Origin: a virus
Length of the DNA: 52,785 nt
Virus record (IMG/VR): IMGVR_UViG_3300046006_001177
Coordinates: 1-52,785 of that record
Strand: one strand, 5' to 3'
Below, in pieces: positions 1-52,785 of the stretch; within the stretch, counting starts at the first letter, position 1; each line of letters begins with the position of its first letter. Below the pieces are notes generated by a model that ran no database searches, was not told the origin of the DNA, and was given only the letters and a program-made list of their open reading frames with translations. A program made the translations under genes and the position numbers.

Positions 1-896
1 CCGGTGTTAATAACTGACCAAGTGACGTTACCACCTGTCTCAATAAGTTCCCACAAAAATCTGCGTCGTGCCACATCTTCTGCCACGACGGTTTCGTTGA
101 TCCGCGCAATGAAGCTGGCACTCGCGCTAGCAAGATCTGAAGCCGCTGTTGCTTCGTCCACCCTGACAGCAAAGGTGACCAGCGTAGAGAACTCAACAGA
201 GGCAGACGCGCTCTCAGATACCGAAACTGACGCTGTGTTAAATCCATCAGGTAGATCTGCTGCATTCGCGGTTTCCTCAATCCTGCCAGATACACCAAAT
301 ACACCCTTCACCAGATCCTGTGCTGCTACCGTCTCTGCCACCACGCCAATCAGCGCAACCTGCGAAGCTACTGTGTCATTCCCTGCTGCCGACTCGCTGA
401 CCGTACCAAACCTGTTTCTAATGCCAGTAACTGCATCGCTTGCCGCCGCGCTCTCAGATACCTGAGAGTTTACATTCGCCAAACTGCTTACTACATCTGC
501 TGCCTGCGTCGTCTCACTGACTTGCCCGTTGATCGTAACCAGCGAGCTGACTGTGTCGTTGCCTGTTACGCTCTCCGTTACAACACCGGTAACCGACTTG
601 GTAGATGCAACACTATCAGCTCCAGCAGCTGTGTCGGTGACAGATACGCCAAGGGCAACAGCAGCAAGGTAAACATCAGTAACAACAACAGACTCTGCAA
701 TGTTTGCAACGATTCTGGGCTGTATCTCTGAACTGACTTGGTCAAGAGCTTTGACCAACCCGCCATCACCCAGACCCCAACCATCAGAACCCCACGCACC
801 ATTGCCCCAGCCGCCATTTGATATCAGCCGATCATAAACAGAGCAACCCCATCCGGCCTGCCCCCATGTGCCGCTACCAAATCCGCCCTCTGCCAC
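1..896 (-). CDS. Repeat-rich tail/virion protein (runs off left edge)
   Basis: Unlisted open frame of at least 298 codons, read leftward from a GTG at 896; a TAA lies two codons upstream and a GGAG motif sits seven bases before the GTG, which fixes the start. Residues 4-46 are Gly/Trp-rich (GGFGSGTWGQAGWG and similar), then residues 66-285 are eleven tandem 20-residue units of the type [VI]xE[ST]xxxxDxV. The tail ends TWSVINT at the edge. The pattern suggests an elongated fibrous virion protein at the end of the adaptor/tail cluster; exact role unknown. If the window ends are joined, the frame closes two codons later (Gly-Asn-stop). Confidence 0.75.
   Translation of the reverse strand, partial: MAEGGFGSGTWGQAGWGCSVYDRLISNGGWGNGAWGSDGWGLGDGGLVKALDQVSSEIQPRIVANIAESVVVTDVYLAAVALGVSVTDTAAGADSVASTKSVTGVVTESVTGNDTVSSLVTINGQVSETTQAADVVSSLANVNSQVSESAAASDAVTGIRNRFGTVSESAAGNDTVASQVALIGVVAETVAAQDLVKGVFGVSGRIEETANAADLPDGFNTASVSVSESASASVEFSTLVTFAVRVDEATAASDLASASASFIARINETVVAEDVARRRFLWELIETGGNVTWSVINT
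42..701 (-). repeat. Eleven tandem 60-bp (20-residue) coding repeats
   Basis: In the leftward frame, residues 66-285 divide without gaps into eleven units of exactly 20 residues, for example VSETTQAADVVSSLANVNSQ, VSESAAASDAVTGIRNRFGT and VSESAAGNDTVASQVALIGV. The conserved positions are a hydrophobic first residue, Glu at 3, Ser/Thr at 4, Asp at about 9 and a hydrophobic residue soon after. DNA identity between units is low, so the repeat is old and kept at the protein level. Confidence 0.8.
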
Positions 897-899
897 ACA

Positions 900-1079
900 T
901 TACTCCGCAGCCTCTAACTCACTATCCATGAACCAACGACTGTGAACCTGGCCGTCCTCGGCAGTCCACTCCATCAAGCACCAGATACCGCCATCATCGT
1001 CCATGCGCATCTTTATGATCGGACCCTGTGGCACTACGGCCTTCAGCTTTACAACATCGCCTCTTTTGAACATGGCCAT
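900..1079 (-). CDS. Small YodC/DUF2158-like protein (59 aa)
   Basis: A 59-residue leftward gene: MAMFKRGDVVKLKAV at the start, ending FMDSELEAAE. The order GDVVxLK, then a strand with GGIWCLMEW, then a closing RWF..SEL is the pattern of the small YodC/DUF2158 family (F.xGDxVxLKSGG...V.CxWF), known from family resemblance only. Function in that family is unknown. It sits between the 191-residue virion-region protein and the repeat-rich tail protein; its stop is four bases before the next GTG start, and its final codons (GCGGAGTAA) supply that gene's Shine-Dalgarno. Two in-frame ATGs (1079 and 1073) are possible. Confidence 0.7.
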   Translation of the reverse strand: MAMFKRGDVVKLKAVVPQGPIIKMRMDDDGGIWCLMEWTAEDGQVHSRWFMDSELEAAE

Positions 1080-1085
1080 CCCCTA

Positions 1086-1661
1086 TCAAGTCGCATCAAG
1101 GTTGAACGAGTACGTCACGTTCAGAACGTCACCGCTGACCACCGTACGGTCGCCCGGCGCTTGGAAGTCTGCCGCCGAGAACAACAAGCCAGATGTGCCA
1201 GTTGCCACGTTGCACAGGAAAGCACCCGAGATCGTAGCGTTCGCAGTCATCGTGAACGTTGCCAAGGAAGCCGCGTTGTTGATGTTGGATGGATCTGCCA
1301 GCGTGGCATTGCCAAACGTTACCTGCGGGCGGTTGCCGCTGTAGTTGGAGTTCTCATCCCAACCAACGTGAGATGCCAACGTATCCCCACCGGAGAACGT
1401 GGTTGAAGCCGATGTGTTGTTGATCAGGCCGATGTACCACGCAGCCGTGTAGGTCGAACCCTTGAAGTACTTGGTGTTCATGTCCTGCAAGCCGGTGTTC
1501 ACCACCAGATTGGAGCCCATGTCCACCCACTTTTGGTTGCCTTCGCTGTCGTAGCAGGTGACAGTAAACACACCACCGCCGGACGCGCCTTCAGCAAAAC
1601 CCGTCTTGCGCTCAGTATTGGCGCTTACGGTCTCGCTGGATTTTGATTTCTCAATCGTCAT
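1086..1661 (-). CDS. Virion-region protein, unknown (191 aa)
   Basis: Starts MTIEKSKSSETV at an ATG with GAGGAG upstream. The first 25 residues are polar, then the sequence is Thr/Ser/Asn/Gly-rich and strand-like (VFTVTCYDSEGNQKW, WYIGLINNTSAS, ATFTMTANATISGAFL), ending VTYSFNLDAT. This composition is typical of beta-structured head or tail proteins. No catalytic motif is seen. It lies in the adaptor/tail end of the late operon, downstream of two other strand-rich proteins. A receptor-binding or decoration role is possible but not shown. Confidence 0.7.
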   Translation of the reverse strand: MTIEKSKSSETVSANTERKTGFAEGASGGGVFTVTCYDSEGNQKWVDMGSNLVVNTGLQDMNTKYFKGSTYTAAWYIGLINNTSASTTFSGGDTLASHVGWDENSNYSGNRPQVTFGNATLADPSNINNAASLATFTMTANATISGAFLCNVATGTSGLLFSAADFQAPGDRTVVSGDVLNVTYSFNLDAT

Positions 1662-1670
1662 GATGACTCC

Positions 1671-2096
1671 TCAGTTAATACGTATTAACGCACTGGACGA
1701 TGTGTTGGGAGGCAACGTCACCGTAAATGTGCCATTGGCAGCCTGCGTCTTGTCGCTACCAAAATCCAACGTGGCTATCGACGCGTTCGCTACAGTGGCG
1801 TTGTAGATCAACGCACCCCGCGCAACAAACTGCGCTGATGTCCATGAAACATTGTCAAAGCTTACATACACAATCCCGTTGCTGGTCGAAGATATCGACA
1901 CGTTGGCTAGCGTGTTTCCGCCCGCCGTGTATCCAGCACCGGTTACCTCATTCGTCGGCGAGTATTCAGTCGTACTCTCGCCCATCTCTACATAGCCGTC
2001 ATACAGCGCCATCTTCAGCGTGTTGGACGCAACATTCTGGCGGCCATTTAAGATGTCCACCTTGAACGACGTAGTCAGGCCTTGGTAAATCGTCAT
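1671..2096 (-). CDS. Virion-region protein, unknown (141 aa)
   Basis: Begins MTIYQGLTTSFKVDIL and shows the order 'short N-terminus, FKxxIL, LKMALYDG, YSPTNEVTGAGYTAGGNTL', a pattern I know from many uncharacterised head/tail proteins of uncultivated phages. Strand-rich, no enzyme motif. Its start overlaps the stop of the adaptor gene (ATGA overlap at 2093-2096), so the two are probably translated together. Its last codons (Leu-Ile-Arg-Ile-Asn) contain a 16-bp perfect DNA palindrome at 1674-1689. Confidence 0.75.
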   Translation of the reverse strand: MTIYQGLTTSFKVDILNGRQNVASNTLKMALYDGYVEMGESTTEYSPTNEVTGAGYTAGGNTLANVSISSTSNGIVYVSFDNVSWTSAQFVARGALIYNATVANASIATLDFGSDKTQAANGTFTVTLPPNTSSSALIRIN

Positions 2097-2776
2097 GTCA
2101 CTTTCACCCTAACCTGACCACTGCGGTACGCATCCTGACGCTCCATACCATCGCCCAGACGTTTCAGTTCGCCCATAGCCTCGTTGTACTTGGCCTCGAC
2201 GTTGGCAATCAAATCTTGCTCGCCCTTCATGAACAGGTAAGCCTCACGCAGAGAGCCGTACAACAGCGCCGGATCGTAGTTGTCACCCAGCCACGTGCGG
2301 CCGTCAGCAGCCGTCGTAATCGACTCTGGGTAATAGTAGTAGTGCAGCTCTAGCGTGTACGCCTGATCAGGTGTTGGGCCGAAGATAAACGTCAGCTCAT
2401 CTACCGCCACGTTGCTCGTCACCTGCGGTCCGAAGATTGAGTAGTACTTGGGCAAACCCTGATCTGCCGGCGTGGGATACGCAGCACGGATGTAGTTCAC
2501 ATCCTTGTTCAGCAGGTAGTGATACTCCTCAGTCGCTGTGCCGTAGTTCTCGATCACAGCCATGGAGTACACCGCTAGGAAATCGTTGGGAGCAGTCAAG
2601 TACTTGTTACCCGTCTGCATGATGCCAGTGGAGTTGCGGCGAATAGACGGCAACTGCACCGCATTGTAGATGCGGGTTTCTGTCTGGCGTATGAACGTGG
2701 GAATGTACGACTCAAAGTCTGAGTCGTAGTTCTCCGTGTACGCCTGAATCGCGCTGACTAACTCTGTGTATGTCAT
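2093..2776 (-). CDS. Head-tail adaptor protein (SU10 adaptor-like)
   Basis: A 227-residue protein: MTYTELVSAIQAYTENYDSDFESYIPTFI... with helical N-terminus (FIRQTETRIYNAVQLPSIRRN) followed by strands ending in ...LPKYYSIFG..., a YYYYPE stretch and a C-terminal helix (EAYLFMKGEQDLIANVEAKYNEAMGEL cut here only as description). This organisation matches the phage adaptor family named after phage SU10, which joins portal to tail in short-tailed phages. Its start overlaps the stop of the upstream 91-residue gene by four bases. It acts in the virion neck. Confidence 0.75.
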   Translation of the reverse strand: MTYTELVSAIQAYTENYDSDFESYIPTFIRQTETRIYNAVQLPSIRRNSTGIMQTGNKYLTAPNDFLAVYSMAVIENYGTATEEYHYLLNKDVNYIRAAYPTPADQGLPKYYSIFGPQVTSNVAVDELTFIFGPTPDQAYTLELHYYYYPESITTAADGRTWLGDNYDPALLYGSLREAYLFMKGEQDLIANVEAKYNEAMGELKRLGDGMERQDAYRSGQVRVKVT

Positions 2777-3048
2777 GCCATTGGGCCGCGAGCCATTACA
2801 CCCTTAGTAGCAGCACCAGTGCCACGGATCTTGATGCCAGTCGTCTTCGTATCTTCCCGACCAGGATCACCCGCAGACACGCGCTGCACCGCAGTTCTCG
2901 GACCAAGCTTGTCCACCGCGATATTGTTCGGATCTTCCATCTTCTTCAACTTGGCAGGCACAGACTTGCCAGTCATCGTGTGAGGCGGAGCGTAAACCGA
3001 AGCGGGTCCAACTTCCTTCCCACCCTTCTTCATTGAGTACTTAGCCAT
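2773..3048 (-). CDS. Small basic protein, unknown (91 aa)
   Basis: Lys/Gly/Pro-rich: MAKYSMKKGGKEVGPASVYAPPH, ending GTGAATKGVMARGPMA. No fold is evident and the protein is probably flexible. It belongs to a run of small basic proteins (2773-7037) interleaved with head and connector genes. The C-terminal (K/R)G-GAATKG-ARGP tail is a style I recognise from other uncultivated phages, without known function. Confidence 0.7.
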   Translation of the reverse strand: MAKYSMKKGGKEVGPASVYAPPHTMTGKSVPAKLKKMEDPNNIAVDKLGPRTAVQRVSAGDPGREDTKTTGIKIRGTGAATKGVMARGPMA

Positions 3049-3055
3049 ATCAACC

Positions 3056-3205
3056 TCACTTGGTTTTCTGGTTATGAATACGTGCCTCGTTGCGCCCGTA
3101 TTTTTTCAGATCGGATGTAGTTACGCCACCCTTTTTCATGCCTTTGTGCATGCGCTTTTCGTGTGCCTTGACCGCTGCCTTGGCGACCTTTCTCATCTTG
3201 TCCAT
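3056..3205 (-). CDS. Small basic protein, unknown (49 aa)
   Basis: A 49-residue gene with a good Shine-Dalgarno (GGAGTAAGAG before the ATG). Sequence starts MDKMRKVAKAAVKAHEKRMH and ends NEARIHNQKTK; strongly basic and helix-prone, with a central MKKGG. Possibly nucleic-acid-binding or virion-packaged; no family recognised. Confidence 0.7.
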   Translation of the reverse strand: MDKMRKVAKAAVKAHEKRMHKGMKKGGVTTSDLKKYGRNEARIHNQKTK

Positions 3206-3214
3206 CTCTTACTC

Positions 3215-3637
3215 CTAGTTGATAGTCACGTTTGCCACAATCGTCACCGGCGCTAGATTGTTTGGCGTCAGTCCATCGTCATTCGCCCTAGCCCCACCTA
3301 TCGGTGCCCAACCCCACTGGATGATCCGGCTACCACCGGCAGGGAAACCATCCTGCAATATGTTCGTGCCAGAGGTGTTGTCCGTCTGTAATCCCGTCAA
3401 TCCCGACTGCCAGTAAGACTTGTCCGGCCTCGGATTTCTCACTGCCTGCGGGTCGTTCACCGGGTACATACCAAGACTCAACTGCGGCTGATCCGGCTCC
3501 CAACACGTCTTGCACACCTTGATGTTGACGTTCTTCGTCTTGATCGTCAGTGTCTTTAACTCTTTCAACATGAACCGGAAGCCGCAGCGGTCACATTCCG
3601 CAATCGACTTCTTGCCACTTGCATACTTACTCGGCAC
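3215..3637 (-). CDS. Zinc-ribbon virion-region protein (140 aa)
   Basis: N-terminal zinc ribbon: two CxxC pairs (CDRCGF at about residues 15-18 and CKTCWEPD at about 42-45) separated by strands. The rest is Gly/Asn/Pro-rich and ends in strands (APVTIVANVTIN). Start is GTG with AGGTGA upstream. It follows the 246-residue connector-like gene with a three-base gap, so a structural or assembly role is likely; zinc may only stabilise the fold. Confidence 0.7.
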   Translation of the reverse strand: MPSKYASGKKSIAECDRCGFRFMLKELKTLTIKTKNVNIKVCKTCWEPDQPQLSLGMYPVNDPQAVRNPRPDKSYWQSGLTGLQTDNTSGTNILQDGFPAGGSRIIQWGWAPIGGARANDDGLTPNNLAPVTIVANVTIN

Positions 3638-3640
3638 AGA

Positions 3641-4381
3641 TCACCTGTACGTAATCATTCGAGGCACCAAACGATCCGGGGCTTTTTCCCGATCTTCGCC
3701 TGCCGCCATTTCCCACGACTCGTCGTACTGCGCTTTCAAAAACTGTAGTCGCTCCAAACCACCCGGTAACTTCATCGCCAACCGATATGCCAGCCCGCAG
3801 ATCAGCGGCTCCTGGAAACGGAATGGGATGTCCTCAACATTCACACCGTTGCCCGCGTCAAACATCCTACGCAGCCGCCAGTACACAAAGTAGTAGTACG
3901 GTGTCTGCGCTGTACCCTGATCCGGCGATGGCCACACGTTAATCTGCGGATTCTGTGGTGTAGCACCAGGTACGTCAGTTGTCTGCCCGCTGCGGCGGTT
4001 TATCCAGACTTGGATCGGCCGGCCTTGCGTGAGCTTGTTCGGGATCGTTGCGTACGTAGAGACGGAGATACGGTTGATGTTGATGTCTGACTGGGTACCA
4101 ATCTGACCGGGATTAGTTCGAATAACATGTTCCAGTAAATCCACGGTATCAATAGGTAGATCATAGGTAATCTGCCCTTGTACAAGCGGGATCGTTGCCG
4201 ACTCAATAGTCCACAAATTGATACCGCGATTAGCCCACTCCGTCAGCAGCAAGTTCAGGCTGCGACGCGCCGTACGGAAGTCATACCCCGTGCGCATCTC
4301 CAAGCCACAACGCTCGAACGCCTCTTCGAATATCTCGTTGAGGTCTGGATTAAACGCTGTTGTGGATGTCGTGTACGCCAT
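3641..4381 (-). CDS. Putative connector / DNA-stabilisation protein (246 aa)
   Basis: Begins MAYTTSTTAFNPDLNEIFEEAFERCGLEMR; the early helices (ARRSLNLLLTEWANRGINLW) followed by IxLxxGQxTYDLP and a strand-rich middle are the layout of head-completion/tail-nozzle proteins that occur together with the SU10-type adaptor in related phages. About 246 residues, the usual size. Start ATG overlaps the preceding stop (TAATG). The exact neck position is inferred. Confidence 0.6.
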   Translation of the reverse strand: MAYTTSTTAFNPDLNEIFEEAFERCGLEMRTGYDFRTARRSLNLLLTEWANRGINLWTIESATIPLVQGQITYDLPIDTVDLLEHVIRTNPGQIGTQSDININRISVSTYATIPNKLTQGRPIQVWINRRSGQTTDVPGATPQNPQINVWPSPDQGTAQTPYYYFVYWRLRRMFDAGNGVNVEDIPFRFQEPLICGLAYRLAMKLPGGLERLQFLKAQYDESWEMAAGEDREKAPDRLVPRMITYR

Positions 4382-4614
4382 TACCTGAATCTCGCAGTCT
4401 TCTGTGCTATGCCCTTGGGCTGTTTAACAAACTGCTTGCCTTTTGCCTTACCTGCCCGCTTTGCCTTCGTCGTTGCTGCATACTCCGCAGGACTCAGAGC
4501 TTTGATCGCCTTCTCCGGCAAATACCGCTCACCAGTTTTTGATGACGGCTTGCCGCTCTTGGTGCGCCATTTCTGATCGCCCCAGTTTTTCAGCGACTGT
4601 TGCGGGGCTTTCAA
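4381..4614 (-). CDS. DUF5872-like small basic protein (77 aa)
   Basis: The frame can be extended upstream to 4680, but that would overlap the preceding gene by 70 bases. A TTG at 4614, embedded in GATTGA so that it overlaps the preceding stop, has a G-rich Shine-Dalgarno eight bases before it and gives a protein starting (M)KAPQQSLKNWGDQKWRTKSG. The motifs WRTKSGKPS, RYLPEKA and LSPAEYAAT-KKxxG match the DUF5872 pattern as I remember it. Basic, no known function, paired with the next gene upstream as in other phages. Confidence 0.65.
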   Translation of the reverse strand: MKAPQQSLKNWGDQKWRTKSGKPSSKTGERYLPEKAIKALSPAEYAATTKAKRAGKAKGKQFVKQPKGIAQKTARFR

Positions 4615-4886
4615 TCTCTGTATCCCCCGCCTGCCGCTTTGTACTTCTTGGCTACTAGCTGCGCCTTGCGGGCTGACCACTGCCCTGCACCGGTGCCATG
4701 CGTTGCTGCCGCTTTCACTTGCGCCACGATCCGCTTGCGTAGACTAGGCTTCGTGTAGTTGCCCGCAGCATTGACCTTGCCACCTTCTTTGTACTGCGTG
4801 AAGTCAGTGTTATCCCGACGAGACTTCTTCTTCCCGCCGGGCATCTTGGTAGGGGAGATATCTCCCATGCCGCGTGACTTCATCAT
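4611..4886 (-). CDS. Conserved small phage protein (91 aa)
   Basis: MMKSRGMGDISPTKMPGGKKK... GNYTKPSLRKRI... GQWSARKAQLVAKKYKAAGGG. The 'MGD.SPTKMP', 'GNYTKPSLRKR' and 'WSARKAQL.AK.YK..GGGY' blocks recur in phages of marine and freshwater bacteria, where the gene is uncharacterised and sits next to the DUF5872-like gene, as here. Either of two adjacent ATGs could start it. Confidence 0.75.
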   Translation of the reverse strand: MMKSRGMGDISPTKMPGGKKKSRRDNTDFTQYKEGGKVNAAGNYTKPSLRKRIVAQVKAAATHGTGAGQWSARKAQLVAKKYKAAGGGYRD

Positions 4887-4887
4887 G

Positions 4888-5619
4888 TCAGCAGTACCCG
4901 CCTTTTTTCATCTTGGTCATGCCGCCCTTTTTCATGCCAGTAGAGCCGCTCATCTTGACCTGCATCGCCTTGGTTTTACCCTTCGTAGCAACGCCGTCAG
5001 CAGCCTTGTGACCAGCAGCTAGACCACCAGAAGCCATCTTCTTCATAGCCATACCACCTTTAGCCATCTTGCCCTTACCGTCAGCTGCGAAAGCTGGCAC
5101 CTTCTGGCCGTCCTTCATGACCATCGGCATACCGCCATCAGCGTAGCCGCCCATCGCCATCTTCTTGACCTTGCCGCCGTGCTTCATGCCAGCCTCTGCC
5201 ATCTCGTGCTTGACCATCGACTTGGGAGCGCCCTTCTTCTTCATGAACGACACTTCCTTTTTGACCATTGCTTTTGACTCTTTCATCTCGCCTCCTTTGG
5301 CTTTCTTGGAAAGGCCAGCTTCGGAAAGACCGATTGCAATGGCCTGCTTGGGATTAGTAACCTTCTGACCGGACGAAGACTTCAGCTTCCCGGCTTTGAA
5401 CTCGCCCATCACCTTGCCAACTTTGGCTTGGCCGCCCTTGGCAAAACGCTGTGTCATTTGATCATTCGGACCAGACATGGCTTGTGGCTGCATGTTGAAC
5501 GTCTGATTCATGCCACCACTCTGACCGCCAGCCATGGGCTGATTGCCGTAGAACGGATATGTCGGCTGCTGCGTCTGACCGGTGACACCACCGTCAGCAA
5601 ACTTTCTGCGCTTTCTCAT
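4888..5619 (-). CDS. Lys/Gly/Met-rich low-complexity protein (243 aa)
   Basis: Starts MRKRRKFADGGVTG, then a Gln/Gly/Met-rich stretch, then many KGG and MKKGG elements to the end (MTKMKKGGYC). Around residue 205 it has AADGVATKGKTKAMQV, a copy of a motif shared with the C-termini of the two genes upstream. Highly basic, probably disordered. Cysteine occurs only at the very end. Function unknown; position between capsid and connector genes suggests a virion-associated or DNA-condensing protein. Confidence 0.7.
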   Translation of the reverse strand: MRKRRKFADGGVTGQTQQPTYPFYGNQPMAGGQSGGMNQTFNMQPQAMSGPNDQMTQRFAKGGQAKVGKVMGEFKAGKLKSSSGQKVTNPKQAIAIGLSEAGLSKKAKGGEMKESKAMVKKEVSFMKKKGAPKSMVKHEMAEAGMKHGGKVKKMAMGGYADGGMPMVMKDGQKVPAFAADGKGKMAKGGMAMKKMASGGLAAGHKAADGVATKGKTKAMQVKMSGSTGMKKGGMTKMKKGGYC

Positions 5620-5864
5620 ACCATTTTCCCTCTGGTTTTGCCCCGAATAGCGCAGCCATCAGCGCGTTTAGAAGCAGATCCAACCATGCCGCCGCGAGCT
5701 TTCTTCTCTGTTTTTGGCTTACCTTCGCCAGTCGCAGTGCGATAGCCTTCTTCGGTCATAGCGTCCATCTTCTTGTACAAAGCATCTAGCTCCGGCACAG
5801 ACTCGCCACGAGCCCGACGCGCCTCAAGCTCTGTGATGCGAGCTTGAATCTGGGGCATGTTCAT
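5616..5864 (-). CDS. Small helical protein with ADG/GKT C-terminal motif (82 aa)
   Basis: N-terminal half is a helix (MNMPQIQARITELEARRARGE), the C-terminus is GSASKRADGCAIRGKTRGKMV. That tail is nearly identical to the end of the next gene upstream (SASSRADGIAQRGKTKGRIC). Start and stop overlap both neighbours by a base or a few, indicating translational coupling. Function unknown. Confidence 0.7.
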   Translation of the reverse strand: MNMPQIQARITELEARRARGESVPELDALYKKMDAMTEEGYRTATGEGKPKTEKKARGGMVGSASKRADGCAIRGKTRGKMV

Positions 5865-6535
5865 CAGCAGATCCTTCCTTTTGTCTTGCCGCGCTGGGCG
5901 ATACCATCAGCACGGGATGATGCAGAAGATACTTTGCCGCCCGACTTCATGCCCATCTTTGACCGACCGTACGGAGTAGATGCTGCGGTACTTTTGAAAG
6001 CGCGATCAGCAGAGAAGGTGCCAGCCATGGCTTTAAGACGCTCGCTTTTGCCGTACGGTGAATCTTCTTTTTTCAAGCCTTCCAAGCGACGTTTGTTCAA
6101 AGCATCAGAATCAATATCGCCAAACATCCCAGAAAGTTCTTTTTTCTTGGTTTTAGGCTTTGGTTTTGGCTTCGGCTTTGGTTTGACCTCTTCCTTGACG
6201 GTCTCAGTGACACTGTCTTCTTTGGGACTTGTCCGAATATAGTCAGTGATCTTACGCTCAGAGGTTTCTTCGTCATTGCCGTAGCCGATGCTTGGCGTGC
6301 GACCGCTTGGCATGTACGAGCTGTCAGAGTCCATGTCAGACATGCTGCGCTCTGGCGACTTCATGCGACGACCGCTGTAGTCGCTGCTCTCAGTCATGTC
6401 GGCAGTAGACTGCTCATCGTAAGAACGCTCTGGGTATCTGGTTCTTACCGCTTCGCCGGAACCAGATCGCACTGGATTGCCGAAACGGTCACGCAAAACA
6501 CCGCCTTCTTGATAGCGCTTGGCCTTCTTTTTCAT
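5864..6535 (-). CDS. Charged low-complexity protein with ADG/GKT tail (223 aa)
   Basis: Starts MKKKAKRYQEGGVLRDRFGN; middle is Ser/Asp/Arg-rich with a KPKPKPKPK block (about residues 118-128); C-terminus KSGGKVSSASSRADGIAQRG, then KTKGRIC. Likely disordered apart from the tail. The conserved tail, shared with two neighbours, is the only recognisable element and may be a sorting or binding tag. Confidence 0.7.
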   Translation of the reverse strand: MKKKAKRYQEGGVLRDRFGNPVRSGSGEAVRTRYPERSYDEQSTADMTESSDYSGRRMKSPERSMSDMDSDSSYMPSGRTPSIGYGNDEETSERKITDYIRTSPKEDSVTETVKEEVKPKPKPKPKPKTKKKELSGMFGDIDSDALNKRRLEGLKKEDSPYGKSERLKAMAGTFSADRAFKSTAASTPYGRSKMGMKSGGKVSSASSRADGIAQRGKTKGRIC

Positions 6536-6795
6536 AACACTCTCCGTTGAGATTCAATCAACTGATCTATCTTGGTTTCCAGCCGATTGAACCGCTGATC
6601 TATATGATCCGTGATGCGATCCACTTCCGCCTTGGTCACGTTGTCACGAGCAATTTCCTCACGGGTCTTGTTCAACAAGATCGTGATCCGCGCTAGCTCG
6701 GAGAACTTCTCATGCGCGATATACGCAAATAAGCCAACAAACAGCGATAGAGCGCCGTTCCAGACAAATGCTAAGTCCACGGTCAACACTTCCAC
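6532..6795 (-). CDS. Membrane-anchored coiled-coil protein (87 aa), holin-like candidate
   Basis: One N-terminal hydrophobic segment (about residues 8-25, LAFVWNGALSLFVGLFAYIA) is followed by a charged helical region ending DHIDQRFNRLETKIDQLIES, a clear heptad coiled coil. Size and topology fit a small phage membrane protein of the lysis type (holin or holin-associated), but no lytic enzyme gene is next to it, so this is only a candidate. Start is GTG at 6795, or GTG at 6789; both overlap the end of the DUF6321-like gene. Confidence 0.65.
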   Translation of the reverse strand: MEVLTVDLAFVWNGALSLFVGLFAYIAHEKFSELARITILLNKTREEIARDNVTKAEVDRITDHIDQRFNRLETKIDQLIESQRRVL

Positions 6796-7037
6796 TTCCG
6801 TAAAGATTTGTTGATACGGCTGTTCGGGTCGTTAGCAGTCTTGGCGGAAGTCAGCTTCTTCTTCATACCGGACATCCGGGCACAGAATGACTTCTTCCTT
6901 GAGCCGCCTTCTGGCTGCGGCGCTTTCAACCCTGGCTTACCCGGATTGGCTTTGTTGTAGGAGGCGCGACCCTTGGCGTTCAAGCCGCCTTCAGGGTTCT
7001 TGCCTTCCTTACGCTGCCAAGCCGGACTCTTAGCCAT
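6783..7037 (-). CDS. DUF6321-like small basic protein (84 aa)
   Basis: MAKSPAWQRKEGKNPEGGLN...SYNKANPGKPGLKAPQ...KKSFCARMSGMKKKLTS...SRINKSLRKWKC. The blocks PAWQRKEGKNP.GGLN.KGR, SFCARM.GMKKK and the final LRKWKC are the signature of the DUF6321 family (from memory). Cationic, two conserved cysteines. It is found in phages and some large viruses with unknown function. Eight-base overlap with the gene upstream. Confidence 0.8.
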   Translation of the reverse strand: MAKSPAWQRKEGKNPEGGLNAKGRASYNKANPGKPGLKAPQPEGGSRKKSFCARMSGMKKKLTSAKTANDPNSRINKSLRKWKC

Positions 7038-7305
7038 AGAACACCGTTACGTTTGCGCCAACACTGGTCACAACAGTCAGGTTCGACTTGCAGATGATCC
7101 CCTGATCAGGGATGTTCAGCGGAGTAACGCCTGCTACACCGGGCGCTGTGAACACCACCAGATTGGAAGCGCCATCTTTGATCTGCACCGTCGCCGTTGT
7201 GCCGTACTGAATCAAGCCGCCCTTCAAACGGGTGCGGCCTTCCAGTACTACAGTCGTGGCGTTGGCCGGACATATACCCGGCCGTACGTCTGATTGCATA
7301 GCCAT
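7030..7305 (-). CDS. Small strand-rich virion-region protein (91 aa)
   Basis: MAMQSDVRPGICPANATTVVLEG, then strands ...TATVQIKDGASNLVVFTAPG... and a final VTVFYG. Beta-rich, no enzyme motif. Directly downstream of the 157-residue protein and close to the capsid gene, so a head or neck accessory role is plausible. Confidence 0.65.
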   Translation of the reverse strand: MAMQSDVRPGICPANATTVVLEGRTRLKGGLIQYGTTATVQIKDGASNLVVFTAPGVAGVTPLNIPDQGIICKSNLTVVTSVGANVTVFYG

Positions 7306-7317
7306 AATGGCCCCCTA

Positions 7318-7791
7318 TTAGTTGTTCTGCTGACCAAAGAGGGGATCAGTGACGTAGTAAGTAATGTAACCAGCAACATCACCCACCGCCGAGCTTGCGC
7401 TCTCTGAAGTAACAGTAAAGTTCTTAGATGCGCTGCCAACAGTGCCGATGCCTGCGCCTGCGCCGGTAGCACCAGGAGTCACAGTCTTAGCCGAAGTCGC
7501 CGCCAAAGCAGACACATAGAACGCAGCGTTCGAAGTCGCACCGTCAATAGTGGTGTAGCCGACATTCATCGTGCCGCTGGTCAGGCCGTTGGTGATGATT
7601 ACCGATGTGACAACAGCATTAGCAGGGAGAATTACAGGGACGGTAGAGCCAGAAGCAACAACAACGTTGCCGGCAACTGCCGCGTTAGCAACATAGAAAG
7701 TTGCTGCCATGACGCCGGTGCCACAGTAGGCTTGGCGAGTGTTATCACCGCCGCCCGAACGCCAAATGGATTGGGTAGTAGATACAGCCAT
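7318..7791 (-). CDS. Virion-region protein, possible decoration protein (157 aa)
   Basis: Starts MAVSTTQSIWRSGGGDNTRQ; the rest is Ala/Val/Thr/Gly-rich and strand-like (AATFYVANAAVAGNVVVASG, SVIITNGLTSGTMNVGY), ending VTDPLFGQQNN. It is the first gene after the capsid-gene terminator and has a structured 5' leader, so it may have its own promoter. Composition fits a capsid decoration or head-surface protein; this is inference. Confidence 0.65.
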   Translation of the reverse strand: MAVSTTQSIWRSGGGDNTRQAYCGTGVMAATFYVANAAVAGNVVVASGSTVPVILPANAVVTSVIITNGLTSGTMNVGYTTIDGATSNAAFYVSALAATSAKTVTPGATGAGAGIGTVGSASKNFTVTSESASSAVGDVAGYITYYVTDPLFGQQNN

Positions 7792-7899
7792 CGAATTGTC
7801 CTCACATGCGAGTTAGGTGGGGCAATCTGCATGTCGTCAGCCGGGACTGTTTGCCTCACCGGGTTTCCCGGGGTTACTGCGTTATAGCATAAATCTATG
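7792..7899 (-). promoter_or_regulatory. Structured leader and possible promoter upstream of the 157-aa gene
   Basis: Between the terminator and the start codon lies a 108-base leader. On the minus strand it begins ATGCTATAACGC, which resembles an extended -10 element, and then contains the hairpin CCGGG-AAA-CCCGG at about 7857-7871. No clear -35 is seen. It would restart transcription of the downstream genes after the capsid terminator. Confidence 0.35.
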
Positions 7900-7924
7900 A
7901 AAAAAGGGGGGTTTTTAACCCCCC
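7900..7924 (-). terminator. Intrinsic terminator after the capsid gene
   Basis: Minus strand reads GGGGGGTT-AAA-AACCCCCC followed by TTTTTT: an 8-bp G/C-rich stem, 3-base loop and uridine tract, five bases after the capsid stop codon. It would cut or attenuate transcription between the capsid gene and the distal neck/tail genes, giving high capsid expression relative to them. Confidence 0.9.
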
Positions 7925-7929
7925 TTCTA

Positions 7930-8838
7930 TCAAGCACCTTGGGATGCGAACATACCAAGTGGATCCGACCAGCCGAACGAATAACGCTCACGAGCCTTAT
8001 AACGTACGTTACCTGTGTCGAAATCGCCGTCCATCGAGTTCTGCAACGGAATACGAACAAAGTGCTTCATGCCGTTAGGAACATCAGTGGTCAGGAACCA
8101 TGCGTTCGTATCGGTCAAGAAGTGGTTGATCGTATAGCCTTCCGGGATCGAACCGTTGTTAACGATCGCGTTCACGTCGTTGTCATTGGTTCCCGGACGG
8201 AGTTGAGTCTCCAGCAGACGGGTGGCCACAAACTGGAGTGCCGGTGGCACGATCAGCTTGCGGGGACGTGCGGCGATCAGCAGACCACGTTCGTCAGTCC
8301 AAGCTGCGATCTGGATGACTGCGTTTTCCAACGCGGTTTCCGAAAGGTCAACTTGGGTCGACGGTGTGTTGCTGTTGGTGCCGCCGGATACCAGCGGGTG
8401 GGCTGTGCTGAACAGAGCAACGCCGTCGCCACCAGGATAGGTGGACGAGAAGCCGTTGTTCAGAACTGCCGCCGCCTTCACCTGCTTGGTGTAGGACATC
8501 GCACGAGCCAGCGCCTTGGTATAACGAGCCGAAAGGCTGTCATACAGGTTATCTTCGATGGCCTCTTCGGTCAGCGAGAAACCCAGAGCGATGGTTTCGT
8601 GGTTGTATCGTGCGGTCCAAGCTTCCTGGCCGTTGTCGTACCGGATCGCAGAACCTTCGTTCTTGACCGGTGCAGCACTAAAGCCAGAGAGCTTGGTCTC
8701 TTCTTCGAAGGAACGCTCAGAGGTCTCGGTTTCGTAGATCTCTTTGTGTTCTTCACCATAACGAGCGTACTCCATGCCGAACAGGGCGTTCAGGCCAGGC
8801 AGTAGCTCTTTCAGTAGTTGTGCGCGTGAAATAGCCAT
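7930..8838 (-). CDS. Major capsid protein
   Basis: A 302-residue protein with the expected position (after scaffold) and sequence style of a HK97-fold capsid: MAISRAQLLKELLPGLNALF at the start, E-loop-like charged region (ERSFEEETKLSGF), NHETIALGFSLTEEAIEDNLY, a P-domain helix (YTKALARAMSYTKQV), the common phage capsid motif LFSTAHPL near residue 150, and PRKLIVPPALQFVATRLLE. Size is typical. It assembles the icosahedral head on the scaffold protein encoded upstream. It ends just before a strong terminator. Confidence 0.85.
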   Translation of the reverse strand: MAISRAQLLKELLPGLNALFGMEYARYGEEHKEIYETETSERSFEEETKLSGFSAAPVKNEGSAIRYDNGQEAWTARYNHETIALGFSLTEEAIEDNLYDSLSARYTKALARAMSYTKQVKAAAVLNNGFSSTYPGGDGVALFSTAHPLVSGGTNSNTPSTQVDLSETALENAVIQIAAWTDERGLLIAARPRKLIVPPALQFVATRLLETQLRPGTNDNDVNAIVNNGSIPEGYTINHFLTDTNAWFLTTDVPNGMKHFVRIPLQNSMDGDFDTGNVRYKARERYSFGWSDPLGMFASQGA

Positions 8839-8848
8839 GTCTTACTCC

Positions 8849-9505
8849 TTAAACACCAGTCGGGTTCAGATACGCATGACCACCAGTTACCACTGAGGTA
8901 ACAGTGTTCGATGTGTTCGTGAACGTGGAAACAATGTACGGTGCGTTGAATTTGCAAATGAACTCGCAATAGCCGTTAGCGCTATTGGAAGTGTCAGGAA
9001 CAATATCAACCACACGGATTGGCAGAGATGCAGTCGTGGCAAACGTCGTGCCGTTGATTGCGACCTGCGAATCACCCGTAGTGTTCGAGCCGTTGTTCTG
9101 AACCAGCGCCGCGTTCAAACCGATCTGCTCCGAGCTATAGAAAGCCACGGTAGTACCAGCCGAAACAGCAGCAACCTTAAACAGAACGTCCGGATCATCC
9201 ACTATGTACGCCTGGATGTCGTCAGCAGCCGTGCCACCAGCGTAGTACTGGTAGTTCAGCTTCTGTTTGGTTGATGGGTTGGTGTAAGTGCAACCCAAGA
9301 AGATGCCAACCGGTGTTGCTGTAGTCGTGCCAGTGTCTTTGACAATCGTGCCATCGGCATTGATCTTGACTACATCGCCATAGTAGATGCTAGTAGCGTA
9401 GCCGCTAGCAATACGGAATAGGCGAGTCGAACCGGCGTACACCTGACCGCCGATCAAATTGATCGGCTGAAGCCCATAAGGCTTCGATACAGTAGGATAT
9501 GCCAT
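8849..9505 (-). CDS. Head structural protein (218 aa)
   Basis: Start chosen at the ATG at 9505 (MAYPTVSKPYGLQPINLIGG) with GGAG seven bases before it; a TTG four codons earlier would place the Shine-Dalgarno inside the gene. The opening 'PYGL.PINLIGGQVYAGSTRLFRI' and strand-rich body are typical of a family found immediately beside the capsid gene in related phages. Probably a head decoration or minor capsid protein; no enzyme motif. Confidence 0.75.
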   Translation of the reverse strand: MAYPTVSKPYGLQPINLIGGQVYAGSTRLFRIASGYATSIYYGDVVKINADGTIVKDTGTTTATPVGIFLGCTYTNPSTKQKLNYQYYAGGTAADDIQAYIVDDPDVLFKVAAVSAGTTVAFYSSEQIGLNAALVQNNGSNTTGDSQVAINGTTFATTASLPIRVVDIVPDTSNSANGYCEFICKFNAPYIVSTFTNTSNTVTSVVTGGHAYLNPTGV

Positions 9506-9522
9506 TGATAACTCCAATAAGT

Positions 9523-9969
9523 TTAACCGCCGCCCTTCGTGGTCGAGGAACTCGACTCTTTGAATAACGGCATACGTGGGTCATTTTGACGCATTAGGTT
9601 GTTGTCCACCGCTCTGATTTGCTGTTCCGATTGAGCTAGGTAATGTTGATTACGCTGCTCGGCCAGCTCTTCAGGCGTCTTGCACAACAACACGTCGCCG
9701 ACTTGGACACAGTCTTTCCACCGGCCCTCGCCATTGACTAGCAGTGCATATTGCGGCTGCTCCTCGACCTTCACCGGCTCCCAACCTTCTCTTATCTTGG
9801 AAGAGATGTTGCGGGCGTCGGACTGTCCTCCGAGCAAAACGCGAATCCAACGGTACTTGTAACCCGGTTGCTTATCTGGTTCTGGCAGAAGCTCCGGCGG
9901 CCTCCACTGCTGGGGACGCTGCGTTTGGTTACGACTCTCTGTACTACGGGGCATACGATTCTCAGCCAT
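9523..9969 (-). CDS. Conserved head-module protein (148 aa)
   Basis: Start at ATG 9969 (MAENRMPRSTESRNQ), which overlaps the scaffold stop by eight bases and has GGAGGCGAGAA upstream; the frame extends 18 codons further but that part lies inside the scaffold gene. Conserved centre: DKQPGYKYRWIRVLLGG..DARNI..KIREGWEPV (described in pieces), then a C-terminal Ser/Gly-rich tail. The 'KQPGY.YRWIRV' block recurs in the head modules of related phages; role unknown. Confidence 0.75.
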   Translation of the reverse strand: MAENRMPRSTESRNQTQRPQQWRPPELLPEPDKQPGYKYRWIRVLLGGQSDARNISSKIREGWEPVKVEEQPQYALLVNGEGRWKDCVQVGDVLLCKTPEELAEQRNQHYLAQSEQQIRAVDNNLMRQNDPRMPLFKESSSSTTKGGG

Positions 9970-10912
9970 TTCTCGCCTCCAATTTTTGCATTTCCTGCAC
10001 GTATTTTTCCAACGGTACGCCAAGTTTCTTTGCCATGGCGACTGCGGACTGCTTGACTGTGATCTTTTTGGACCCAGTGCTGCGCGTTGCAGGCGCTACT
10101 ACCGGAGCAGGCTTCTCTCGCTGGGGTTTTGCCTCCTGCTTAGAGCCTTGAGGTTCAGCTTCCTCCTCGTCTGCAAAATGCTCTGGGAACCGACGACGCA
10201 TAGTTTCGTCGACCTTGTGCCAGTATTCATCAGTGGACGGATATGCCGTGCCGTACTGACTGACCAACTTCTGATGCAAGCCCAGAGCCAAGCTGGTCAT
10301 TTCTTCGTCCTTACCGAACCATTGATTGCGCTCTTGCCACGCTATCGTCTTTTGGTCAGGACGAGGTACTGTATTGGCAACAGCTTGTACAGGAACTTCT
10401 TCCTCTTGTCTAGACGGAACAAATTCTGACACCCGCTGTAATTTGTACTGCGCTCTGTTCAGCTTCTCCTGCGCCTGAAGGATCTGTTCAGAGTCACCCA
10501 AGTCATAGGCTTCCTTGAACTCCTTCTTGGCCGACTCAAACTCTAGCTCTGCCGCCGATTTAGCCGTAGCTACATACGCCTGCTCACCAGAACTCAGCCT
10601 GCTTTTCAGCGAGTTGTTCTCTTCCATCAACCGCTTGGCATAAGCAAGAGCCTCCTGCTGCTCCCGTAACGCTTGATCTTTCTCACGGCGCTCGTCGTTC
10701 CAGACCTTCTTTAGCTGTTTGAGCTTGGTCTTTACTTCCTCCGAGTATTCCTCCAGCTCGTCAGACTCCAGCTTCTCAACGATCTCCTTGGGCATCGGCT
10801 GGCGGCCCCTGTCCTCCGGCGGGGTATCGTCTTCGATCTCAATCTCAAACTTATCCTCGGCTTCGGCTTTGTTCTCCACCTCGTCCGGGAACTTGAAATC
10901 TTCCTTGTCCAT
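9962..10912 (-). CDS. Head scaffolding protein
   Basis: 316 residues with classical scaffold layout: acidic N-terminus (DKEDFKFPDEVENKAEAEDK, EIEIEDDTPPEDRG), long central coiled coil (about residues 55-165, rich in Glu/Lys/Gln with heptads), a Pro/Glu-rich linker, and a basic helical C-terminus (KKITVKQSAVAMAKKLGVPL) that would bind the capsid protein. It sits directly before the capsid genes. It guides procapsid assembly and is then lost. Confidence 0.85.
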   Translation of the reverse strand: MDKEDFKFPDEVENKAEAEDKFEIEIEDDTPPEDRGRQPMPKEIVEKLESDELEEYSEEVKTKLKQLKKVWNDERREKDQALREQQEALAYAKRLMEENNSLKSRLSSGEQAYVATAKSAAELEFESAKKEFKEAYDLGDSEQILQAQEKLNRAQYKLQRVSEFVPSRQEEEVPVQAVANTVPRPDQKTIAWQERNQWFGKDEEMTSLALGLHQKLVSQYGTAYPSTDEYWHKVDETMRRRFPEHFADEEEAEPQGSKQEAKPQREKPAPVVAPATRSTGSKKITVKQSAVAMAKKLGVPLEKYVQEMQKLEARNG

Positions 10913-10926
10913 TTGTTTCTCCTTTG

Positions 10927-11328
10927 TTAAGCCCGGCTGATGCCGCGCGGATCCTGCACAACGGCTTCCACAACGTCGTCATTGATGAGTCGGAACTCTT
11001 GACCGTGGATCTTCAGCCTTGTGCCAGTGTTCGGACGGGCGAGAATAAAATCTCCTTCCTTGCACCATGGACCATTTGGGAATCTCTTTTCGTCTTTGTA
11101 ACAATCAGGTCCCATTTTCATCACAAAAAAGACAGTAGCTAGCACCTTCTCTTCGTACAGGGTTTGGTCTGCTTTGACGAGGCCGCTGTCAAACTTGTCT
11201 TCTACCTCCGGCAAAGCCACCAGAATGTGGTAGCCCGTAGGCTCTGGCAGTTGCTTTGCTTTCTCCTCGGCTGTTTCTGGCAGCGTCGAAGTTTCGCCAT
11301 CTTGACTGGCGATTAGTAATTCACTCAT
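10927..11328 (-). CDS. GroES-like co-chaperonin (phage Cpn10)
   Basis: 133 residues from the ATG at 11328 (overlapping the upstream stop; GGAG upstream). After an acidic N-terminal tail comes the Cpn10 pattern: PTGYHILVALPEVEDKF, SGLVKAD (the start of the mobile-loop region), ATVFFVMKMGPDCYKDE, GPWCKEGDFILARPNTG, and a final RLINDDVVEAVVQDP. In phages such as T4 (gp31) such proteins replace GroES so GroEL can fold the capsid protein. Its position between portal and scaffold fits that role. The hydrophobic GroEL-binding tripeptide is not obvious, so GroEL contact is unproven. Confidence 0.8.
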   Translation of the reverse strand: MSELLIASQDGETSTLPETAEEKAKQLPEPTGYHILVALPEVEDKFDSGLVKADQTLYEEKVLATVFFVMKMGPDCYKDEKRFPNGPWCKEGDFILARPNTGTRLKIHGQEFRLINDDVVEAVVQDPRGISRA

Positions 11329-11512
11329 CGGAAAACTCCATTTTCTTGGCAAGGTCTAGGATGTAACCCTCTGCAATTGAGAGACCTCGGATCTCACCAC
11401 AGAGTTTCTGGTACTCAGCGTAGTCATGCGCCGCGCTGTTGGACACGGCTTCAACCACCTGTTCGCGCTTGTCACGTACTTGTTTGAGAAGTATTTCAAA
11501 CGCCTTTTCCAT
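11321..11512 (-). CDS. Small helical protein next to portal (63 aa)
   Basis: MEKAFEILLKQVRDKREQVVEAVSNS..., entirely helical, charged, ending LDLAKKMEFSDE. Three bases after the portal stop and overlapping the GroES-like gene by eight bases. Genes of this size and style are common beside phage portals; no function is known. Confidence 0.7.
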   Translation of the reverse strand: MEKAFEILLKQVRDKREQVVEAVSNSAAHDYAEYQKLCGEIRGLSIAEGYILDLAKKMEFSDE

Positions 11513-11515
11513 AAA

Positions 11516-13984
11516 TTAGTCCTTCTTTTTGGCCGGTTGCTTCGGTTGTGGACGGTTCATCTCGGCCTGATCTTTGGCGATCTGCATGCCAACACGGATA
11601 CCTTCCAGTTCCATTTTGGCTTCCATGTCTGCCTTGTCTTTGGCCGACTTGGCACCAACCTGCATGCCAGCGATCTCTTTCTGCGCGGCGATGCGCTCTT
11701 CCTCGATGCGGATTCTGTCCGCCTTCTCGGTAGCTTCCACCACCAACTTCTGCTTCTTGAGTTCCAGCTCTTGCCCTTTGAGCATGAGTTCCTGCTGCTG
11801 CATCTGGACTATTGGATCCATCGCCGCCTGCTGCGCCTGTTTCTGCGCCATCTCGGCCTGATCCTTCTGCAACAACTTGCCAGCAGCGGCCGCCATCATC
11901 CGAGACACTTCGACTTCCAACTCCGGTGGCAACTCCTTGTCCATCTCCGGTAGTGGAACGCCCAGCATCTCTTCGATCTGCTTCCTGTACTCGAACGCCA
12001 CATGCTCATTGATATGAGCCATTAACGCCGCCTGCATCATCTGCGCGCGCGGGTTTTGGCCAATCAACATCGCAATCTTCGGATCCTGCATGGCCGACAT
12101 GTGAACCTGAATGTGCGCTTGATGATCCTGGTAGATGAACGCCTTGACCGGCTTGCCATTCAACACCGCCATGTTTTCGGACACAGGGTCTTTTGGCTTC
12201 TGATCTTCCGCCGACGGAACGAGCTTGCCGACGTTCTTAATACCTAGAACCTCTAACATCTGACGGTTCAACTCCACCATGTCATAGATCTGTGGGTTGA
12301 CCTGCGCCATCTGCATCACCGCCTGATACTGCACTACCTTCTGAGCCATCGTGGCCGAGTTGGGATCAGAAACAGGGATGACATCGACATCGTCGTAGTC
12401 CGACTTCTTCGCACGAGGCGATCCTTCTGTCGGTTCGTACGAATACTCATCCGGCGTGTAGTCCCGGATGATGTCCTTCAGCAGTTTCAACTCCTGTTTC
12501 ATCGCGTAGTGGATACGCGCCTGCACCGCCGACATGACCTTTAACGTGCGCTCCAGAATCGCCAACGTCGTTCCAACCGGTGAGTTGGCCGACATGTCAG
12601 CGATCTTGAGGTCAGCCGCCGCAGCAAATCGGCGCCCTTCCTCAACAATCTGGTTCATCAATCCAAGAAGAACTTGGCTCGGCTCTTTGTACGGAAGTGG
12701 GAGGATGTTGTCTCTGATCGTGCCGGCCGCGACGTCCACATCTCGGAACTCGCCGGGTGCAATTGGAGTGTCATCTCCTTTGACTCGCATGCCCTTAGTT
12801 TTAAGACCGCCAGGCAGATTCGATAGAGTCCCAGCGTCAACCAGCTGACGAATAATAGAAGTACCAGACTTAGCGAAAGCACCGATAAGATGAATAAGGC
12901 CGAAGGCATAGAATCCAAAGCCGGGGATATATGGGTAGTGAACAAAGTGGTTCCTCTTCTGATAGGTCTCATCTTCCGGCCGCCAGTTCCGTCTGATTGC
13001 TAATACCTCCTGTGACGTCTTCTCTATCGTCACGATGTAAGGCAACCCAATCTCAGTCGGCTTGCCCTTATCATCCTTATCTTCGTACCCCGGCAGATCC
13101 AGATACACCTGCATCTCAAGGATCTTGTAGCGGTCATCCGTCGTCGCCCGAAAGCCCATCTTCTCGGCGATACTCTTCTCAATATCGTCTAGAACATTCT
13201 CCGGCTCCGGCAGATCAATGTCCCGGTAGAAGCCAGCAACCATCAGGCGGCGTAACTCATTCTTCGTCTTTCTCATCACGTGAGTTACACGCGGTGCCGA
13301 CTCCAAATTACTCGCCCCGTACGGAACCACCACGTCTTCAGCCGGTACAAAGATAGATACCTGTCTGCCGAGAGAAGGATCGTAGTACACCTTCTTGAAC
13401 GCATTCCCTGCCAGCCCCAAGCCCCACAACATGCGCTCATGTTCAGGCCGGTATTCGGTCATCACCTCTGTTAACTGGTAGTTCATGTCATCCCGAACCC
13501 GCTCGGCCGCATCTTTCTTGCCGGGTGTTTCTTTGCCGACGATCTTTGTCTTCACCGGACCGGATGCCGGGAAGGTTTCCATAATTGTCTCTGCTTGGAA
13601 CTTCACCAGCGCTTCTGATAACAGTGGGTGATACACACCACACGCGCCTTCCCATGGTTCTGAGCGCTCCTCGATCTTCATGCCCAGCAACTCTAGGCCG
13701 TCGACGTAGGTTTTCATCCAGTCCTTGCGGGAATCCAGATCATCTTGGAAGTCACTCAACAGATCTGATGCCAACGACTCCAGTTCGTCCGTTTCCATCT
13801 TCTCGGCCAGGTTTTCAGCGAACTCATCGTCCTCTTCTTCCATGTCCATCACCAGTTTCAGGTCGCCTAGCCCAACAGTTACCGACTCTGGATCCTCGAT
13901 CTCAATCTCAATCGACTCATCCTCCATCCCGTCGTCCAGCCCGGCCGGTAATTGGTACAGCGCCTTGTCTATATTTGTCGCCAT
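11516..13984 (-). CDS. Portal protein
   Basis: 822 residues, the size of long portals of short-tailed phages (P22-like class). Acidic N-terminus, then RKDWMKTYVDGLELLGMK, EPWEGACGVYHPLLSEALVKF (in pieces) and the wing/stem region with ...YPYIPGFGFYAFGLIHLIG and NDNILPLPYKEPS-like segments; the last 200 residues form a long Gln/Lys/Glu coiled coil (QAQQAAMDPIVQMQQQELML and following) as in the portal barrel. It forms the dodecameric DNA channel at one capsid vertex and docks terminase. Located directly after terL. Confidence 0.85.
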   Translation of the reverse strand: MATNIDKALYQLPAGLDDGMEDESIEIEIEDPESVTVGLGDLKLVMDMEEEDDEFAENLAEKMETDELESLASDLLSDFQDDLDSRKDWMKTYVDGLELLGMKIEERSEPWEGACGVYHPLLSEALVKFQAETIMETFPASGPVKTKIVGKETPGKKDAAERVRDDMNYQLTEVMTEYRPEHERMLWGLGLAGNAFKKVYYDPSLGRQVSIFVPAEDVVVPYGASNLESAPRVTHVMRKTKNELRRLMVAGFYRDIDLPEPENVLDDIEKSIAEKMGFRATTDDRYKILEMQVYLDLPGYEDKDDKGKPTEIGLPYIVTIEKTSQEVLAIRRNWRPEDETYQKRNHFVHYPYIPGFGFYAFGLIHLIGAFAKSGTSIIRQLVDAGTLSNLPGGLKTKGMRVKGDDTPIAPGEFRDVDVAAGTIRDNILPLPYKEPSQVLLGLMNQIVEEGRRFAAAADLKIADMSANSPVGTTLAILERTLKVMSAVQARIHYAMKQELKLLKDIIRDYTPDEYSYEPTEGSPRAKKSDYDDVDVIPVSDPNSATMAQKVVQYQAVMQMAQVNPQIYDMVELNRQMLEVLGIKNVGKLVPSAEDQKPKDPVSENMAVLNGKPVKAFIYQDHQAHIQVHMSAMQDPKIAMLIGQNPRAQMMQAALMAHINEHVAFEYRKQIEEMLGVPLPEMDKELPPELEVEVSRMMAAAAGKLLQKDQAEMAQKQAQQAAMDPIVQMQQQELMLKGQELELKKQKLVVEATEKADRIRIEEERIAAQKEIAGMQVGAKSAKDKADMEAKMELEGIRVGMQIAKDQAEMNRPQPKQPAKKKD

Positions 13985-13993
13985 GATCTGTCC

Positions 13994-15466
13994 TTAGTAG
14001 TAAACCCGCTTGCGGCGGTGAAGCGGCTCGTCTTCCTCATCAGAACCTAGCCGCAGGAACCCGCCCTGTCGAAATCTCATCAACGCCTGTACGCCAGAGT
14101 CGACCAAATCGTCATGTTCTGCGTTCGGAAACCGCGCAAACTCTTCGATTACGTCCTCTGCCCACCGTTTGTCAGGCGCCCACACTTTACCGGAAGAAAA
14201 TAGGTCTGTAACGCTGTTCAGACGCACGAACTTGTCGTTGCCGCGTGTCGGTGTGAAGTCCTGAACCATCACGCCCATCTTTCTCAGCTCAAATATCAGC
14301 GGCGCACCCGCTGCTTTGGCTTCAATAATGCAGGCATCCGGCTCCCAGTCGTCGTACATCTCCTTTGCCTTCGCTTTTAGGTCAGGAAACTCCACCTTTC
14401 CCTTCCACGCGTCCAGCAAAATGATGTTCACATCACTTTCATCCTCGTCTTTGTGAAAGACACCCCATGTCGTACACGCGGAATAGTCACTCCGCTGGTT
14501 TTTCGTGTACGCCGTGTCCCAAGATTGGATGATAAATTCACACGCAGGCGCTCTTTCTCCCTCCCAGAGCTGCCACCAGTCCCTTTTTACCAGCGCACCC
14601 TCTTCTCCCGTGGGCTTTTGCTGGTACTGAGCGTTCCATTTATAGGGTGGAAGCTCCTCTTTCAGTGCCAGAAGTTCATTTACAGGCCAAAATTCAGGCC
14701 AGAGGCTGTTCCCCGACGGCAAAATGGCTGGAAACTCCACCACTTCCCACTCGGTTGCGTCAGATTTCAGCACTCGGCCGGTCAAATCCTTGTCCGACCA
14801 GCGCGTCATCACCACCACAATCGCCCCACCCGGCTGCAAACGCTGCCGAGGACCAGATGTGTACCATTCATACACACTGTCAAAGACCGTCGGATCTCCT
14901 TGCGCCAGCCTCGCTTCCTGTTCCGAATGCGGGTCATCTATTATTAGTAGATCCGCACCCTTACCAGTGACCGTACCTCCAACCCCGATAGCGAAATAGT
15001 CTCCGCCGTGAGAGGTTGCCCACCGGCCAGCCGCTTTAGAGTCGGCTCGGAGTCCCACATTCGGGAAGATCTTGCCGTAGTGTTCGCTATCTACCAGGTT
15101 CCTGACCTTCCGGCCAAACCCCACCGCCAGTTCGGCCGTGTTCGACGTCTGTATCACCTTCTTCTCCGGGTTCCTACCCAGATACCACGCCGGCAATAAG
15201 AAGGAGGCGAACTCCGACTTCGTATGTCGCGGCGGCATGTTGATGATCAGCCGCTTTAACTTCCCTTCCGCGATCTCTTCGAACTTCTTTGCCATGATGG
15301 CGTGATGTCTTCCGTGAATAAATCCCGGCCACATCTCTTTTACAAACGACATGAACTTGCCCTGCGCCCGTTCTCTGACGACCGCATCTCGGTACTGACC
15401 CACCTGCTCTAACAGCTTCTCCTGCTCCGCCGCCGGCAGCTTACCTATCAGTTCACTCAAGTCCAC
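13994..15466 (-). CDS. terL: Terminase large subunit
   Basis: 490 residues, complete. Walker A variant MPPRHTKSE at residues 77-84, Walker B LLIIDDPH at 173-180, coupling-type motif VVMTRWSDKDL near 219-229, and an RNase H-like nuclease domain starting IQSWDTAYTKNQRSDYSACT near 318, with later acidic residues (CIIEAKAAG, EHDDLVDS). It pumps DNA into the procapsid and cuts it. Start is GTG overlapping the stop of the 68-residue gene by ten bases. The small subunit lies upstream but in a separate, terminated unit. Confidence 0.93.
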   Translation of the reverse strand: MDLSELIGKLPAAEQEKLLEQVGQYRDAVVRERAQGKFMSFVKEMWPGFIHGRHHAIMAKKFEEIAEGKLKRLIINMPPRHTKSEFASFLLPAWYLGRNPEKKVIQTSNTAELAVGFGRKVRNLVDSEHYGKIFPNVGLRADSKAAGRWATSHGGDYFAIGVGGTVTGKGADLLIIDDPHSEQEARLAQGDPTVFDSVYEWYTSGPRQRLQPGGAIVVVMTRWSDKDLTGRVLKSDATEWEVVEFPAILPSGNSLWPEFWPVNELLALKEELPPYKWNAQYQQKPTGEEGALVKRDWWQLWEGERAPACEFIIQSWDTAYTKNQRSDYSACTTWGVFHKDEDESDVNIILLDAWKGKVEFPDLKAKAKEMYDDWEPDACIIEAKAAGAPLIFELRKMGVMVQDFTPTRGNDKFVRLNSVTDLFSSGKVWAPDKRWAEDVIEEFARFPNAEHDDLVDSGVQALMRFRQGGFLRLGSDEEDEPLHRRKRVYY

Positions 15467-15663
15467 GGACTATTTGCCCTCTCTCTCATTCCCACTATAG
15501 ACAGATTCTCTTGTTTTACAGGCTTGTTCAACCGCTTCTGTATCTTCGCCAGCGTTGGATAAATACTCACCGGCCGGTAGTACTTCCTCCCAGCCTTCTC
15601 CGCCCGGTAGACCTGATACAACAGCCGAAAGGCATCCAGCATCAACTCTTCGTCATATGTCAT
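15457..15663 (-). CDS. Small unknown protein upstream of terL (68 aa)
   Basis: MTYDEELMLDAFRLLYQVYR..., helical N-terminus, then a basic region (YPTLAKIQKRLNKPVKQENL). Start overlaps the stop of the winged-helix gene (ATGA), and its stop overlaps the terL start. Possibly a small packaging or regulatory partner; nothing specific recognised. Confidence 0.65.
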   Translation of the reverse strand: MTYDEELMLDAFRLLYQVYRAEKAGRKYYRPVSIYPTLAKIQKRLNKPVKQENLSIVGMRERANSPWT

Positions 15664-15962
15664 TCTAAATTCCGGAACTGTATGTAAACGGGACGAACAC
15701 TCCTATAACCACCCTTCACTCTCTTCAACACCCCCAACTTCACTAACCTCGCAATAATCTCACTCGTATTCCCCATCCCCGCCTTCCCACGTATCCGACA
15801 GATATCCCGAATAGACGGACCAAACCCGTACTTCTTCCACCACTCATCTATCACCAAAAACACTTCCTTCTGCGCCGGCGTCATCCCTACCCCCAAACAC
15901 TCCTCATACGTCCTCTCCCGACGACGCATCACCATTTCTCGATTGATCTGTATATCTGGCAT
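15660..15962 (-). CDS. LexA-type winged-helix DNA-binding protein (100 aa)
   Basis: Residues 27-90 follow the LexA N-terminal domain pattern: MTPAQKEVFLVIDEWWKKYG, FGPSIRDICRIRGKAGMGN, TSEIIARLVKLGVLKRVKGG, with the wing ending in YRSVRPV. There is no C-terminal autoprotease domain, so it is a bare DNA-binding module. It is the first gene of the late operon, right behind a 15-bp palindrome 13 bases upstream of its ATG, so it may bind that site and autoregulate the packaging/structural genes. Alternative: a packaging-site recognition protein. Confidence 0.8.
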   Translation of the reverse strand: MPDIQINREMVMRRRERTYEECLGVGMTPAQKEVFLVIDEWWKKYGFGPSIRDICRIRGKAGMGNTSEIIARLVKLGVLKRVKGGYRSVRPVYIQFRNLE

Positions 15963-15974
15963 AAAACTTGCTGC

Positions 15975-15989
15975 TGGTAACGGTTACCA
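15975..15989. promoter_or_regulatory. 15-bp palindromic operator, copy 1
   Basis: TGGTAACGGTTACCA: two 7-base half-sites (TGGTAAC / GTTACCA) around one base. The identical 15-mer (reverse orientation) is found at 25432-25446 in the central regulatory region. Here it lies between the terS terminator and the ATG of the winged-helix gene, with no convincing separate sigma-70 promoter, so the site probably overlaps the late promoter. Confidence 0.75.
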
Positions 15990-16019
15990 GACTCAAAATG
16001 ACAACATTGCTTTTTTCAC

Positions 16020-16065
16020 AAAAAATATCCCCCCCACCTATCTCGTTTCCGCAGGTGACGGGGGG
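16020..16065 (-). terminator. Intrinsic terminator overlapping the end of terS
   Basis: Minus strand: CCCCCC-GTC-ACCT, loop, AGGT-GGGGGG, then GATATTTTTT. The stem includes the last codons of terS and the uridine tract follows its stop. It separates terS from the winged-helix/terL operon, so the latter needs its own promoter. Confidence 0.8.
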
Positions 16066-16760
16066 TCTTCGCTGGGATCGGAGTCGCTGGGTTCGGGAAT
16101 ATTTGGGGATGGTTCGAGTTCATTACTATGTACATGCGCGTCGGAGTCCCATTCTGCATTTGGGGGTGTACCCGCCCCGTGGGGTTCCGGCTCTGACAAT
16201 TCCGCCAGCAGGGAATTCGCGTCGACGTCGACCGCATCGGCCGTGCCGAGCATCATTGTCTTGAGTTGATCGAGTATCTGCGCGCGCAGTTCACCGGAAT
16301 CCTTGACGTGTTCGACCCGCTTGGTTTCCCTGAATGCATCAACGCCGACAAGCTGCCCGATACTGCGCACCGCTTGCACACGCGTTGCGGCCTTTTCCTC
16401 GGGATTTGTTGCTATTTCGGCCAGTGTTGAAATGACAATAGAGCGCAAGCCTGTAGCAGAATGCAACGCAGCCAGTTCATTTGCCCTCTCTATCCGTTCT
16501 ATTTCCAAAGCAATACCCGAGTGCTGTTTCAATACTGTCGCAGCGTTTCCTGCTGTTTTTGGTTTTGCTGTTGGGCTATACGCTTGCCGGTAAGCCTGCG
16601 CACCGGTAGCACCGAGCGCAACCTGTTCGGCAAACTTCTTTTGCTTTGCGGTCAATGTTCCTTTTGGCACTCGCATTGCCTGTTCAATCCCACCGCTTGC
16701 GCTTATATGCGCCCTTACTGATTTTCTGTTCATGCTATGCCGCTGTTCGCTTTCGCTCAC
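16038..16760 (-). CDS. terS: Terminase small subunit
   Basis: 240 residues from a GTG at 16760 (MSESEQRHSMNRKSV...). Residues 34-60 (LTAKQKKFAEQVALGATGAQ, AYRQAYS) are the typical opening of the terminase small subunit DNA-binding domain; then a helical oligomerisation region (IALEIERIERANELAALHS, VISTLAEIATN) and a Pro/Asp/Ser-rich acidic tail that would contact TerL. It recognises the packaging start. Unusually, it is separated from terL by a terminator, a winged-helix gene and a small gene. An ATG at 16733 is an alternative start. Confidence 0.85.
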   Translation of the reverse strand: MSESEQRHSMNRKSVRAHISASGGIEQAMRVPKGTLTAKQKKFAEQVALGATGAQAYRQAYSPTAKPKTAGNAATVLKQHSGIALEIERIERANELAALHSATGLRSIVISTLAEIATNPEEKAATRVQAVRSIGQLVGVDAFRETKRVEHVKDSGELRAQILDQLKTMMLGTADAVDVDANSLLAELSEPEPHGAGTPPNAEWDSDAHVHSNELEPSPNIPEPSDSDPSEDPPSPAETR

Positions 16761-16900
16761 TTACCGCCGCCGACCCGCAGCCGCGCCCTATTGCCGCGCA
16801 GAGTACAGGAACGGAAGCGGAAGATCAAGACTATCAATCCTGGCCGACTGATAGCAACCCTATCGCATCCTGGCACTTGATTGATAAATACAATGTGATA

Positions 16901-16944
16901 ATGCAATATGTCACCCTTGACTTATATATTGCATCGTCTAATAT
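16901..16944 (+). promoter_or_regulatory. Rightward promoter with 9-bp inverted repeat
   Basis: TTGACT (16917-16922), 16-base spacer, TAATAT (16939-16944): a good sigma-70 promoter for the small-gene block. The inverted repeat ATGCAATAT (16901-16909) / ATATTGCAT (16926-16934) brackets the -35 box and could be an operator. The rest of the divergent gap (16761-16900) holds no recognisable gene; only a weak leftward promoter-like sequence for terS is visible there. Confidence 0.7.
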
Positions 16945-16989
16945 CCCTTCCATGCGCTGCACCCTGTAGCGCGCTTCTGAAGGATGACT

Positions 16990-17196
16990 ATGAAAGTTTG
17001 CATTCAAGACCTAACCACCGGTAAAGCGTTAAACGTCACCGACCTAGTGATTGATACGTTGGAACTTGGTGAATCAGGTTATTCCATGCTGAATGAAGAA
17101 AACCCGACTCTGTTAGCGCAAGCAATAGACGTTGCCGCCGATATCGCTCGCAACGAGTTCGGCCACGATGAAATCGACGCATATACCACCGCTTGA
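16990..17196 (+). CDS. Small unknown protein (68 aa), first of the small-gene block
   Basis: MKVCIQDLTTGKALNVTDLV..., acidic, ending DEIDAYTTA. Start at the second ATG (16990) because AGGA lies five bases before it; an ATG two codons earlier overlaps that Shine-Dalgarno. No family recognised. First gene behind the promoter at 16917, so probably expressed early. Confidence 0.65.
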   Translation: MKVCIQDLTTGKALNVTDLVIDTLELGESGYSMLNEENPTLLAQAIDVAADIARNEFGHDEIDAYTTA

Positions 17197-17206
17197 AAGG
17201 CCGACC

Positions 17207-17491
17207 ATGCAAATCATTATCAGCACCCGCGCAGAGCAAGCCGCAGCCGATATCACGCCCGACCAGCGCGCACTTGTACGCCGTTGGACTGACTTTTGCC
17301 AAGATAACGCCTTGCGCCGCGCAGCCCTGTACGTTGACTATCAGCGCACCCGCCAGACAAGCCGCTGGAAGGATGAGCCGCGCAGCCGCCCTTTTGTAGT
17401 ACGCCGCGCAAGCGACCTAGAAATCATTAGCACTTCAAAAACCCTGACCGGTGCATTACGCATCGCGCAGGAACTTGCCACCACCGCCTGA
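17207..17491 (+). CDS. Small unknown protein (94 aa)
   Basis: Start at ATG 17207 within the recurring cassette GGCCGACCATG; MQIIISTRAEQAAADITPDQ. Basic and Arg-rich in the middle (RRAALYVDYQRTRQTSRWKD), ending ALRIAQELATTA. High Ala/Arg/Asp content and GCC/CGC codons unlike the virion genes. Unknown function. Confidence 0.65.
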   Translation: MQIIISTRAEQAAADITPDQRALVRRWTDFCQDNALRRAALYVDYQRTRQTSRWKDEPRSRPFVVRRASDLEIISTSKTLTGALRIAQELATTA

Positions 17492-17505
17492 GAGGAACCG
17501 CCGCC

Positions 17506-17676
17506 ATGACATTTTTTCGCAACTACGAGCGCGCTGTAGCAATCCGCAACGCCAACGCCGCCGCCGATCCTGATTGGCAATATGTCTTGCACTTGGTATC
17601 GACCCGCCGCATGAACCGCAACGTGTGGGTTATTGAAATCCACGACGAAGACGGAATTCTGATCGGCACTTTATAA
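17506..17676 (+). CDS. Small unknown protein (56 aa)
   Basis: MTFFRNYERAVAIRNANAAA...NVWVIEIHDEDGILIGTL. Start within GAGGAACCGCCGCCATG, the same cassette type as its neighbours. Mixed helix then strands; no family recognised. Confidence 0.6.
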   Translation: MTFFRNYERAVAIRNANAAADPDWQYVLHLVSTRRMNRNVWVIEIHDEDGILIGTL

Positions 17677-17688
17677 GGAACCGCTGAT

Positions 17689-17985
17689 ATGAAAATTACT
17701 GACATTACCCGCGCTTACCACCGCAATGGCGTATGCGGAGAGCCTTTCCAAGTTGCAACCTTCACCATGCAAGAAAACACCGACCCGCCCCGCAGAATGG
17801 TCGCCGTTCGATTCGCCGATGACGATTCAGGCGAGTGGAGTAATCCACGCATCGCCGTTTTCGACTTGGCCTTACTCGCGCAAGGTGAAATTGAGTTCAC
17901 CGTTAATAGCTGGAGAGGCGACCGCTTCGCCGACCATCTCGACCCGCATTTTTTCCCAAAGGCCGACCATGCAAACCTTGCTTGA
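17689..17985 (+). CDS. Small unknown protein (98 aa)
   Basis: MKITDITRAYHRNGVCGEPF..., ending ADHLDPHFFPKADHANLA. Strand-rich middle (VATFTMQENTDPPRRMVAVRF). Preceded by AAGGAACCGCTGATATG. Its end overlaps the start of the next tiny gene by 17 bases. Function unknown; block context suggests an early host-directed gene. Confidence 0.65.
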   Translation: MKITDITRAYHRNGVCGEPFQVATFTMQENTDPPRRMVAVRFADDDSGEWSNPRIAVFDLALLAQGEIEFTVNSWRGDRFADHLDPHFFPKADHANLA

Positions 17986-18052
17986 GATGCTAGCCGGTGC
18001 GATTGGCGCGCTGTTTCTTTGGTTTTTCTTTTTTGTGCTTTTTCTTTTCTGA
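17969..18052 (+). CDS. 27-residue hydrophobic membrane peptide
   Basis: MQTLLEMLAGAIGALFLWFF followed by more Phe/Leu to the stop: a single transmembrane segment and nothing else. It uses the same start cassette (AAAGGCCGACCATG) as established neighbours and overlaps the previous gene by 17 bases, which argues it is a real gene despite its size. Could be a membrane-active host-takeover peptide; not proven. Confidence 0.5.
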   Translation: MQTLLEMLAGAIGALFLWFFFFVLFLF

Positions 18053-18064
18053 TCGGAACCGACC

Positions 18065-18331
18065 ATGCTAATTAACTATCACGCGAAAAACGACCGTCAA
18101 GGCTGGCACCTAGTCTGCAGCTTTCCGATTGATTCCGATCAATGGGGCAAAACCGACCGCTCATTTATTGACGAGATGCTGAAAAACGGCCACCAAGTAA
18201 TCACCTGTGGCTGGAATATGTGGGAAATCGCACCCGACCATTTACAGCAGCAGGAACCGCAGCAGACCCGACCATTAGCACCCGCAGCCGCCCGCCCGAT
18301 TAACTTCGGGCAGCAACCACTCGACCTATAA
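18065..18331 (+). CDS. Small unknown protein (88 aa)
   Basis: MLINYHAKNDRQGWHLVCSF, then a helix and CGWNMWEIAPDHL, then a Gln/Pro/Ala-rich tail ending GQQPLDL. Start cassette GGAACCGACCATG. Composition and size suggest a small globular domain with a flexible tail; no family recognised. Confidence 0.65.
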   Translation: MLINYHAKNDRQGWHLVCSFPIDSDQWGKTDRSFIDEMLKNGHQVITCGWNMWEIAPDHLQQQEPQQTRPLAPAAARPINFGQQPLDL

Positions 18332-18342
18332 GGAAACCGACC

Positions 18343-18789
18343 ATGCAAACCGAAAAAGATCAAATACTCGCCGCCCTCACACGCTGGATTCATAAACGGC
18401 CAAAGCTTGAATATTGCAATTATGGCGACCCGACCGCTTACCGCAGCGAAGCCCGCAGCATTACACGCGACCTACACCATGCCCGCGAAATGCTCCGAGC
18501 CGTTAGCTGGCGCGACAATATCACCGCCGACGATTTACTAGCCGCCGCCCGCGCAAATTACGCTGGCCGACTGTCGCTAGTCAAAACCGACTCAGGTTAC
18601 ACCGTTGACTATTGCACCGGCCAATACTGGCCGACCGAGTATCGCCGCGCGGTTTGCGCCGTTCTAGCTTCTGCGCTTTGGGATAGGTTCCGCGCAGACT
18701 TGCCCGCAGACCGCAAGACAGGCGACGAAATCAGACGCAACGCCCGCCGCCAATTATCGCGCTCAGTAGCAAAACGCTGGTTCAACTAA
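18343..18789 (+). CDS. Conserved plasmid/phage-type protein (148 aa)
   Basis: MQTEKDQILAALTRWIHKRP, YGDPTAYRSEARSITRDLHH, YWPTEYRRAVCAVLASALWD, ending RSVAKRWFN. I recognise this as a conserved uncharacterised protein of proteobacterial plasmids and phages (conserved blocks: 'NYGD...YR.E.R.ITRDLHHAR', 'TGQY.PTEYRRA.C.VLASALW'), from memory. Helical, no catalytic signature. Largest gene of the block. A related origin from a plasmid accessory region is likely. Confidence 0.75.
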   Translation: MQTEKDQILAALTRWIHKRPKLEYCNYGDPTAYRSEARSITRDLHHAREMLRAVSWRDNITADDLLAAARANYAGRLSLVKTDSGYTVDYCTGQYWPTEYRRAVCAVLASALWDRFRADLPADRKTGDEIRRNARRQLSRSVAKRWFN

Positions 18790-18802
18790 TGAGGTTATCA
18801 AA

Positions 18803-19000
18803 ATGAAAATTACTATCCGCTGCGACAAAAATTATGGCGTTGAAACCTTTTACCCCGCCTGTGAGCGCGCGCAATTGTTCGCGCGTATTGCCGGAACTAA
18901 GACGCTAACCCGCCACGCCCTGCGCGATATCGCCGCGCTCGGCATTGAGATTGAGATTGAACAGACCACGCCGCGCACTTTCGCCGCGTTGACCGCTTAG
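18803..19000 (+). CDS. Small conserved plasmid/phage-type protein (65 aa)
   Basis: MKITIRCDKNYGVETFYPAC, LFARIAGTKTLTRHALRDIA, ending FAALTA. The pattern 'DKNYG..FYP.C..A..FA.IAGTKTLTR.AL' is one I associate with small uncharacterised genes of proteobacterial plasmids that travel with the preceding gene. Its stop begins the cassette AGGAGATCAGACCCATG of the next gene. Confidence 0.7.
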   Translation: MKITIRCDKNYGVETFYPACERAQLFARIAGTKTLTRHALRDIAALGIEIEIEQTTPRTFAALTA

Positions 19001-19012
19001 GAGATCAGACCC

Positions 19013-19195
19013 ATGACCGCCGACTGCCAGGAGCATATTGCCGCCGTTATGTCAGCAGAATTATTCATATTCTGCAAAGCGAACGACCTGCCATTTGAGA
19101 GTGCCGATGAGCTTGCCTTGCGCGAGAACTTGACCGACTTTCAATTTGGCTGGCTTGTTTCCTACTGCAAGATATGGGAAGCCCTTTTCAAATAA
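19013..19195 (+). CDS. Small unknown protein (60 aa)
   Basis: MTADCQEHIAAVMSAELFIF...WLVSYCKIWEALFK; acidic, helical. Start cassette AGGAGATCAGACCC. No family recognised. Confidence 0.65.
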   Translation: MTADCQEHIAAVMSAELFIFCKANDLPFESADELALRENLTDFQFGWLVSYCKIWEALFK

Positions 19196-19210
19196 CAGGA
19201 GATCAGACCC

Positions 19211-19453
19211 ATGAACACACTACGCGAAACCGCAGAAACATTCGCCTTGAATCAATGGCTTTCCGACTATCCCTGCGACATGGCATATGACGACATCCTC
19301 GACCTGCTGCGCTCGGCCAAGCATGAGGAATCAGACGACATCACCCTGTGGTGGATAGTTGAAAACAACACCGGCCGCGCTGTCGCACAGATGATCGACG
19401 ACACCCGTGCCGCTTTCGAACGCCACGCCGCCGACTTACTTGCCACCGCTTAA
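19211..19453 (+). CDS. Small acidic protein (80 aa)
   Basis: MNTLRETAETFALNQWLSDY, ILDLLRSAKHEESDDITLWW, ending FERHAADLLATA. Acidic and helical; a DNA-mimic or inhibitor role is possible for such early proteins but nothing specific is visible. Start cassette identical to the previous gene's. Confidence 0.65.
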   Translation: MNTLRETAETFALNQWLSDYPCDMAYDDILDLLRSAKHEESDDITLWWIVENNTGRAVAQMIDDTRAAFERHAADLLATA

Positions 19454-19467
19454 CAGGAGATCAGACG

Positions 19468-19656
19468 ATGCTACACATAAACAAATCTGAGGAGCTGTGC
19501 GCTTTGGCCGCTTACCTTGCTGACTACCTGACGGAAGAATTAAACCGATCAGGCATAGGTCATGGCATCAGTATGTTTGATATTCAAGACGCGCTGAATG
19601 CCTACATCGGCGGCGCAGCAGACCATCAGACGGTGCTATCCTCCGCCCATGACTAA
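19468..19656 (+). CDS. Small acidic protein (62 aa)
   Basis: MLHINKSEELCALAAYLADY..., helical and acidic, ending HQTVLSSAHD. Start cassette AGGAGATCAGACG. Overlaps the next gene by eight bases. Confidence 0.65.
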   Translation: MLHINKSEELCALAAYLADYLTEELNRSGIGHGISMFDIQDALNAYIGGAADHQTVLSSAHD

Positions 19657-19849
19657 CCGCAAGATGTTCACCCTGTACCTGATCGAGAATGATGACGGTC
19701 AGGTCAGGGTGATTTCCGACTACACCGGCAAGGGTGACCGGTGTCTGGCTCTGGGCGTGGAGATCATCGAGTCGTTGGCAACTATCCAACCCTTCACGCA
19801 TGGCGATTTAACGCTAGCCATGCCCCAGCACACCGATGCCGAGCATTGA
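19649..19849 (+). CDS. Small unknown protein (66 aa), last of the block
   Basis: Start at ATG 19649 (MTNRKMFTLYLIENDDGQVR), which overlaps the previous stop; the upstream extension has no start signal. Strand-rich first half, ending HTDAEH. Its last 36 bases overlap, tail to tail, the end of the primase gene on the other strand, and no intrinsic terminator separates the two converging units. Confidence 0.65.
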   Translation: MTNRKMFTLYLIENDDGQVRVISDYTGKGDRCLALGVEIIESLATIQPFTHGDLTLAMPQHTDAEH

Positions 19850-20659
19850 TTGGGTCAGGCTTTGCGAGAACCCAAACAAACCGATCCGACGGTGGTAGTC
19901 GTTGGCATCCTCTCCCATGAGATCAGACATCCAAACCGGCCAGCCAATCTCTGCGGCCGCCGCCTGTCCTGTACCGCTTTCGTCATGGTCTGCGATGACT
20001 AACCCAGGCTCCAGACCTGCCGCCACTTTCACCATGTTCGCCGCCGAGAAACAAACGTGAATCGTGTACCTGCGCTTCAGTTGTTTCATGGCCGCACGAA
20101 CAGACAGCGCGGTGGCATATCCCTCGCAAACAATATTCAGACCCTTGTTATCAAAGGTAAAGGTCGCGCCGCTGGTACGTTGGCCGTACAAAAACTTCTT
20201 GGTTCCATCCGGCCATATCTGCTGCACTCCGACGAGCGATTTGCCTGTCCGCATTGGGATCAGAAGAACGGGTTTGTTCTCGATGTTCAGCACGCTACCC
20301 TGCTCATCAGGAAAACCCTTCGCCTTCAGGTATTCGTGGGAACTGTAGCCGCTGTCGTTCAACATCCTGACTGCCTTGCTCACCGCCTCGCTTGCCAGCT
20401 TCGTGCGCTCGCGCTCGGCCTTCGCTTGGCCGATGATGATCGCTCTCATATCCACAGGTTGATTGACTGAGTCAGGCTTCCACAAACTGACGACGGTACT
20501 GGTCGCATGGTTCTGCACGAATCCATGAGTGCCGAGATACTTGACCGCGCCATTCTTTTTCCTCGGATGATCCTCAGTCGGGTAACGTTTCCATTGGCCG
20601 ATGGGTGGCAGGTCGTTGATGATGATCCCATGACTGCGGGCGAAGTCGATGAAGTCCAT
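19814..20659 (-). CDS. Toprim-domain primase
   Basis: 281 residues from ATG 20659 (MDFIDFARSHGIIINDLPPI), whose start overlaps the helicase stop (TAATG); the 36-codon upstream extension lies in the helicase gene. N-terminal region resembles phage primases that precede a Toprim domain. Toprim motifs: IVCEGYATALS with Glu179, and VIADHDESGTG with Asp224 and Asp226. The N-terminal zinc finger seen in DnaG is absent. It would make primers for host polymerase, working with the helicase next to it. Confidence 0.85.
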   Translation of the reverse strand: MDFIDFARSHGIIINDLPPIGQWKRYPTEDHPRKKNGAVKYLGTHGFVQNHATSTVVSLWKPDSVNQPVDMRAIIIGQAKAERERTKLASEAVSKAVRMLNDSGYSSHEYLKAKGFPDEQGSVLNIENKPVLLIPMRTGKSLVGVQQIWPDGTKKFLYGQRTSGATFTFDNKGLNIVCEGYATALSVRAAMKQLKRRYTIHVCFSAANMVKVAAGLEPGLVIADHDESGTGQAAAAEIGWPVWMSDLMGEDANDYHRRIGLFGFSQSLTQSMLGIGVLGHG

Positions 20660-22134
20660 TAGTATCCCCTTGTCTGTTTGCGGAACTCGCGCAGTTTCTT
20701 GTCGATGAATTTCATGGTCTTTTGTGACGGTGCTTCCGGCCTGTTGTCTGCCAGGTTGCGCGGCCACACGCCGAACATATCCTTGTAGGTATGAGCTGCT
20801 CTACCCTTGCTCCAGTTCTGATAACGCATGAGCCAAACCATCTGATTCCAGAAATCCTGCTTGCTCTCGCGCGTCGCAGTACCCGTCAGCTCCACCATCT
20901 CACCCTGCACGGCAATGACTTGGTTCTTCTTCTCCTTCACATGGCCGCAGTTGTAGCAGGTATCAGACCCACGAGGCCACAGCGCATGGCACTTCGGACA
21001 CTTGCTATCCTCTTTGACCTTATCAGACGGTTCCTTCTTCGCCTTCTCTTTGCCCTCATCAAGCTCATCTACGCCCTGCTCGAAGACTTCTTCCCAGTCC
21101 TCACGAAACCGCAGGTAGTTACCCGAGTGATCCAGCCAGACAGCAAACTCTTTGCCCTCGCAGCCGCGCATCACTCTGCCCATCTGTTGAATGTGTGATG
21201 ACAGACTCTTCGAGAATGGCCGAGCCGAGATGCCGATAGCAACGTCAGGCACATCAAATCCCTTGGTCAATATGTCCGTTGCGATCAGACCTTGGATCTT
21301 GGTATCGGGTTTTGAGAAGTCCTCGATGACCTGCTTCTTCCAGTCCTCGTCATCCTTGTAGCTGATGCAGATGAAGTTGTATCCCTCTGTCTGAAACTTC
21401 CTTGCCAGATGAACGCCATGATCTACACCCGATGCGAACACGATGGTCTTCATCGGCTTGCGAAATATCTCAAGCGTCTTCTCGATCCACTCTGACACAA
21501 TGTCGCCGGTGATCTTCATGCCGCGAGTGCTAGCTTCCTGCTGCGACCATTCGCCTGCAACTTTCTTCGCGCCGGTCATGTCAATTTCTTTGGCGACAAA
21601 CACCCTCAACGGTACAAGAATCTTTTGCTCGACAAGTTGCTTTGTCGTGACGGTGCTGACCACGTTGTCATACACCTTGCCCAACCCCTTCGTGAAAGGT
21701 GTCGCAGTCAGCCCGATCACACGAACGTTGGGATTATTTTTGATGAACTCCATCGTCTGTTCGCGCGTCTGGTGCGCTTCATCCACGATCAAAAGGTTCA
21801 ATCCTGGAAATGTGCCGCGCTTCTCCAGCGTCTGCGCTGAACAAACCTGAATCGGTTCATATGGGCGATACCGCCAATGACCCGCCTGCATCACGCCGTG
21901 GTCGATCTTGTATTTCTCTAGTCGCTTGGAGGTTTGATCGCACAGAACAATACGATCCAACAGCATGGCCGCTTTGTTACCTTTGGCCTTGGTCGCGCGC
22001 ATCAGCTCGATTGCCATCTCAGTTTTCCCTGCGCCCGTCGGAGCGTAGAGAATCTGTGCGCGTTTGCCCCTTGCAAATCCTTCACGCAGGGCGATCAAAG
22101 TCTGCTCTTGATAAGAGCGAAGATTGAGTGACAT
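20659..22134 (-). CDS. Superfamily 2 DEAH-type helicase
   Basis: 491 residues from ATG 22134, with AAGGGG five bases before it (an upstream GTG lacks this). Walker A APTGAGKTE at 31-39, DEAH at 118-121, LTATP at 142-146, C-terminal RecA-like lobe with IQQMGRVMRG (motif VI), then a zinc ribbon CPKC...CYNC near residue 390 and a C-terminal helical tail. It resembles phage RecG/UvsW/XPB-class repair and replication helicases. Probably unwinds origin or recombination intermediates with the Toprim primase. Confidence 0.88.
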   Translation of the reverse strand: MSLNLRSYQEQTLIALREGFARGKRAQILYAPTGAGKTEMAIELMRATKAKGNKAAMLLDRIVLCDQTSKRLEKYKIDHGVMQAGHWRYRPYEPIQVCSAQTLEKRGTFPGLNLLIVDEAHQTREQTMEFIKNNPNVRVIGLTATPFTKGLGKVYDNVVSTVTTKQLVEQKILVPLRVFVAKEIDMTGAKKVAGEWSQQEASTRGMKITGDIVSEWIEKTLEIFRKPMKTIVFASGVDHGVHLARKFQTEGYNFICISYKDDEDWKKQVIEDFSKPDTKIQGLIATDILTKGFDVPDVAIGISARPFSKSLSSHIQQMGRVMRGCEGKEFAVWLDHSGNYLRFREDWEEVFEQGVDELDEGKEKAKKEPSDKVKEDSKCPKCHALWPRGSDTCYNCGHVKEKKNQVIAVQGEMVELTGTATRESKQDFWNQMVWLMRYQNWSKGRAAHTYKDMFGVWPRNLADNRPEAPSQKTMKFIDKKLREFRKQTRGY

Positions 22135-22176
22135 ACATCCCCTTTTCTCTGCCAGCACTTACCCGCTGGCTTGGGC

Positions 22177-22974
22177 TTACTGCTCTAGCTTCTTCAGTTT
22201 CTTTTGCATGATCTGCACTTGCTTCATCAGCTGTGCATTCTCCGCTTGGAACTGATCGCGGCTACTCTTCACTGCTTTTAATTCTATCTCCAGAATCCTG
22301 ATCTGAGCGCGTAAATCTGCAATGATCGACTGCGCTTTCTCTTTCTCTATGTCATCACCACCAGCCATCGAAGCTGTTAGCTTGTCCTGCAACTGTTCGT
22401 TCTCTTCCCGCAGCTGATCCATCGCAGCGATCATCGTCTCGCGCTCGACTTCTTTCTCGCTGAACTCAGCCACAGGATCTGGTTCTTTCGGTGGCTTGGG
22501 CTGGCGCGGTTCTTGCGTACTGGTAACGTTACCGCCCTTCTTCTCTGCTAACTCCTTGCGTAGTTTGCCGATGAAGACATGGCTCACGCCGAGCAACTCT
22601 GAAATCTTGCGGTCAGACATTTCCTGCCACTCGATATCGCCCAGGATTTTGTGTGCGTTCCTACGCTTGTCAGCGTTGCTCTGTGGCAGGCCGTGTAAGT
22701 TATTCGCACCCATGCCGAACAGCATGGCGTCACGCAGACCGCCCTCCCGCACGTCGCACTCGATGTTTGGTGCTTTGATCCGACGGCGAGCAAAGAAACG
22801 GTGGAAGCCATCTGCTAGCCAGTAGAAACCATCGCCGCGAGGAAACACGGTTGCAGGTGGGAACACCTCTCCGTCTTGCATACGGTCGGCATACCGCGCC
22901 ACCACTTCTTCGTCGATCTTCTCGCGGGACTGCGTACCTGCGTCGATTATTATTTTGTCTAGAGAAATTATCAT
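22177..22974 (-). CDS. ParB/Srx-fold protein with HTH and coiled coil
   Basis: 265 residues. N-terminal ParB-type domain: SLDKIIIDAGTQSREKIDEE, then FYWLADGFHRFFARRR (the 'DGxHRxxA' core), then an HTH-like segment (SDRKISELLGVSHVFIGKLR at about 120-140), then a Pro-rich linker and a long coiled coil (about 165-265). CTP-binding ParB proteins segregate DNA, while phage members often act as regulators or in replication; the helicase/primase neighbours favour a replication or origin-binding role. The ParA partner is absent. Starts within an ATGA overlap. Confidence 0.82.
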   Translation of the reverse strand: MIISLDKIIIDAGTQSREKIDEEVVARYADRMQDGEVFPPATVFPRGDGFYWLADGFHRFFARRRIKAPNIECDVREGGLRDAMLFGMGANNLHGLPQSNADKRRNAHKILGDIEWQEMSDRKISELLGVSHVFIGKLRKELAEKKGGNVTSTQEPRQPKPPKEPDPVAEFSEKEVERETMIAAMDQLREENEQLQDKLTASMAGGDDIEKEKAQSIIADLRAQIRILEIELKAVKSSRDQFQAENAQLMKQVQIMQKKLKKLEQ

Positions 22975-23090
22975 TCGTCGTCACCTATAAGTTTGCAAAC
23001 TGCAATCACCACGATCGCGAGCGTGATACCTGCTCCGATCAACGCGCCCGCAACGAACGGGATGTGCATCACCAAGTCGAGCCAGCTCAT
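22971..23090 (-). CDS. 39-residue single-TM protein
   Basis: MSWLDLVMHIPFVAGALIGA, GITLAIVVIAVCKLIGDDE: one transmembrane segment with a short acidic tail. Its stop overlaps the ParB start and its start overlaps the stop of the glycosyltransferase-like gene, so it is translated in line. Unknown function. Confidence 0.65.
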   Translation of the reverse strand: MSWLDLVMHIPFVAGALIGAGITLAIVVIAVCKLIGDDE

Positions 23091-24199
23091 ATCAGCATGT
23101 ACCTCCACACTGGGTTAGACCGACTGATGTTCTCGGTGTCGATCCGGCACCAGTTGGCAGCGTTCACCAAGTTGGCCGACGGACAAGAGAAGTTGTACTT
23201 CGCCTCGGTCATGGCGATGAAGTGGTCAAGAATCGGGATGCACGATACCTTTCTGTTGGGCAGGTGATGATACCCGCCTGGCAGCTGATCGCTACGGTCA
23301 ACCACGTTTGTGCAAGATTTAATTGTCGTGGCCAGCGTTGGATCATCCGACAACAGGTGCCGCTCCCGCACGAACCGGCTCATCCAATCCAGATCGTTCA
23401 GGATAGTCCGCAGCGGCGGCAGGATCGTCTCTGTGCGTAGCTTGTCACCACCCCGCAGGAACATGGTGCCAACGTCATCAGGGTACTCAGAACCGGCGTA
23501 GGTATTGATGGCGTAGGCTACCTCCCGATACCAGCCCTCTTTGAGATCGGCGTACTCCGCAGCCATCTCGTCCGGCAGGTTCAGCATACGCTCCCGCATA
23601 TCTTCGAACACGACCATCGGCAGATCACCCTTGGTGAACTCGAAGACATCGGCAAAGATCTCCTCGAAGGGTTCGTCGTAACTCCACCAGTTGCCAGACA
23701 GATCCACCCGCAGCTGGAAGCCTCTCAGCTCTGCGTCGATAGCAGCAGCAATGATGTTCTCAATGATGGAGAAGAGGCCAGAATTGCGTGGCCGGTAGCT
23801 AACATGGCCATGGAAAGCCCTGCCTCCGGGCGTGATTGTCTGGCGGGCAAAGCCTTGGTACAGGTAGTACTGATCCTCGTCGATGTTGTACCGACGCGCA
23901 GCCCGCTCGAATCCCAGACAGCCGACGATCTCCTGCTTCAGCAGGAAGTTTCTCGGTAGCTGGTCTGGCAGGTAGGGGTCAATCTCCTCCCATTCAAAGC
24001 CGCCCCAGTACGCCATACGCGCGAGGATGGCAGCCATGCGGTCGGTCTGCCGGTAGTTCTTGGCCATCTCCAGCGTCTTGTCGATGCCAGCATAGAGCTG
24101 TGCAAACTGCTGCTTGCACATCAGATCCACCAGCTCATGAATGTCCTCGACGAAGCCGACCGGCTCGCCAGGTATTCGGTATCTGTGAAATTGAATCAT
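23087..24199 (-). CDS. Putative GT23-type fucosyltransferase
   Basis: 370 residues. Residues 138-175 (RPRNSGLFSIIENIIAAAID, then RVDLSGNWWSYDEPF) fit the N-terminal lobe of eukaryote-like fucosyltransferases. Residues 246-257 MFLRGGDKLRTE resemble FUT8 'VHVRRTDKVGTE'; 282-289 LLSDDPTL resembles 'LATDDPSL'; GGYHH at 308-312 and ILDHFIAMTEAKYNFSCPSA near 323-342 resemble FUT8 'ILDIHFLSQADFLVCTFSS'. I infer an inverting GT-B enzyme using GDP-fucose, which the phage can make (gmd, fcl). Odd place: inside the replication operon. No signal peptide. Confidence 0.65.
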   Translation of the reverse strand: MIQFHRYRIPGEPVGFVEDIHELVDLMCKQQFAQLYAGIDKTLEMAKNYRQTDRMAAILARMAYWGGFEWEEIDPYLPDQLPRNFLLKQEIVGCLGFERAARRYNIDEDQYYLYQGFARQTITPGGRAFHGHVSYRPRNSGLFSIIENIIAAAIDAELRGFQLRVDLSGNWWSYDEPFEEIFADVFEFTKGDLPMVVFEDMRERMLNLPDEMAAEYADLKEGWYREVAYAINTYAGSEYPDDVGTMFLRGGDKLRTETILPPLRTILNDLDWMSRFVRERHLLSDDPTLATTIKSCTNVVDRSDQLPGGYHHLPNRKVSCIPILDHFIAMTEAKYNFSCPSANLVNAANWCRIDTENISRSNPVWRYMLI

Positions 24200-24432
24200 C
24201 GTCCTATTATCCTTTCCGCTATCTCGTCCGGCCGCAGCTCACGGCAGGTGTGGCAGATCATTGCCGCCCGCTCCCGCTCTTGCTCCACAGTCAGTGTGTA
24301 GAACTGCATCAGACAGGCGAGATCGCCGTCCATGCCCTCATCTGTGTGAACGAACTGCTTGCCCGTCCACTCATGCTTCACCCACGGCAGGATGCCCGCA
24401 AGCTCCGCCAGTCTCAAGACTTCTTCCCGCAT
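24196..24432 (-). CDS. Small unknown protein (78 aa), first gene of replication operon
   Basis: Start at ATG 24432 (MREEVLRLAELAGILPWVKH) with GGGAGG seven bases before it; the longer frame to 24570 would run through the promoter. Contains a CHTC pair near the end (MICHTCRELRPDEIAER). Helical, unknown family. Its leader carries two copies of a CTAGAT(G/A)TAG motif. Confidence 0.7.
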   Translation of the reverse strand: MREEVLRLAELAGILPWVKHEWTGKQFVHTDEGMDGDLACLMQFYTLTVEQERERAAMICHTCRELRPDEIAERIIGR

Positions 24433-24442
24433 CACGACCTCC

Positions 24443-24504
24443 CTATATCTAGTAATCCACTGTGCTACTACATCTAGGATAGTACAACACATGATTCCTG
24501 TCAA
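24443..24504 (-). promoter_or_regulatory. Leftward consensus promoter of the replication operon, with repeats
   Basis: Minus strand TTGACA (24499-24504), 17-base spacer, TATCCT (24476-24481). CTAGATGTAG (24468-24477) overlaps the -10 end and CTAGATATAG lies 25 bp further on (24443-24452). The first 10-mer is also in the spacer of the divergent rightward promoter near 25503, so one regulator may act on both. Confidence 0.85.
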
Positions 24505-24814
24505 CACCCGTCTATTGTGAGTTCCGCGTTTAGGTTCCCCATGGGTGATAGCCCCTACCCTGCGCAGCACTGTTGGGGGGTATCACTCCTGCCCAGATAC
24601 AGCTATGGCTGATCCTAGCAATCCCAGAAGGCCGCGATTATCTCGATGGGGAAGATGTCTCACCACTGGCTTCCCCCTCTTGTGCCATCCCTCACGGACA
24701 GGTGGCGTGGCTCGCAGGCGGGTGAGACCTCGGCCAGTGTATTCTCGACGGCAGCCCATGCAGGCTCACTACTATCGCGGTCGGCGCGCCCGGCTACCTG
24801 CCGGGACAGGTAAC
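24505..24814. other. 310-base non-coding stretch rich in inverted repeats
   Basis: No supported gene. Inverted repeats: GTGATA-g-CCCC (24545-24555) with GGGG..TATCAC (24575-24586); GGGGAAG (24648-24654) with CTTCCCC (24670-24676); GTCTCACC (24657-24664) with GGTGAGAC (24721-24728); and CCCGGC-TACCT-GCCGGG (24789-24805), which lies ten bases after the stop of the 89-residue gene on the minus strand. It may be a structured RNA, a replication origin or a terminator region. Confidence 0.4.
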
Positions 24815-25084
24815 TTACTTCGTTGGCTCGTCAACAATCTTCCCACGCTCAATACCCACGCGGTGCTTGATTTCAACGGCGTAATACGTGTAATCCACAT
24901 GACCGCGACCAGCCATGTCGGCTGCAAACTTGCGACAGCACTCTATAGCTGAGTCAAGTGAATCGTGGAGGTATTTGAAATTGGCGCGAGTGCCAGATGG
25001 ACACCGCAAAAATACGGCGTACTGCGGAGATGCAGCTTCATGCAATTGCTGCACAGATTGTCTTCTTGTTGGCTCGCCGTTCAT
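24815..25084 (-). CDS. Small unknown protein (89 aa)
   Basis: MNGEPTRRQSVQQLHEAASP, YAVFLRCPSGTRANFKYLHD, ending KIVDEPTK. Has AAGGATGGGAAC upstream of its ATG. A compact alpha/beta domain is plausible. It lies alone between the candidate RNA (25117-25267) and the inverted-repeat stretch, so it may be made by read-through from the RNA promoter. Confidence 0.6.
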   Translation of the reverse strand: MNGEPTRRQSVQQLHEAASPQYAVFLRCPSGTRANFKYLHDSLDSAIECCRKFAADMAGRGHVDYTYYAVEIKHRVGIERGKIVDEPTK

Positions 25085-25116
25085 GTTCCCATCCTTTATC
25101 TGATGGTCGCGGCTGC

Positions 25117-25267
25117 CAATAAAAAAGCCCAGTTAAGAAGGCTTTAGGCTTGGTTTGCCGCATATAGAGGGTGCAACACCACCATCTCTACAGCTTTGAC
25201 GAAGCCGCCTTAACTGGGCGCTCTTTCGCTGTGTTGCGCTACTGTTCGGCACCACCCGGAAACAGAT
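25117..25267 (-). ncRNA. Candidate structured RNA closed by an 18-bp stem
   Basis: Minus strand: GCCCAGTTAAGGCGGCTT (25219-25202) pairs with AAGCCTTCTTAACTGGGC (25144-25127) with two mismatches, then TTTTTT. Inside is a second hairpin: TAGAG-AT-GGTG, loop GTGTTG, CACC-CTCTA. A promoter-like TTGCAA (25297-25302), 17-base spacer, TACAGT (25274-25279) would give a start near 25267 and a transcript of about 150 bases. No family recognised; it could instead be a long terminator/attenuator for the 89-residue gene. Confidence 0.5.
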
Positions 25268-25319
25268 AGCTCGACTGTACTTTATTTCAATCTATTTTGC
25301 AAGGCAGTCGGCGCGGACG

Positions 25320-25352
25320 AAAAAAACCCCCAGCAAGGGGAGTGGCTGGGGG
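25320..25352 (-). terminator. Intrinsic terminator of the small RNA
   Basis: Minus strand CCCCCAGC, 10-base loop CACTCCCCTT, GCTGGGGG, then TTTTTTT. Very strong. No protein gene lies upstream of it on this strand, so it must end a short non-coding transcript. Confidence 0.9.
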
Positions 25353-25394
25353 AAATTGCCGCTGCGAAGAAGCCGCGAAGGGAGTATCGCGGAC
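25320..25394 (-). ncRNA. Candidate 75-base small RNA with C-rich loops
   Basis: Bounded by a promoter (25401-25429) and the terminator above. Hairpin 1: CCGCGA (25392-25387), loop TACTCCCT, TCGCGG (25378-25373). Hairpin 2 is the terminator with loop CACTCCCCTT. Both loops carry CUCCC, complementary to Shine-Dalgarno sequences, including AAGGGAG before the gene at 25558 (seven pairs) and AGGGAG before the gene at 24432. This recalls bacterial small RNAs with anti-Shine-Dalgarno loops. Existence as a transcript is inferred. Confidence 0.6.
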
Positions 25395-25400
25395 GGACAA

Positions 25401-25429
25401 ACAATATCACCATCGGCCTAATCTGGCAA
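25401..25429 (-). promoter_or_regulatory. Promoter of the small RNA
   Basis: Minus strand TTGCCA (25424-25429), 17-base spacer, TATTGT (25401-25406). The palindromic operator ends two bases upstream of the -35 box, a position that suits an activator or a repressor that blocks polymerase. Confidence 0.65.
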
Positions 25430-25431
25430 CG

Positions 25432-25446
25432 TGGTAACCGTTACCA
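25432..25446. promoter_or_regulatory. 15-bp palindromic operator, copy 2
   Basis: TGGTAACCGTTACCA, identical to the copy at 15975-15989 read on the other strand. It abuts the -35 of the small-RNA promoter and lies 46 bp upstream of the -35 of the rightward promoter at 25493. Confidence 0.75.
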
Positions 25447-25492
25447 CCCTTTGCCTACATGGCAACACATTGTTCTGGTATGAATAAACCTG

Positions 25493-25521
25493 TTGACATA
25501 GACTAGATGTAGCAATAGTAT
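25493..25521 (+). promoter_or_regulatory. Rightward consensus promoter of the recombination/sugar operon
   Basis: TTGACA (25493-25498), 17-base spacer, TAGTAT (25516-25521). The spacer contains CTAGATGTAG (25503-25512), also found at the leftward promoter near 24468. It drives at least the XRE gene and probably much of the tightly packed rightward gene series that follows. Confidence 0.85.
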
Positions 25522-25557
25522 TCTATTCGGGAGTACAACAGATGAAAGGGAGAATGT

Positions 25558-26181
25558 ATGAGCATCATCACGGAGAAGATTGTTTTAACCGTTGAGCTGG
25601 CCTCGTTCGTGGCAGTCACCAAACACGCGAAGGATGAGCTGGTCAACCAATTTTATTTAACCCTGCACCAGATGGGCAGGAGGCACGATTTCTTAGTCGG
25701 CATAGTGAGCTGGGAGGGCGGGCCAAAGGTAGCGCCTGTCATCGAACCGCTGTGGGAAGAAGTGAAGAAGCCCAAGCTAGTCAGGGCTACCAAAAATCTA
25801 TCCCTTGCAGAATACATACAAGAGAAACGTCTGGCGGCTGGTCTATCGCAGGTGAAGCTGGGCAGAGTGATGGGCATGTCAGATTCATGCGTCAGTCTTT
25901 GGGAGTCTGGCAAAGCCGCCCCTATCCGCTCCAACCTGTCAAAGATTGCAAAGGCGCTCAATTGTTCCAAGAACCACCTTAACAAGCTCTGGCTTAAAGA
26001 AATGAATGACAGAAAATTATCCAAGGGGATAGCCAATGAAGTTGACCAACAAGCACAACCTGCCGCAGACATTCGTGAACGTGATACAGCGGCCGACGTA
26101 CAGCCGTGGCAGCAGCGAGATATCCGTCACGGAGATTCTTTCGCCACCGCAAATAGTTCAATTACGACGACGACATTCTGA
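25558..26181 (+). CDS. XRE-family transcriptional regulator
   Basis: 207 residues; start ATG with AAGGGAG upstream. Residues 1-75 are an unknown alpha/beta N-terminal region; residues 83-137 are a Cro/CI-type HTH (LAEYIQEKRLAAGLSQVKLG, RVMGMSDSCVSLWESGKAAP, LSKIAKALNC). The last 48 residues are low-complexity and are read in a second frame over the start of the nuclease gene, an unusual 146-base overlap. Likely controls the divergent promoters beside it. A frameshift near 26030 that removed a normal stop is an alternative. Confidence 0.8.
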   Translation: MSIITEKIVLTVELASFVAVTKHAKDELVNQFYLTLHQMGRRHDFLVGIVSWEGGPKVAPVIEPLWEEVKKPKLVRATKNLSLAEYIQEKRLAAGLSQVKLGRVMGMSDSCVSLWESGKAAPIRSNLSKIAKALNCSKNHLNKLWLKEMNDRKLSKGIANEVDQQAQPAADIRERDTAADVQPWQQRDIRHGDSFATANSSITTTTF

Positions 26182-26914
26182 CCAGATCGAAGTAGACGCA
26201 GCAGATCAGGTCTGGTCTCTGTTCGGGTCAGCAGTCCACAACATCCTGCAACATGGCAAGGATGACAACCATGTCGTGGAAGAACGGCTGTTCACGCAGT
26301 TCAACAACTGGAGCATCAGCGGCCAGATTGACTTGCAGGAATACCAGTCTGACGGCAGCGTAGTCATCAGCGACTACAAGGTCACCTCTGCGTGGGCAGT
26401 ACAGCAGGAGAAGACCGAATGGATAGACCAGCTGAACATCTACGCATGGCTGGTCGAGCGTGTGAAGTCTGTGCCTGTTACTGGTCTGAAGATCGTCGGC
26501 ATCGTGCGGGATTGGAGCCGTAGAGAAGCGGCAAACAAAGAGACCTACCCGCAAGCACCGGTGGTGGTAATTGACATCCCGCTGTGGGAAGGACTTGTAC
26601 GCGAGAACTACATTCGTGACCGGCTGAACATGCACAACGAGGCGAACTTCTCGGCCGTCAGCGGTGAGATGCCAGCGTGTACGTCAGAGGAAATGTGGGA
26701 GAAGCCCACGACTTACGCAGTCATGCGCGAGTTTGGCAAGCGGGCAAAGAAAGTATTTCTGTTTAAGCAGGAGGCCGAAGCGTACCTGGCCGAGCAGAAA
26801 GGTACGCACTTCATTGAAACCCGCGAGGGCGGCAGGACGCGCTGTGAATCTTTCTGTCAGGTCGCCCCATTTTGTGAGCAGTACAAAACCTACCGTAAGG
26901 AGAATGACAAATGA
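26036..26914 (+). CDS. RecB/Cas4-like PD-(D/E)XK exonuclease
   Basis: 292 residues; AAGGGG before the ATG. Nuclease motifs in order: FGSAVHNIL (His68), VVEERLF, SGQIDLQEY (Asp99), VISDYKVTSAW (Asp113, Lys115) and DQLNIYAWL (Gln132, Tyr136). Cysteines at PACTSEEMW and the C-terminal cluster RCESFCQVAPFCEQY could hold an iron-sulfur cluster as in Cas4/AddB, but this is only suggested. Together with the ERF protein it forms a phage recombination pair: end resection followed by strand annealing. Confidence 0.87.
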   Translation: MKLTNKHNLPQTFVNVIQRPTYSRGSSEISVTEILSPPQIVQLRRRHSDQIEVDAADQVWSLFGSAVHNILQHGKDDNHVVEERLFTQFNNWSISGQIDLQEYQSDGSVVISDYKVTSAWAVQQEKTEWIDQLNIYAWLVERVKSVPVTGLKIVGIVRDWSRREAANKETYPQAPVVVIDIPLWEGLVRENYIRDRLNMHNEANFSAVSGEMPACTSEEMWEKPTTYAVMREFGKRAKKVFLFKQEAEAYLAEQKGTHFIETREGGRTRCESFCQVAPFCEQYKTYRKENDK

Positions 26915-27060
26915 AATATCTGATCGCTATCTGGGCACTCGCCTCCGCATCACTGGCCTACGCAGGCTGCACATCGAACAGCTTCTGTGACAACCAAGGC
27001 CGCTGCACTTTCTGCACGACCTGCTGCTACGGCGGTTCCTGCCATACCACTTGCAGCTAA
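26911..27060 (+). CDS. Secreted 8-cysteine miniprotein (49 aa)
   Basis: Start overlaps the nuclease stop (ATGA) with AAGGAG upstream. Residues 1-18 form a signal peptide (MKYLIAIWALASASLAYA) with an AYA cleavage site; the remaining ~31 residues contain eight Cys (GCTSNSFCDNQGRC, TFCTTCCYGGSC, HTTC). A disulfide-rich periplasmic or extracellular peptide is expected. A lipoprotein reading (AYAGC) is possible but the lipobox is poor. No family recognised; odd between a nuclease and an annealing protein. Confidence 0.75.
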   Translation: MKYLIAIWALASASLAYAGCTSNSFCDNQGRCTFCTTCCYGGSCHTTCS

Positions 27061-27080
27061 TAACAATCTAGGGAGAAACA

Positions 27081-27779
27081 ATGAAAGCCATTGCCAGCGC
27101 ACTGGTCAAGGCGCAGCGGGAGTTCGGACCCGCGCTGAAGACCAGTACCAACCCACACTTCCGCAGTAAGTATGCCGATCTGTCGGCCTGCATCGAGGCG
27201 GTGATTGATGCTCTGAACAACAACAACATCTACCTGATGCAGTTAACAGAAGAGCATGAGTCTGGTGTAAAGGTTTCCACTACCTTCATCCATGAGTCAG
27301 GGGAGCAGATCTCCGGCGGCAGTCTGTTCATGCCAGCGTCCAAGCAGGATCCCCAGGGTTTTGGCAGCGCCTTGAGCTATGCCCGCCGTTATAGCCTGAT
27401 GGCAGCCTGCGGCATCGCCCCAGAAGACGACGATGCCAACTCTGCTAGGCCACCTGTCGTTGCGCCGAAGGTCGTAGCAAAACCTCCAGAACCTCCAAAA
27501 CCTACACCCGTTCCACCCAAGCACATCGAAGGCAAGGACAAGGAATGGCAGATCAAAGTATCTGCTGATCCCGGCACCAACTTTGATGACTGGCTTGCTG
27601 TCATTGTGGAGTCGACGGTCACAGCGCTGGACGTTGCTGAGTCTCGGCAGCAGGTGCTAGACATCTGGCGTACCAACATTGACATCTACCAGAAGATTGA
27701 GAAGCTGGATCCAGAAGCCTACAAGGAAATGCTGGCCACCTTCAGCACTTACAAGGGAGCATTCAAAGATGGCGAGTAA
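27081..27779 (+). CDS. erf: ERF single-strand annealing protein
   Basis: 232 residues. The N-terminal ERF domain is clear: IASALVKAQREFGPALKTST, NPHFRSKYADLSACIEAV, SGGSLFMPASKQDPQGFGSA, LSYARRYSLMAACGI, then a Pro-rich linker (PPEPPKPTPVPP) and a helical C-terminal domain. ERF proteins anneal complementary single strands during recombination, circularisation and repair. It pairs functionally with the exonuclease two genes upstream. Confidence 0.92.
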   Translation: MKAIASALVKAQREFGPALKTSTNPHFRSKYADLSACIEAVIDALNNNNIYLMQLTEEHESGVKVSTTFIHESGEQISGGSLFMPASKQDPQGFGSALSYARRYSLMAACGIAPEDDDANSARPPVVAPKVVAKPPEPPKPTPVPPKHIEGKDKEWQIKVSADPGTNFDDWLAVIVESTVTALDVAESRQQVLDIWRTNIDIYQKIEKLDPEAYKEMLATFSTYKGAFKDGE

Positions 27780-28044
27780 TCCTAACACCGGCAAGCTGAA
27801 CTACAGCAAGAAGAAGCTTCATCCTAAGTCACCAGACCTGTACGGCGAACTGATACTGGAGCGCCAGTACGTCAAGAGCTTGCTGGAAGCAACAGACGAG
27901 GATGAGCTTCTCATCAAGCTGGACGCGTGGCAGAACGACGGGAACTACGGCACCTACTTCTCTCTCAAGGTCAACACTTGGAAGAAGCCAGAGCAACCCG
28001 CTCCTGCTCCTACTCCCGTTGACGATACGGACGTTCCCTTCTGA
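27769..28044 (+). CDS. Small protein with SSB-like acidic tail (91 aa)
   Basis: Start ATG 27769 overlaps the erf stop by 11 bases (MASNPNTGKLNYSKKKLHPK). The body has strands (LDAWQNDGNYGTYFSLKVNTW) and the end is a Pro-rich linker plus DDTDVPF, which mimics the C-terminal tip of bacterial SSB (DDDIPF). It may be a minimal single-strand-binding protein or a decoy for SSB-binding host proteins; the fold is not proven. Confidence 0.65.
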   Translation: MASNPNTGKLNYSKKKLHPKSPDLYGELILERQYVKSLLEATDEDELLIKLDAWQNDGNYGTYFSLKVNTWKKPEQPAPAPTPVDDTDVPF

Positions 28045-28052
28045 GGTGAGCC

Positions 28053-28268
28053 ATGCGAGAACAATCAAACGCGCTTATCGACCACCTGCTGGAGCGATTC
28101 AATCTAGGCACAGATGCAGCGTTGGCTAGGATGATGGAGCTTCAGCCGCCGGTCATCTCAAAGATGCGGCACGGCAAGATGTCCCTGACGCCCAACTTCA
28201 TCCTGAAGGTACACGACACGTTTGACATCCCTATCAAAGAGATCAAGAAGATAGCTGATGTCCGCTAA
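28053..28268 (+). CDS. Small HTH protein, Cro-like (71 aa)
   Basis: MREQSNALIDHLLERFNLGT, DAALARMMELQPPVISKMRH, GKMSLTPNFILKVHDTFDIP. The HTH 'DAALARMMELQPPVISKMRHG' spans about residues 21-41. A Cro-size DNA-binding protein that could compete with the XRE regulator at the divergent promoters. Overlaps the next gene by 11 bases. Confidence 0.75.
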   Translation: MREQSNALIDHLLERFNLGTDAALARMMELQPPVISKMRHGKMSLTPNFILKVHDTFDIPIKEIKKIADVR

Positions 28269-28575
28269 GTCACCGACGCAGCGCAGTCTTGAGCATCTGC
28301 GGGAGCTGGGCTATCACTGCGAAGTGGTGGAGAAGTGGAACCCGTGGAAGCGTGTACGTCAGGATCTCTGGGGATGGTGTGACATCTTGGCTATCCGCAG
28401 GGATGAAGTGCTAGCCGTGCAGGTAACGGCGGCTGGCGTGGCGGCCAGGATCAAGAAGATCCAGGAGTCGGACACCATCGCCCGTGTCAGAGAAGCAGGC
28501 ATCAGAGTGGAAGTGCATGGCTGGACTAAGCGGGCAAGCGGTAAGTACGTGCTGCGAGTGGAGGATATAAGTTGA
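28258..28575 (+). CDS. PD-(D/E)XK-like nuclease domain protein (105 aa)
   Basis: MSAKSPTQRSLEHLRELGYH, then KWNPWKRVRQDLWGWCDILA, then VLAVQVTAAGVAARIKKI. The arrangement 'RxDLWGxxDIL...LAVQVT' resembles a small restriction-endonuclease-like core where the usual E-x-K is Q-V-T, so metal chemistry may be altered or lost. Could act as a junction or repair nuclease in the recombination operon. Its stop overlaps the next start (TGATG). Confidence 0.6.
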   Translation: MSAKSPTQRSLEHLRELGYHCEVVEKWNPWKRVRQDLWGWCDILAIRRDEVLAVQVTAAGVAARIKKIQESDTIARVREAGIRVEVHGWTKRASGKYVLRVEDIS

Positions 28576-28652
28576 TGGAAACGATCCAGTTTGAGTCGGT
28601 CAAGGTTGGCATGAAGCAGGACAACTCCGGCTACATCCTGACGCTGCGTTGA
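28575..28652 (+). pseudogene. 5' remnant (25 codons) of the gene split by the HNH element
   Basis: Starts in a TGATG overlap with the gene before it, the normal position for the next gene of the operon, and reads METIQFESVKVGMKQDNSGY plus ILTLR, then stops at TGA. The same protein start (MSHPQFECVKVSLKQDNSGY, ILTLR) begins the intact gene at 29220. So this is the original start, cut off by insertion of the HNH element after codon 25. Confidence 0.85.
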
Positions 28653-28677
28653 CAAAGTACCGTTCGTGTAGCATGAT
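28649..28677 (+). promoter_or_regulatory. Promoter of the HNH element
   Basis: TTGACA (28649-28654), 17-base spacer, CATGAT (28672-28677), then AGGAGG and the HNH start codon. The -35 box is created at the insertion joint, its first base or two belonging to the host gene. Confidence 0.55.
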
Positions 28678-29294
28678 GAAGTCTCGTTAAGGAGGCTCTA
28701 TGAAATGCTACATCTGCGGTGACAAAACCATCTCTTTACATGGAAGAAAAAACGTTTGTGAAAAACACAAAAGGTTTTTGCAAATGCAAAGCTCAGCAAA
28801 GCACGACAAGAAATATGCGCCATCGCTTTATGAGATTGAACGCCTAGTCCCCAAAGACATGGTTTGCCCAGATTGTGGAAAACAAATGCACTGGATAGAC
28901 AATTCAAATAGATCAGCATCAGCAGTTCTTCAGCATTACCGCGATGGATCGCTTGGTATCGTTTGCCATGCTTGTAACACCAAACACGGAATGATGCCGG
29001 GAGATTCTTATAGAGATGTTCCTGTTGGTTACAAATTGTGCAGGTCATGCAAAACAATTAAGCCGTTAGATATGTTCTACAAACGGTCTGATTCAAAAAT
29101 TCAGTATCCGATGAGCAAATGCAAAGTTTGTAATCTTGAGGCGCACCAAGAGTGGAGGAGAAAAAATCCAGAAAAATACAAAGCAACAAACAAGAAGCAC
29201 AACGACAGAAGGAAAGCGAATGTCACATCCACAGTTTGAGTGCGTAAAGGTTTCGCTGAAACAAGATAACAGCGGATACATCTTGACCCTCAGA
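28653..29294 (+). mobile_element. HNH homing-endonuclease insertion carrying a recoded 5' exon
   Basis: The insert runs from just after the truncated copy to the end of the second copy of codons 1-25, roughly 640 bases. It contains a promoter, an AT-rich HNH gene and a replacement start for the split gene. In the shared 12-residue block KQDNSGYILTLR, nine codons differ between the copies (for example CTG/TTG, TCC/AGC, CGT/AGA) with no amino-acid change. Right boundary is estimated from where the duplicated region ends. Confidence 0.75.
28700..29239 (+). CDS. HNH homing endonuclease
   Basis: 179 residues, AGGAGG before the ATG. N-terminal zinc finger (CYICGDKTISLHGRKNVC), then CPDCGK...LQHYRDGSLGIVCHACNTKHG with the HNH-type His/Asn/His residues near 77-97, then a C-terminal zinc ribbon (CRSCKTIKPLDMFY...KCKVCNLEAHQEWRRKNPEKY) and a basic tail. 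Clearly more A/T-rich than neighbours, a sign of recent transfer. Its last 20 bases are also the start of the downstream gene. Expected to nick or cut the uninterrupted form of the gene at 29220. Confidence 0.85.
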   Translation: MKCYICGDKTISLHGRKNVCEKHKRFLQMQSSAKHDKKYAPSLYEIERLVPKDMVCPDCGKQMHWIDNSNRSASAVLQHYRDGSLGIVCHACNTKHGMMPGDSYRDVPVGYKLCRSCKTIKPLDMFYKRSDSKIQYPMSKCKVCNLEAHQEWRRKNPEKYKATNKKHNDRRKANVTSTV

Positions 29295-29639
29295 GTACAT
29301 CCAGACGAGTTAGACGAACAGATTTTGCGCGACTTTGTCGGCAGCCGGTACATGACTGTCATGGTCAGGCTGAACGAAGAAGAGCGCCCGATGAACAGGG
29401 AGGCGGAGCTGGCCAAGGACATGGTGCGTGTGTCTGGAATGCTGTGCCGAGATCCTGACTTCTGGCAGTTCTTGCAGGAGTCTGGGGAGATCATTGAGAA
29501 ATCAGATAAGGAAGCAACAGAATGGTTAAAGAGATACCTGAAGGTGGAAAGCCGCGCCGACATTTCAAAAAGCCAGGAGGCGGTGGAGAAGATGCTGGGG
29601 ATAAAGCGAGAGTTCGCATCTTGGAAAGCTCGAGAATGA
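29220..29639 (+). CDS. Conserved phage protein, host gene of the HNH insertion (139 aa)
   Basis: Start ATG 29220 (MSHPQFECVKVSLKQDNSGY), inside the HNH gene end, with AAGGA upstream. Middle: HPDELDEQILRDFVGSRYMT, VMVRLNEEERPMNREAELAK, LCRDPDFWQFLQESGE; ends FASWKARE. I know the family ('FE.VKVGMKQDKTGYVLTL...RDFVG.RY...LCRDP.FW.FL') as an uncharacterised protein in phage recombination regions. The first 25 codons are the recoded copy; the rest is native. Confidence 0.8.
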   Translation: MSHPQFECVKVSLKQDNSGYILTLRVHPDELDEQILRDFVGSRYMTVMVRLNEEERPMNREAELAKDMVRVSGMLCRDPDFWQFLQESGEIIEKSDKEATEWLKRYLKVESRADISKSQEAVEKMLGIKREFASWKARE

Positions 29640-29908
29640 TTCCTTACTCCGTCTACCTGACGGAAGAGACTCACGCCGCGCTGAAGGAGAAAGCCCGCAG
29701 CAGGCAGGCCAGCAAGATCGTGCGGGATGCCATCACTATGATCTTAGAAGGTGGAGATCAGTACGCTAGCGGCTACAAGCAAGCGCTGCGGGACGTGATG
29801 GATTTGATCCACAAGGATGATCTAGCGGGCAAGATCGCCGTAGACGACCGCAGGATTGCAGATCATCTCATCGACCAGATAGAGGGGTTGATTGATGACC
29901 AGAGATGA
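29636..29908 (+). CDS. Ribbon-helix-helix-like protein (90 aa)
   Basis: Start ATG 29636 overlaps the previous stop (ATGA): MIPYSVYLTEETHAALKEKA, RSRQASKIVRDAITMILEGG. The pattern of a strand (YSVYLTEE) followed by two helices with 'A..IVRDAI' is typical of ribbon-helix-helix DNA-binding proteins. The C-terminal half is helical and acidic. Possible operator-binding repressor. Confidence 0.65.
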   Translation: MIPYSVYLTEETHAALKEKARSRQASKIVRDAITMILEGGDQYASGYKQALRDVMDLIHKDDLAGKIAVDDRRIADHLIDQIEGLIDDQR

Positions 29909-30095
29909 CATTGTTAAATGGGCGGCAGAAACCGGATTGGGATCGACACAATACATTTCTGAGAGCCAATGGAGAAGCCTCCATGCGTTTGCTGAACTAG
30001 CTGCGGCCTATGAGCGAGAGGAATGCGCCAAAGTGTGTGATGCGCGTGATGCTCTCTACTGTGCGTTTGCTATCCGCGAAAGGGGTGCGCCATGA
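29895..30095 (+). CDS. Small unknown protein (66 aa)
   Basis: MTRDDIVKWAAETGLGSTQY, WRSLHAFAELAAAYEREECA, KVCDARDALYCAF. The 'FAELAAAYEREECAKVC' helix is common in small phage genes of unknown function. Overlaps both neighbours by a few bases. Confidence 0.65.
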   Translation: MTRDDIVKWAAETGLGSTQYISESQWRSLHAFAELAAAYEREECAKVCDARDALYCAFAIRERGAP

Positions 30096-30337
30096 TCACA
30101 CTAACCCGCGAGGAAGCGCAGCAGGTGCTGGATGCGTTGCAATGCGCTACACCGCCGACGTTCAGCGCAAAGATAGTAGAGGATTGGCAGAATGCAGTCG
30201 AATTTCTCCGCGCCCGACTTGCGCAGCCTGAACGCGAATGGCAGGGGCTAACGGCAAAAGACTTGGCTGAAATACCACCGAGTTGTTACGAAGGCGCTAT
30301 CTGGGCAGATGCTAGGTTGAAGGAGAAGAACACATGA
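30092..30337 (+). CDS. Small unknown phage protein (81 aa)
   Basis: MITLTREEAQQVLDALQCAT...PEREWQGLTAKDLAEIPPSC, ending DARLKEKNT. The module 'EREWQGLT..D...' also occurs in the gene at 30504. Starts in an ATGA overlap. Unknown function. Confidence 0.7.
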   Translation: MITLTREEAQQVLDALQCATPPTFSAKIVEDWQNAVEFLRARLAQPEREWQGLTAKDLAEIPPSCYEGAIWADARLKEKNT

Positions 30338-30507
30338 AAACTAAACAAGAAATCAAAGACGAAATCATTGAACTGTATGGTGCTACTCAAGCCTTGAGCG
30401 ATGCAATGAACATACTTCACGCGCAGCGCATGGAGAAGAGCAAAGCAATGATGGCCTTAAATCAGATGCTAAAAGACATGGATGATGACGAGGAGGAAAA
30501 CACATGA
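30334..30507 (+). CDS. Small acidic-tailed protein (57 aa)
   Basis: MKTKQEIKDEIIELYGATQA...LNQMLKDMDDDEEENT; helical, acidic end. ATGA overlaps on both sides support it as a real gene. Unknown function. Confidence 0.65.
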   Translation: MKTKQEIKDEIIELYGATQALSDAMNILHAQRMEKSKAMMALNQMLKDMDDDEEENT

Positions 30508-30674
30508 GCGAGTGCCCGCATGGTTTGTTCGACGTATGCTGTACTAACTACGAAAAATGCACACTTGGGCCGCCCAAGCGCGAATGGCAGGGGCTGACGG
30601 ATGAGGAAAGAGAAGAGGCTACTGGCTGGTCTGTTGAGCATATTGAAGCCAAGCTGAAGGAGAAGAACGGATGA
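30504..30674 (+). CDS. Small Cys-containing protein (56 aa)
   Basis: MSECPHGLFDVCCTNYEKCT, then REWQGLTDEEREEATGWSVE, ending LKEKNG. Four cysteines in the first 20 residues could bind a metal. Shares the REWQGLT module with the gene at 30092. ATGA overlaps at both ends. Confidence 0.65.
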   Translation: MSECPHGLFDVCCTNYEKCTLGPPKREWQGLTDEEREEATGWSVEHIEAKLKEKNG

Positions 30675-30922
30675 AAGCATTTCCAATAACCAATGAGGTT
30701 GACTACAACAACGGCATGGACTTGCGGGATTACTTCGCAGCGAAGGCGATGCCGTTAGCGATGAAGTGGGTAGAACATAACTACAGCCAAGTATTGCATG
30801 GCAATGACTGGATGTGGGATGAGAAAGGGGATGAGGAAGAAGATGAGGACGATGCAACAGAAATTGCAGGCATTGCTTACCATATAGCAGATGCCATGAT
30901 GAAGGCGAGATCAAATGATTGA
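30671..30922 (+). CDS. Small acidic protein (83 aa)
   Basis: MKAFPITNEVDYNNGMDLRD, YFAAKAMPLAMKWVEHNYSQ, then a GDEEEDEDDATEI acidic run. The 'GMDLRDYFAAKAM' block is common in small phage proteins of unknown function. Overlaps the glycosyltransferase gene by eight bases. Confidence 0.65.
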   Translation: MKAFPITNEVDYNNGMDLRDYFAAKAMPLAMKWVEHNYSQVLHGNDWMWDEKGDEEEDEDDATEIAGIAYHIADAMMKARSND

Positions 30923-31679
30923 TGGCAAGCCCACCATCATGATTGGCACACCTGCCTACGGCGGTGCCATGTTCATGGAGTACGTCGACAGCCTAGTTCG
31001 GAACCTGTCTTTCCTAGAGCGGGAAGGGATAAAGACGCGCTGGCAGTTCATGAACAAAGAGGCGCTGATCACCCGCGCGCGCAACGAGATCGCCCGATAC
31101 TTCTTGGATGAGACACAGGATGACTACCTGATGTTCATAGATGCCGATATCTGGTTTCCCACCGACGGTATCTACCGGCTGCTCCAGCACAAGAAGGATG
31201 TGGTCTGCGGTATCTACCCGAAGAAGTTTCTATTCTGGGATCGTATCCGCAAGGCCGCGCTGCGCGGGGAGAAGGACATCGACAAGTTCGGCTGCTCGTA
31301 TGTGTTGAACGCGGTGAACGATCACGGCGACCCAGACAAGGTGCCGCTGGACGAGGACGGGCTGGTAGAAGTCCTGCACGGCGGCACAGGATTCATGATG
31401 ATCCACAGGAATGTACTGAAGGCGATGCGGTTCAAGGTACCCACCTACCGCACCAGCCTGATCCAAGATAATGGCCAGTTCTTAGCCCCGCTCACGCGAG
31501 AGTTCTTCGGCACCAGCATCACCGAACTCGGATTGCTGTTGTCAGAAGACTATCACTTCTGTGAGTTGTGGAAGAAGGAGGGTGGCAAAATATACGCCGA
31601 CCCCACCATTGAGTTACGCCACGTAGGCCAGCATGTCTACGCGGGTGATCTCATGCGGGCAGGCAGAAACAATACTTAG
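30915..31679 (+). CDS. GT-A-type glycosyltransferase (254 aa)
   Basis: Opens MIDGKPTIMIGTPAYGGAMF; LITRARNEIARYFLDE is followed by DYLMFIDADIWFPTDGIYRL with the metal-binding DAD, then VVCGIYPKK. This is the layout of a family of GT2-like enzymes in phages and bacteria. The gene at 36450 is a clear paralogue (RARN.., FIDADIHF, CGIYPKK). No signal peptide or membrane segment, so it works in the cytoplasm. Likely one of the transferases using the phage-made nucleotide sugars. Confidence 0.8.
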   Translation: MIDGKPTIMIGTPAYGGAMFMEYVDSLVRNLSFLEREGIKTRWQFMNKEALITRARNEIARYFLDETQDDYLMFIDADIWFPTDGIYRLLQHKKDVVCGIYPKKFLFWDRIRKAALRGEKDIDKFGCSYVLNAVNDHGDPDKVPLDEDGLVEVLHGGTGFMMIHRNVLKAMRFKVPTYRTSLIQDNGQFLAPLTREFFGTSITELGLLLSEDYHFCELWKKEGGKIYADPTIELRHVGQHVYAGDLMRAGRNNT

Positions 31680-31687
31680 GAGGCAAC

Positions 31688-31930
31688 ATGCTAAGAGATG
31701 GACAGTTCATCAAAGAAGATCCGCCCAAGATTGGCGCTCACTACGTACCCAAGTTCTACCAGTCGGTTGGTGATGGCAACAACGTGATTGAAGAAGAGAG
31801 CCGCTTCGGTGCTTTCATGCGTAAGAACATCTCGCCGTTCGATGTTGGCGCCTGCATGGTGCTGATCTACGTGGCCATCGCGGTTGTGATCACGATGGTG
31901 CGGGGGTTTTTCAACCTGATCTTTGGATGA
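31688..31930 (+). CDS. C-terminally anchored membrane protein (80 aa)
   Basis: MLRDGQFIKEDPPKIGAHYV, then one C-terminal hydrophobic segment (VGACMVLIYVAIAVVITMVR). TAGGAGGCAAC before the ATG. Sits among the glycosyltransferases; may tether them to the inner membrane or be unrelated. Confidence 0.65.
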   Translation: MLRDGQFIKEDPPKIGAHYVPKFYQSVGDGNNVIEEESRFGAFMRKNISPFDVGACMVLIYVAIAVVITMVRGFFNLIFG

Positions 31931-32142
31931 GCCGGAGACTATTCCAGATGGCAAATGAAGCAGCAGAAGGCGAGGACCTGATCTACGCACCAGATGCTGC
32001 GGCGATGGCGTGGATGCGCAAGTTCTCAAAGATGGTCACCCTGGCAGAACGTGAGCGCTGCGCCACGCTGGTGGAGAAGATGGGCATGGAAGGCTACGGC
32101 ACGTTGGCTATCGCAGCAGCTATCAGGAAGGAAGAGGAATGA
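31927..32142 (+). CDS. Small helical protein (71 aa)
   Basis: MSRRLFQMANEAAEGEDLIY...FSKMVTLAERERCATLVEKM, ending AIRKEEE. Resembles many small phage proteins with a 'ERERCA.L.E' helix. The ATG at 31927 overlaps the preceding stop; the ATG at 31948 has GGAGAC upstream and is an alternative. Confidence 0.6.
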   Translation: MSRRLFQMANEAAEGEDLIYAPDAAAMAWMRKFSKMVTLAERERCATLVEKMGMEGYGTLAIAAAIRKEEE

Positions 32143-33119
32143 AGGTTGCTATCCAGAACCACTACGAGTTCATCACCCGTGACGGATACCTGTTCAAGAA
32201 TGAGAACAGCGACATCGGCCACAACCTGCTGCGGCCGTGGATGGAGTTGTACAACCTGTGCCGGGTGACGATAGAAATGCAAAGCATATGCCGGACAAAC
32301 GGCATCGAGCTGTACACACTGGATCAGGTAGACCCCAAGGAGCTGGACTTGGTCATCTACATGGATCGGCCACGAGTAGAGCCAGAGATCGGCAACGCCC
32401 GCAAGATCCTGATCCTCTACGAGCCAGACATCATCCTGCCTGACAACTGGGACACCGCGTACCACGATCAGTTCACAAAGGTGCTGACATGGGATGACCG
32501 GCTAGCAGGCAAGGGCATCTACGAGAAGCACAACTTCACCGTGGACTGGGAGAGCAGGCAGCGTTGCCATATCAGCCACAGCGAGTTCGAGCGCCGCAAG
32601 CTAATTGCCATGATCCAAACGGCTAAGAACATGCAGCATCCCAACAGTCTGTACCCGAAACGGATCGACGCAATATTCTGGTTTCAGCGTAACGCCATGT
32701 TCGACTTCGACCTGTACGGCAAGGGCTGGGATATCAAGACTTTCTTCTGCGCCAAGGGATCAACCAACAACAAGATCCAGACGTACAACAATTACCGCTT
32801 CGCCCTGACTTTCGAGAACTGCGACCACGCCGTCGGGTACATCAGCGAGAAGATCTTGGACGCCTTCATGGCCGGTGTCGTGCCGGTCTACTGGGGCGCA
32901 CCCAACGTGGCCGACCACATCCCGCGCGAGTGCTTCATCGACATGCGGGACTTTGGTGACTGGGAAGACTTGTACAACTACCTGTCTGGCATCAGTTACG
33001 AACGGTACATGGAATATCTGGAAGCCATCGACGCGTTCATCCGGTCAGAAGCGGCTATCCAATTTAGCAACGAACACGAAGTCAAACAGCTGTACAGATT
33101 AATAGAAGAACACAAATAG
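32139..33119 (+). CDS. GT10 alpha-1,3/1,4-fucosyltransferase
   Basis: 326 residues. Residues 219-262 carry the GT10 signature: YRFALTFENCDHAVGYISEK, ILDAFMAGVVPVYWGAPNVA, with Glu and Lys of the GDP-fucose site (FEN...YISEKI). The N-terminal half is the acceptor lobe (RKILILYEPDIILPDNW). Overall length is normal for bacterial GT10. It transfers fucose from GDP-L-fucose to a sugar acceptor in the cytoplasm. The genes that make the donor follow directly (gmd, fcl). Confidence 0.9.
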   Translation: MKVAIQNHYEFITRDGYLFKNENSDIGHNLLRPWMELYNLCRVTIEMQSICRTNGIELYTLDQVDPKELDLVIYMDRPRVEPEIGNARKILILYEPDIILPDNWDTAYHDQFTKVLTWDDRLAGKGIYEKHNFTVDWESRQRCHISHSEFERRKLIAMIQTAKNMQHPNSLYPKRIDAIFWFQRNAMFDFDLYGKGWDIKTFFCAKGSTNNKIQTYNNYRFALTFENCDHAVGYISEKILDAFMAGVVPVYWGAPNVADHIPRECFIDMRDFGDWEDLYNYLSGISYERYMEYLEAIDAFIRSEAAIQFSNEHEVKQLYRLIEEHK

Positions 33120-33128
33120 GAGAGTGAT

Positions 33129-33374
33129 ATGGAAGATATGCCAGATCATGTTAAGCAATTTGTCATGAAAGACAACGTTGTTGTTGAAGGCATTGATGCC
33201 AATTACGTCTGGTATAACGCCAGCCTTTTGAGGGGGAAGATGAGTTCTTGGGCAACGGACTTTGAGAAGGTAGTCAGCGTGATGGAGGCTAGGCACAAGG
33301 AACACATCAAGATGCTGCAAGACTTGATGGACGAGAACACAGAACTGAAAAAGAAATTGAAGGAAAAAGAATGA
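33129..33374 (+). CDS. Small coiled-coil protein (81 aa)
   Basis: [20 protein letters not shown], then a helix and a C-terminal coiled coil ([20 protein letters not shown]). TAGGAGAGTGAT before the ATG; ATGA overlap with gmd. Unknown; possibly a partner for neighbouring enzymes. Confidence 0.65.
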
Positions 33375-34357
33375 AAGCATTGATCACAGGAGTTACCGGA
33401 CAAGACGGCTCCTATCTGGCAGAACTGCTTTTATCAAAAGGGTACGAAGTCCACGGCATCAAGCGCCGCTGCTCTAACCTGAACACGGAGAGAGTCGATC
33501 ACCTGTTTAACAACCCGCACTTCCACCTGCACTACGGCGACATGACCGACGGCAGCAACTTGGCGCACATCGTCAAGAAGGTAAAGCCAGACGAGGTCTA
33601 CAACCTAGCCGCTCAGAGCCATGTGGCTGTCAGCTTTGAGCAGCCGGAGTACACGGCCAACGCCGATGCTGTCGGCACCTTGCGCCTGCTGGAAGCCTGT
33701 GTATTTACAGATGCCGCCTTTTACCAAGCATCCACCAGCGAGATGTTTGGCTCCAGCCCAGCGCCGCAGAATGAGGACACACCCTTCCGTCCGCGTAGTC
33801 CGTATGGCGCAGCCAAGCTGTACGCCCACTGGATCACGGTCAACTACCGCGAAGCCTACGGCATGTACGCCTGCTCCGGCATCCTGTTCAACCACGAATC
33901 CCCACGCAGGGGCGACACCTTTGTCACGCAGAAGATTGTCAAAGCACTGTGCCGGATCAAGAGGGGTCAGCAGAAGAAGCTGACGCTCGGCAACCTGGAC
34001 GCCATGCGGGACTGGGGACATGCCAAGGACTACGTCAACGCCATGTGGCTGATGCTCCAGCAAGAGGAGCCAGAAGACTTCGTGATCGCCACCGGCAGAC
34101 AGTACACCGTGCGCCAGTTCGTCGAAGCCGTGGCTTTGCGGCTAGGTATGAACATCGTCTGGAGCGGATCTGGCGTTAACGAGGTGGGCTTCTGCGATGG
34201 AAGGCTGATCATTGATATCGACGAGCGCTACCTGCGTCCAGCAGAGGTGGACAGCCTGTGCGGTGATGCCACGAAAGCCAGACAGAAGCTGGGATGGAAG
34301 CCGGTGATTACGTTTGATCAACTTGTGAATGAAATGGTGGAGGCTCAACTTGCATAA
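33371..34357 (+). CDS. gmd: GDP-mannose 4,6-dehydratase
   Basis: 328 residues, complete. Cofactor motif [13 protein letters not shown] (6-18), the GMD-specific [22 protein letters not shown] (121-127), and catalytic Tyr145 and Lys149 ([12 protein letters not shown]), then [16 protein letters not shown]. Converts GDP-D-mannose to GDP-4-keto-6-deoxy-D-mannose. The product feeds Fcl next door, and could also feed the RfbH-type enzyme downstream. GDP-mannose itself must come from the host, since no manB/manC is seen. Confidence 0.95.
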
Positions 34358-35273
34358 GAACGTCATGGTGCTTGGCCACAAGGGGATGGTCGGCCGAGCG
34401 ATAGCCAGATTGTTGAAGCACAAAAAGTACAACGTCATGACCGCTGACCTAGACCTGCGTATGCAGACCAGCGTGTTCAAGATGTTCGCTGAGAAGCCGG
34501 ACTACGTCTTCATCTGCGCGGCGAAGGTCGGCGGCATCATGGCCAACAAGACATTCCCAGCAGACTTCCTGTACGACAACGCCATGATCGCGCTGAACGT
34601 GTTGCGTCTCGCGCATCAGGCAGGCATTGATAACGTCATGTTCTTGGGATCGTCCTGCATCTACCCGAAGATGGCACCGCAGCCGATCAAGGAAGAGTAC
34701 CTACTGACCGGCCTTCTGGAACCCACCAACGAAGCCTACGCGATTGCCAAGATCGCCGGCATCAAGATGTGTGAGGCGTACAACAAACAGTACGGTCGCA
34801 AGTACATCTCTGTCATGCCCACCAATCTCTACGGCGTGGGTGACAAGTACGACCTTCAGAACAGCCATGTCCTGCCTGCGCTGATCCGCAAGGCGTACGA
34901 GGCCAAGGCCAACGGCGATGACACCATGACCGTCTGGGGTACCGGCAACGCCCAGCGTGAGTTCTTGTACGTCGACGATCTGGCAGAAGCCTGTGTCCAC
35001 CTAATGGAGATCGGCTACGACGGCGGGCTGATCAACATCGGCACCGGCCAAGACGTCACCATCAAAGAACTTGCCACCCTGATCTGCAAGACCGTGGGCT
35101 TTCGGGGCAAGCTGGAGTTCGATGCCACCAAGCCTGACGGCACACCACGCAAGCTGCTGGATGTATCCAAGATCAACGAACTGGGATGGAAGGCTAGAAC
35201 CTCACTCGCCGATGGCGTGAACGAGACGTTCAAAGACTTCCTGCGTATGCACTTGATGAAGGGAGTTACATGA
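34350..35273 (+). CDS. fcl: GDP-L-fucose synthase
   Basis: 307 residues from a TTG at 34350 (GGAGG six bases before; overlaps gmd by eight). Motifs: [16 protein letters not shown] (Rossmann), [20 protein letters not shown] (Fcl-specific), [35 protein letters not shown] with catalytic Tyr and Lys, and [18 protein letters not shown]. Epimerises and reduces GDP-4-keto-6-deoxymannose to GDP-L-fucose. An ATG at 34365 is an alternative start but lacks a good Shine-Dalgarno. Confidence 0.93.
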
Positions 35274-35983
35274 TCTCCGTTGCCGTAGTTACCAGCACAC
35301 AGGGCAGAGATACCCTGAGACAATGTATAGCCAGCGTTCAAACCCAAACTTATAAAGCTACCCACTATGTATTCGCCCATGGCAAAGAGCATTCCGACAA
35401 AGTCCAGTCTCTGGTATCGAGTGACACGGTCGCCGTCTACCTACCTTGCGCTAATGGCGGCGGTGGTCTTGCTATGGCTCCTGTATTTGCTGCTGCACCC
35501 TATCTCATCAACGAAGATCTCATCTTCTACCTCGACGACGACAACTACTACGACCCCGACCACATCGAGTCCCTCGTTGCGTTGATGCAGGATCACGACT
35601 TGGGCTGGGCGTACAGCCTGCGCAAGATCGTGGACAACGAAGGCGGCTACATCTGTGATGACAACTGCGAGTCACTGGGTATGCAGCCGAACGCCAGCGG
35701 ACATTACTTGGTAGACAACTCTTGCTACGCGGTCAGGGCAGACATCGCCCGCAAGCACAGCCATGCGTGGTACGTGCCGGTGGTATCTGACCGTTCGTTC
35801 CAAGCATCACTCATGCAGGCCAAGATCAAATGCGGCACTACTGGGAAGCACAGTGTGTCTTACAGACTATCTCACGACGGTTCAGGAGGAATGAGCAAAC
35901 AGGCTTTCATTAACAACAACGAGTTCATGCGTAGCAAGTTCACGGACTTCCCGTGGACGAAGCGACAAATCTGGAAATACTAG
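35270..35983 (+). CDS. GT2-family glycosyltransferase (237 aa)
   Basis: [20 protein letters not shown] is a GT2 opening; YLINEDLIFYLDDDNYYDPD holds the DDD metal site; later a D-rich acceptor region (SLGMQPNASGHYLVDNSCYA) and SYRLSHDGSGG. Adds a sugar from a nucleotide donor; donor and acceptor unknown. ATGA overlap with fcl. Confidence 0.82.
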   Translation: MISVAVVTSTQGRDTLRQCIASVQTQTYKATHYVFAHGKEHSDKVQSLVSSDTVAVYLPCANGGGGLAMAPVFAAAPYLINEDLIFYLDDDNYYDPDHIESLVALMQDHDLGWAYSLRKIVDNEGGYICDDNCESLGMQPNASGHYLVDNSCYAVRADIARKHSHAWYVPVVSDRSFQASLMQAKIKCGTTGKHSVSYRLSHDGSGGMSKQAFINNNEFMRSKFTDFPWTKRQIWKY

Positions 35984-35992
35984 GAGATCTAA

Positions 35993-36457
35993 ATGGAAAG
36001 AATTGTTCCGTTAAGCACAGAACGCATCGAAGCAAAGGTGGAAAAAATTCCAGAAGCAGGCTGTTGGATATGGACTGGAACAACCACGGTCAGGGGCTAT
36101 GGCCAAATTATTAGCAACAACAGGAAACACTACGCCCACAGGGCAAGTTACGAAGCATTTATCGGACCCATACCGGAAGGAATGAACGTTTGCCATGCTT
36201 GCGACAATGTTTATTGCGTCAACCCTGCCCATCTTTTCCTTGGCACCCAGAAACAAAACTTGGAAGACATGGCAAGAAAGAAAAGAAGCACTCTCGGAGA
36301 AAAAAATCCGATGGCGAAGTTAAGAAGCAAAGATGTCCAAGATATCAAACACCGCATCAATCTAGGAAATTCTGACTCCAAGATAGCTTTGGAGTTCAAT
36401 GTTTCTCGGCAAACAATTAACAACATTAAACATGGAAGGGTTTGGAAAAATGGCTAA
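35993..36457 (+). CDS. HNH homing endonuclease (HNH_3 type)
   Basis: 154 residues. HNH_3 core: GCWIWTGTTTVRGYGQIISN, AHRASYEAFIGPIPEGMNVC, HACDNVYCVNPAHLFLGTQK; C-terminal HTH LRSKDVQDIKHRINLGNSDS, KIALEFNVSRQTINNIKHGR for target binding. A/T-rich compared with neighbours. It lies exactly between a TAGGAGATCTAA Shine-Dalgarno context and the next start codon, and overlaps the next gene by eight bases, so it appears to have inserted at the start of the glycosyltransferase gene. Confidence 0.9.
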   Translation: MERIVPLSTERIEAKVEKIPEAGCWIWTGTTTVRGYGQIISNNRKHYAHRASYEAFIGPIPEGMNVCHACDNVYCVNPAHLFLGTQKQNLEDMARKKRSTLGEKNPMAKLRSKDVQDIKHRINLGNSDSKIALEFNVSRQTINNIKHGRVWKNG

Positions 36458-37214
36458 ATTATTTGTCAGTACGCCAATGTATGGGGGCCAGTGCTTTGGC
36501 TACTTCGCGCAGTCCGTGATGACACTACAGAACATGCTGCGTGAGAACCGCGTGGACATGGCCTGCTCATTCCTGTTCAACGAGTCCCTGATCCAGCGGG
36601 CACGTAACGCACTGGTGCATGGTTTCCTGAAGACAGACTTCACCCACATGATGTTCATCGACGCGGACATCCACTTCAACCCGGCAGACGTGCTGCCCAT
36701 GCTGTTGTCAGACAAGCCAATCATCTGCGGCATTTATCCCAAGAAGGAGATCAACTGGACACAGGTTCATGCTGCTGCCGTGGCTGGTGTGCCACCGCAT
36801 GAGCTGCGCAAGTACAGCGGCTCCTTCGTGGTCAACCTGATTGACTACCAGAACGAGCAACGGGTAGAACTGGACAAGCCGGTAGAGATCTGGAACGGCG
36901 GCACTGGCTTCATGATGATCAAGCGCGAGGTCTTCGAGCAGCTGAAGGATCATGTGCCTACCTATGTCAACGACACCAATGACCTTGGTGGGAACATCGG
37001 CAACGAGCGTATCCATGAGTTCTTTGCTACCAGTATCGAACCGCTGGGCGAGCGCCTGCTGTCGGAGGACTACCACTTCTGCAAGATCTGGCGTGACAAG
37101 TGCGGCGGCACCGTCTGGGCGGCACCGTGGGCGCAGCTCGCACATATCGGTACTCACAAGTTCGACGGCATCCTGACAGAGAAGCCACAGATCCCTCAAC
37201 CACAAGAGGTGTAA
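36450..37214 (+). CDS. GT-A-type glycosyltransferase, paralogue of the gene at 30915
   Basis: 254 residues from ATG 36450 (MAKLFVSTPMYGGQCFGYFA); the upstream frame extension lies in the HNH gene. RARNALVHGFLKTDFTHMMF then IDADIHFNPADVLPML with the DAD metal site, CGIYPKKEINW, WNGGTGFMMIKREVFEQ, LLSEDYHFCKIW. Same block order as the enzyme at 30915. The first ~13 codons are A/T-rich (GCT AAA TTA TTT) unlike the remainder, possibly acquired with the HNH gene. Confidence 0.82.
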   Translation: MAKLFVSTPMYGGQCFGYFAQSVMTLQNMLRENRVDMACSFLFNESLIQRARNALVHGFLKTDFTHMMFIDADIHFNPADVLPMLLSDKPIICGIYPKKEINWTQVHAAAVAGVPPHELRKYSGSFVVNLIDYQNEQRVELDKPVEIWNGGTGFMMIKREVFEQLKDHVPTYVNDTNDLGGNIGNERIHEFFATSIEPLGERLLSEDYHFCKIWRDKCGGTVWAAPWAQLAHIGTHKFDGILTEKPQIPQPQEV

Positions 37215-38441
37215 ATGTTCGTACCCGGCAAAACCTATATCCCTGCCTCCGGCCAAGTGGTCGGAGATCGGGAGAAAGCGTTGATGCACGAAGCCGTCGA
37301 CCGTGGGTGGTTGACGGCGGGCGCCTTCAATCGCCAGTTGGAAGATGAGCTGACCAAGTTCCTCGGCTGCAAGGCCGTGCGTACCGTCAGCTCTGGCAGC
37401 TCCGCCAACCTGATCGCCTTCTCCGCCCTGACATCGCCAACCCTTGGCAACAGGGCTATCCAGAAGGGAGATGAGGTGATCACGGTTGCCTGCGGATTCC
37501 CGACCACCATCGCGCCGATCATCCAGTGCGGTGCCATCCCTGTGTTCTTGGATGTCAACAGTACGTTGAACATCGACACCCGTGAGCTGGAGAACGCGGT
37601 GACGAAGAAGACCAAGGCCATCATGATCGCCCACACGCTGGGCAATCCGTTCAACGTGGACGCAGTCAGGGCGCTAGCAGACAAGCACAAGCTATGGCTG
37701 ATAGAAGACTGCTGCGACGCGCTGGGCGCACGGTGGGGCAACCGCTACGTCGGCACGTTCGGCGACTTGGCCACGCTGTCTTTCTTCCCGGCGCACCACA
37801 TCACAACCGGTGAGGGCGGTGCTGTCATTATCAACAACACCAAACTCAGCCGATTGGTAGAGTCCTTCCGTGACTGGGGCAGAGACTGCTGGTGCGAGCC
37901 AGGACAGAACAACACCTGCAAGCGCCGGTTCGATCAACAGTTCGGAGAGTTGCCGTACGGGTATGACCACAAGTACGTGTACACACATCTGGGCTACAAC
38001 CTGCGGATCACCGAGCTACAGGCTGCCTGCGGCGTGGCACAGATGGAGAAGCTGCATCACTTCATCTCCACCCGTAAGTCCAACTACGGCTACCTGAAAG
38101 AGCGACTGACCGGAGAGGAGTTCTGGCTACCGGCTGTCTACCCAGAAGCAAGCCCAAGCTGGTTCGGGTTCCCGATCACGATCTCTCCGTCGGCCAACTT
38201 CACGCGGGATGAGTTGACCAAGTTCCTAGAGTCGCGCCAGATCGGATGCAGGCTGGTGTTTGCAGGCAACGCCATCAAGCAGCCGTTCATGCAAGGCCAG
38301 CGTTATCGCGTCCACGGCCTGCTGGAGAACACGGACTACATCATGAACAACACCTTCTGGCTGGGTGTGCAGCCTGCGCTGACAGAGGAGATGCTGTTAT
38401 ACGTCTGCGACACCATTGATGAGTTTATGGAAAGTCGCTGA
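37215..38441 (+). CDS. rfbH: RfbH/E1-type sugar 3-dehydratase (PMP, [2Fe-2S])
   Basis: 408 residues, DegT/DnrJ fold. SFFPAHHITTGEGG at 189-202 has His where aminotransferases have the PLP lysine, the hallmark of the E1 3-dehydratase. Cys167, Cys225, Cys227 and Cys235 give exactly the CX57CX1CX7C iron-sulfur pattern of E1. It removes the 3-hydroxyl of a 4-keto-6-deoxy nucleotide sugar, normally CDP-linked; here the Gmd product could also be the substrate. A partner reductase is not seen in the window. Followed by a split transketolase. Confidence 0.88.
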   Translation: MFVPGKTYIPASGQVVGDREKALMHEAVDRGWLTAGAFNRQLEDELTKFLGCKAVRTVSSGSSANLIAFSALTSPTLGNRAIQKGDEVITVACGFPTTIAPIIQCGAIPVFLDVNSTLNIDTRELENAVTKKTKAIMIAHTLGNPFNVDAVRALADKHKLWLIEDCCDALGARWGNRYVGTFGDLATLSFFPAHHITTGEGGAVIINNTKLSRLVESFRDWGRDCWCEPGQNNTCKRRFDQQFGELPYGYDHKYVYTHLGYNLRITELQAACGVAQMEKLHHFISTRKSNYGYLKERLTGEEFWLPAVYPEASPSWFGFPITISPSANFTRDELTKFLESRQIGCRLVFAGNAIKQPFMQGQRYRVHGLLENTDYIMNNTFWLGVQPALTEEMLLYVCDTIDEFMESR

Positions 38442-39202
38442 TGGCAGAGCTAAAAGCAATCCAAGACATGGCCAAGAAGATCAGGATCGACAGCCTGAAG
38501 ATGGTTCATCGGGCGAAGGCATCCCACATCGGCAGCGCTCTGTCCTGTGCAGACATCTTGGCTGTTCTGTACTCAGACTTTGCCGAGGATAAGCTCATCC
38601 TGTCGAAAGGTCATGCCACCGTCGCCTTGTACGCAGCACTGAAGCACAGCGGCTACAACCTGAATCTGGAGGAGTACGGCCAGAACGGATCGCCGTTGAT
38701 GCACCACGCCAGCCACAAGGTGCCGGGTGTCGAATGGTCGACAGGCAGTCTTGGCCATGGTCTGCCAGTGGGTGTCGGAAAAGCGATAGCCAGTGATCAG
38801 CACAAAGTCCGCGTGCTGGTATCTGACGGTGAGCTACAGGAGGGCAGCAACTGGGAGGCCATCATGTTTGCTGCTCACCACAAGCTTAACAACCTGACCA
38901 TGATTGTGGACTACAACAATCTCCAGAGCATCACGACGGTGGATAAGACCCTGTCGCTAGAGCCACTGGACGCCAAGCTGCGGGCGTTTGGCTGGGATGT
39001 GCAGGACATCGACGGCCATGATCCTCGGTACATCTTCAAGGCGTTGATCCGTACGCTAGATGCCGAGAAGCCGACGGCCATCATCTGCCGCACCACCAAG
39101 GGCAAAGGCGTCTCCTTCATGGAGAACAAGGTGGAGTGGCACTACAAGTACCCCGATGAGCAGCAGTTGATCCAAGCCATTATGGAGATCGAGCATGCGT
39201 AA
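38441..39202 (+). CDS. Transketolase N-terminal subunit
   Basis: 253 residues. HRAKASHIGSALSCADILAV, LSKGHATVALYAALK, GSLGHGLPVGVGKAIA, and the ThDP/Mg motif VSDGELQEGSNWEAIMFAAH ... VDYNNLQS. Shorter than the matching part of housekeeping transketolases, and split from its partner, as in sugar-biosynthesis clusters. The start overlaps the rfbH stop by one base (TGATG). Likely transfers a two-carbon unit with the next gene's product. Confidence 0.9.
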   Translation: MAELKAIQDMAKKIRIDSLKMVHRAKASHIGSALSCADILAVLYSDFAEDKLILSKGHATVALYAALKHSGYNLNLEEYGQNGSPLMHHASHKVPGVEWSTGSLGHGLPVGVGKAIASDQHKVRVLVSDGELQEGSNWEAIMFAAHHKLNNLTMIVDYNNLQSITTVDKTLSLEPLDAKLRAFGWDVQDIDGHDPRYIFKALIRTLDAEKPTAIICRTTKGKGVSFMENKVEWHYKYPDEQQLIQAIMEIEHA

Positions 39203-40046
39203 CATCCTGATGGAAGAACTGACCATCGCCGCCGAGCGTGGTGATCCTGTCATGCTGATCACCGGCGACTTGGGCTGGGGCGTGGTAGAGGAGTTTGCCA
39301 AACGCTTTCCCAAGAACTTCATCAACGCTGGCGTGGCAGAGCAGAACATGATGGGCATGGCTGCTGGGCTAGCATCTGAGGGCTATCACGTCTTCGTCTA
39401 CAGCATCGGTAACTTTTCCACCTTCCGCTGTGCCGAGCAGATCAGGAACGACGTGGATTATCACAACGTGCCTGTGACGGTCGTGACAGTCGGCGGTGGT
39501 CTAGCCTACGGCAATCTGGGCTACAGCCATCACGCCGTGCAGGACTTTGCCTTGATGCGATCTATGCCCAACATGCTGATCGCCTCACCCTGCGATGACC
39601 TAGAAGCGCGGGCGTGTATCCAATACCTACTTGAGAATCCACAGCCCAGCTACCTGCGTCTTGGCCGAGGCGGGGAGAAGCAGATACACAAGAAGATGTA
39701 CAAGATGGCGCCAGGCAAGTGGTATCCCTTTGATGTCGTGGAGGGCGACAAAGCTTACGTGGCGCACGTATTCACAGGCACCCCGCCAGTCAGGCTAACA
39801 GCGCCGGGCGAGTACTACACCTGCCCGCTATGGGGTATGAAGTACAAGGAAGATCAAAGTTACATGGCGGGGGATTTTGAACACATCACCACCTACGAAG
39901 ATCATCTTGAAGACGGCGGGTTCGGCAGCTGGATGCTGGAGTCTTTGCACAAATGGGACATATCCGTTTCTGTGAAAGCACTGAACTCTAAGGTCTGCGG
40001 CATGGTCGGAGACAGAGAATACTTACTCAAACAGGGAGAGCTATGA
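39195..40046 (+). CDS. Transketolase C-terminal subunit
   Basis: 283 residues: pyrimidine-binding domain with VMLITGDLGWGVVEEF, the catalytic-Glu segment INAGVAEQNMMGMAAGLASE, YSIGNFSTFRCAEQIRND and GGGLAYGNLGYSHHAVQDFA, then a C-terminal domain (HITTYEDHLEDGGFGSWMLE). Completes the enzyme with the preceding subunit. In this context the acceptor is probably a 4-keto-3-deoxy nucleotide sugar rather than a pentose phosphate; this is inference. Confidence 0.9.
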   Translation: MRNILMEELTIAAERGDPVMLITGDLGWGVVEEFAKRFPKNFINAGVAEQNMMGMAAGLASEGYHVFVYSIGNFSTFRCAEQIRNDVDYHNVPVTVVTVGGGLAYGNLGYSHHAVQDFALMRSMPNMLIASPCDDLEARACIQYLLENPQPSYLRLGRGGEKQIHKKMYKMAPGKWYPFDVVEGDKAYVAHVFTGTPPVRLTAPGEYYTCPLWGMKYKEDQSYMAGDFEHITTYEDHLEDGGFGSWMLESLHKWDISVSVKALNSKVCGMVGDREYLLKQGEL

Positions 40047-40954
40047 GAATCGTCATCATGGGTGCGGGGAGTACCGTTGCCAAAGACTTAATCACTTCTT
40101 TCAACGACGAGCATTTCCTAGAGCTGTTCTCGCGGGAGCCGTCTTCGGCATCACGTTGGATGGTGGAGAAGGGTTTTAAGAACTTCTTTGCCCGCCCGTA
40201 CGCTGACTTCAAATCACTGAAGGATGCGGACGTGATCATCAACTTCGTCGGCGCTGGTGACCCTGCGATGATCCAGCGGCTGGGCGCAGATATCTTCAAG
40301 ATCACGCAAACCTTTGACGAAATGGCGCTGGATTACATCAATCAGCACCGCGAGTGTAAGTACATTTTCATTAGCAGCGGGGCAGTCTTCGGGGACAACT
40401 TCCTGACCCCAGCAGATGCCAACAAGAACGCCATCATCCCGATCAACAACGTACAACCACAGCACTACTACGGTATCGCAAAGGCGCAGGCTGAGATCCG
40501 CCATCGCGTGACTGGCCGCAACATCATTGACCTGCGGCTGTACAACTACTTCAGCAGCACCTGCAACCTGAAGCAGCGGTTCATGATCAGCGACATCATC
40601 CGTGCCATCCAGACAAAGACAGTGTTCCAAGTCGACCGCAATAACATCATGCGCGACTACGTCGGACCGCTGGACTTCTACCAGATGATCTACGTGCTGA
40701 TGAATACCGGCCAGATCAACACGGCGATAGACTGCTACAGCAGACAGCCAGTGAGCAAGACATCACTGCTCACCACCATGGCAGAACGATATGGGCTAGA
40801 GTACGAGACTGTCGGAAACCTGACAGGCCTGTCTCCTACGGGTGTGAAACAGAATTACTACTCTACCAACACGGCAGCGTATGCACTGGGATACCGGCCA
40901 ACGCTGACCTCACTGGAGACGATCATCCTTGCTGCCGACAAAATCCTCAAGTAA
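40043..40954 (+). CDS. SDR-family sugar reductase/epimerase
   Basis: 303 residues. Rossmann start MRIVIMGAGSTVAKDLITSF, IFISSGAVFGDNF (Ser), and YYGIAKAQAEIRH with catalytic Tyr and Lys. The glycine motif GAGSTVA is slightly unusual. NAD(P)-dependent nucleotide-sugar reductase or epimerase; its position right after the transketolase suggests it reduces the branched product. ATGA overlap with the gene before. Confidence 0.82.
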   Translation: MRIVIMGAGSTVAKDLITSFNDEHFLELFSREPSSASRWMVEKGFKNFFARPYADFKSLKDADVIINFVGAGDPAMIQRLGADIFKITQTFDEMALDYINQHRECKYIFISSGAVFGDNFLTPADANKNAIIPINNVQPQHYYGIAKAQAEIRHRVTGRNIIDLRLYNYFSSTCNLKQRFMISDIIRAIQTKTVFQVDRNNIMRDYVGPLDFYQMIYVLMNTGQINTAIDCYSRQPVSKTSLLTTMAERYGLEYETVGNLTGLSPTGVKQNYYSTNTAAYALGYRPTLTSLETIILAADKILK

Positions 40955-41096
40955 GCCAGATCGGTGGTGCGGTACTTGCGGTAGCTTTCGTCGATATCCT
41001 GGCGGTTACTTCAAAGTACAGCGCAACCGCCGTCAGTGGCTATGTAAAGACTGCTACCTAAAATCGAGGCCAAAAAATGTGGTGCCCGACCTGTGA
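40929..41096 (+). CDS. Small zinc-ribbon protein (55 aa)
   Basis: Unlisted frame starting at a TTG (40929, GGAG ten bases before), overlapping the SDR end: MLPTKSSSKPDRWCGTCGSF, then RNRRQWLCKDCYLKSRPKN. The CGTC and CKDC pairs, spaced by a basic strand region, form a likely zinc ribbon. Its end overlaps the next zinc-ribbon gene by 20 bases. Start is uncertain. Confidence 0.5.
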   Translation: MLPTKSSSKPDRWCGTCGSFRRYPGGYFKVQRNRRQWLCKDCYLKSRPKNVVPDL

Positions 41097-41271
41097 CAAA
41101 CCTACGCAAGTGATAGACACCCGCAAGTTCCAAGATGTATCCCGCACGTTCGACTTTGTGGAGCGGCGACGGATCTGTCGCGAGTGCGGGTATCGTCACA
41201 AATCAATCGAAGTCCCGCAAGAGATATGGGATCTACACTACGACCCGGAGAAGATCATTGAAACCAGTTAA
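41077..41271 (+). CDS. NrdR/Ogr-like zinc-ribbon protein (64 aa)
   Basis: MWCPTCDKPTQVIDTRKFQD, FVERRRICRECGYRHKSIEV. The CPTC...CREC pair with 'VIDTR' and 'RRRICRECGYR' closely follows the N-terminal zinc ribbon of NrdR; the ATP-cone is absent. Similar in size to phage late activators of the Ogr type. Possible transcription factor. Confidence 0.75.
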   Translation: MWCPTCDKPTQVIDTRKFQDVSRTFDFVERRRICRECGYRHKSIEVPQEIWDLHYDPEKIIETS

Positions 41272-41542
41272 GCAGTACATGAACGAAGTAGCCAACATAG
41301 GCTGCGTGCTGTGTCACCATCTTGGCTACGGGCATACGCCTGCTCATCTGCATCATCCCCGCGACGCTGTAGGCGGGGCGCAGCGGGCTTCTGACTGGCT
41401 AGTAATACCGCTCTGCCCTGAACATCATCAGGGATCGAGCGGCTATCACGGGCTAGGTAGCAAGGGCTTTTACACACGGTACAAGCTCACCGAGTGGGAT
41501 CTGATGGCCATGACTATCGAGAGGCTGCATACTGCTTCTTGA
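41258..41542 (+). CDS. Ref-like HNH nuclease (94 aa)
   Basis: Start TTG 41258 with GGAG eight bases before it: (M)KPVKQYMNEVANIGCVLCHH. Then LGYGHTPAHLHHPRDAVGGAQRAS (split as LGYGHTPAHLHH and GGAQRASDW), and LCPEHHQGSSGYHG. This is the pattern of the RecA-dependent nuclease Ref of phage P1 and relatives ('CVVC...LGYG.TPAEIHH....AQRAS....LCP.HH'). Probably acts in recombination or DNA degradation. Its end overlaps the polyvalent gene tail to tail by 29 bases. Confidence 0.8.
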   Translation: MKPVKQYMNEVANIGCVLCHHLGYGHTPAHLHHPRDAVGGAQRASDWLVIPLCPEHHQGSSGYHGLGSKGFYTRYKLTEWDLMAMTIERLHTAS

Positions 41543-44500
41543 CCTCTAGCCGCGACTCCTCCATCTGGCGGGCGATCTCACCGATCACCACCTTCAACCG
41601 GTCGATCTCTTCCTTCTTCTGAGCGCCAGACATGTTCTCGTCGTTACGAATATGCAGGATGGCCTGACGCATCTTTGCCATATCCTTGGACGCGTTATCG
41701 TAGAACTTGGCCATGGCGATCTTGTCACCCTTCTCCTTCAGGATCTCCTGCACTTTGTCCGCGTTGCCTAGCTGCGCGAAGTGGCGCATATCAGCGTAAG
41801 CCTGGGCGATCTCCTTGTTGTTCTCGTAGAACGCTGTAACGTACTTGGACTGCGTGGCTGGCAGCGTCTTGATAAAACCAGCAGACATGGTCTCAGTCCA
41901 GTTGTTATCAGGATACGCAGACTTTGAGAACGGCTGTACAGCGTAGTGCGACAACCATGAAGCAGTACCGCCTAACCAGCCTAGATAACCCTTGATGGCG
42001 TAGTCTGCCTGCACCGGAGATACCTCTGTGCTTTCCGGCAGGAAGACGTTGGTGACCTTGGATAGCGCGATGGCCAGCGGGCTAGTCTTCTCAGCAATAC
42101 GTTCTGCCTTAGACAGACGCTCCATACCAGCAGTCTCAATCGGTGCGCCTGTGAAGCTGTCCTTGTTAGCGTACAGATCTACCAGCGGTTTGATGACCTG
42201 CGGGATCGGGTTGATCGCAAAGGTGTCTGTCAGCATGCGCTTCAAGCTCTGCTCAAATACCTTGCCCTCTGCGCCTTGGTCAAAGATCTGCTCTGCTACG
42301 CGCTCAACCATCGTGCCAAATGCGCCAATCTCAAATGGCTTTGGAACTCGTACAGCAGCGTCCATACCGGGCAGCTTGAACCACCAGAAGTTATCCCGAT
42401 CCCACTGCTCGCGCTTTTTGAACTCCTCGTCATCCTTGAATGCCATGTACAACATCAAAGACGCTAGTGCCACAGCAGACATGACAATGCTGAACTGCTC
42501 TGCTTTCTGCTTGTCGGTTGCGCTGATGTCTTTGCCATTAACGGTGTTGTAGATCACCCGGCTGGTCGGCACGATGCCGTCACGGCCAAGCTTGTACAAA
42601 CCCTGCACGCGAGCATTCAAGAACGGGATGACCTGTGTGACCAAGCGGAAGGCAGGCCACGCACCTTGCATGGAGAAGTCCAGCAGATCGCGGGCGTAGA
42701 ACGATGCCTCAAGGTGGGTAAAATTCTCACCCGTCTTCGGATTAACCGTGTCTCGCAGCTGCTGGTACAGCGCCATACGGTTGGCAGATTCCGACTTGTT
42801 GCCCAGATCTTGGTAGGCAGTCCATGTCGTGCGCAGCGCGTTCGTTATCTTGCTCTTGTTATCAAGGATGTTCTCACCCTTGATGCCCTGATCCAGCAGC
42901 CGACGGATCATCTTTGACTGATCGCCTTCGTACGCAGAACCAAAGTTGAAGATGGCACCACCTGCCAGTGCTGAGATATGCGCAGGATTGTTGCGGTCAG
43001 ATGCCGCCCAGCCCTGAATCACGTTGGCAAACGGGTTGCGCTTCAAGTCTGATACTGCGATAGCCGAGATGGAATCACGGAACAAGTTGCGAATCTTGAA
43101 CGCTGGAGACAGCGTGACGCCAAATTGCAGCAGGTTCTTGAAGTCACGGGCGATGTCTAAGAACTTAGACTTCGGACCCATGTACCCAATAGACATGATG
43201 GATTCCAGCAGCAGCGGATCAGCTACTTCGAAGTACGCAGGCTTGCCGTCGATCATGGTCTGGATCTTGCCCTTGCCGCTGGTGGTGTACTCCGGCTTTA
43301 GCTTGCCGTCACCGATCATCTCGCCACTCTTGTCGCTGTAGACCTTGCCATCTTCCCAGCGCAGACCAACCTTCAGGTTCGGGAATGCTGCACCGACATC
43401 CATCGCCGCACGAATCGTGGCGTTAGCGGCTTCGTTCTTCATCGACGAAGACAGGATGTGGCTCCAGTTACGCAGGGTGTTTTCCATCAGATCGCCGAAC
43501 GGACGCTCACCGCCCTTCAGCGCCTTCGAGAAGTACTGGTTTACCAGTCCCGACTTGGTGGCCGCAGCCTGCACGTCGCCACCCTCATCCATCACCTTGT
43601 AGAACGGGATGTAGTTGATGTCGCGCCGGAAAATCTTGTACGCTTCTTTGTCAATCACGCCCTGCCGTAAGGCGATGCTTAGTACAGAACCGTTAAGCCT
43701 TTTCATGTCCCGCTGAACTTGCTCGTACACCTCTAGGCGTGACTTGTTACCGATCTTGCCAGCAGATAGTTCGTCACGGCGCTGCACCAACTCCTTCGAC
43801 ACAGACGGTGCTTTGCCTTTCCTTACAAGCTCGGCATCACGCTGCAACGCTACCCAGATCTGATACCGGTCTACCTCGTTACCCACAGGCTCTAGCGCCT
43901 GCATGAGTCCTTTGGTATTGGGCTTGATATCCAGAGCGCCGTTAGTCAGCTTGACCTGGCCGTTGAACAGGATGCCCTCCAGCGCCCCGTCGATTGTCTT
44001 GGACATGCGGGCTTTCATGTAAGCCTCTTCGCTGTAGTCCTTGATAGTACGGTACTGATCGGCTATGCCCTGTGCCAGACGCTGCCAGAAGCTGTCGCGC
44101 ATGCTGTCGATCTTCTGGATGATGTTCTTGTTCTGCGGGAAGAAAGTCTTGCTGATCTGCGACCAAACATCATCAGACACGCCATCGAAGCTAGGTGGCT
44201 TGTCCTTGGGTGCGCCCTCTTTCATGCGCTTCCACTTCTCTTCCAAGAAATCTTGGTTGCGCTTGGGCTCTTCATCCTTGGGAACGTCAGAGAAAGGCTC
44301 ACGCTCTTCAGAAACCTCCGGCGTAGACACGCCATACCTCGCACCGTACGAGGTGAACTGCTTGGCAATATCCTCTACTGGCACTTCCAGCGTTTCTTCC
44401 GACAGTGATACCAGACGCTCCAGCGCACTCTGCTCTGACCTGTTGATAGCAAGCAGGCGGCGGATAGCATCCACAAACCGCGTGAATGCGTTCTTGTCCT

Positions 44501-47414
44501 TGAAGTCCACGTCAGCCAGATACTTCTGCACCTCGATCTCTGACATGCCGTAGGAGATCAGCTCATGTACATCTTTTAAGGCCTGCCGAGTGTTCAGCTT
44601 TGGCGGTACAGGAACGTTGTTAGCCTGATCTGCTTTGACCTTTTTGATGATGAACTTGCGCAGTTTCTCAAGGTCTTGGTAAGGACCGATAAGATTCTTA
44701 GCTTTGGTCTTCTCTGCAATCGTGAGCTGTCCCTGTGTCGCAAGATGCAGCATCTCGTGCAGCAGTGTGCGGTAGTTCGTACCCTCAACCTTCTTCTCTT
44801 GTCCGGCAACGTTCGGGCCATTGATGGTTACGTCGAACTTAGCCTCTGGCAAAGTCCAACCTGTGACCATGCCATAAACATTCTTACGCCGACGACCGCC
44901 ACGCAGCACCTTGAACGACATCGGTATGCCGCGATCTTGCATCGACTTCACACGCGCGCGCACAGCTTGCGCTACGATCTTTGCGAAGCTATTAGGCGCG
45001 TTGGCTATCAGCCAGTCAGCCACCTCTATCACATTCATGCCATCTACTTCTTTGGCAATCTCTGTGGTTGACTTGTCGATCTTGTACTCTTGCTTCTCTG
45101 GCTGCTCTACAGCTACCGGCGCAGGCGCAGTAGGCTCACCGCGCAACACCGCAAACACGTCCTCGATAGGACGCGCGACAGGTGCATTGCCAAACAGATC
45201 TGGTCCACCCTGTGTTTCTGTGTATGCCTTCTGTGCTTCTGCTGCCAGACTACTCAGAGAATCGCCGATTCTGCGTGGTGCATTCTTGTTGGCGGCAAAC
45301 ATGCTGACTACCTCGCGGGTCAGCGGATCCATCTCGATGTCACCCTGATCTACGTACGTAGCTAGGTCTACACCCTGCCGACGTGCGTTGACTGCCAGCT
45401 CTGCTGCTTTCGCTACATACTGCCGGACGTCATAGTCACCAGCGCCTTCCAGGTTCGACATGGCGGGCGCAGCAATCGACATCCCTTTCAGGATCTGCTG
45501 TGCTTCTGGGTCGGTTGCCTCTGCGTACAGATCGATCAGCGCGTCATTCGCGTACGCCTTTGCAAACAGTGCGTTGGCTAGACGTAGCTTTGCTATCGGA
45601 TTGGGCTGGCCTTGTCTGTTGATCAGATTCGCCTGCTCTTCCTGCGGCATAGCGGCAACAAACTGCCGCAGCGATTTCAAGGACGCGTTGCCATCTGCAA
45701 GGAACTCGATCCCCTGCAAGTCAAACCTGCCCATGTCAATCTTTGCCTGCTCTGTCGGGGACATGCCAAGCTGACCGCCGACGTTGCTCTTGTCAGCAAT
45801 ATCAGGCGTGAGTGCTGATTTGGGCATGATCCGCACCAGCATGGGCTGACCAACCTGACGTATGACCTCTGGGTCTATGCCATGGCTAGGATCATTGACC
45901 AAGCTGCTGACGTAGTCGTTCGCCGTTCCCTCTTGGAATGCTCGCTGCAATCCGGCAACACGACCATTACCTGCTACCGGACGAATGCCAGAGAACTCAG
46001 GATCTGCGTACTCAGGGACTGTTGTGCCATCTGCGCGATTGCTAGGGACAATAAAGCCAGCGTCAATCACCGCATACTGCACAGGTATTTTCGTGCCATC
46101 AGAGGCAGACACTGTGTCGATGCGTCCCAACCGCTGCGAGTTTAATTCCACATCACTGATTACCACGGGTGCGCCAGCGCCAAAGTCTTTAGACACAGAC
46201 AGTCGGTTGTAATCAGGCTCTGCCGCAATGCTGGTCATCTGCTGAATAGATGCTGGCTTAGAACGATCACGGTTCTGGATGTCAGAGAACGACATGCCGA
46301 AGTCTTCTGGCTTGCCCTCCCAGTAATTGGTCATCGCAGACACAGCATCATCTGATGGTGGGGCAAATGAAGGCGGTGAAGGCGGTGGTTCCACAGGAGG
46401 TGCGGCTTCTGTGGGAGGTGGTGCAGCAGCAGGAGGCGCAGCAGCTGGTTCCGCAGTTGGCTCTGCTGTAGGTGCCGGTGGTTTTTCCGCAGGCGCTTCT
46501 CTGCGACCAGTCACGCCTGCCGCAGTACCAAGACCCAAGCCGCCAACAGCAGCCATACCCATCGTCTCGCCCAAACCTTCTGTCAGGCTGCGAGTGGGAT
46601 CAACCTTTTGTACCGCAAGGTTCTGCGCTACCTTGCCGCCGCCTTCTTCAATCGCTTCGCTGATAGCTTCGCCAGCACCACCTTTGATGCCGCCAAGAAT
46701 CCTGCCGCCCTTGATCGGTGTCTTGGCCATCGCCCGCTCAATAGCGCGACCGCCCGGCAACATCTGAGCAGCAATAGATATGACGCCAGCTTCGAGGCCG
46801 GCAGTACGTGCGTAGCCCAGCACACGGCCAGTAGCTTCTTCCGGCGATACGCCTTGGTCTACCAGCTTCTTATGTAGCTCTTTGAACGTCTCTGCACCGA
46901 TATCTGCGCCCTGCTGCGTAGCACCTGTGCCGACAGCGCCTGCCACGGCCGTGCGTGCGCCAGCACCGGCAAGACTCAAGCCGCGTGCAACTGCTAATCC
47001 GGGGAGAAGATTGGGTGCCTGCTCTGCGATGAAATTACTGAGCAGCGCAGGATTGGCGATGGTTTCTTTGAATGCTGTAATACCAGCAGACAGCTCGCCC
47101 TCTTTGCCGGCTTCTTTGATCTTGGCTGCACGCTCTGCTTCCAAGCGTTTCAGCTCTTCCGACTTCATGCCTTCGCCGGTCTCACGCAGCTGACGGCCAA
47201 CCTTGGTCAAACCAGTATCAGAGAACTCGCCCGTAGCTAGGCCGTATAGCTGACCCGGTAACTGTGCCAACGCACCAGCACCGGATACCAGTCCGGCGCC
47301 TACGTCTTTGATAGCTTCGCCAGTCGTGCGACCGCGCTTTACAGGTTCATCAAACTGGTCAAACGGATTGCCAGCTTTGGTTGCAACGTCAAACTGGTCA
47401 AAAGGGTTTGCCAT
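41514..47414 (-). CDS. Giant polyvalent virion protein (1966 aa)
   Basis: N-terminus has two NPFDQFD repeats (residues 3-22), common in ejected phage proteins. About 110-300 is Gly/Ala-rich and hydrophobic, suited to membrane insertion; 305-355 is a Pro/Ala linker. About 400-560 is a DdrB-like ParB domain (LGRIDTVSASDGTKIPVQYA, IRPVAGNGRVAGLQRAFQEG). A zinc-protease-like motif LLHEMLHLAT lies near 886. About 1400-1700 is LPD38-like (FLDIARDFKNLLQFGVTLSP, FKIRNLFRDSISAIAVSD), then a transmembrane-like segment (VMSAVALASLMLYMAF). It is probably packaged and injected with the DNA. Last gene of the virion module. Confidence 0.85.
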   Translation of the reverse strand: MANPFDQFDVATKAGNPFDQFDEPVKRGRTTGEAIKDVGAGLVSGAGALAQLPGQLYGLATGEFSDTGLTKVGRQLRETGEGMKSEELKRLEAERAAKIKEAGKEGELSAGITAFKETIANPALLSNFIAEQAPNLLPGLAVARGLSLAGAGARTAVAGAVGTGATQQGADIGAETFKELHKKLVDQGVSPEEATGRVLGYARTAGLEAGVISIAAQMLPGGRAIERAMAKTPIKGGRILGGIKGGAGEAISEAIEEGGGKVAQNLAVQKVDPTRSLTEGLGETMGMAAVGGLGLGTAAGVTGRREAPAEKPPAPTAEPTAEPAAAPPAAAPPPTEAAPPVEPPPSPPSFAPPSDDAVSAMTNYWEGKPEDFGMSFSDIQNRDRSKPASIQQMTSIAAEPDYNRLSVSKDFGAGAPVVISDVELNSQRLGRIDTVSASDGTKIPVQYAVIDAGFIVPSNRADGTTVPEYADPEFSGIRPVAGNGRVAGLQRAFQEGTANDYVSSLVNDPSHGIDPEVIRQVGQPMLVRIMPKSALTPDIADKSNVGGQLGMSPTEQAKIDMGRFDLQGIEFLADGNASLKSLRQFVAAMPQEEQANLINRQGQPNPIAKLRLANALFAKAYANDALIDLYAEATDPEAQQILKGMSIAAPAMSNLEGAGDYDVRQYVAKAAELAVNARRQGVDLATYVDQGDIEMDPLTREVVSMFAANKNAPRRIGDSLSSLAAEAQKAYTETQGGPDLFGNAPVARPIEDVFAVLRGEPTAPAPVAVEQPEKQEYKIDKSTTEIAKEVDGMNVIEVADWLIANAPNSFAKIVAQAVRARVKSMQDRGIPMSFKVLRGGRRRKNVYGMVTGWTLPEAKFDVTINGPNVAGQEKKVEGTNYRTLLHEMLHLATQGQLTIAEKTKAKNLIGPYQDLEKLRKFIIKKVKADQANNVPVPPKLNTRQALKDVHELISYGMSEIEVQKYLADVDFKDKNAFTRFVDAIRRLLAINRSEQSALERLVSLSEETLEVPVEDIAKQFTSYGARYGVSTPEVSEEREPFSDVPKDEEPKRNQDFLEEKWKRMKEGAPKDKPPSFDGVSDDVWSQISKTFFPQNKNIIQKIDSMRDSFWQRLAQGIADQYRTIKDYSEEAYMKARMSKTIDGALEGILFNGQVKLTNGALDIKPNTKGLMQALEPVGNEVDRYQIWVALQRDAELVRKGKAPSVSKELVQRRDELSAGKIGNKSRLEVYEQVQRDMKRLNGSVLSIALRQGVIDKEAYKIFRRDINYIPFYKVMDEGGDVQAAATKSGLVNQYFSKALKGGERPFGDLMENTLRNWSHILSSSMKNEAANATIRAAMDVGAAFPNLKVGLRWEDGKVYSDKSGEMIGDGKLKPEYTTSGKGKIQTMIDGKPAYFEVADPLLLESIMSIGYMGPKSKFLDIARDFKNLLQFGVTLSPAFKIRNLFRDSISAIAVSDLKRNPFANVIQGWAASDRNNPAHISALAGGAIFNFGSAYEGDQSKMIRRLLDQGIKGENILDNKSKITNALRTTWTAYQDLGNKSESANRMALYQQLRDTVNPKTGENFTHLEASFYARDLLDFSMQGAWPAFRLVTQVIPFLNARVQGLYKLGRDGIVPTSRVIYNTVNGKDISATDKQKAEQFSIVMSAVALASLMLYMAFKDDEEFKKREQWDRDNFWWFKLPGMDAAVRVPKPFEIGAFGTMVERVAEQIFDQGAEGKVFEQSLKRMLTDTFAINPIPQVIKPLVDLYANKDSFTGAPIETAGMERLSKAERIAEKTSPLAIALSKVTNVFLPESTEVSPVQADYAIKGYLGWLGGTASWLSHYAVQPFSKSAYPDNNWTETMSAGFIKTLPATQSKYVTAFYENNKEIAQAYADMRHFAQLGNADKVQEILKEKGDKIAMAKFYDNASKDMAKMRQAILHIRNDENMSGAQKKEEIDRLKVVIGEIARQMEESRLEVKKQYAASR

Positions 47415-47417
47415 TTG

Positions 47418-48836
47418 TTATTTCCCTAGAATACGCGCTGCCGCTCCCTGTCCATACTTAGCGTCAAAGTCTGCTGCCAAGCCGGGATTCTTTTTCAGAT
47501 AATCAACAGCTCCCGCTGGGGGCGAAGTCATTGGAGCAGGCGCAGCACCTGATCGCATAGGATCAGATGACATCATTTGTCGCGCCATCTCTTGTTTTTG
47601 CTGCAATGTCTTGCCAGCGTTCATAGGATCATTTGCCACAATCTTCATGGCTTCTTCGTAGCTCATGATGTTCTGTGGTTTGCCAGCGCCACGGATACGA
47701 TCTATGTCGCCCATGAATTTGCCAGCAGCTTCTGGTCCTTGTTTAGCAAGGATGTCGTGGTACCTGCTTAGTAGGCGCTCTGTTTCGCCCGGACGACCAG
47801 CAGACATCGCGTGAATCTTAGCCACAGCAAGCTGGTATTGACCAGACTTGTCAGCCACTTCCAGCGCACGCTTTGCGTTCTCATCAACACCGTACTTGGT
47901 AATGTACAGTTCAGATGATTTTTCAAGCGCTTTGTTCTCTTGGTCAACACGACGCTGCTCAAGTGCCTGGAGTTGATCTTCGTAGCGATTGACTCTCTCT
48001 CTTGCCTTGCCAGACTGATCGCGTTTCAACCGATCTTCTGCCATCAACAGATCGCGCTCTGCCTTGGTGATGTCGCGTTCGGTATCACGGATTTCCTTCA
48101 TCGTGCCGCTGTACTGCATCAACGCCTGACGACCTGCTGTAGACAGTGCTTCGAACTCCTTGCCTTGACGTGCGCCTAGTAGGCCAAATCCAGCCATCAT
48201 CAGGGCTTCACCCTTGGCCTGATCTCTACGACCCTTCAGTTCCTCTCGACGCGCCTTTTCTTCTTCGCGCATCGAACGAATCAACTCACCCGTATCAATA
48301 CCGGCTAGGCGCTCTTCCTCTTGCATCCGTTTCAACTCACCAGCGTAGGTGCGCTCTTCCGGCATCTTGTAGTCGCGCAACGCGTAACCACCCGGCATTA
48401 CTACCGGCTGACGCGCTGGCGGCGCAGTAGGTGCAGCGGGTGTTTCTCGCGCTATAGCCTCTGGCAAAGAAGCCAGACCTCTGCGGAATGTATCCTCGGC
48501 AGATACCAACTCACCATCTGCATATCCCGGCACTTCTCCACCGTCGGCAAATGCAACGATCCCGCCGCCTGCCATCTCTTCTGGCAGTCCTGATGGCAGC
48601 GCAGCCACTCCGGGCTGTGCTTGTTGTTGCATCATCTGTTGTTGCTGACCTAGTACCTCATCTGCCACGGTCTGCTGCGGCGGTTGCATGTTCTGCTTCT
48701 GGATGCGGTCGATCATCATCCCAGCCATGACAGCCTTGGTGGGATCTATCAATCCCATTTGCGCCATCTTCTGCAACTGAGGCTTGCTGTACTTGGTAGC
48801 CAGCGCCTGTATATCTTGAATACCGGGAATAGCCAT
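47418..48836 (-). CDS. Internal virion protein with coiled coil (472 aa)
   Basis: MAIPGIQDIQALATKYSKPQ, a Gln-rich segment (QQQQMMQQQAQPG), the phage virion motif GGGIVAFADGGEVPGYADGE, then a long charged coiled coil (about residues 160-310) and a Pro/Ala-rich region ending NPGLAADFDAKYGQGAAARI. The 'GIVAFADGG' element recurs in internal/ejection proteins encoded beside polyvalent proteins. Probably a core or ejected protein. Confidence 0.75.
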   Translation of the reverse strand: MAIPGIQDIQALATKYSKPQLQKMAQMGLIDPTKAVMAGMMIDRIQKQNMQPPQQTVADEVLGQQQQMMQQQAQPGVAALPSGLPEEMAGGGIVAFADGGEVPGYADGELVSAEDTFRRGLASLPEAIARETPAAPTAPPARQPVVMPGGYALRDYKMPEERTYAGELKRMQEEERLAGIDTGELIRSMREEEKARREELKGRRDQAKGEALMMAGFGLLGARQGKEFEALSTAGRQALMQYSGTMKEIRDTERDITKAERDLLMAEDRLKRDQSGKARERVNRYEDQLQALEQRRVDQENKALEKSSELYITKYGVDENAKRALEVADKSGQYQLAVAKIHAMSAGRPGETERLLSRYHDILAKQGPEAAGKFMGDIDRIRGAGKPQNIMSYEEAMKIVANDPMNAGKTLQQKQEMARQMMSSDPMRSGAAPAPMTSPPAGAVDYLKKNPGLAADFDAKYGQGAAARILGK

Positions 48837-48837
48837 C

Positions 48838-49875
48838 TTAGGACTCCGTCATCTTGTGCAATCCCAACCCCATCAAGCCGCCGTTCTTAAAAATTGGAAG
48901 CCCTTGCGCGGCTCTCGTACCAGCATAGATACTTGCTAGACCACCGATCTGCGCACCCAACGACGGTGGCGCTTCGTACAGCTGCTTGGTCGAAGTCATC
49001 GGCATACCACGCGCCATCTCCATGATGAACTGCGCTTGCTGATATGGGAACTGCTGCTGCCGTAGAAAGTCTTCGTAATCCTGACTCAGCTTCTTCTGCT
49101 GCAATGCCTGACGCTCTGCGCCTGCTGCCGCCTGCAAGCCAACAATATCCTTGGCCTGACCAAACTGTAACTGCCCCAACTGACCCAGCTGCTGTGCCGA
49201 CTGGAGTGCCGACTGTAAGCCGAGCTGAGATGCCTGTAGGCGACGTGCCTGTTCTGACTGGAACTGCTGCGCTGCCTGCTCGTAAGCGGCCTGACCGCCA
49301 CGCGCCTGAATGTCACCCATCTGCTGGGCTAGATTTCTCTGCGCCTCTGCTTCCATGATGGCCTGACGTGAGCCGCCAAATGCACCTGCTCGCGCTGCCT
49401 GCGCACCACGCTGAGTACGGGCAATGTCTGCTTGCCGTTGAGCTTCGCGCTTGGAGATGTCCACCACGTTCTGCATGTACGGCGACATGTACGACTGCGC
49501 CATGCCAGGATCGGTGAAAGATCCACCTGCTAGCAGAGATGGGTTGTAGACGCCCGCCAGACCTGCCGCTCCTGCGCCGCCCGCCATCTGTGCAGAAGGA
49601 TTCACATACGGAGATACCGCCAAGTTGGCCGTTGCCTGCTGTGCCTGTAGCTGCATCGGGTCAAATCCCGCTATGCGCTGGTACTCGTAAGGACGGTACT
49701 GCTGCTGCGCTAGGCCAGCAGACTCTTCTAGTACACGGTTGACCAGCGGCTGGACTTCTGGCGCGTACGACAGAGCAGTCTGCGTTACAGCGCTGGGAGT
49801 TCCCCCGCCACCGTCGCCGCCCATAGAGAACGTGAACCAGTCCGGGTTAAACAGGAATTTCAGGAAGCTAAACAT
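48838..49875 (-). CDS. Internal virion / DNA-transfer protein (345 aa)
   Basis: N-terminal hydrophobic-aromatic segment (MFSFLKFLFNPDWFTFSMGG), then YMSPYMQNVVDISKREAQRQ, ADIARTQRGAQAARAGAFGG, SRQAIMEAEAQRNLAQQMGD: an Ala/Gln-rich helical family common in the ejection cluster of such phages. C-terminal half is a long Gln-rich helix. Overlaps the gene upstream by eight bases. Expected inside the head or at the portal. Confidence 0.78.
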   Translation of the reverse strand: MFSFLKFLFNPDWFTFSMGGDGGGGTPSAVTQTALSYAPEVQPLVNRVLEESAGLAQQQYRPYEYQRIAGFDPMQLQAQQATANLAVSPYVNPSAQMAGGAGAAGLAGVYNPSLLAGGSFTDPGMAQSYMSPYMQNVVDISKREAQRQADIARTQRGAQAARAGAFGGSRQAIMEAEAQRNLAQQMGDIQARGGQAAYEQAAQQFQSEQARRLQASQLGLQSALQSAQQLGQLGQLQFGQAKDIVGLQAAAGAERQALQQKKLSQDYEDFLRQQQFPYQQAQFIMEMARGMPMTSTKQLYEAPPSLGAQIGGLASIYAGTRAAQGLPIFKNGGLMGLGLHKMTES

Positions 49876-50314
49876 TTAAATGCTCCTTGCGATATTCGTC
49901 ATACCGCTCAAACACGATTTCTTTCCACACTTCAGGCATGTATTCAGCCGCCTTCTCTGGTCCCACACAGACATGCACCGCGTAAGCGATGATGTTGCCC
50001 GCCGCATATCGCAGGCCGTGCGCTATCTCTATGCCATGCTGATCCTTCGTCTGCTCGTAGTGGTTGGCCGTCTGATACGCACTCACAACGGTTATCCACA
50101 TGGGCAAAACAGCATGCTGAATCATCTGGTAGAACCGATTCATCGGCAGGTAAACCAAGCAGATCATGAACGCGTTGTTGATGTCACGCTCTGCTAAATC
50201 TTTGTCTTTATCTACCAGATCATCCCAAGCGTGTGACAGATCCACAAACATGTGGAACATGGCAAACGCATCCTCATTACCACCAAACCACTCAAGCTTT
50301 CCTACAGTCTTCAT
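49868..50314 (-). CDS. Helical protein of ejection cluster, unknown (148 aa)
   Basis: MKTVGKLEWFGGNEDAFAMF, HMFVDLSHAWDDLVDKDKDL, then helices (AFMICLVYLPMNRFYQMIQH, GLRYAAGNIIAYAVHVCVG) and YMPEVWKEIVFERYDEYRKE. All-alpha, with an Asp-rich DDLVDKDKD stretch that superficially recalls metal-binding helices. It recurs in phages without known function. ATGA overlap with the DUF4214 gene. Confidence 0.65.
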   Translation of the reverse strand: MKTVGKLEWFGGNEDAFAMFHMFVDLSHAWDDLVDKDKDLAERDINNAFMICLVYLPMNRFYQMIQHAVLPMWITVVSAYQTANHYEQTKDQHGIEIAHGLRYAAGNIIAYAVHVCVGPEKAAEYMPEVWKEIVFERYDEYRKEHLNV

Positions 50315-52785
50315 GCAGGCAGATGCTTCTCTGATCTGGTATTAACAGCGACTCTGTTTTTGCCGACCGACTTGCGCCGTGCTTTCTGGATTCTGTCCAT
50401 CATGGCGTACAGCTTCCGCGCACCAGCGTCTGTCGATCCGTTGCCAAGTTCAGAGACGATACGAGCTGGAATCACAAACTCACCATCAGCAAGACGAGCA
50501 GGCTGCCGGTTGCCAATAACAGCAGGGATATCATCAGATACTCCATCTCCCGGTCCTTTCAGTAGTCTGCCACCATCAGAGTAGCCGCCAAGATCTGCTA
50601 TACCGCCAGCAGCCATCTTGACGCTTTCTCCCGTCTCTCTTGCCCGCGCCAAGAACTTCTCGCGCTCGCCAGCATCAATCCGGTTGTCTCTACCAAACTC
50701 ATTGATCCAGTAATCAAAGCCGCCCATGTCTGGCGCACGTCCAAGATTATCTTGGTACAGATCGTAAAGTTGCTCACGGGCGTAGTTGTTGGACTGCTTG
50801 GTTACTGGGTCGGTTCCAAACAAGAATGGTGCTTTTGCGTTCAGTTGTGCGCTTTCTTCTTGAGTGATACGACTGCCCATTCTGTTGGGGTCATACAGAC
50901 CGGCGTTATAACCAGCATTGCCCATGTCTACTTCTTTTCGTAGACCGGCGGCTATCTGCTCTCTGAGAGGATCAATACCACCTGCTTTACCTATCTGGCT
51001 CATCCAGTATTCACGGCCAGGAATATCTGTCTCGCGACCACCGATCTCTCTGTACAGGCTTTCCAGTGCATTTCTGTCAGCAAGCTCGGTCTGAGCATTC
51101 GACATAAACAGCTCACGCTCACCAGCGTCAATGATGTTGTCCTTGCCGATGGTATTCAAGTAATAATCAAATCCTGCCGCATCAGGCAGACGTCCGAGCT
51201 TGGTCAAATACAGCTCGGTCAAATCTGCTCGTGCTTTGTCATTTGGTCCAGTCTGGAACTGTCTAATCAGCGCATTCTCTTCGGGCTTATTCTCGAAGTA
51301 GTTGTACGCATACGCGCCCGGTGCTGTGCTGATTTCTCTGCCAGTGCCTGTTCCGGCTGCTGCGCCAGCTCCGGCACCAGCGGCGGCACCAGTACCGGTA
51401 CCAGTACCGGCCCCAACTCCTGCACCAGCACCTACACCAGCTCCAGCTCCTGCGCCACCAGTTGTTGCGGGAGTGGTGGCTGGCAAGCTTGGTAATCCCA
51501 GCTTTGGCACAACAGGACCTGGGTAGCCATACTGCGCCGGGTTGTACGGAACCCCGCCTTCGATCATGGCTCGGCCAGACTCGTCGTACACGATCTTCGG
51601 CACAAGCGGCTTGGCTAGGTTCGTGAAATACTCAGGCGAGTATTGCAACGTTTTCTCTAGCGTAGATGGCGCCATTTGAGCTTGCCGCGAGTAGAACTCC
51701 AAGCCAGGCAAATCTACCTGTCGACCAAGTACACGCTCATAGGCGTCTGCTACCTGACTAGGCGTTGCAGCCGAGGTCTGTAGGCTTCTAGTTGGCGCTT
51801 TGCTACCAAGAGCAAATGTCGTTTTTGCAAATGGCGACTCTACGGCTTCAGTATTCGTTGAGGACCCCTTCCCTCGATAGTCATATCCCCCGCCAACATA
51901 TATAGCACCAGCTGGAATGTTGACGGTGCCGGACGATCCTTGGCTTGCTGCTTGCGTTGCTGCTTGTGTTGCAGCTTGGTTGGTTGCTGCTTGGTTGGTT
52001 GTTGTTGTGGTGGTAGTACCGCCCCTTGGAACACCAGTTGCTAAAAATTCTGCTCTTTCTGGATTGTTCGCATAAGACAGATCTGCGCGAAGTTGAGCTG
52101 CTGAAATGTTTGGATTTGAATAATGCTGCAATCCAGCGGGATCTGGCGCACGTCCAAGGAACTCTCGGTACGCAGCTTCAATATCACCGCCCGCAGCAAA
52201 CTTCTGCTCTCCGGTGTACGGATCTACGTTTTCGTAGTTCATCGGGCGAATGAAGTCTTGAGAGATTGGCCGCTCTGATGGTGTGGCGTATCCACGTGCT
52301 TTTTGATTAGCCATCGGGTAGCCGGTGTTGGCACCGATAGCGTTCATGCGGGACATCTGCTCTACCGTGCCGCCATCTGCTAACGACATCAGCCCACCGC
52401 CTGCTGCGTACACCTCGCCCGTCGGCGCAAACCGCGCGTTCGGATAGTAGTTACGCTCGCTAGTGCCAGCTACGCCAATAGGATATGGATCGTACTCGTA
52501 TCTCAATCTTTCAAGCGGCTCGCCCTTTTTCTGTTCAGGCATCTTGCGCTGCCCCTGCGACGCGTTGTACAGAGATGTCGCCAACGCAGCAGACTCATAC
52601 GGATTGTCTTTAACAAACTGCATGAGCTTCTTGGGATCGGAGGTTATTTCTCCCAATCCTCGACCCATTGCTGACAACTGACCGCTGACAGTATTTGGCG
52701 CTGTTGCTGCTTGAGCTAGGCCTGCGTTTGTCACACCGCGCACTAAATCACCCTGCATGCCGCCTTGGATGGCAGATTTCAATTT
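50311..52785 (-). CDS. DUF4214-repeat virion protein (start at or beyond right edge)
   Basis: At least 824 codons. Five DUF4214-like units, each with the 'LGRxPDxxGxxYY' core: AYREFLGRAPDPAGLQHYSN, AYERVLGRQVDLPGLEFYSR, LYLTKLGRLPDAAGFDYYLN, LYREIGGRETDIPGREYWMS and LYQDNLGRAPDMGGFDYWIN. A Gly/Ala/Thr linker (about residues 445-490) sits between units. The C-terminus GPGDGVSDDIPAVIGNRQPA, RLADGEFVIPARIVSELGNG is a tail module known from other ejection proteins. The open frame reaches the window edge; the first in-window start is TTG at 52782. Confidence 0.78.
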   Translation of the reverse strand, partial: KLKSAIQGGMQGDLVRGVTNAGLAQAATAPNTVSGQLSAMGRGLGEITSDPKKLMQFVKDNPYESAALATSLYNASQGQRKMPEQKKGEPLERLRYEYDPYPIGVAGTSERNYYPNARFAPTGEVYAAGGGLMSLADGGTVEQMSRMNAIGANTGYPMANQKARGYATPSERPISQDFIRPMNYENVDPYTGEQKFAAGGDIEAAYREFLGRAPDPAGLQHYSNPNISAAQLRADLSYANNPERAEFLATGVPRGGTTTTTTTNQAATNQAATQAATQAASQGSSGTVNIPAGAIYVGGGYDYRGKGSSTNTEAVESPFAKTTFALGSKAPTRSLQTSAATPSQVADAYERVLGRQVDLPGLEFYSRQAQMAPSTLEKTLQYSPEYFTNLAKPLVPKIVYDESGRAMIEGGVPYNPAQYGYPGPVVPKLGLPSLPATTPATTGGAGAGAGVGAGAGVGAGTGTGTGAAAGAGAGAAAGTGTGREISTAPGAYAYNYFENKPEENALIRQFQTGPNDKARADLTELYLTKLGRLPDAAGFDYYLNTIGKDNIIDAGERELFMSNAQTELADRNALESLYREIGGRETDIPGREYWMSQIGKAGGIDPLREQIAAGLRKEVDMGNAGYNAGLYDPNRMGSRITQEESAQLNAKAPFLFGTDPVTKQSNNYAREQLYDLYQDNLGRAPDMGGFDYWINEFGRDNRIDAGEREKFLARARETGESVKMAAGGIADLGGYSDGGRLLKGPGDGVSDDIPAVIGNRQPARLADGEFVIPARIVSELGNGSTDAGARKLYAMMDRIQKARRKSVGKNRVAVNTRSEKHLPA

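Follow-up and report, generated by a model that had tools for sequence, protein, structure and literature searches.

Why an aquatic phage should carry a sugar 3-dehydratase gene that runs into the two halves of a transketolase and an SDR gene is the question raised by positions 37215..40954 of the 52,785-nucleotide viral contig analysed here (the window). The four genes probably encode the later steps of a pathway that turns CDP-glucose into a branched sugar; gene identities, catalytic and [2Fe-2S] residues, operon structure, the recurrence with rfbF/rfbG and the carboligase exchange for YerE-like enzymes are read directly from the sequences, while every chemical step is inferred.

The four-gene block and its dehydratase

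All four open reading frames are intact and lie on the + strand, with overlaps of 1, 8 and 4 nt along the series RfbH-TktN-TktC-SDR1, as described in the initial annotation (RfbH, two transketolase halves and an SDR with 1-8 base overlaps); the arrangement is not due to chance, because bacteria and related phages have it too. The block is part of a glycan island. A putative glycosyltransferase of phrog_1574 (36399..37214, +) abuts RfbH, being its neighbour in related phages too, and further upstream are a GT2-family glycosyltransferase (35270..35983, +; PF00535, 34 bits), a GT10-family (fucosyltransferase-like) glycosyltransferase conserved in relatives (32139..33119, +; PF00852, 63.5 bits) and a second phrog_1574/GT2-like glycosyltransferase (30915..31679, +).

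RfbH (37215..38441, +; 408 aa), identified by NCBIfam, PDB alignment and motif positions as an E1-type CDP-4-keto-6-deoxyglucose 3-dehydratase, scores 636.6 bits against the NCBIfam equivalog NF011936 (cut-off 423), and the closest protein of known structure is Yersinia E1 (3bcx, E 2.5e-155). The two hallmarks claimed for it, a His-for-Lys change and an exact CX57CX1CX7C pattern, are borne out: His194 (FFPAH194H) aligns to a position occupied by K in 3bb8, and the [2Fe-2S] cysteines are Cys167, Cys225, Cys227 and Cys235. An aminotransferase function is ruled out by the missing PLP lysine.

E1 requires a ferredoxin-type reductase (E3, RfbI/AscD), and no Fer2 domain, expected of this partner, was found in the window or in 12 related contigs. 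Since E3 is encoded by a separate gene, its absence limits the self-sufficiency of the phage, not the family membership of RfbH, and the host could supply it. A 57% RfbH match in Salmonella phage S.Kent, on a 2.6-kb contig, resembles bacterial DNA and was left out.

Source of the substrate

CDP-4-keto-6-deoxyglucose is formed from CDP-glucose by the rfbF-rfbG route. The window had been reported to lack CDP-glucose genes; indeed, rfbF, rfbG and a ferredoxin-type reductase were absent from all phage contigs scanned, so that the host is, on these gene inventories, most likely the source of the substrate. Of the two origins initially put forward, namely host CDP-4-keto-6-deoxyglucose or the product of the phage Gmd, the first is favoured and the second disfavoured. 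If RfbH did use GDP-4-keto-6-deoxymannose, the branched sugar would be GDP-linked. This is conceivable, as ColD carries out 3-dehydration on a GDP substrate and the genes for Gmd, a GDP-mannose 4,6-dehydratase (33371..34357, +; TIGR01472, 527 bits), and for an Fcl-like GDP-fucose synthase that travels with it (34329..35273, +; NF047922, 459 bits, cut-off 500) lie 2-4 kb upstream on the same strand. However, a family scan detected no Gmd-like dehydratase in 19 of the 23 related contigs, although these retain RfbH and/or SDR1; the bacterial block sits with rfbF/rfbG; and RfbH is far nearer to E1 (520 bits), whose Fe-S cysteines it has, than to ColD (198 bits). Given that Gmd is missing from most of the related phages, use of its product was rejected, and we regard it as quite improbable. 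Gmd and Fcl naturally pair, providing GDP-fucose for the GT10 enzyme, and here they are probably a separate GDP-fucose branch outside the RfbH pathway.

The split transketolase, SDR1 and the proposed pathway

TktN (38441..39202, +; 253 aa) is the N-terminal, ThDP diphosphate-binding half of a split transketolase (Transketolase_N, PF00456, 114 bits), assigned from Pfam, 6yak, a residue table and a tree to a nucleotide-sugar subfamily, and TktC (39195..40046, +; 283 aa) is the C-terminal, pyrimidine-binding half (Transket_pyr, PF02779, 108 bits), assigned from Pfam, 6yaj and the residue table; PHROGs gave no function for either. Among solved structures, the two halves are closest to the two chains of the split transketolase of Carboxydothermus hydrogenoformans (6yak/6yaj), which has the same two-chain architecture but carries, at its phosphate/acceptor site, a His (THAGL) and an Asp (GEDG) that the phage pair lacks. 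The pair retains the ThDP catalytic residues (His26, His66, His100, His261, His473, Glu411, Asp155 and Asn185), with SDG in place of GDG in TktN; in TktC the catalytic Glu and His are kept, the His461 equivalent being Gly and the Asp469 equivalent Leu. The Ser385 equivalent is also Gly, in a column that is alignment-dependent (a gap in the tree alignment). Across the subfamily, Gly replaces His461, Leu or Met replaces Asp469 and Ile replaces Phe434, whereas canonical split transketolases retain these residues. As judged from the alignments, the pair has lost residues for sugar-phosphate/acceptor recognition and retained the catalytic ones. In ordinary transketolases the substituted residues also help to bind the donor phosphate, so that something other than a ketose phosphate may be the donor here.

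The SDG/Gly461-type signature, in two genes and in the same clade, fits the window pair to split transketolases of CDP-sugar clusters, and in the tree the phage transketolases form one clade inside the CDP-sugar clade. An association with rfbF/rfbG is observed at 17 of the 33 loci of this subfamily, versus none of 47 other loci. Some members lie with rfbF/rfbG in the absence of rfbH and others with a DegT aminotransferase, which suggests that the acceptor varies within the subfamily. Phages are known to carry pentose-phosphate genes, and the transketolase family matches would suit an ordinary pentose-phosphate enzyme boosting host nucleotide metabolism and unrelated to RfbH. Such a role, which we consider very improbable, was rejected on active-site residues and gene context: the His461 and Asp469 equivalents are lost, the pair falls in the CDP-sugar-linked subfamily, and YerE-like enzymes replace it at the same slot.

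SDR1 (40043..40954, +; 303 aa), annotated from motifs, AlphaFold, Foldseek and genomic context, is a divergent extended SDR (Epimerase, 31 bits) with no match in PHROGs and none in NCBIfam. It has a YYGIAK motif (YxxxK) and a Rossmann start, MRIVIMGAGST. The AlphaFold model, built from 22 sequences in place of a poor one from 4 sequences (pLDDT 70), has a pLDDT of 89.9 and an NDP-sugar SDR fold, its Foldseek neighbours being 2pk3 and 8v4g/8v4h (TM up to 0.83). With Rossmann fold and YxxxK both present, SDR1 is predicted to be an extended SDR acting on nucleotide sugars, and it is proposed to be the ketoreductase of the new branch, reduction of a 4-C-acyl group being inferred.

In the proposed pathway, host RfbF and RfbG would supply CDP-4-keto-6-deoxy-D-glucose, along with a host E3, and phage RfbH would strip the 3-OH to yield a CDP-4-keto-3,6-dideoxy-hexose. 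TktN-TktC, regarded as a ThDP enzyme whose target is no longer a sugar phosphate, would then move a hydroxyacetyl group (two carbons) from a ketose to the C4 ketone, giving a tertiary alcohol, and SDR1 would reduce the branch ketone. The predicted product, CDP-3,6-dideoxy-4-C-(1,2-dihydroxyethyl)hexose, a hydroxylated relative of yersiniose, would be attached to a glycan by phage glycosyltransferases. The order first inferred for this locus (dehydration by RfbH, a two-carbon ThDP branch at C4, reduction) gains support from the rfbF-rfbG context, the YerE-like exchange and the lost recognition residues, the chemistry remaining inferred, as do donor, stereochemistry and glycan acceptor.

The yersiniose pathway of Yersinia and other O-antigens (CDP-glucose, RfbF/RfbG/RfbH/RfbI, YerE and a ketoreductase) shares with this scheme RfbH, a ThDP carboligase acting on the C4 ketone and a reductase. 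The phage carboligase differs in being a two-gene transketolase with a predicted hydroxyacetyl rather than acetyl branch, and the genes are in a phage that leaves the first steps to the host. We found no earlier description in the literature of RfbH combined with a transketolase, or of phage yersiniose, and we know of no enzyme of this transketolase subfamily that has been assayed. The split transketolases of the Streptomyces miharamycin and amipurimycin clusters are likewise two-gene enzymes with a proposed keto-sugar hydroxyacetylation (PMC12247030; no sequence comparison), but those are antibiotic clusters, whereas the phage pair is in a CDP-3,6-dideoxyhexose operon of surface-glycan-type clusters and phages. 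According to that 2025 review, transketolase action on keto sugars is unproven and that of split transketolases on a nucleotide-sugar ketone pending, with candidates only from Streptomyces (PMC12247030). The present subfamily supplies specific split transketolases for which action on such a ketone is expected and can be tested.

Bacterial counterparts and exchange of the carboligase

The suggestion that the block be sought in host O-antigen clusters was followed up in bacterial clusters at large, where it is found after rfbF-rfbG (e.g. rfbF-rfbG-rfbH-tktN-tktC-SDR1 at locus L007), with identical gene order in Gallionella. YerE-like enzymes, which are known as the family adding branches to CDP-3,6-dideoxy-4-keto-glucose, take the transketolase slot in bacteria too, including Burkholderiales. 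Among 10 bacterial SDR1 loci, rfbG and a ThDP carboligase are nearby in all and rfbH in 9. Other bacterial clusters have unrelated SDRs (SDR2, SDR3) in the role of SDR1, loci L006, L009 and L013 reading rfbF-rfbG-rfbH-SDR2-tktN-tktC; an rfbI-like gene adjoins the block in L009 and L013.

These substitutions, the divergence of SDR1 and the presence of both reductases and epimerases among its structural neighbours leave some room for SDR1 to reduce or epimerize elsewhere (e.g. at C2), so that the ThDP enzyme would build a branch that remains a ketone. We hold this to be unlikely, as SDR1 follows three kinds of carboligase in phages and two in bacteria, as expected of a branch ketoreductase, and yersiniose-type sugars need such an enzyme, which had yet to be characterised in 2016 (PMC4753412). 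The SDR1 family is nominated for the branch-reduction step of these sugars.

The window being a metagenomic viral contig whose genes have bacterial relatives, the block might be bacterial DNA, misassembled or packaged. This is scarcely credible, given that about 25 phage contigs share the island in a conserved gene order and that the RfbH proteins of phages group in a clade of their own (100/100). Neither SDR1 nor the 10-kb island had a match in 50,697 phage records, and for the closest phages by terminase (DSL-LC04 and 023Pt_psg01) no sugar genes are listed in the stretches examined and no specific host is named.

The slot before SDR1 is occupied by a ThDP carboligase in all 25 contigs (the window and 24 related phage contigs), which is a split transketolase in 5, a single-chain YerE-like enzyme in 6 and a two-gene ALS/YerE-type enzyme in 14. 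The single-chain enzyme is closest to YerE-like JanthE (8rph), and the two-gene version has the same fold. These functional counterparts belong to the decarboxylase/ALS-type ThDP superfamily, with a domain architecture unlike that of the phage transketolase; the window pair, which lacks TPP_enzyme_N/M/C, is YerE-like by position only. Comparison of the sequences indicates that, at precisely this position, unrelated enzymes have taken the place of the branching enzyme in close relatives, and the phages appear to vary the shape of one sugar. More tentatively, and with rather less than even confidence, an aquatic phage lineage may vary the sugar carried by its virions, or by the infected cell, through exchange of non-homologous ThDP carboligases, each a gene-exact cassette set between a dehydratase and a reductase that stay fixed; the transketolase version would then make a 4-C-dihydroxyethyl sugar by a reaction, that of a transketolase on a nucleotide-linked ketone, which no enzyme has yet been shown to perform. 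For phage biology, the interest lies in repeated, gene-for-gene replacement: inside a conserved glycan island, one enzyme gives way to another that is not homologous to it, a pattern suggestive of selection for variation in a sugar. That replacement was repeated follows from near-isogenic phage pairs, in which flanks of 94-97% DNA identity surround unrelated slot genes; in the RfbH tree, the transketolase-bearing phages are not one clade (AU p 1.7e-37).

The four genes and the transketolase active site

The four open reading frames reported in the initial annotation (37215-38441, 38441-39202, 39195-40046 and 40043-40954) are all intact, with overlaps of 1, 8 and 4 bases. The identity of the first as the E1-type 3-dehydratase RfbH is upheld by a score of 636.6 bits with an NCBIfam equivalog model (cut-off 423), and the protein aligns end to end with the Yersinia E1 (3bcx). 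His194 occupies the position of the lysine of 3bb8 and of the catalytic histidine of E1, bearing out the His-for-Lys change, and Cys167, 225, 227 and 235 reproduce exactly the CX57CX1CX7C pattern, the [2Fe-2S] motif. The next two genes were rightly taken as a split transketolase: domain searches place two transketolase domains in TktN and TktC, whose closest solved structures are the two chains of one split transketolase. The loop before LILSKGHA in the window TktN (38441-39202) is about 11-13 residues shorter than in bacterial relatives. The last gene, SDR1, was annotated as an SDR and is a divergent one; a PDB sequence search gave no meaningful match for it, and a structure prediction built on 22 relatives has high confidence (pLDDT 89.9) and is similar to nucleotide-sugar SDRs, including a GDP-4-keto-6-deoxymannose reductase (2pk3) and the Campylobacter jejuni CDP-glucitol reductase (8v4g/8v4h).

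In transketolases, the sugar phosphate is bound by His461, Ser385, Arg358 and Arg520, and Asp469 recognises the aldose acceptor through its 2-hydroxyl. Numbered as in E. coli TktA, His26, 66, 100, 261 and 473, Glu411, Asp155 and Asn185 are all present in the window pair, and the Arg358 and Arg520 positions align as Arg; His461 is replaced by Gly, Asp469 by Leu, Phe434 by Ile and Ser385 by Gly, the last being alignment-dependent, as the tree alignment has a gap there. The split transketolases of Clostridia and Nitrospirota retain His461, Asp469 and Phe434. Since recognition residues are substituted, the sequence points to an acceptor different from that of ordinary transketolases; the donor phosphate is bound at the same altered site, so that the donor of TktN-TktC is uncertain as well.

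Exchange of the carboligase among phages

IMG/VR scans yielded 24 further contigs with the same glycan island and a readable slot between RfbH and SDR1. In all 25, window included, a ThDP carboligase fills the slot. Where the contig is long enough, a group of glycosyltransferase genes stands ahead of RfbH and SDR1 comes after the carboligase (L005, L230 and L231 end before RfbH). Five contigs have a split transketolase in the slot (the window, L002, L088, L251 and L005); in six it is a single-chain enzyme (about 594 aa) and in 14 a two-gene one (about 337 + 244 aa). JanthE (8rph) is the best solved relative of the single-chain enzyme (376 bits), above ordinary acetolactate synthases, and also ranks first, less clearly, for the N half of the two-gene enzyme. 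YerE-like enzymes are the known family adding carbon at C4 of CDP-3,6-dideoxy-4-keto-glucose (PMC12247030). The two-gene acetolactate-synthase/YerE-type enzyme consists of a gene for the N and M domains followed by one for the C domain (L229:8257-10004, with a 4-nt overlap, L234, L237, L246, L249 and nine more).

Replacement is seen directly in closely related pairs. Over the 4.9 kb that end with RfbH, L088 (transketolase) and L239 (YerE-like) are 96.9% identical in DNA; across the slot they have nothing in common, and the match resumes right at the start of the SDR gene (86.7%); L002 and L240 repeat the pattern (93.8% before the slot, 91% after), and between L251 and L238 (87.4% before) the SDR was exchanged along with the transketolase. 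On the RfbH tree, the four phages with a transketolase do not group together: forcing them into one clade costs 357 log units (AU p 1.7e-37), and the tree requires no fewer than four switches between transketolase and YerE types. On the transketolase tree, however, the phage pairs are monophyletic (100/100) and nested in the CDP-sugar clade (100/100). The transketolase genes have thus been transferred among phages as a cassette.

In other viral contigs (L161, L166, L171, L193, L215, L216, L218 and L225) the transketolase pair is very short: TktN measures about 206-235 aa and TktC about 157-181 aa, and the C-terminal domain is seemingly missing. The His461 position is Gly in these pairs, and an RfbH with about 40-50% identity is encoded nearby.

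Bacterial counterparts and origin of the substrate

Among the best 80 bacterial relatives of TktN, 33 fall into a subfamily marked by SDG in its ThDP motif, by Gly where E. coli has His461, or by both. Full-length rfbF and rfbG, the genes leading from CDP-glucose to CDP-4-keto-6-deoxyglucose, lie within about 10 kb in 17 of these 33 loci and rfbH in nine, and none of the three was found in any of the other 47 (Fisher p 1e-8 and 2e-4, values that overstate independence because the loci are related). Three loci (L006, L009, L013) read rfbF-rfbG-rfbH-SDR2-tktN-tktC, SDR2 being an unrelated SDR; L009 and L013 contain an rfbI-like reductase gene in addition. The block that the initial annotation proposed to seek in O-antigen clusters thus exists in bacteria behind rfbF-rfbG, and in Gallionella L007 (rfbF-rfbG-rfbH-tktN-tktC-SDR1) its order is identical to that in the window. 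By curated models, the neighbours in L006 and L007 are a glucose-1-phosphate cytidylyltransferase and a CDP-glucose 4,6-dehydratase. A related branch of the subfamily (L023-L028, L033-L035, L085) adjoins a DegT-type aminotransferase instead of rfbF/rfbG, which suggests branched amino-sugars or another keto-sugar as acceptor.

SDR1 is rare in bacteria: it occurs in 1 of 369 genomes sampled from the class of Gallionella, 2 of 385 from that of L019 (a Pelagibacterales MAG), none of 395 from that of L027 (a Bacteroidetes MAG) and 7 of 399 from the order of Duganella. Genes for RfbG and a ThDP carboligase lie close to SDR1 in all ten bacterial loci; rfbF is visible in nine (the L266 stretch stops before its place could be seen), and rfbH in nine, the exception being L273, whose SDR1 match is the weakest (32%). 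Six of the loci have a YerE-type carboligase and four, L007 counted, a split transketolase, so the alternation occurs in bacteria as well as in phages. The YerE-type protein of L265 matches 5ahk, which we take to be PpYerE, with 562 bits (runner-up 266). Gly461 and Leu469 recur in the transketolases of L270 and L271.

The 23 phage contigs scanned, window included, contain no rfbF, and for rfbG only sub-threshold Gmd-type cross-matches in four; the window has no rfbF and no above-threshold rfbG, in line with the reported lack of CDP-glucose genes. None of 13 phage contigs, window included, encodes a Fer2-type reductase. Eleven of the scanned contigs measure 61-67 kb; completeness is not stated, and the records may be fragments. 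Given these absences, CDP-4-keto-6-deoxyglucose and the electron donor are probably supplied by the host. This was one of two substrates initially considered; the other, the product of the phage Gmd, is unlikely, as Gmd and Fcl are found only in the window and three relatives. These genes (33371-35273), an optional part of the island lying between GT10 and GT2 genes in the window, L241, L242 and L243, are absent from the remaining relatives whose contig covers that place, and fit a separate GDP-fucose branch.

Proposed pathway and other island genes

On the favoured reading, RfbH with a host E3 would make the CDP-4-keto-3,6-dideoxyhexose, TktNC would place a hydroxyacetyl group on C4, SDR1 would reduce the new ketone, and a phage glycosyltransferase would transfer the sugar. 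L088 and L239 hardly differ in their glycosyltransferase genes and SDR1, so one set of transferases and one reductase presumably serve both transketolase-type and YerE-type sugars. No flippase or polymerase was recognized among the genes examined, which are not all the ORFs of the window, and the sugar may be destined for the virion, the phage DNA or the host surface. The pathway type (CDP-3,6-dideoxy sugar, ThDP-dependent branching, reduction) is already known from yersiniose; what appears new, as far as the open-licence literature searched goes and without excluding an earlier description elsewhere, is a transketolase in the branching role in surface-glycan-type clusters, and its presence in phages, repeatedly exchanged with YerE-like enzymes.

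Within the island, an HNH endonuclease gene with a resolvase-like HTH (35993-36457) separates two glycosyltransferase genes that are adjacent in L241 and L242, and is therefore probably a mobile insertion. On the other strand, the island is adjoined by the gene of a 1966-aa polyvalent protein with LPD38 and ddrB-ParB domains (41514-47414, minus strand).
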